A stretch of 64,000 nucleotides of DNA from Puffinus mauretanicus (taxonomy: Eukaryota; Chordata; Aves; Procellariiformes; Procellariidae). The DNA lies in the NCBI GenBank assembly GCA_023333565.1, contig JAJKFH010001548.1, positions 372,001-436,000 of the forward strand. The letters are read 5' to 3'. Below are positions 1 to 64,000 of this stretch, piece after piece (position 1 is the stretch's first letter; each line of letters begins with the position of its first letter). A model generated the notes under the pieces. The model saw only the letters and a program-made list of their open reading frames with translations. It was not told where the DNA came from and made no database searches. A program made the translations under genes and the position numbers.

Positions 1-3000
1 GTTGGATGGCAGCCCCAGGGTGGCTCACGGGCCCATGTCAGCTTCTGCTCTGGAGAGGAGACTGTTCTGCAGCTCCCTCCCTGCTTTAACTCGCTTTCTG
101 ACGGACCTCGGAGGCAGTGTCCCCAGGGGTGCACAAAGGGAAGACGCTGCTATTCAATGATTCAACACGAAGGCCGTGGCATCTTCTCTGTACTGGCAGA
201 AAGGCAATTCAAAAAGTCCACCGAGAGCAGCCTCCAGGATGCTGCCCGCACTGAACATGGATGAGTTTAAGCAAGTGAGAGGGAGAAATACGGGCTGGTG
301 AAGGGAGACTGGGGTGCTCAGAAATGCCACCCCACTCCTCCTGGCCCCTGCGGACGTGATGGGGATACCACAAATCTGTGGTATCTGGGACCTTTCGACT
401 CCGATTGAGCAACTTGCTGAAATACAGGGTTCAGAGCTGGAGGGGATGTCAGCCCGCCCAGCCTAGGAGAAGGGATGGAGGTCTGCTTCCCCTCTGCCCA
501 AGGGCCCTCAGTCTGCAGCCTAGTTCCCCCTCTGGTCTTATGGCTGTTACTCACCTATGTTGATTTGGCCCTATCCCTCAGCTGAAGATCCCCATAAGGA
601 CAATCCCTATTATTATTTGTCATCCTTCGGGCATCATAATATTGCTGAACACCCCAGAAATAAAGGAGAACAGAGATGCAAGGGTTTTTCCTTAAATACA
701 AGCGTTTACTCATGTTTGTGTCTTGCGGTGTGATAGTGTAGGCACCAACCATCCCAAAGGTCAAAGCAACATCCCCCAAATATTTACAGCAGTACAGATG
801 TTGATCAACAGCTGAGCCCCCCGACAGCAGCCCCCATCCCATGCCTTCTCCTTGTTCTAGCTCAGCTTTTTTTTGTGAAGAGCATAAGCAAAAAGCAGGT
901 GGAGTCCTGACCCATGGTCCTGCCCGAGCTGCAATCCAGGGAAGAAATATCCCAACATGTTCTTGAACACAGAGTCATTCTTCCTCCAAAATGCTTACTT
1001 GATTACCAACAGCTTGTTGCCCTTGCTCAGATTATCCTCCTGGAATAAGTTATGCAGCATCTCTCAGTGAATAAAGAAATAAAAGGGGAAAAAAACCCCA
1101 GTGCTTTAGCAGCAAAGTCAAAAGAGTCCATGAAAATCACTCTCCTTTCTCCAGGCTTCGTTGTCTGCACAAATCTAACCAGCAGGGAAGGATCACATTC
1201 ATAGCAGCATTACTCCTTTCAAGCCCAAATTAAAAATCAAGCAGTAATGGAGAGGAGGCTTTTCAGAGCAAACCCTTTGCCTGGTTCTCACCACATTTCA
1301 TGTAGAGGGATGGTTTTCTTCTGTGCGCAAGCCATTTTCGGAGCCATCTCTCCCATGTCAGTTCACAGCACCAGAAAGTGAAAGACTTCTGCCATGGCCA
1401 TGGAGAATTCAGCTCCAGGGAGTCTCATTTCCAGAGAGACAGATAAACAAAAAGCCACAAGACATCGGGAGAAATGGCTAATGACAGGAAAGTCAAAGAG
1501 GTAGATCCGTCACATTAGCAGTGAGCCCGGCGAGGGTTCGTGAAGCAGAGGGTAATGACAGCAGCCTACCACAGTCTGGAGAGGACCGATTGTGAAAGCG
1601 GGGCAAAAGAAACGCGTGAGGAAGTGTCTGAAGGACTGCAAAGCCACAATTGTTACAGAGGTGCTCTCGGTTTCGGGGACACTGCTACCGTCCTTGCCCA
1701 GGTTTATTCAGGTCCTGAAGGGCTATCTGCCAGAGCTGGAGTTGTTTGTGGTGGAAGCAAAGGTGTAGAGGGTTAGAGAAAAGCCCTCTTGCACCGATTT
1801 CTCTGGCAGAGGGTTGCACTGACTGGTGCTGGAAGCCACCAGAGGGTGATGTCAGGGTCCAAGTTTTCCCATCTTTTACCTCAGAGGGTGCTTGTGCTAG
1901 CCCGGGAGGGGTGAAGGGGCTCCATGTTCCCCTGGCACCTTCCTGCTGGCTTTTCTGCCCAAGCAGGGTTAGAGAGAGAAAACGCATCCAGTCAGATGGA
2001 TCCCCTCAACGCTTGGGACCAAGCACAGGGTTTACTCCCTCTGGATCCATCGTCTGATGCCGACTGCCTTGCTCTGGCTCTCGGTCCATGGGAAACTCTT
2101 CCAGTCCAGCAGATCTCACAAGCCTGGTAAATCCAGGCATGGGCCCAGATTACAACGCCTCCCACTCAGAGCATTGTCACTTAACTGTCACCTCCCCACC
2201 ATCCTCCTTCCCGCCAGCCTGACCCTTTGCACCCTTTGACTAATTACAGTGCTTTCTGATTTCCTGCAGGACACAAATGGAGCCCGAGGTCCTCGCTGCC
2301 GATTGACCCCTCCAGTCCTTTCCCAGCTCTTCCCTGTTGGGCTTGCAGTCAAGATGCAAGGAGCGAGAGGAGGAGGAGAGGACTCTGCATATTCAGCACT
2401 TGACCCTGCCTTTTCCCAGGCAGAAATTCAAATGGGACCTCTCTAGGAGGGGATCGACATCTCCACGGGGCATTCCTAGCTATTGTGGCTCCTCTCCTCT
2501 ACCCCAGGCTATGTGTGTTTGTAGTTACCAAATGCAAATCACATTTCCCACCCTCCTGGCTGAATCTCTCACTCCACAAGATCCTTCTCCTGTTTTTTTC
2601 TCACCAGCTTGTGTTGCAATGCTCTGCAGGGTTCACAGCCCCTCCTGGTTTCACCTCCCTCTGATCTGGCGATGCACAGGGAGGTGGCTGTAGGGAAGGT
2701 ATTTAAGCAATCCTCCTAATTAAGTACCTGCACCACCTCTCGGCTCAGCCTGGCTCTGGACACAGAAATTGCAGCTATTTTGCAGCCTGGCAGCTGAAGA
2801 CTCCCTTTTCTGAGGAATGCTGGTGACTAACTCCTAATTGCATTTTAAAAGAAAAACTCAAGATAGCTTTTTGGCCTTTGGCAGCGGTGAGGGAAGCCTT
2901 GCAGCTGTGGCTTTACTGTCACTCTGGGAAGGCTAGATGTCAGCAGCCAGATCAAGTCAATGGCACATTAACAACTGATAATGAGAGTTAACTCACTTGG

Positions 3001-3929
3001 TTAACTATGTGAGCATATGCTTCACCCCTGAGCATTTCAACTTCCAGCTCCCAGGCTTGTCTCAAGCCACCTTTGACTCTCGGCTCTTATTCACTGTTAA
3101 TACAGAAACCTGGAGCACATTAAGTGGAGGGGACGGTTTACAATAAAAGCTCATGAATTGATTCCGTGACCCAGCAGAGGCTATTAAAAATGATTGAATG
3201 AATATGGAAATGAGTAATCGTACAGCTGGACTCGGGGCTGAACGCGGCCAACTCCATTCAATGCAAACCACAAATAAACTAAGGCGCACACAAAGCTGCC
3301 AGAGTCTCAAGGTCATGGTGTGAGCTGCAGGAAGTTGCCCTAGGATTTCCATCACGTTTACCTGTCCTCCTTGTGCTGTGGGTTCTCCTCAGCACCTCTG
3401 TATTCAGACTCATCCTTTCTCTCCAAAGGCTGCATGACCAGGAATCTCTTATCCTGTGCAAGCGCTTGGCCAGCTTCCACGCTAGGGGAAATGGGGGCCA
3501 TCAGAGCCCCCAGCCCTGGCTCCCTTGCTGTTCACACACGCACGCTTGGCTAGTCCAGCCCGCATTCACAAGGATCAGAAAATAATCCCAGACTGCCTCA
3601 GTTTCCAGCCACCAGCGCTGAATCCCAGGAAGCCGGAATCCTTGCTGGCTGGTCAGAGACCTGAGGAAGCGGGCGACAGAAACCTCCCAACAGGTTTTCC
3701 ATATGTGCACGGTAGCTGAGGCTGACAGATATCTGTAGTTAAAGGCAAACCTGGGCCGATGAGCAGCAGAAAGGGTTAAAACTGAACTGGTCCCCTGTGC
3801 CTGTAAGGGTAAGGACACGGGGCTTTATGCTCTCCTTACAGCCTCGCTTTCTCTGTGGCCAGCTGAGAAGGAGAAGGAGGAAGGAGGTTGTCCTAGGAAA
3901 CATGTCACAGAGAGGTATAGTATAATACA
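1..3929. other. no gene recognised; sequence beyond the WNT11B 3' end
   Basis: Unique-looking sequence of moderate GC content downstream of WNT11B. No recognisable protein exon, tRNA, rRNA or interspersed repeat was found. The plus strand has scattered AATAAA at about 1070-1085 and 3270, without an associated gene. Open frames are short and overlap in several phases, as expected by chance. Confidence 0.4.
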
Positions 3930-3935
3930 TTTATT
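3930..3935 (-). terminator. WNT11B: WNT11B polyadenylation signal (AATAAA)
   Basis: The minus strand reads AATAAA here. It is the first canonical signal I found downstream of the WNT11B stop codon and would give a 3' UTR of about 1.07 kb. The stretch between 3936 and 5005 shows no other AATAAA or ATTAAA on the minus strand that I noticed. Assigned by position only. Confidence 0.5.
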
Positions 3936-5005
3936 TAAAAAACACACAGCAGAATCCCACTTACATTAAGTGTGGAAACTAAAGGTTCATTCTTATTTCC
4001 CAAGGGCCCTGGAGTCGTGTCCTCTCTCCAGGCCAGAGTGCCAGCACACCTGGTATTAAGGGGGTGGAAGGAGTGGGCTGAAGACCTTAGTGGTCTCGAG
4101 GAAGGGGCAGGAAGGACAAGCCACGAGTATGCCACACGTTGAGTGGGCTTCCACCTCCAGCACAAGTCCAGGGGGCAGAAGCTACTGTGCTGCCATGGCT
4201 GCCTTGTTAATTCAAGGCTGCTAGGTGCAGTTTTGCCACACTGCCCAGCTTCGGCAGCCTCCGGGACCGCTCCTGTCCCTAGGTCTGTGTGCCATCATCA
4301 GTCAAAGATGAAGGCTCATTACTGTGAGAGCAGCGGCAATCTCCATGCAGGTCCTGGGCAGGATTGATGAGTTCTGTCTCCTGGAGCAATAACTGGTTCT
4401 GCCTTTGTCCAAGCCCGGTCTTCATTTCAGATGCTGCAAAGGGCACTGGACCGGTATTTGCCCCTGAGGAGGAACGCTCAGTGGTGCTGGGTGAGCCCAC
4501 AGCAGAAACCTGCCCCCAGAGGAGCCGGCCATGACCCCCTCACCCGAAGTTTTCTTCCCCTGCAGCCTTCTCCCAACGGGCAACTCTCTACCCCCCCTTC
4601 CCATCCATCACTCCTGGCTTTCAGGCCACTGTCAGAAACCTCCTGCAAAGAGACAATGGCAGCCCAAGGTCCCCATTCACCCCTGGAGAAAAGGGCCTGT
4701 GCATGTGGAGTGATAAATGGTTTGTCCCCAGCTGGAGACAGAGGGCTGGACGCTCCCGATCAGCTGCAGGAGGGCAGCCCTTTGTCTTGCTCTGGAGAGA
4801 TGGAGCAGAGGTCAGCCCCCGGTCTTAGGCTTCCCGGCATCTCTCAGTTTGAGGTCTTCTGTGGTAATGCGAGAGTCCAGACTTCCCGCATAGCCCCCTT
4901 TTTGCCCGTAGCTCAGAGCATCCCTTGCGGATGGCGCTCGGTCTCCAGCTGTGCCCCGGCGGGTACCAGCGCAGGAGTATCCCGCCTGCCGTGACGCCTC
5001 TGGTG
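3936..5005 (-). other. WNT11B: presumed WNT11B 3' untranslated region
   Basis: This lies between the WNT11B TAA stop and the nearest downstream AATAAA. Open frames on either strand here, including a 187-codon one on the plus strand from 4431, resemble no protein I know and look like chance frames in GC-rich sequence. The 3' UTR boundary is inferred. Confidence 0.4.
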
Positions 5006-8000
5006 TTATTTACAGACATACCTCTCCACCTTCCGCCGACACTTCTTGCACACCACGTAGCAGCACCAGTGATACTTGCAGTGACACCTCTCCACCACCT
5101 CCTCCGTGTAGGTGTTGTAGCCGCGGCCGCAGCACATCAGGTGACAACTGTCGCTGCCCACGGAGGTCTTGTTGCACTGCCTGCCGAGGGGAGGGTGCAC
5201 AAGCCGGAGCTGAGGGAGCGTACCTGCCCACCCGCGGCAGCGGTGCTGACCCCAGCTATCTGCCCTGGCCAACTCCCGGAGCTCGCGTGCCCGTGGCAGG
5301 AGGCAGCGAGAGGCAGGGGTCTGCCTGCAAGCTGGGGTTGGTGTTACTATGGCAGTCTTCGAGCCGCCGTGGCGGAGGTTGGGCACACTCACTCTGTGTC
5401 ATGCTGGGGGCAGGAATTTCCCATGGAGAAGGAAGGGTGGATGGCTAGGACCAGGAACTTCTGCTACTGCTAAATCTAACAGGGATTGCAAGTCATAGCC
5501 CTGAGGCAGCCCTGGCTCAGCCTTCAGACGAGGCTTTCCCATGCCTCTAAAAACTGCCCCCAGCACTGCAATCACTCCAGAAAGGAGACATCTGGGAAGC
5601 ACCGCAGACTCCAAGGACTGCTGAACCGTTCTCGTTACCGGCAGGCAGCACCTAAAGGCTTGCAGGGAGAGGTGATATTTTCCTTTCTGACTCCTCAGTG
5701 GATGAATCCTGTCCTGAGTGCAGCTGACGGACTCTCAGTGAGGGCTCTCCTTTGCCTTTACACCTGCATAGCTCTGTAAAACTAATAATCTACCTTCCTG
5801 CCCTCCTTGGGACTTGCCAAGATTTTGCAGCAGTCCCTGTGGTGTCCCTATCTAATGGGGGACCACCCATCCACGCCAGCTTCCCGGACCACGCTCTCAA
5901 ACTCAATGGTACAGACACTCATGAAATGGGAAGCTGAGTTAGAGCGTATTTGCAGCAGTTTCTTACCTGTCCTGTGTCCCCAGAGACCCCAGGTGGAGAT
6001 TTGGCGTGCAGTAGTCGGGAGAGTTGATGAGATAAACCAGATCCGTCTCTTTCACTGGCCTGACATCCATTTCTTTGGGTATCAGCTGCTTCCTGGGCCC
6101 TATGAGCCGGTGGGTCACCTTGATGGCTGCCAGGTACTTGGACTTGAGGTCAGAGCCGATTTCACCCAGGTTTGGCAGTCCCTTCCAACAGGTCTTCACT
6201 GAACAGGAGCCTGAAACACCATGGCATTTACACTTGGTAGCCAGGGAGTCACTCAGCACCTGCAGAGGACAGGAAAACAGATGAACTTGCTTCTGCTTTC
6301 TCCTGGTACCCGTCCTACGGATTGATTTGCAAGAGCATCCATGGGAAGTTTCAAGAGATGAAAGAGCTCAGCTGCTTACTGCCACCTTCAAATGAATATA
6401 ATGGGGCAATCAAGGACTCAGCCCTGCTCCATTGCCCTTGTGATAAGAACCTAACCCTTGGGGAACTCCCTGCTGGAGCTTGCAGTGGGGCTGGTGGCTT
6501 CCCTAGCCAACACGGGTGCAGGATGGCCGCGTCCTCACCGGGGGAACACGCGTGCATGGAAGCGCAAAACCCCACAGTTCTGGGCAGGGCTGGGGAGCCC
6601 AGCTGGAGCTCTCCATGAGAGGGGCGGAAAGAAGTACTGGAAGTACTGGTGTGAAGTGGCAAGAATCTTGCCGTAGTTGTGGAAAGGGTGCAGGGATATT
6701 TGGGGAGGGTAGCAGTGGGGGATGTCTCTGCAAGCACACGTAACTCCATTTTAACCATTTAGTTGCCTCCTGACGTTAAGTACCGCATCCCAACAGCCTG
6801 GCCGGAGTCTACCGCCTTACATTAGGCACCTCTGCCCCCCGGGCTGCTGTCAGATGTGCTGGGCTGCAGCAGTCCCTGGTGGGCACCATACCCACCTGCC
6901 GGCCCACCGCATTGTTATGCAGATTCATGGCCTTGAGCGCTTGTGTCCCCAGCTTGCTGGATTTTAAGGGACTGTCAGCAAAAGCGCTGCCAAGCTGGAG
7001 GCCGTAGCGCAGGTTGTCCCCGCAGCCACCCCATCTGAAGTCGGGCCCGGGGACCTCCGAGGGGACGGAGCCGCAGGAGCAGAGAGGGAGCTCTCCCGAG
7101 GTGCAGGCTTGGGCGATGGCGTGCGTGACGGCGGCAGCAGCCAGGGCATAGACGAAGGCGGATTCCCGGGTTCCTGGGAAGAAGAGGGGGAGACGTCCTT
7201 CCTCCCTGCCCAGCCAAACGCTCCTCTCAAAGATCGCACAATGCAAATGAGGGTTTTTTTCTTGCAACAGGATAAAACCAAGGCCCAGCGTTTTTCTTGC
7301 GCTGTATTTTTAACCTGTGCCACCCATTATATTATGCTGTCAGTGTCCAGCCTCTGTCCCCACCTCTTCCCCCTTCTTTTTGGAGCCTCTGGCAGCTTGT
7401 TTTGTTTGAAATGGAAGTTACTGTCTGTCATCTCCTGCAGATCTAAGTTGCATAGGATTAACACCAGTGTAATGGCAGCAAGTTTCTCCAAAATTGACAC
7501 CCCCCAACTGAACAGCAGGGCTGTACATTAAAGCACTGCCTAAATGCTGCCTGCCCGGAAAGCTATGTGGGGCAGAAAGAGGAGCACGAACACAGCGGAC
7601 GAAGCATCCTTTACCTTTCAGCAGGTCAGGGCCAAAGCTGGGGGCACGTTGGATGGAGGAGCAGTTCCACCTCATGTCTGCAAAGGTCTTCTGACAGACG
7701 CTCTTGGTCTGGCGGGCGGCCCGGACGATGCTGTGCATGACCTCCAGGTTCCTGCGGCACATCTGGAACTGGTCGGGCACCAGCCCGGCGAGCAGCCGGC
7801 AGTGGTGGCTTTCGTTCCAGGCCACCCCGCTGCCGCTCTCCGTCAGCCCTCTGCGGGGAGAGGATGGGTGTCAGTGGGGGGGGGGGACCACAGGCACCCC
7901 TCTGGGGACCCAGCAGGAGAGGGGGGGCACCGGGGCGGGGGTGCATCCCCCCCAGCGCCACTACTCACAGCCACTGGATGGCCGTGGACAGCCCCAGCTG

Positions 8001-8036
8001 GCAGAGCAGGGCGGCGGCGGCGGTGGGGCGGCCCAT
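5006..8036 (-). CDS. WNT11B: Wnt11b secreted ligand, five coding exons, complete
   Basis: Secreted lipid-modified glycoprotein of the Wnt family, acting in non-canonical (planar polarity / cell movement) signalling. Coding exons on the minus strand: 8036-7969, 7850-7615, 7173-6896, 6259-5967, 5180-5006; all introns are GT-AG and phases join without error to 349 residues (human WNT11 has 354). A short hydrophobic N-terminus ([14 protein letters not shown]) serves as signal peptide. Seen in order: [25 protein letters not shown], the acylated-serine motif [22 protein letters not shown] and the C-terminal cysteine cluster ending VERYVCK. N-glycosylation sequons occur at NES, NCS and NKT. The protein departs clearly from the WNT11 orthologues I know (for example [12 protein letters not shown] in place of IKWLALSKTPSA), which favours the WNT11B paralog described in chicken and Xenopus over WNT11. 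The ATG has G at -3 and G at +4. The gene is compact: introns are 118, 441, 636 and 786 bp. Confidence 0.93.
7851..7968 (-). other. WNT11B: WNT11B intron 1, 118 bp, G/C-run rich
   Basis: A very short intron with donor GTGAGT and acceptor CCCCGCAG. The plus strand carries an 11-G run (7876-7886) and several further G runs, so the template strand could fold as a G-quadruplex. In the transcript the run is a C tract just upstream of the acceptor and may serve as its polypyrimidine tract. Confidence 0.8.
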
Positions 8037-8082
8037 GGCCGGGGCTGGGGCTGGGACTGGGGCCGCTCAGCACTGCCGCCCC

Positions 8083-8090
8083 CTTTTATA
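8083..8090 (-). promoter_or_regulatory. WNT11B: WNT11B TATA box (TATAAAAG)
   Basis: The minus strand reads GGCTATAAAAGGGGGCGG, a near-ideal TATA box followed directly by a GC box. It lies 47 bp upstream of the ATG, so initiation about 30 bp downstream would leave a 5' UTR of only some 20-25 nt. The surroundings (about 7600-8180) are CpG-rich. The motif is seen directly; promoter use is inferred. Confidence 0.7.
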
Positions 8091-8126
8091 GCCGCGGGCG
8101 GCGCGGTCCTCCCCCCCGGGGAGGGG

Positions 8127-8133
8127 AACAAAG
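8127..8133 (-). promoter_or_regulatory. WNT11B: candidate TCF/LEF site (CTTTGTT)
   Basis: The minus strand reads CCTTTGTTCC about 40 bp upstream of the TATA box, matching the TCF/LEF core CTTTG(A/T)(A/T). A Wnt/beta-catenin input into WNT11-type genes is plausible, but a 7-bp match is weak by itself. Confidence 0.35.
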
Positions 8134-8199
8134 GCGGTTTCGGTGCCATTCACAGCGGGTTAGGGCCGGGGGGGAGGAGGTCCGTGGAGGGGTACAGCT

Positions 8200-11100
8200 G
8201 TTATTAGCTGCGACCATCCCCGAAACAGCACCTGGGAAGCAATGAAGAAACGACCCACTGCAGCTCTGCACGACGGGGAGCTGGGGGGCATCAGGTCTGG
8301 CACGTCGCCCCACTAAGCGTTCAGCTGCCGCATACCCCTTCGTGCCCCCGCAAGGCGGAAGGGATGCTGTGCACGACGGGCCCCGGCACCGGAGACGTGT
8401 GGCGTCTCCTTCGGCATCTTCAGGAGAGCCATCGGATCACAAAGCAAATACATGGCTCTGCTCGGCAGGTAAAAACTCGCCCCTGTAACTGGCTGGCAGG
8501 AATCAGAAAGGGAGGACATTAGTAAAGGACAGAAGGGGTTGATATTAATTTCTGACTTTTTTCTTATTTTCTTTGCAAGAAGCTTTAAAAAATACGTTTT
8601 GACCCAGAAGGAGTGAAGGTCTCAGCCGTCTGCCTCCTCTGTCCCCAGAGCCCCACGAGGACAGCGAGGACTCTGCAGTAACCAAGACTCCAGACGTACG
8701 TGTGTCAGTCAGGGGTGTGGACACTGGTCTCGCCAGCCTGGAGAGGACCCGAAGGCTGTGCTGGGCCTGAAGCTGATTGAATGTGGGGAAATCCTGCCCC
8801 TAGACACCGACTTCACAGCTTCAACCCCAGTCCCTTTTCTCACGGACAAACCATCTTACCGACCCATCATCTCAGTCAGGGCATCGGCAGCTGCTAGTGG
8901 GTTTCATAACTGCAGAAAGAGGGTGAGCAGAAGGGGACACGTGGAAGGGCTCTGGGCGTGCAGCCTGCAAGCACATTTCAAAGTAATCGGGTTCAAGCAA
9001 CCTCTCCCTGCTGCAGGAAGGTGCTGGGCTGCACTCCGCTCTACAGCCCTGCCCATGCAAACTTGAGAAACAGCCCTGACATTGAATGCGCCCATTAGAA
9101 AACATGTGGTCAGAGCAGGATCTAACTCAGCATGGGGCTGTCTTTAGCTTGTCAGCGCTGCAAATCCCAGTCCGTCGCTGGCATGGGCCTTTCTGTTGCC
9201 TTCAGCACCCCAAAGTGCAGGAGGGACAGCTAAAGGACTTTGCTTTGACTCTGTCGCTGGGCTTTCGGGATCAGGACTAATGCTTTGATGTGTACTGCTA
9301 ATTCCAGGCTCCTGAAAACAGCATAACCAGGTTCCGCAGCAGTTTGCCTCTCCAGGACAAGAAAAAGAGCTTAAAGTCCACCGGCTGTCTCACAGACAGC
9401 CCAGAGGGGAGTTCGCCTGGTGCTGCGGGCAAACTGGTGTGTGCACGTCCGTGAGCCAGCACTGGGCACGGGCATCAGCTGCAGAAGTGCCCGTTTCATT
9501 GCGGGAACCAGATTACAGCTGGCAGAAATGATGCAGCCGGGGAAACGGTGCCTGCTTGGACACGAGCTGCTTTGGTGTGACATTTCCATGGCTCGCACAT
9601 GCTTGTCACAAGGTGTATTTTTCTGAATCTTTCCCTTCCGTAAGTATAAAAACAAAAGTGCAACTTTGCTGCTGTGAAGACCTTCAGGAACCAGGTAGGC
9701 TGGTATTTTCCCGCAGTGGGAGGTGACATTTGAGAGACAAGTCCAGCTGACACCAGCTTCTTTTGGAAACAGTCACAGGTTGAAGACCTCTTGGGCTTTC
9801 ACTTTCTCCCTCGCTGTGCAACTTCCCTTCTCACTGGAAGGTGCTTTCCCTTTACAGGACATAACTGGGTGGTTGGGTAGCATCCCCCCATGACCTCCCT
9901 TTCACTTGCTATCATGTGCCCAAAACTAGGACACGCAGCTTGAATTGTTGGCCTTCCCAAACTACTCTCTCGGGATGAAAAGGCCAAGATGCATTGTGCC
10001 GGAGCAATGGCCCGTGAGGAAGGGTCCTGCTAGGAAAGCACCAAGGTCACTCCCAAATCCCAAGCAGACTTACAAGGGGCTTAATTAAAGGACAAAGAGA
10101 AAAGAAAGAGACGCTGTATTCAGTGTCCCTGGAGTCGCCTGCTCTGATCCCATTAACCTTCCTCTCCCTGATGCCTGTGGACTGACACCAAAGGGCTCTG
10201 AAGTTACAGCAAGCCCTTGTCAGCTGAGGAATGATTTTTCAGCAGGAGTAGGAAAGATACAGGATAAAAGCAAATTTGCTGAGCTGCTTATCAGGGCTCA
10301 CAGCTTGGATGTCTCTGCAGAGGGCTCGTGGAGGCCGGCGAGCGCCATCCACGGATTTTGGCTTCAGAGTGGTCTGAGCAGGAAGCCTGCCCTGCTCTGG
10401 ACATCCCGCTGGTTCCATTGCCACTGGCTGAACATTGGCACTGTTGGGCTGGGACCCCCTGGTTTAGGGCAAGAGGGGTCTTTTCTCACTGCAACCAGTA
10501 CTTAGAAAATTGTCCGTGAGTATTTCAGGGTGGGAAGTGCTTTCCTGGCTGCGGAAAGCAGAGTCTCTGTTGGAAGGGACAAGGAATAACCCAAGTCTGT
10601 ATTCCCTAAACACCAAACCCCATGCTTTGGTTTCTGTCTCTAAAATGAGGACTAAGCTGATTAAAATAACAACAGTCTGCCTATTTTTATGGGATAAGGT
10701 AGCAATGAGCGTGCCCTCTCCTGTAGCACATGCTGCTCCCAACGCCTGCAGACCAAGCACCGGGTACCACAGAGTCCTCCAGCGCCTGTGGGACATCAGG
10801 GCAGGTCCTGCCCCTCTGCTGCCCTCTCCAGCCCCAGTTATTGCCCGGCGGAGGAAGGTGTAAGGGCAAGTCAGACACTAGCGAGCGCAGCTTGTCATCC
10901 CCAGCTGTGGGATGTGTAACTCTCAGCCTCCAGGGAGGCCGAGCAGAGGCATCTAGGCAGACTTCATCCATCCGCAGGGGCAATGCGATCTGCTGGCAAT
11001 GCACCGACCGCCACGGGAAGGATTTCTGCGGGAGCGGGCTCGCCTGGGAAAGCCTGCCAGGAGGAGATGAGGGAGTGTCGGGACATGCCGTGCTGTTTCA

Positions 11101-14100
11101 GCCTGGGCAGTCCCTAGAGCATCTTTCACTCTCTAGGCTTCCTTATGGGCCCAGGCACAATGCAAGCACCCCGACCGCTCCCACAACACAATTCTCTTTT
11201 TTCTCAGTTTTCTGAAAGCGCCCGGATTTTCAACCCAACTCAGCTGCTCCCGCATCAGCCCAATGTCTCCTCCAGCATCCCTGCTATTTAAGAAAGCTGC
11301 TGTTTGTTTTGCTCCAGTGGTACCTGGGTCCTGATACTGCTGTCCCGAGTAAGATCAAACTCTCTCTGGGCCATGCGCTCCAATCCCAGCTGGCACGTGG
11401 CAGAGATGAACCTGGTCTCTGAACCTGGTCCGCTTCCACCGAGGGCTCTGCAATGACAGATAGTCCCTGTTAAGTCCCTGGCGTGACGGATTTTGCTTAT
11501 ACCCATCACAGGACCCCGAGGGTTGAGGTAGAAAAGCCCCGTGAAGCAGCACGCGCTGTTGGGGCCAGATGCTGGTGCTGTGTGGGACAGGGTGACAGCA
11601 CCCTGGGGTGCCTGGGGCCCTGCCCTGTGACCAACAGCTTGGTGCTGCGAGACCCCTTAGGGGTAAAGCTGGGGTCCTTTGCCGTGAAGTTATTCATTGT
11701 GTTTGGTGAGACCGAAGTCAGAACGGTCTCACCACAGCGACATAGTTCAGCTTTCACCTTTCTTGACTCAGTTCAGTCCTGCTGGTACTCACTGCGCTCT
11801 GGAAGTCCCCGATATTTCTTTGACATCCCACCTTCCCAATCATGGCTTTTGCAGATCCTTCTCTTACCTTGACCTGCAATCAGATATGCTGTCCACACTT
11901 CTCCCTCCTGCTAGCCCAAGCGCTCCTTTCGCTCCAGCCCCGAGGATTTTGATGTTATGAAGTCATATTCTCTGTAAGTTCCCTTTTCAGCCCTGGGGAA
12001 TGGGGAAATGCCTTGGGCGCCGAGGGGGACATTGCGGGGAAATCTGAACAGCTTCTGGAGGGATGAGGAATTTTCTGACCAGGAAAAGCTGCTTTTGTCA
12101 GTGTTGGGAGGTGCCTGGGTGCTTTTCTGGGCATCATGTGCTCAGCGGGCAAGGGAGGGCAGCAGTTCACCAAGCACGTGCAAGGCAGGGATTGCCAAGC
12201 AAAGGCAATCCCGTGTGCCGGGCATGTCTAACCAGACACCTCCTTCTCCAGACTCCAGCCAGAGGGATGCAGGAGCTCCAGTGGCTTCCAGTCCCTCCCA
12301 GTTACAGTCACTCTGCCCTGGACTCCTTTGCGGCAGGTGCCCTGCATCCAGCCTGCTAGAAAGAGCTGCTTTGCTGGTTGTTGCTCCAAAGTGCCACATC
12401 TCTGGTGAGGGATGAGGAGGTCTCAGTGGGAACGCAGGCTCTGCCAGAGATGCTAATCCTTCTGGCGTGATGTCTCACGTTATCTCATCAGCTGCCTGGA
12501 ACAGCCCCACACTGCCCAAGAAAAAAGTGACCATCAGCACAACTAGACCCTGCAAAGGATTTCAGACGAGAGGGTCAGGAAGGTCAGCTGCCCCCTAATC
12601 TCCTCTGAGCGAGACACAAAGGTGGGCAAGGTGAAGCCCACCTCTGGGCAGGTGGAGAGGGAGGAAGGTCTGGGGTTGCTATCTAGGCGAAGCTGCTTTC
12701 CAGCTGGGTGGCCCCAGCACGTACTGGTGGCTGGGGCTGTTCTCCCTGGGGCAGGACTTTGCCCTCCCCCGTGTTGAACACCCTTCTCCCCGCTGGCCGT
12801 AGGTGCTGTGGCATTCACACCCCCAGCACCCAGCTGTGGCTGGCGCGGGCTGAGCTTCATAGGATGGACATCAGGGGTGCCCGACCACCTGGGTGGGACA
12901 CGGAGCATTGTCCTGCCATTGCCAGAGCTGTTCAATCCAAAGGGTCTGAGTGGCGTTAGAGCTTCCAAACCAAAATGGACCCATCCCGGCACAAGGGGCT
13001 GACCCCTTCTCTGCTCTGCCGCAGTGTCAGGCCCAGAAAGGAGAGGGCATGTTGCCACCTTCTGGCCAGTGGTTTTGCTTTTAAGGGCCACTGTCTCCCC
13101 TTCGGGTCCCTGGCGAACCTGCCTTCACCATGCTCCTGCCTGCCGTGTTGGTGCTGGCAGCTCTCACATTGCAGCGAGGCACTTTTTTTCCCCTATTAAC
13201 CATATTGCTTTCAGGCAAACTTCTCAAGGTGCGCGTGGCATCTTAGTCTGGGAGCCGGAGGATCTCAGATGGGTTGCCATAGCCAGTACATGCTGGGGTT
13301 GGATGGCAGCTGGGAAGGCAAGAGCACCTGGGATCCCAGGGGTGTTAGGAAAAGCCACAAGCAACAGTCAGGAAAAGCTGCTGGAGAGCAGGAATGCAGA
13401 GAGGACACATGCGAGGATGATCTGGCAGGTGGAGGCCATCTCGTAGCTTTGCAGGTGCTGGGAGCTGTGATCAGCGCTGGGGCAGAGGGGCTTAGTACCA
13501 CCCCGTCCCCTTCTTTTGGGATGCAAGGTCACCGGGGGCAAGGGCACGAGAAGCCAGTGCCAGCATAGGGAACGGTGTCCAGCGATTTCTGACGCCAATC
13601 TCCTGCTCGAGCCCGCTGCCTCCTACGAAAGGTGATTTTTACCAATCCCTCTTCACAGAAAAGTTTTGCAATGACTGAGTAGTAGGAAAAAAAAAAAAAA
13701 GGCTTCCTTTTAAAGCAAAAGCAATCCTTCATTTGATGTCAATTCCTCTTAGCTCAATCCTTGAAACAACCGTAGGGCAAGTGCTAAAAATACCCCTTCC
13801 CCTTCCGTGTCAGGGGAAGGAGGGGGGCGGGAGGGGATTCCCAGCCCAGGAGAAAGGCTTCCCTTCCCCAGCCTGCCCGCGCCGGAGAGCCACCATGGGG
13901 AGAAAGTGCAGCCGTGCTGCTGGGGACTCGTCTGCGGGCGCTGAGCCGGGAGGGACATTGGAAAATGTCACCCCCCGACTGCCTGCCCGCCCGGTGTTGG
14001 CTGCCCTGGGGACACAGCCAGGAGGGGAAAGCTCAAGGAGGAGCTCACAGGAGGGCAAGGAGAAGACCTGCTGCTGGGTCAGGGCTTGCCTGCAGACAGA

Positions 14101-17100
14101 GCTTGTTCTGGGGATTAAGCTAATTGCTGGAGGAACATCAAATAGTTGTCCTGGATGGCCAAAGGTTCATGTGTCCCACTACTGGGACTCGGACAGGGGC
14201 CAAAGCAAACGCCCATGAATGGTTTGCGACCTGTGTAAGCACACGGGGACCCCTCCCCACGCACCATCCCAGCTTGCAACGGCTTGTGGCTTCCAGGCTC
14301 AGGAGAGGCACCTTCGTACGAGGACCTTCCAGGGGTTCCCCTGCTGTCAACGTGCCCCGTGTCCCCTCAAGCCCCTGGCAACCTCGGCGCTCCCCCACCC
14401 CACGCTCACCTACCAACTGACCGCGTGAGGAGCCACATCCTTTTGCCTGGGAGGCTGTGACAGCGCCGGGTCCTGGTGACGCAGGCGGCGGTGGCACGCT
14501 GTCATGTGGCACCGACGTCTTGGCGAGGAGGCAGGTCGTGCTTCCCGGCCAGCTCCCGCCACGTCCCAGCGATCGTGGACAGGATCCCTGCTGCAGGTGG
14601 GTGCCTGGGAGCATCCCGTCCCCTCCGGAGGCTGGGGGTGCTGGGGAGGGCCACCCTGGGTGCTAGGTGACTGTCCTGCTGCAGAGGGCTGCTTTCCTTT
14701 AGCGAAACCGTCCTCCTTCCTCTTTCCGATGTAGCGGTGGAGTCAGTGACCTCACCACAGGATACTGAGAAGCGGGATGGGGGTGACGGGGACCTGCAAG
14801 GATTTGTTCCTGCCAGCTGATCTCCTCCAGAGCCACTGAGGCACGGTGCTGCCTTCCAGCTTCCCCCCCTCGGCAGGAGGCTGCTGCCACGCGTCTGCCT
14901 AGGGAAGCCCCAAAGCGGGGACCAGGGACCGTGGGTCTGCACCTGCCTGTGGGTTCAAGCGGGAAGGAGGCAGAGCACCTGGTGGCACTTCATGAGCTGC
15001 TGTCACCAGGGCTGCCTGCCGCCGTGGCAGCGTCCCGTTGCAGGCAGCACACAGCAAGGCAGCCCAGAGCAGGCTCTGCAGCACGCCCTGTCCCCAGGGC
15101 CCCGGCACAGCTGGGCTGGGGGGATCCAGCTGCAGAACATGTGTCGGCATCTGCACTCCCCCCCCAGCAGCCCGGGACGGCCCGGGCAAGCGATGCTGCA
15201 GAAGTACAGGACGTTGCAGGGCAGGGGAGACGCTGGGAGCTGCGTTCCCCATCTGCTCCCTGCCAGAGTCTCCTCTGGCTGAAGGTCTGCGTGCTGGGGA
15301 GCTGGTGGCAGGTCCCAGCCTGGCCAGAGGCCCACCAGAGAGGAAGAAAGTGTCATGAATAACACGCCCGACCTCACTAACTGGGCTGGAAATAGCTGCC
15401 AGGGGAGTTTTGTTGAGTCACGAAGAAGAGGCTGTGGCAGTGAGTGATAATGGAAAGCAGCGGTGGCACAGCCCTACGAATGGGAGGGACACGCGGGCTG
15501 ATGTCCCGGAGGTGACACATGGGGACGAGCCACTGCCACCAGCCTCCTGCCCCATCCCAAAGCCGCAGAGCAAATGCCACATTAGCTAGGAGCACATAAA
15601 AGGCACCCTGCCGCGGGGAGCCAGGCTACGGCGAGAGGACAGTGGTTTATGAGATCAACCACGTTTGGGAATGCATATTGCAGCAATATCAGCAAAAAAT
15701 AAAAGAAGCGATACCTTCAGCAGCCGTTCCGCTGCTGTCCGCGCGCTGAAGTGGACTTACCCGAGCTCTTCTGTTGGGCGAAACCCGGGGCAGAAGCTGC
15801 TGGGAGGAAAACAGCGTTCACTGCTACGATGGTTTCACGCCTTGCAACAGCCTAAAGCGTGTTGTCTTGCGTTATCTTGGAGCAGAGTTGGGGAGATGTA
15901 GGCTAACCTGTGCTCCGTCTCAATGCAGAGGATGAGGAGCGCTCTCCCCGCTCTGCCGGGCAGGGGCAGCTCGAGGAGCGATATCTGCCAGCCAGCGACC
16001 AGGAAATTCTTCAGCTCTTGAAGCAGATGAAGCTCTGGCTCTCATCTCCATGGAGAGAAAGGGAAAAAGGGGAAAAAAAAAAAAAAGTCCTCTAATTCAA
16101 GTTAGTTGCAGAGAAGGTAATTTCCACATGAGTTAGCAGAACAGCTAGTTGGAAATTTTTGATAAAATCTGTTTTTCTTTGAAAATGCAGATCCAGTGAA
16201 ATGTGAAGGCTTTCCACTGGAAAGAATGAGCTTTGCTCGATTTCTCAACTAGTTCTCTAGAAAATTTGTAAATGGTCACAATATTTCAACCACTGCTGCT
16301 CTTTTTCAGACCAAAATTTATAATCCTAGTGTTTTACAGCTTGACATGAAAATGCAACATTTTTGGCATCATCACTTTATTTGTTTGAACTTCAATATTC
16401 TACAGATCTTTTACCCTCATTTTGGATCAAGAAAAAGCTTGAGATGCCAAGACATCCCCGGGATAAGGAAACCATTTCCCCTGAACTGTGGGAAGCTCAG
16501 GGGGCAATGCAGAACGTGGGACATACCCCTCCCATTAACACCCGTCAGTGCCGCAGCCGGGTTTCTCTCGACCTCGTGGGTAACTCGTGCCGGTTTCTGC
16601 TGACACGAACGCGGTTCGCAGGGGCAGGGTCCGGCCAGCCTGGTGACACCTCCTTGTCCCCTGTGCCAGGACGAGCCCCGGGTGCTCGCCCTGTGCCCTG
16701 CTCCCGGCCAAGCTGAAGTCACGCCGCTTTTCCTGCCGCTGGGAGCAGGGGACATTGCCCTCGGCGCTGACGTGGATTTAGTTCTTCTTGTAGCACCCGT
16801 GAGACCACAACCTGGAATGTGTTTTTCTTTGAATCGGGAACGCACACAGACATCGATAAAGATAATAACCCGACACACCATTTCCCTGGCTCGGTTTCTG
16901 TACCTTCTCAACCCTTCCTGGGCCTCAGGGGTTCTCCAGGCTTTCTTGTCTCTTTTAAAGCTTACCTCCCCTCCCCTGGGCTCCGGCAGCCGCCCGTCCC
17001 TTGGCAATGCCAGCTTTAGGTGTCTTTGAGAGCCTTCCCTGCAGGGTGGAACCAGTACCAGGATCCTTCCTCCTACTTTTAGTACCTGCTTTAGCAGATG

Positions 17101-19785
17101 CTCTAATCCCTGGAGAAAACTTTGGGCATCAGCAGCCCGCTGTCCCCAGGCACCGCCGTCCCCGCACGGGTCAACCACCAGCTGCTGCTGCTGGTCCGCG
17201 GGGACACGACACAGCCTGCATCAACAGCGCGGGATAAACGCGGCTCGGGAGGACTCGGTAAGCCCGGGGCAGCGCCTGGCACCGACCGAGCGCCCGGCGG
17301 TACGCGGCGTCCCCGAGCACCCGGCGGTACGTGGTGTCCCCGCCGGTCACCCAGCTCCGCGTGGCTGCAAGGCTCCAGCCCTCCCCAAGCCTTAAGGGGA
17401 GGAGGACGCTGGTGGGAGCCGGTGAAGAAGCAGCACAAAGGGCAGGACATCTCATGGCGAAACGCACGGAAAGTACAGCCTGGGAGGGGGTTTAAATGAG
17501 GAACAGAGGCCACACAAAATGTACCAGAAACACCCACCGAAGGCAATAGCAGCATTTTGGGCTCCGGCCAGGCGGCCCTGAAGAGCGTCCCCGTAATGTC
17601 ACCAAGCGCCCAGGATGGGGAAGGAGGCTGGCACAGCTTTAGGGGCGGGCTGAAGCCGGGCTGAGCTCACCCACCTGCTATCACGGTGCTTCATGGGCAC
17701 GCAGCAAAGCACCGCCCTGCCCCAGGGAGCTCGGGTGCCACCGAGGACAGGGGACCCTGCTGAGGAGAAGAGCAGAAGGGACCCAGGGGGCACGGCGGCT
17801 CCGTGCTTCATGCCCAGAGCCCAGCTGGCTGCGGTGACATTGGCTGGGGTCCACGCTGGAGCAGGGGATGGATCCGGCGAGTGCCGGGCCAGAAGAGGAC
17901 GAGGGCTTGCAGTGGCGGTGGGAGGGTGGCTGGCTGGTGACTTTGGCGAACGAGAGGGACACGGGAGCAGGAGCGAAAAGGGGAAGGGTGTGTGTGGAAG
18001 CAGGAGATCCAGCAAACAGCCGCCCTCGAGTGGGAGGCTGGGTTTTCACCAGCGGCGCGGGCTGCCTGCCCGTCCCAAAGGTCCCTTGCAGGGTGGTGAC
18101 ATGCAGGCTCCCCCGCGATGCCCCGGGCACCGGCATGGCCGCGCGCTCGCCGTGACAAGGCGCAGAGCACCAGATCAAAGGGAAACTGAGGCGGGGATGG
18201 AAACGCGGGGCCATCAAAGGCGCTGGGGGTCCCTCGGGAGCTGGATGCCCATCAAAGGCCAGGAAGCTGCAGCCCCAGCAGCAGGACGGGCAGCATGGGG
18301 AAGGCATATGTTTTACAGCAAAAATGCCCTTTGCTTCACAGTAAAACCACGATAAGCTTGAAAGGAAAAAAAAAAAAAGTAAGTTAAGTAATTGGGATTT
18401 TAAGCAACTTCCAAGCCCTTTTGCTCTCACAGCCTCTAACCCAACAGGTGTGTGGACAAGGAGGTGGCCCGGGCCAGCGGGGGACTTCCAAGGTGGAACC
18501 AAAGGGATGCGAAACGTAAAAGCTTTCATTGCAGCCTTATTTTTATCCTTTCCCAGAGCTGGCCCCAGCCCTTCAGGTGCTCATCGGGCCCCTGGCTGCT
18601 ATCGTGGGGGGGTGCAGCACTACTCCGCTCTGGGAAGCTGGACACGTCGCACCCGGGACAGCCGGCCGGCCGTTGTGTGCTTGCCGGGAGCATCGCACCC
18701 ATCACAGCGGGACAGCAGCCATCCCGCATCACTGGTACCACTTAGCACCTTCTCCCTAGCTGGGGGTCCAGCCCCCCCCATTTTAAACGCTGGCTGCGCA
18801 TGGCCCAGATGCCCAGAGGGTGCCAGATGCAGCGAGGACCACGGCTCTGCCAGGCAGACCTGAGCAGCATCGCTCCTTCCCCCTGCCTGCCCCTGCACTT
18901 ACCCCTGTGATGGAGACCGAGCCGCCCCTGCCACCGCCGACTCGGGAGTGCAGGCGCTGAGGGTGGGGACGTCCTGCACCCGCCTCAAAGAGCCAGTGAC
19001 CCGGCATCGGCCAGGGACAGCACAAGACTGGTTTTCTCTCATTCTCGCTATCTCAATGGGTGAGGACAGGGCAGATTTCCTTCCTGCACCCGCAGCGGTG
19101 CCTGGGGCTATTTTAAGCCCTGCCAACTCCACAGCATCCTTCAGATTACAGCTTGGCAGAAAACGGCAGAAGAGAGGCACGTAGGATCCCGCAGAAACCC
19201 CCTCCCGCCCGGCACTGTGACCCACCACCGCCGGGGCCGCCCCTCCGGCACGGCTTCCAGCAGGCACCGTTCCCTGCTGCTGCCCGCGCCTCGCAGCGCG
19301 GGGCTGGGGAATGCTTTTGGTCGTGCAGGTATTTAGCAGAGCTATTAAACCTGCTTAAAAGGCAGATGGTGACTGCTGGGAAAGCTGTGAAACGCTCAGG
19401 TGGCACCAATGGAGACAACTCCCTTCCCACAAACAGCTCGTGAGGGGTGCAGGGGGGCAGAGCAATCCAAGCAGCCCAGGCCTTGGTGATGAGAACGTGT
19501 GAAGGCAGGGCAGAAAACCCACCCGCAATTGCTTGTAGCGTGTTTAATTTCTTGCAGGGAACAGAGCAGACGGGGACACCTTCCTTCTCGAGAAGGAGAG
19601 GTGGCCCAGAGACCACCTCTGCCCAGCCCAGAGCTCAGCACCAACCACGCTCCCTTTACTGGGTTTGCAAAACATGCAGGGTACCGGTGAGGGGAGGAGA
19701 CCTAAAATACAATAATATTATTAATATTATTAATAATAATTAGAGTTCTGACCGATCGCTACAGTTCCTGCTCCCCAGGGCTGGG
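8200..19785. other. gene-free interval between WNT11B promoter and LRRC32-like 3' end
   Basis: About 11.6 kb upstream of WNT11B and downstream of the LRRC32-like gene. No protein exon was recognised. Open frames up to 282 codons (for example minus 18529-17681 and minus 17178-16417) lie in GC-rich, low-complexity stretches rich in Pro, Gly, Ala and Arg and show no domain. Short A/T tracts occur at 13686-13700, 16073-16086 and 18365-18378, and an AT-rich stretch of TTA/ATT units at 19708-19740. It would hold WNT11B distal control elements and the 3' UTR of the LRRC32-like gene, whose end I could not place because no clear AATAAA was found nearby. Confidence 0.4.
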
Positions 19786-22700
19786 CTACACTTTGGTGAC
19801 GCTGTCTGCTGGCCTCGCCTCGGCTGGCTCCTCTCTTTTGGGACAGGGGGGGAAGACCCCCACCCTGTTGCTGCGGAGTCCCGCGCACCCCGGCGACTTC
19901 TGCCCTTTCTTCAGAAGGCAGCAAGCCCCGGAGCTGAGAAAGAAAAGGCTCATCATGACCACGAGCAGAGCCAGAGAGCCGGTGTCCTTGGGACGTGGAC
20001 AAAGCCACCGAGGACTGCTGCTTATCTTGGCTGAGAAGTTCCTGCTCTCGTCCCGGTAGGCGCAGAGGGCTTCGTCCAGGTCCCGCACGCCCACGCCGGC
20101 CGCCCGCAGCGCGTCCAGCCAGGCCAGCGAGCAACAGCTGAAGGGGTTTCCAGCCACGGAGACGTCCTTCAGGCTGCGGGACCAGCTGGCGAGCGCCGGC
20201 TTTTCCAACGTCAGCAGGTTGTTGTTGCGAACATCCAGGCTTTCCAGCGGGGAGCAGAAAAGACCTGTGGGCAAAAGGCTGAAATTATTGCCTGAGAGGT
20301 CCAAGACTTTGAGTGTGTCCAGGCAGGGGAGCTCTGCCTTGCTGTCGTCCATCTGGTTGCCCCTCAGAGAGAGTTTCTGCAGGGAGAACTCCAACCCCCC
20401 CAGGGCTTCCTTGGGCACGAACAGGTCCTTGTTCCCCGACAGGTCTAGGGAGAGCAGCGAGGTCTGGTTGAAGGCGTAGGGGTGCAGCCTGGTAATGTTG
20501 TTCTTGCGAAGACTCAGATGCTTCAAGCGAGGCACGTTGTAGAAGGGGGTGCAGGTGCCTCCCGGGGCTGGCACGCGAGAGCCCCCTCCCGAATTCCCGC
20601 CCCGATCGCTCCCCTGGCTCTCGCAAGGCTGGAGGCTGTTGGAGCCCAGATCGATTGTTTCCAGCTGAGGCAGGGAATCGAAAAACCAGTGTGGCAGCAC
20701 GCGGATGGCATTGCCGCGGAGGTCCAGCGAGCGCACGGAGAGCGCGGCGCGCTCCAGCGGTGCGGGCGAGCGGTCGCTGGGCTCCGTGCCGCTGGCGAGC
20801 GACTCCCCGGCTACGTCCTGGAGGCAGTTCATAGCCAGGCTGAGGCTGTGCAGAGAGCCCAGGCTGTGGAAGAAGGTAAATGGGAACAGCTGCAGCCGGT
20901 TATTGCTGAGATCCAAGTCCGCCACATGTGTCAGAGCAGCCGCGGCATGCGAGGTCCTGTTAAACCTCGCCATCTCCTCGTAGCGCAGTACAAACTCCCC
21001 CGGATGGCGTGAGCCTGGGAGCAGGGAAGCAATAAGGTTGTTGGAGAGGTTTAAGTGTGTGAGATAATGGGCTTTGGGGAGCGCTGGAAAATAGAGGAGT
21101 CTGTTATGGCTCAAGTCGAGCACTTGAAGCAGGTAGGGCTCCGCTCCCTCCTCCGAGACGAAGAGCTCCAGGGCGTTGTGGCTGAGATTTAAAACTCGCA
21201 GCTGCGTGAGGCTGAAGCCAGAGATACAGTGGAGGGAATTCAAAGCCAAGTTCACCACCTCCAGCTCTTCCAGAGCCTCAAAAGCTCCCTCCTCGATTTC
21301 CATGATGTAGTTGTCGCTGAGGTCGAGCTCGCGCAGCCGTGGCGTGCTCCAGAAGATCCCCGCCGGCAGCCTGGTCATCTTATTCCCGGCGAGATCGAGC
21401 ATCCTCAGCCTGGTGAGGTTGCTGACGTACCAGCCTGCCATGTGGCTCTCCAGGTTATTTGCCGACAGGTCCAGGACCTCTATATTCCTGAGCAGACGAA
21501 AGGCTCGCCCGTTAGCGAGGTAATTGCGGTCCAGGCGGTTCGATCCCAGGAGGAGAGAGCGCAGCTGGGGCAGCTGAGCCAGGGTCGTGGCTGACACGGC
21601 TTCCAGCTGGTTGAAGCACACGTCCAGGTACTCAAGCTGCCCAAACCCTGGCATGTGGCTGCCCGACAGGTTTTGGATGAAGTTGTTGGAGAGCTCGAGG
21701 TACTTAACTCCTTGGCCAAGTTCCTTTGGAAACTTGCGCAGGCCAACCCCTTTGCAAGACACCTTCGTGGGGCTCTACAGAGAGACAGAAGCTGTCAGCA
21801 TGAGAGGGGCTACCAACCACAGCGCCAGCCAAGCCATCTGCTGTCCAAGATGGGCATGAGCAACATAGAAATGAGCCCCGCTCCCCCTTCCCAAGCCTGG
21901 GATGGGAAGGAGCCACACCACCTAACACCCTGCTCAGAGCCAAGGAGCCTGTCCCCAGGGTCAAGGTGGGCTTTCCAAGACTCGGGCTGATACTGCTGAG
22001 TTGTTTCTGACGGCGCAAGGAGCTGGCTTAGTCTCTGGTTGTCCTCCCATGCATCCCAGCAAGCAAGGTGGGCAAAAAAGGAGCGTAACCACCGAAGATG
22101 CAGCAGGCTGGTGGGGCAAATCCAGCCTCTGGAGGGCACTGGGGCAGCCCAGGGACTGGACCAGAGCATCCCTGTCCTGTGTGGGCAGAGGAAGGGCACC
22201 ATCCTGGTGGGCTCCACCTTCCCTCTCCCTCCAAAATGGTTTCCACTGCCAATTTGGAGCTGGGAGCCTGGACGTGGAGCGGCTGGTTTCTGTCCCCCCT
22301 CCCGCCACAAATGTGGCGGGAGGGGGGACAGAAACCAGCCGCTCCACGTCCAGGCTCCCAACTGCCTTGCTAACATCCATGGCAGCGGCCTGAATCCCCG
22401 TGAGACCCTGCACTCCATCCTGCCTCTTCACAAGCATCTCCATGGCAGGGACCGCTGGAAGGTGCCACCGGCATGGCAGGGACACGGGACCAGCTGGGTG
22501 CCGGGGACCGGCTAGCGGCAAACCGGCTCGGAGACAGAAGAACAGAGAGGGGATCAAAGCTGGGAAGGTTAAAGAGATGGAGGCTGGAGGGAGGCGGGAG
22601 ATGCACCCTGCGCTGCGCAGAGGGATGCTTGCAGCCCCGCTTGGACCCAGCGATGCTGCCGGGGCCGTCCCAGCCCAGGGGCTCCTCGGGAAGCAGCCTT

Positions 22701-22822
22701 ACCTGCTGGCACGGCGTGGACCTGGGCCTCGCCTCCCCGTTAGACTGGACTCTGAGAACAGACGGGAGCAGCCAGAGCAGCAAGCATCCTCTTTCAGCCA
22801 GCCGGTGTTCAAAGAAGAGCAT
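19786..22822 (-). CDS. GARP-family leucine-rich-repeat membrane protein (LRRC32-like), complete
   Basis: Type I membrane LRR protein of the GARP (LRRC32) / NRROS (LRRC33) family, which hold latent TGF-beta on the cell surface. Coding exon 1 is 22822-22703 (signal peptide, 40 codons, donor CAG|GTAAGG). Exon 2 is 21774-19786 (acceptor CTCTCTGTAG|AGC, phase 0). The product has 702 residues; human GARP has 662. In order: hydrophobic signal around CLLLWLLPSV; LRR N-cap TPCQQSPTKVSCKGVG, matching GARP PCKMVDKKVSC; about 20 LRRs; LRR C-cap with NPFSCC and later Cys; transmembrane segment near residues 638-661; 41-residue tail ending SVTKV. Cys223 (in NSLHCI) and Cys357 (in MNCLQD) align with GARP Cys211 and Cys350, which form disulfides to latent TGF-beta. 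The ATG at 22822 has A at -3; an in-frame ATG at 22876 lies at or above the likely start site and would spoil the signal peptide. It is more GARP-like than NRROS-like by eye. Whether it is LRRC32 itself or an extra paralog needs a tree. Confidence 0.88.
21775..22702 (-). other. single intron of the LRRC32-like gene (928 bp)
   Basis: Phase-0 GT-AG intron between the signal-peptide exon and the main exon. The splice fits because the joined N-cap (PCQQ then SPTKVSC) aligns with GARP. It contains the perfect 100-bp palindrome at 22261-22360. Confidence 0.8.
22261..22360. repeat. perfect 100-bp palindrome (49-bp arms, 2-nt centre)
   Basis: Bases 22261-22309 and 22312-22360 are exact reverse complements over all 49 positions, separated only by AA at 22310-22311. 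I checked each 10-base block. The match stops at once on both sides (C at 22260 against A at 22361). The arms are GC-rich and include a C-run and G-run. It lies within the LRRC32-like intron. Such a perfect fold-back could be a recent template-switch event, a cruciform or hairpin-RNA source, or an assembly artefact. Confidence 0.97.
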
Positions 22823-22897
22823 GTTGGGCTGCGGGCGCTGCCAGCCCCGTCCCGCTCCTCCAGCGCTCTCTGGCAAGCTGGGCAGGAGCCGGGCTCT

Positions 22898-22907
22898 CTA
22901 TAAATAG
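22898..22907 (-). promoter_or_regulatory. TATA-like / MEF2-type element upstream of the LRRC32-like gene
   Basis: The minus strand reads CTATTTATAG, 75 bp upstream of the chosen ATG. It fits a TATA-like element placing initiation near 22868-22877. It also exactly fits the MEF2 consensus YTA(A/T)4TAR. Only the motif is seen; its use is inferred. Confidence 0.45.
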
Positions 22908-23500
22908 GCTTCAGGATGGGATGGGGGAAGGAGATAACGCATGTGGGTGTTCGTAGCTACGGAAGTGGGAAAAGAAAGACATAAGATTGCAGAGGGGGAA
23001 AAACAGTGCACGAAGCCACAAGGAAGGGAAAGAGAAACGGCGGGACGGGGCGGAGGCAGGGCTGCACCGGCGCTCAGGTGATCGGCTGGACCGACCGCCC
23101 AAATCGAATGCCAGGAGGCAGAGATGGAACTTGGGAAAGCTGAGAGGTTTCGGGGGAGTTCCCCTGCTTGGACCTGCTCTTCCTCCCGCTTCTTCTGCCC
23201 TGTGCCAGCTCCCGCCGGGCAGCTGGTGCCGAGGATGCCAGGAGCAGCCGGCGAGGGCTCCCTGCCCATCCCGAGCCGGGGACCGAGCTCCTGGCTGCAG
23301 CCGCCGGGGATCACCGCGGGACTCCCAGTGCCTCCGGGGCCGCAGGTGAGCTCGCCGCACGAAGGCAGAGCAAATTCCCCTCCCCGCGCCGCCGCAGCCC
23401 AGCCGAAGGGACTCTCCCGCGGCACCTGCCCTTCCTCGGGGAAGAAACGGCTCCCCAGGGCTCGCCACCCGTTCCCAGCGGGACGCGCAGAGCTGGCATC

Positions 23501-23525
23501 CCCCTCCTCCTCCTCCTCTTCCTCC
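23501..23525. repeat. short (TCC)n-rich stretch
   Basis: CTCCTCCTCCTCCTCTTCCTCC on the plus strand; an imperfect trinucleotide repeat. Confidence 0.7.
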
Positions 23526-23954
23526 CCGGGAGTCCGCTGCGCTGCAGGTGCTGGGCTCCTCGCTGCCAGGTCCCCGTGTCCCCGCCAGGCCTGGGGGACG
23601 GCTGCTGGGTCACCTCCTCACCCAGGCAGGAACCAGACGGGGACTTTCCCTGCGGCAGCTCCAGGTGGTATCTGGGCGCCCAGAGCTGCACCCCACCCAC
23701 AGGGATTTTTTTGTGGTGACATCTCTGTGTCCCTGTGCCACCTAGTGCCGACACGCTCCCGGGGACATGCTCCCCGCACGCTTCACGGGGTGTTCTGCAA
23801 AACAGACGCTTTTTGGGTTTTTGGCTGGCTGTGGCCGATTTCCTTCCCATCCGAAGGAGCGCCTCCAGGCTGCTGCACAGTTGCCCAAGGATGCGTTTTG
23901 CTGCAGTTTTAGGCGTAGAGCTGTTGCTCTAGTCCTAGATGGGGCTGGCAGGAA

Positions 23955-24020
23955 AAAAAGATTTATATATAAATATAAAAAATATATAAATATATATACA
24001 CACGCACACATATATACACA
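23955..24020. repeat. AT/AC-rich microsatellite
   Basis: A run of TA and ATA units (TTTATATATAAATATAAAAA, then TATATATACACACGCACACA, then ATATATACACA) forming a compound AT/AC dinucleotide repeat between two CpG-rich blocks. Confidence 0.8.
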
Positions 24021-24219
24021 TCTGGAAGGTGAAGCAGCCTGGCTGCTGCTGCCGTTGCCCCTCGCCCTCCCGACAGCTGGCGCGGCGGGGAGCACTTTGT
24101 CACCTCCGGGATGTGGTTCAGCCTTGAGCCGGACCAACGTCACCAGGCAGGGCACACACGGCAGCGGTGACAGCCAGCCCGGCTCAGCCTGAAGGCCAGG
24201 GCCGGTGTTTTAGGCTGAC

Positions 24220-24560
24220 GCCCTCTCTGCTAACCGCGGCGGACCCGGGCTCCGGTGGCAGCCGGGGCCAGAGGCAGCTGTGAGCGAACAGGCCGCCGTT
24301 GTTTTCGGAGGCGCGGTGAGGATAGCACATCTGTGCAGATGTGAAATCCTGCAGACTCCGGCCAGGGAAACACCGACCTCTGGATGAACCTTCGCCTCCA
24401 GCGTCCCTCGTCTCCCATCGGCAGCCGAGCGCGGAGCCCCGAAAGCGGAAGGCGGCGCAGGGGAGGAACCGCGCCGTGCAAGTGCTCCGGCCCCGGCGCA
24501 GCGCCCGGCCCCGGCACCGCCTCGCCCGGGGAACCCCGGCCCTCTCCTCCCTGCATCCCG
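24220..24560. promoter_or_regulatory. CpG island without an assigned gene
   Basis: A dense cluster of CG dinucleotides, with such strings as GGCGCAGCGCCCGGCCCCGG, stands out from the surroundings. It lies about 1.4-1.7 kb upstream of the LRRC32-like ATG on the same strand. It could be a second promoter for that gene or mark a non-coding transcript. No exon could be assigned. Confidence 0.45.
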
Positions 24561-25387
24561 AATTGCTGGGCACGGGTCTGCACAGCGGGCACGGCCGATG
24601 AAATCAGCTGAAAAGTCCCCGATTTTGATTCTGCGGAGAATCCCTGGGCATTTGCATCCCGAGGCTGTGAACTCCCTTTGCAGGAGCGAGCCGGGTGCGG
24701 ACCGAGAGCCGGCCAAGGCGCTCTGCAAATACCGAGAAGCTTTTCATGGACCGAGCCAAAGGCAAAGCGAACGGCACAGCACGAACGGGAAGAGATTGGC
24801 TCCTGCAAATGGCAGGGCATCCCGTGCTTCTTGCCACTCCCGGCCTCCAGGCTGGCTCCCAGGTCCCCGGAGTGGTCTGTCGAAGAGAGACACCCCTGTT
24901 CCCCCAGGCTTTCACGTGAGAGGTCTCCAAAGGACGGGAGGAACGAGCAGCAGGACAGAGGCTTGGCAGAAAAGGGATGAAGCCCCTTGCCCCACGTCAC
25001 AGCCGTACCGGACACTCGTGCCCATCCTGGGCGTTAAGGAGGCAGAAGAGTATCTGGTTATCTAAGCACATCAAATCTATACATCTTTCCCAGTAAGTAG
25101 TGTCAGAAATGCCAGTTTATGCGCATTCCCCTGATGGCAGAGAGCAGCGGGGAGCTGGAAGGCAAGTGCTGAGCAGCTCTGAGCCCGACGAGGGGACAGG
25201 TACCTCTGGCGTCAGCAGCAGCGGCCACGGCAGCCGCGTATCAGATACTCCCCGAAGGACGGAGGAGCTTTGCCTGTCAAAGTGCAGTCAGAAATCTGCA
25301 CAAGCGCAGTCAAAATACTTCCCACAGAAACTCCTGGTTTGGCTGGGGAAGGAAGTCCCACCCAGAACACCGAGATCAGGAAAAAGC

Positions 25388-25393
25388 TTTATT
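25388..25393 (-). terminator. EDA: distal EDA polyadenylation signal (AATAAA)
   Basis: The minus strand reads GCAAATAAAGC about 3.65 kb past the EDA stop codon. Mammalian EDA messages have a 3' UTR of a few kilobases, so the position is sensible. The adjoining 25400-25480 is AT-rich. A nearer signal at 28096-28101 is the alternative. Confidence 0.5.
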
Positions 25394-28300
25394 TGCAAAG
25401 AAAATATTGACAATTTACACAAACTTACATCCTAATTTATATACATTATGTATATTTTATATACAGATAGTGTCTTGAATAAAGATGTCGAAGCACAGAA
25501 CAGCATCAGTATATCACCGCGCAGCTCTCACAGGTATCGGGGGGAGTCGTGTCCCTCTTCCCACAACTCCTCTCCCGTTATGCTTTTGCTGGGGAGTCCG
25601 AGAGGCTTCCTTCCAGCCTGGCAGTGAAGAACATGGGGCGGGTGGGTGGGGGCCAGGCCTGTATGGGTGCAGCCGTGAAGCGCAGCTGCCACTGTCCCTT
25701 CCCCGTCCCCCCAAAGCCTGCGCCAGGACTGCCCGGGCCAGGAGGGGAGCCAGGGCCGGTCCCACCGGCCCGCAGCGAGCGGGAAGGACTTACCGGGAAG
25801 AGGGGAAGAAACATGACCGAGCTAACGCGCTTTGCTCGGGTGCCCTTTTCTAAGCACCTGATGTCGCTCAGTGGAAGGACGATGCCGAGTCCCCGGAGGG
25901 GGACAACGGCAGCAGGGAGACCACAACCGCTTACCTGGGTGAGAAAGGTGCTGGAGGGAAGCAAAGACCGGGCAGTTTTGGGTAGGGAGCCATGACCTAA
26001 AGCCTTTACTGAAGGGAATTCTTCCTTCAAAAAGGGCCCAACAGCCGAGCTGGCTTTCCTAGAAACTGTCTCCGTAGAGAGGAGCTTGGGAGGGAGGAGG
26101 GTTTCAGACGATGCATTATATACCGATTATCTGCTTGCGACATTTCCGCAGCTGGAGTCCAGCCAAAAGCGGGGCAGCAGAGCCAAGGCACGTAGGTAAG
26201 AGCGGAGCCAGCAAACACCACCGGCGAGGAAGGCTGGCACACGGGAAGCCAGCGGTGACTGCTTTCGCGACCACCACCTCAGATAGACAGACGTTTGTCT
26301 ATAAATGAAGCACTTCCTTCTCAACCAGACTAGGAACCCAGATATACCAAAATTCAAAGACATCAGATGGAAAGACTGGAGCAAGGCCCTGTTCCTGCTG
26401 GAGTTTGTTAAAACCTCCCATATGCATCATCCTCACGCTCCTCTGAGCTGGTTCCAGGCCTTTTCGGCTCCAGTTAAGGGGAAGAGGCACCAAAGATGGT
26501 GGGACACCACCTAGAGAAGCATCACGCAGAAGCAGCCATACGACAGCCTAGGTAAGCTGCGTTGTAATACTTCATTAATGAGAACTTCTTGCTAGAGAGG
26601 CCAAAGGGTTTCAAGTATAAAGGCTCTCCACGGCTGCTACAGGACCGGGGATCCGCTCATCCCAGGGATGAACACGGCTCTCGGCACCAAGGCCACCTGC
26701 AGTCAGGTATTCTCTGCTCTCCAACTCCATGTCCAACTCCCACGCCACGTCTCCAACTCGGCTACACCGAGCTCATGCTTTGGTGTAACGTGAGCATCAG
26801 AAAAAGCCCATCAACACCTTCCACGGCAGGAACCGCTCCCTTCTGCTCTCCTCCCGCATCCCAGGCACGTGCCAGAGAGGGAACCTGACAGCGACGCATG
26901 GGGCTTTTACAGAGGGAAGGGATTCTCCCTCTGCCTCCTCCTGCCCGCAGCCACAGTCAGGAGCAAATCCCAGATCCTGCCAGTGGGGGACAAGGAATGC
27001 AAACTCCATCCATCGCGCTCTCCCAAGTCATTGCGTTATTTATGCTTGCCCCTAAGTCTTGCTGTTCGGGCTGTATTCTAAAGCAATTCTGTTAATGATT
27101 TGCTTAGTGTTCTCACTATACACAGTTGTCCTGATTCATTCTTGTCAGAGGAACATGTCCTTCTTAATCCATTTTAAAGGAAATAAACCACAAAGACTAG
27201 TTAAGTGCCCCTAAGGCTCTTGCTAGTCCAACATGGTAAGGCTAGAAAGGAGAACATATTGAAAAAAGAAATAACAGGCAATTTTTCATGCAGTTATTTT
27301 ACAAACTGCACGCCTCCTGTGAATAGCGAGGCTGTAGCCAAAGCTGGGTGCCCTCAAGAAATATTTATCTCCCAATAACTGCAATACTTGGCAAGTGAGA
27401 TCACTCGCTACGGATGGGGAAAAGCGACGGAGCCAAGAATGCTTCAGCCAGGGTGGACCCTTCTGCGGTCAGATCAGTCGCTCCAGCGCGGTGCTGAGAC
27501 ACGTCCGCTCCCACGTCCCTGCAGGTGACCACGGCTGAGCCACCTCTGCTTGGAGACGGAGGTCATCACCAAGACGTGATGTAGCCTATTTGCTACGTAG
27601 GCAGAAACTTCACTACCCTCTTTAGTTTTTAAAGAAAAAACGCTCTGAAAAGAAATCCAGTTTAAAAAAAAAAACCCAACATAACCAAGCACAAACCAAG
27701 GCATGACACAAAAGAGCAATTAGCGCTTCAGCCTCTTCCTCAGCTCGAGCACATCTTATAGCTTTAGGTCTCCCCAGTTGAGGGGAGGTAACGGGAGAGA
27801 GTTGCTCAAGAAGCCAAAAGAAACAATAGCGTCGCAGCTCTTCTATTAGTCACCAGAAATCAAGTTATGACTAGACTCAGCAGGGCTCAGAGAAAAGAAA
27901 GAGTGGTGACTTCATGCTGGACCAGACTTTTTAAATACAAATTTTTCTTGCTAGAGACTCCATCACCACTTATTAGAGCATTTTAGGTAGAAGGGTGCCA
28001 AAAGGAAAGGGGTGGGGGGAGGAAGGATAAAAACCACATCTGAAAGCAGGACAGTTGCTATTAAAACAGAAAAAAAAAATTCCTGTTTGAATAATTTTAT
28101 TCTTAAACATGACAAACTTCTTCAGAGTGTTTTCACAAGTACTTGTGTCTGCTCTACGCGGCTTGGTGAAGCCTGTAGAAATGTGTTCTGGTTTGCAAAA
28201 TATTAATTAAAAAGACAAAAAGACCCCAACAAAACACAAATTGCTGTAACAGCAGCAGTACTTTAAGGCAGCCCCTGTTAGGGCAAGGTATACCTCTGGG

Positions 28301-29039
28301 GTAATGGCAGGAGCTGAAAGTAGCAGAGGCTCTGGAACCGGTAACCGGCATTTTCTTTGGGACTTTGTGATTTCTGGAATGTGGAGGCAGTTTCCTATCT
28401 GCTAAGCCTGCTCTATTAAGTATTCACTTTCCTCTCGCACTTACTGCTTTTGCAGCCTGCTTCCAAGCTCTAGGTAGAGGCATTTCGCCGCCTTTGCTCG
28501 CACTCCTGAGGATGAATGTAAACACCACTGACCCTGTCTTATTCACCTCCCTTTGCACCCCGTGGCCGTTCCAGTTCAAACTGGGAAGGCAGAAAACCAG
28601 AAACCCCCTTTCTTGCTTTCGTTAGCGTGCAGAAGCAGGAGTGCCTGGATAGGACAATTTTGACATTAGTCTGTCTTCTCCCGCTACCGCCTGGGATGCT
28701 CTTGCTAGTGCAACATAAAAGCAGAGACCCACACCACTCTCAACAAGCCTCGTGTGAAGATCACAGAGCAGAATATCAGTGCAGTAATACTTGAAATACT
28801 GAGACAAGGCAGACACAACAGCCTTTCTTCCTCACAACGCTGTTTCAACTAGCTTTTTGATCCAAGTCTCCATGCAAGTCACAGAAGACAATTGTGCTTC
28901 CTGCATTCACATATAGGAATAAATAGCTCTGGATCAGTTTTCTTTATGGCCGGATTACAGAACCCCCTGAAATACTGATACGCTTATGAACAGCAGCACT
29001 GTGCAGTTCTGTGAGTATCCTTGGACATGCCAAGTTCAT
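25394..29039 (-). other. EDA: presumed long EDA 3' untranslated region
   Basis: This lies between the EDA TAG stop and the distal AATAAA. No recognisable coding exon was found on either strand. The region becomes AT-rich with many short A and T runs (27000-28350), as is usual in long 3' UTRs. Extent is inferred from the signals alone. Confidence 0.4.
28096..28101 (-). terminator. EDA: proximal EDA polyadenylation signal candidate
   Basis: The minus strand reads AAGAATAAAATTA about 940 bp after the EDA stop codon. It is canonical and could yield a shorter message than the distal signal at 25388-25393. Confidence 0.35.
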
Positions 29040-58116
<29,077 letters not shown>

Positions 58117-61100
58117 CTGGAAGAAGAAGGACAAGTTTAAGCATCTTTGGCAAGGACGGCTTAGCCGAGCAGAGAGATCGGCGCCTGAATGCCAAACCCT
58201 TTCCAACAGGGATAGCTCTGCTGAGCCGAGGGGGAGATGCGAAATGGCAGCTCATGGACGCCCAGCTCATCCCAACCTGTGTCCCCTTGGATGCAGCCTA
58301 GGATTTGGGAAAACTCAACCTGAAGGGTTTTGGCAGGGAGAAGCATCCCCCCGGGGCACGGGGGCTGCAGGGACAGGGACGCAGGCGGCGTCAGGGGAGA
58401 TCTATAGCTGGAAATAATCAAATGGCCCAAATGCCGATGCCATCATTTCTAATTATTCTCTGCAAATCTTGCTCAATCCTGGAGCTCTTTCACCAGTATT
58501 ACTCACTGCCAGTAAGTTTTTCCTCTCTCAAGCTCTCTTCTGCAAGCCTCATTAGCTACTGAGATTCAAAGGTCTTCAGGGACCTTTAAATCCAATTCAG
58601 TATACCACATAAATTAACACTTTAAACCTAGAGCAAGTACGTCTTTATAACATGATTATTGCCAAGAGGCAAAAATTTTATGTAGCGACCTCTAATTCAT
58701 GAAAAAATAGTTGCTGCGTTAAAAACTCTTTGACAGTTATTAAATCAACATCCTTGCCCAGAAACTGGAATTTCGGTTTAGAAACTTCACCAGTCCTCCC
58801 AGCTACCCCAGGGCGCGGCGGCTCATCACCAGCGGCATTTTCCCCAGCTATTTCCGCTTCCTAAAATAAGGAATTTCACGAAAGATTAATGAGGGGCCAA
58901 ACACCTTGTTCTGCGTGTTACCGCACCCGCCAACAACCAGGGCGGCTCTGACCAGGACGGGGCTTTCCCTACGCTGCCGAAACCCGATCACAGTTATTTA
59001 AACCATAAACACACACACAAGCCAAATACAGCCTCAGACAAGAACGAAGAGGCTTCAAAAAAGCAGCACCAAAGGTTATCAAGTGCGTTATTGTTCTGAG
59101 AACAAAACCTGTGGCATCAAAAGCATCTCTGAAATAGCAGAGAAGAATAAACCCCTTCCGTGAATTGCTAGTTAAAAGAGCGGCTCGTTAAGCTACAGGC
59201 CGTAAAAGTCCCTATCAAAAGTAATAATCACTAAAGGTCTCTTTGCTTTTGACATGCCCCGGGGCTCTCGCCTGCCCTCTCCCACCCCTCCGCTCCGCGC
59301 ACAAATGCCTATTCCCGAGTTATTTCCCCCCCTTCTTCCAGCCTCAGAGCATCCCATTCCCGCTTCCAAACGAGCAGCTACTGGATTCTACATTTGCAGC
59401 TTGCTTCACTCCAACAAGCCCCAATGCAGTCTCATCAGCGGGATTTGGGAAACCAAAGGCTTTTCCCCAAAAAGACCCCAAAGGGTTGCCCAAATTCCCA
59501 AGCTGTTGCTATTTATTTCCGCCTCTGCGCGGGCAGCTCTGCGTTTACCGCAGCTCCTGATGTTTTGTCATTGCCACGATGTCGCGCCCGAAAGGACCCC
59601 GAAACGCAGTGGGACGGCTCCTCGCAGCCTCACCGCACGCGCAGTTACACTTGTAAAAGTCCCTGAAACGCAACGACGAGTGAAAACTGGCACTTATTTA
59701 CCCAGGGAAGGAGCAGTCGCAGCGGCGGATGGGGAACCGAAGGCTCATTTACCACAGGTCTTCGTCAGCGCAGGGCACGCGGGGCGCAGCTCCCCGCCGC
59801 CCATCCTCCCTCTCCCGCATCCCGCCGCGCTCACCCAGGCAGGGCGCAGCAGGGCTGGGTGCTGCTGCGGGCACCGCCAGCCCCTTCCCCTCACCCAACA
59901 GAGCAGGGCAAGGCGTGAGCAACAAGTCAAGGTGGTTTTTTTTTTTTTTTAAACCACTGACGTAAATCAAGTTGAAACACCGTAGGACTAATTGAAGGAA
60001 CAAATTGCATTATAATTCAGGTTAACCCTTCAATGAAATCATCAGCGCCGCTGCTGAATGCTGCTATTACTTGGCTCTCTTATTTGAGCTTTAAAAACAT
60101 GGCTAAATAAAAGCACTGAAAACGAAGCGGTGGGGAACCAGCCCGCTAAGACGTGCCCCACATCACCCCGCTGCCTTCGGCCCAGCGACACGCGAGCTGC
60201 TCCCAGCGCCGAGGCTAAACCCGACATTTTTCATCTTGAGAAGATTTTGTAATAGCACAACCCTAATTGTGTCAAAACAAACAGGTTTCCTTTCCCTGCT
60301 ATTGCAATTTTAACACAGCATCCACAATTTTGAAAAGCTGCAGCATAACGTTAAGCTCCCCCCACGCCGCCTCCTTCCCCACATCTGGCACCGACCCAGA
60401 GATTAGCGATAAATACACCGGGGTGGTATTTTTTCCTGCCAGGTAAAAGCTGGATCCTCCCAAGCCACCCTCCCACCCGCGCTGTAAAGACACAGAACTA
60501 CTAGCGGGCTTGGAATAATTCAGAGAAGAGTTTCACCTGGAAAATCATAAGGATTTGGAAAGGATCAGACATCCCGATTTCTCATTCTGATTGATGGGTT
60601 TTGTTCTTTTCAGTGAAACAATCAAAATTTCTTGAGAGGCTTGAAAGCTTTTCACAATCTGAACAAAACCATTTAAGTTTAGTCTCAGAAGGGGAAATAC
60701 GAGAGACTGACACAGTATGTTTGTTTTCCTGGCCAGTTAATCAAAATAACCTTTCTCTTCACACAACTGGAGTAACAGGGCTCTAAGCATGCTTTGGTCA
60801 GCATCAACAGTAATGTGAAACCTTAGATTAGAAAAAAAAAAGGCGAGTAAAACACAAACTCAAATTACGGCTACCAAAGCACATCACCCAGCCATTGCAC
60901 CCAGCTGGACCTTCCTCCTCCTCCTCCTCCTCCTCCCACCATGGATGCAGCGAGAGCCGTCGGCACGGTCCCAGCCCTCCGTTGCCACTTCCACAAAACC
61001 GATGCTGGAAAGCACCAAAATCGGGACCGACCCCCTCCCCCTGCCCCGTCCCCTTCGCCGGGCTCTTCCTGAGCCCCCAAGCCGCAGCTCGGCTCCGCCG

Positions 61101-61379
61101 CGTCCCTCCGGAGCCAGGGGACATTTCCAGAAGCCACCTCCGCAGCGCTGCCTCCGGGCAGGTCCCGCGGCGCAGCACGGCATGCCCTCGCTGGAATTGT
61201 CACAGGCACCGATGGCTTGTGCCGCCCAGGTCACCTGCAGCACCTTCTGCAGCCCCTCTCGTCCTCGGAAGAGGCTCTTCAGCTCATGAACGTGGTGTAC
61301 AAAGCTTTTTTTTTTCAGCTGGGAGAACATACCTTCAACATTGCTGAGCATTTATTTTTTTTAATAAAATCAATTGCTT
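58117..61379 (-). other. part of EDA intron 1; no gene recognised
   Basis: Sequence upstream of EDA exon 2. I looked for the transmembrane first exon (conserved hydrophobic stretch before the ELRSELRRERG-type stalk) and did not find it. CpG-rich patches lie at about 59560-59900 and 60950-61200. No other feature supported. Confidence 0.6.
60913..60936. repeat. (TCC)8-type microsatellite
   Basis: Perfect run of TCC triplets on the plus strand within EDA intron 1. Its translation gives the Ser- or Arg/Glu-rich runs in open frames at 60884-61351, which are therefore not genes. Confidence 0.9.
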
Positions 61380-61785
61380 CATAGGATCACAGAACGGTTT
61401 GGGTTGGAAGGGACCTTGAAAGTCCATCTAATCCATCCCCCCCGCCATGGCAGGGACATCTTCCACTAGATCAGGTTGCTCAAAGCCCCGTCCAACCTGA
61501 CCTTGAACACCTCCAATGACGGGGCACCCACAACTTCTCTGGGCAACCTGTTTCAGCATCTCGCCGCTCTCATCACAAAAGCTTTCTTCCTTATGCCCAG
61601 TCTAAACCTACCCTATTTCAGTTTAAAACTCTTGCCCCTTGTCCTGTCACCACAGGCCTTGGTAAAAAGTTTCTCTCTGCCTTTCTTATAAGCCCCTTCA
61701 TACACTGAAAGGCTGCAAGAAGGTCTCCCGGAGCCTCCTCTTCTCCAGGCTGAGCAACCCCAACTCTGCTACTCTCTTCTCACCC
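61380..61785 (-). mobile_element. CR1 LINE, 5'-truncated 3' end
   Basis: The plus strand begins CATAGGATCACAGAACGGTT then TGGGTTGGAAGGGACCTTGA and runs through CTCCAGGCTGAGCAACCCCA, the reverse complement of the avian CR1 3' end. The element's sense strand is therefore minus, ending in the usual short ATTCTATG-like unit. About 405 bp remain, too little for an intact reverse transcriptase. Its presence supports an avian genome. Confidence 0.92.
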
Positions 61786-64000
61786 AGGTTTTATTCTGGT
61801 ATCACTGATCAGTCAGAAAAATACTAAATATTGGCTAAAAGTAATCCACCCATTGAACACTGTCTTTCAAATAAGACCAAGTCAGAAAGAGAAATGACCC
61901 TGAGGGTAAAGGACGGAGACATACATTTTACTTAGAAAAAACCCAACAGAAATGGCTTGTGCCAGCAACCGTGCCCACAGCAGCCAGGAGCACACGCTGC
62001 CCTGAGACCCCCACGGAAACAAGCTTTCCCCACGCCGTAACGCACCAGCCCTCCACGCTTACCCTGGTAATGGGCACAACCGCTGTGAGCAAAAAGATTT
62101 TGCACTTTTAATTACGCAAGCAATGGCATTTAACCTACGGTGAACCAGGGGTTCCAAGCGCTCCAACCTCTGGCTGGAGGGGGCTGCTCAGGGTGGCTCT
62201 CCGGAGCTCAGCGGCAGGGCAAAGGACGGCCAAGCTGCTTGCCGGGCGCAGCGCATCGGCTGCGAGCTCCCACGCCGATGAAGGCGAAGTCTCTCTCCGC
62301 TGACCCAAGGGGTCCGTTGTTCCAGGGGCCGCAGCTGCGGGAGGTCGGGGGCTGCTGGGCCGCCGGGTCAGCCCGTGAAGGGCCGCGCTGTCCGGCGGGG
62401 GACCGGCGGCTGGCACAGCTGCGCCGGTCGGAAGAGCAAGCGATGCTTTTTCCATTCACCACCCCCTGAGACAGGATTAATATATTCATTCGCAGCTCTT
62501 GGACGCTGCAGCTTTTGGTCTGGACGTAAGGGTGCATGTTGTTATGCCTGAAATTAAACTCATTTACTCCCTGTTATTTGGTGTGGCCGCAACGAGGGAG
62601 AGGATTTGGAGAGCAGAACGAGCAGATGTTTGCCACCCATCTAGCAAAATACGATGCAGCCACACAGACAGATGCAAAAGGAGAAATAACCTTCAGTGAA
62701 ATGCTGCTGGCTGGACACTAGCACAGCATTACGACATGGAGGTCGCTGAAAGCAACACTTCACATGTCTGAAAAACATGCTGAGTGGCAAGGACGGCTTC
62801 TGCGGGCTCCCCCCTGCGCTGGGAGCGGAGCAGCGGGCTGGGCAGGCGTCTTGGTCGACCCGCTGTGGCCGTTCCCACGGCTGAACACTTCCCAGCATTT
62901 TAAAAACACCCAGAAACATTTTGCACAAATATCAGTTGCATCCTTTTAGGAAAACGCGGAGCAAACACACTTGCGGGGCTTGAACGGGCATTTGCCCGTG
63001 GGGTGCCCCACGCTCGTCCCCCTAATCGCGGCTCGTGACACGGACCTGGACCTTTCCGGGAGAGGAGATGCTGGAGCTGGCGGAGCAGGACCATGAACGT
63101 GTGTGGCCCCGGCCGGGGGGTGATCAGTGGGGTGCGCTGCAAACACCTGCAACGGCCGAGCCCCCCGCACCAGCACGGCAGCCGGAGCAGGGCAGGGCTT
63201 CGCTGGGGCGCAGCATCCGTCCCTGCTGGGGAGGTCTAAAAGAAATTACTCTCCTGGTCCATCATTTCCCTCCTCATCCTCGAAGTCACGGAGGATTGAT
63301 TCTCTCAGCCTCTGCGCTTGTGGAGCCAGGGTATTTTTGAGGAGCCCAGCAAGCACATACCCGCTCCCAAAAAAGAAGTCGTATTTTTTCTGTAGTTACG
63401 CAACAGCGACAGAAAAGTTGAACAATCGCCATTTCCCTCCTCTCCCAATCTAAAGCCCTCAAATTACCTTAATTTTAGAAACACGATGTAAACCCATTAC
63501 AACTCCATACTTTCAATCAAGAAAATCACTATAGGATGCAAAAAGGTCAAAAAGCCAAAAGAGGAAAAATCCCAAGGGAAACCATACCTCAAAATAACCT
63601 GTGAAACAATAGTAAAGGCATGCCTCACCAGAACGAATCCATTCTACCTTGGTTTCTCTCAGCAAAATAAAGAAAAACAAAGGCATGCATACACAAGCAA
63701 TGATTTTCTCCGCAGCCACATGCAGAACCCGCTCTGCAAACGCAGAACAAAGCTGCCCTGGGATGTCAAGGGAGCACAGTGGGAACCCCCAAAATAACGT
63801 AGCCTGCAGTCACGCAGAAACTCATCTGGTTTGTAGGGATGGACATTCCACACTCTACAGAAGTAAGAATAAAGAGATGTGTACATATATATACACAGTG
63901 GGTTTTTTTTTAAGGTACCATGAAATAGGAAGCTTTCTTCAAGCTATGAAACCCAAATGTACCGAGGAGTTATGGCTGGATATACAAACCATGTGCAATA
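61786..64000 (-). other. EDA intron 1, right end of window
   Basis: No exon, RNA gene or further complete repeat recognised. Moderately CpG-rich at 62200-62420 and 62810-63240. Open frames are short and overlap in several phases. Confidence 0.5.

Follow-up and report, generated by a model that had tools for sequence, protein, structure and literature searches.

The window analyzed herein, a stretch of 64,000 nucleotides from Puffinus mauretanicus, carries three named genes in the order WNT11B - LRRC32B - EDA, in which LRRC32B is our working name for the gene at 19786-22822 on the minus strand. WNT11B was located at 5009..7789 (-) with Wnt-model stretches at 5009-5185, 5963-6301, 6887-7177, and 7613-7789, and was 67.6% identical to the WNT on contig C2298 and 45.6% identical to another Wnt (C246). 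Approximately 6 kb upstream of the LRRC32B start, on the same strand, are two stretches of ectodysplasin A (EDA) exon sequence (29094-29288 and 31346-31447 (-); PDB 7x9g/1rj7, E 1.3e-39 and 1.2e-17), and the remaining EDA exons are probably at higher coordinates. These three genes are the ones named in the window; the search for exons by codon usage was crude, and others may be missed.

LRRC32B consists of two exons, and the joined reading encodes 702 amino acids followed by a stop. Coding exon 1 (22703..22822 (-), 40 codons) is an open frame from an ATG to a GTAAGG donor that contains a signal peptide, as judged by eye, and the first LRRNT cysteine. This exon is covered by avian gene models; since public models from other birds span 100% of LRRC32B, with identity up to 93% (P0001), it is not a chance frame. 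The intron (21775..22702 (-)) is in phase 0 with GT..AG ends, and its acceptor is 6 codons 5' of the LRRNT cysteine. A phase-0 intron was present 5-6 codons 5' of the same cysteine in LRRC32B, LRRC32, and NRROS of this genome; the likeliest acceptors were 6 codons before the cysteine in LRRC32B and LRRC32 and 5 codons before it in NRROS, with those of the two paralogues being selected by the pyrimidine tract. The intron of LRRC32B also contained a near-perfect palindrome (22258-22363; arms of 52 bases, 98% complementary, spacer of 2 bases), which may reflect either a recent inverted duplication or a fold-back introduced during assembly.

Coding exon 2 (19786..21774 (-)) is an open frame of 662 residues that encodes the LRR ectodomain, LRRCT, transmembrane helix, tail, and stop. 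It matched LRR_8 at 1.3e-57, and the AlphaFold2 model of its product had a mean pLDDT of 81.7. The transmembrane helix (19912..19983 (-); residues about 638-661, corresponding to 598-621 in the exon-2 model) is a hydrophobic stretch that was modeled at middling confidence (block pLDDT 63-71). With an LRRNT, an LRR array, an LRRCT, and one predicted transmembrane helix, the LRRNT and LRRCT cysteines being assigned by alignment, LRRC32B is a predicted type I membrane protein with a GARP-like predicted fold. The 702-residue product and its LRR layout, which had been read from the sequence at the outset, were confirmed.

The cytoplasmic tail (residues about 662-702; about 19789-19911) is longer than that of LRRC32. 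Its end, T-[KEQ]-V, which resembles a class I PDZ ligand, was present in 34 of the 35 listed bird models of at least 670 amino acids and was likewise seen in the models examined from a turtle, a crocodile, and two squamates. This end was absent from the shark and marsupial models examined, and, therefore, lineages may differ in the trafficking or clustering of LRRC32B. The C-terminus of the newt orthologue was MTTL.

The genome of P. mauretanicus (1.21 Gb, 2370 contigs) carries three such genes: LRRC32B in the window, LRRC32 on contig C2298, and NRROS on contig C484. The C2298 gene scored 518 bits to human LRRC32 versus 254 to NRROS, and its contig also had the only ENT-domain (EMSY-type) match of the genome, a calpain match, and a four-exon WNT. 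The C484 gene scored 641 bits, and a PAK-like PBD domain was found about 50 kb away. Bird and human LRRC32 were 48.0% identical and bird and human NRROS 54.4%, whereas LRRC32B was about 34-38% (33.7-37.5%) identical to the LRRC32 and NRROS sequences used for comparison, five in all. LRRC32B scored 270-227 bits against LRRC32 and NRROS versus 108 against the next LRR protein of known structure. The NRROS structure 7y1r was not among the matches listed in the fold searches; its sequence match was strong. Since a true LRRC32 and a true NRROS are both present elsewhere in the genome, LRRC32B is a further member of the family. The sequence-only reading had made this dependent on birds having LRRC32 beside WNT11, and C2298, with LRRC32, EMSY, and WNT11, provides that arrangement.

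LRRC32B resembles GARP (LRRC32; human PDB 6gff, 8rew) in the fold of the LRR ectodomain and in two cysteines, which were placed by alignment in matching repeats, as had been proposed. Cys223 (codon 21226..21228 (-)) aligned with GARP Cys211 and NRROS Cys201, and Cys357 (codon 20824..20826 (-)) aligned with GARP Cys350 and NRROS Cys345; the spacing between them was 134 residues versus 139 in GARP and 144 in NRROS. The strings NNLPCI and QNCLMT had been credited to GARP in error: they were missing from the stretch of human GARP compared, in which the motifs at these positions are NSLTCI and RNCLRT, and were found in human NRROS.

Among 35 aligned orthologues, which were picked to span shark to bird, Cys223 was present in all 35 and Cys357 in 34, with a Tyr in the frog Hyperolius (P0131) as the sole exception. 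Cys93, a residue without an obvious partner, was present in only 6 of these orthologues, and the conservation of Cys223 and Cys357 is therefore beyond chance. Across the ectodomain, 101 of 600 columns were conserved in at least 34 of the 35 orthologues, and 67 of the 101 were Leu or Asn of the LRR scaffold. Similar results were obtained with the avian-match list, which comprised the best 120 proteins (11 without an organism name; all of the named ones were birds). After two proteins under 560 amino acids were dropped, Cys223 was kept in 118/118 and Cys357 in 117/118 of those aligned. Both cysteines were also found in 7/7 of the LRRC32, NRROS, and hagfish rows; the tethering cysteines are thus not special to LRRC32B.

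Other cysteines may be paired by position (38-47 in the LRRNT, 424-448, 524-547, and four in the LRRCT), which leaves over Cys223, Cys357, and the variable Cys93. Therefore, Cys223 and Cys357 are presumably unpaired within LRRC32B. Cys38 is in exon 1, outside the alignment, while Cys47 was kept in 31/35 and Cys448 in 27/35 orthologues. Cys547, the possible partner of Cys524, was present in 35/35 orthologues versus 0/7 LRRC32, NRROS, and hagfish rows, and is a convenient marker of the LRRC32B subfamily.

LRRC32B also resembles NRROS (LRRC33; human PDB 7y1r), a kindred sequence, at Tyr196 (codon 21307..21309 (-)), which aligned with NRROS Tyr174, a required contact with TGF-beta1. This position was Tyr in 118/118 aligned proteins of the avian list, 27/35 orthologues, and 3/3 NRROS rows, and Val or Ile in 3/3 LRRC32 rows. 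According to PMC9411592, the Y174R mutation of NRROS drastically lowers the formation of the complex with TGF-beta1, and Cys201 and Cys345 of NRROS bond Cys4 of LAP. Of three aromatic residues of NRROS that were checked as contacts, Phe196 and Tyr217 were not retained in LRRC32B, and, thus, isoform preference may differ.

On the ligand side, the first exons of TGFB1, TGFB2, and TGFB3 in this genome (L054-L056) keep the LAP cysteine that bonds the anchor; the individual loci were judged to be TGFB1, TGFB2, or TGFB3 by their sequence. Four other candidate loci for TGFB pro-peptides (L050-L053) were rejected since their exons were BMP-like by eye. The TGFB1 first exon (L056; G000:C2327:1500-2300) is on a contig of 18 kb, next to repetitive open frames rich in proline.

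We consider it fairly probable that LRRC32B is a third jawed-vertebrate member of the LRRC32/NRROS family and acts as a membrane anchor for latent TGF-beta. LRRC32B would meet pro-TGF-beta in the secretory pathway, where Cys223 and Cys357 of the LRR horseshoe would each be disulfide-bonded to the N-terminal cysteine of LAP in one of the two chains of the pro-TGF-beta dimer. LRRC32B would thereafter keep latent TGF-beta on the cell surface for activation by integrin, as GARP and NRROS do. Binding to TGF-beta, the isoform bound, and the cell types involved are presumed in this reading.

It is rather unlikely that this third member has kept the fold and cysteines for another cargo, such as another TGF-beta-superfamily pro-form, or has a mainly intracellular role. 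Its identity of only 34-38% to either paralogue, the absence of the NRROS contacts Phe196 and Tyr217, and a tail longer than that of LRRC32 with the PDZ-like end of the bird models speak for this alternative. However, both tethering cysteines have been retained across the range from sharks to birds, and TGFB1, TGFB2, and TGFB3 of this genome each have the LAP cysteine, which speaks against it.

A phylogeny with LRRC32 and NRROS, which the sequence-only reading had put forward as its check, resolved LRRC32B as a clade of its own. In a midpoint-rooted tree of 34 rows, 24 LRRC32B orthologues formed one clade (98/94) that branched largely as the species do, separate from LRRC32 (4 rows, 100/100) and NRROS (5 rows, 100/100), both of which were represented in the tree by amniotes only. 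LRRC32B was outside the NRROS clade, and NRROS itself is on C484; we therefore rejected an orthologue of NRROS. LRRC32 adjoined the LRRC32B clade in a first tree and grouped with NRROS in the 34-row tree; both trees were midpoint-rooted with a long hagfish branch in play, and the order depends on the root. The hagfish (Myxine glutinosa) protein annotated as LRRC32 (P0142) grouped with NRROS on this long branch, and its placement is unsure. Since P0142 has both tethering cysteines, these residues may be older than jawed vertebrates.

We regard as scarcely tenable the idea that LRRC32B is simply the avian orthologue of LRRC32 (GARP), the name it bears in some databases. The first tree, in which it was placed beside LRRC32, is in keeping with this idea. 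However, a distinct LRRC32 is present with EMSY and WNT11 on C2298, and forcing four avian copies with LRRC32 cost 74.3 log units (AU p 3e-70); the same constraint on four marsupial copies cost 32.2 log units (p 0.0056), the constrained groups having been chosen after the first tree had been viewed. The distribution of Cys547 also argues against it. The second copy on C2298 and the tree thus refute an LRRC32 orthologue, and the result that would have undone the initial proposal, namely, placement among the LRRC32 orthologues of a protein that is the sole copy in its genome, was not obtained. Compared with LRRC32, LRRC32B is 36% identical, forms a separate clade, and has WNT11B and EDA instead of EMSY and WNT11 as neighbors; LRRC32 also lacks a counterpart of Cys547, has Val or Ile for Tyr196, and has the shorter tail. 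The bird LRRC32 shares with it the position of the phase-0 acceptor and a WNT11-family gene on the contig. NRROS is about 34% identical, forms another clade, has the two contacts absent from LRRC32B, and is on C484; bird NRROS shares the phase-0 acceptor, one codon closer to the cysteine.

Origin as a duplicate of LRRC32 or NRROS confined to the bird or sauropsid lineage, to which the two WNT11-linked positions within one genome might point, is just as improbable and was refuted by the tree, in which shark, amphibian, and marsupial orthologues branched largely by species.

LRRC32B is not an avian novelty, and its age and spread had been estimated too low. Among the matches listed, orthologues were found in turtles, crocodilians, squamates, frogs, salamanders, caecilians, cartilaginous fish (at least five genera: Mustelus, Pristiophorus, Pristis, Leucoraja, and Callorhinchus), marsupials (at least nine genera: Sminthopsis, Sarcophilus, Trichosurus, Vombatus, Notamacropus, Petaurus, Macrotis, Phascolarctos, and Gracilinanus), and birds. 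The first search scored only proteins of about 684 amino acids or longer and listed the best 120 matches; the second scored 7961 candidates and listed the best 120, down to 521 bits. No placental, monotreme, or ray-finned fish orthologue was among the 120 matches listed in either of these annotated-protein searches, and the named placental matches among the 120 of the first search were LRRC32 and did not exceed 297 bits. Since turtles reached 633 bits against the marsupial-shark profile, a placental orthologue probably would have outscored them, and it is likely that annotated placental proteins lack one. This indication is strongest for placentals and weaker for monotremes, and it does not extend to ray-finned fish.

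The arrangement of WNT11B, LRRC32B, and EDA in the window, with LRRC32 and WNT11 together elsewhere, suggests that LRRC32B arose by an early vertebrate duplication. The WNT11/WNT11B flanks and the cartilaginous-fish orthologues fit a duplication before the jawed-vertebrate split, whether whole-genome or segmental; LRRC32, NRROS, and LRRC32B may be 2R ohnologues. Regarding the PAK/calpain paralogon, a calpain match is on C2298 and a PBD on C484, and neither is on the contig of the window. Contig C92, which has no established link to the window, carries both a PBD and a calpain match. The human counterpart of EDA is at Xq13.1, and AR, EFNB1, FAM155B, IGBP1, and PDZD11 are human Xq12-q13 genes. 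PMC4948856 places these five in the 0-2.9 Mb stretch of chicken chromosome 4 that contains WNT11B, at 1.18 Mb. On chicken chromosome 1, UVRAG, LRRC32, EMSY (printed 'ENSY'), and WNT11 are located together, as given in a gene list of PMC10976558. Two WNT11 genes are present in the chick, and PMC3498729 describes the second as a vertebrate duplicate that mammals have lost.

In NCBI and UniProt, these proteins already bear names of the type 'LRRC32-like'. A description of LRRC32B as a third family member was not found in the open-licence PMC literature, a scope outside which most subscription papers fall. GARP and NRROS are the two membrane anchors named in PMC9411592, and the 'GARP paralog' of PMC12706012 is LRRC33. 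In passages of two chicken papers on T-cell surface TGF-beta, mammalian GARP is the sole anchor mentioned. A chicken 'LRRC32' raised in the infected bursa, as stated in PMC5424287, could be either gene.

The site of action of latent TGF-beta is set by where it is held, and LRRC32B is an immediate anchor candidate in birds and marsupials as well as a natural comparison for the determinants of isoform choice. There is, in our estimate, an even chance that jawed vertebrates had three membrane anchors for latent TGF-beta, that the third has its own ligand and cell-type preference and was lost toward placentals, and that the three-anchor system persists in birds, reptiles, amphibians, cartilaginous fish, and marsupials, with the marsupial gene probably X-linked near EDA. 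If this loss is true, work on mice and humans has overlooked a third anchor, a probable immune-regulatory gene that is seemingly missing from placental model species. Six of the nine marsupial records were on sequences of 60-104 Mb, a size that, we would guess, suits a small marsupial X; the bilby record was on a sequence of 705 Mb and two were on contigs under 3 Mb.
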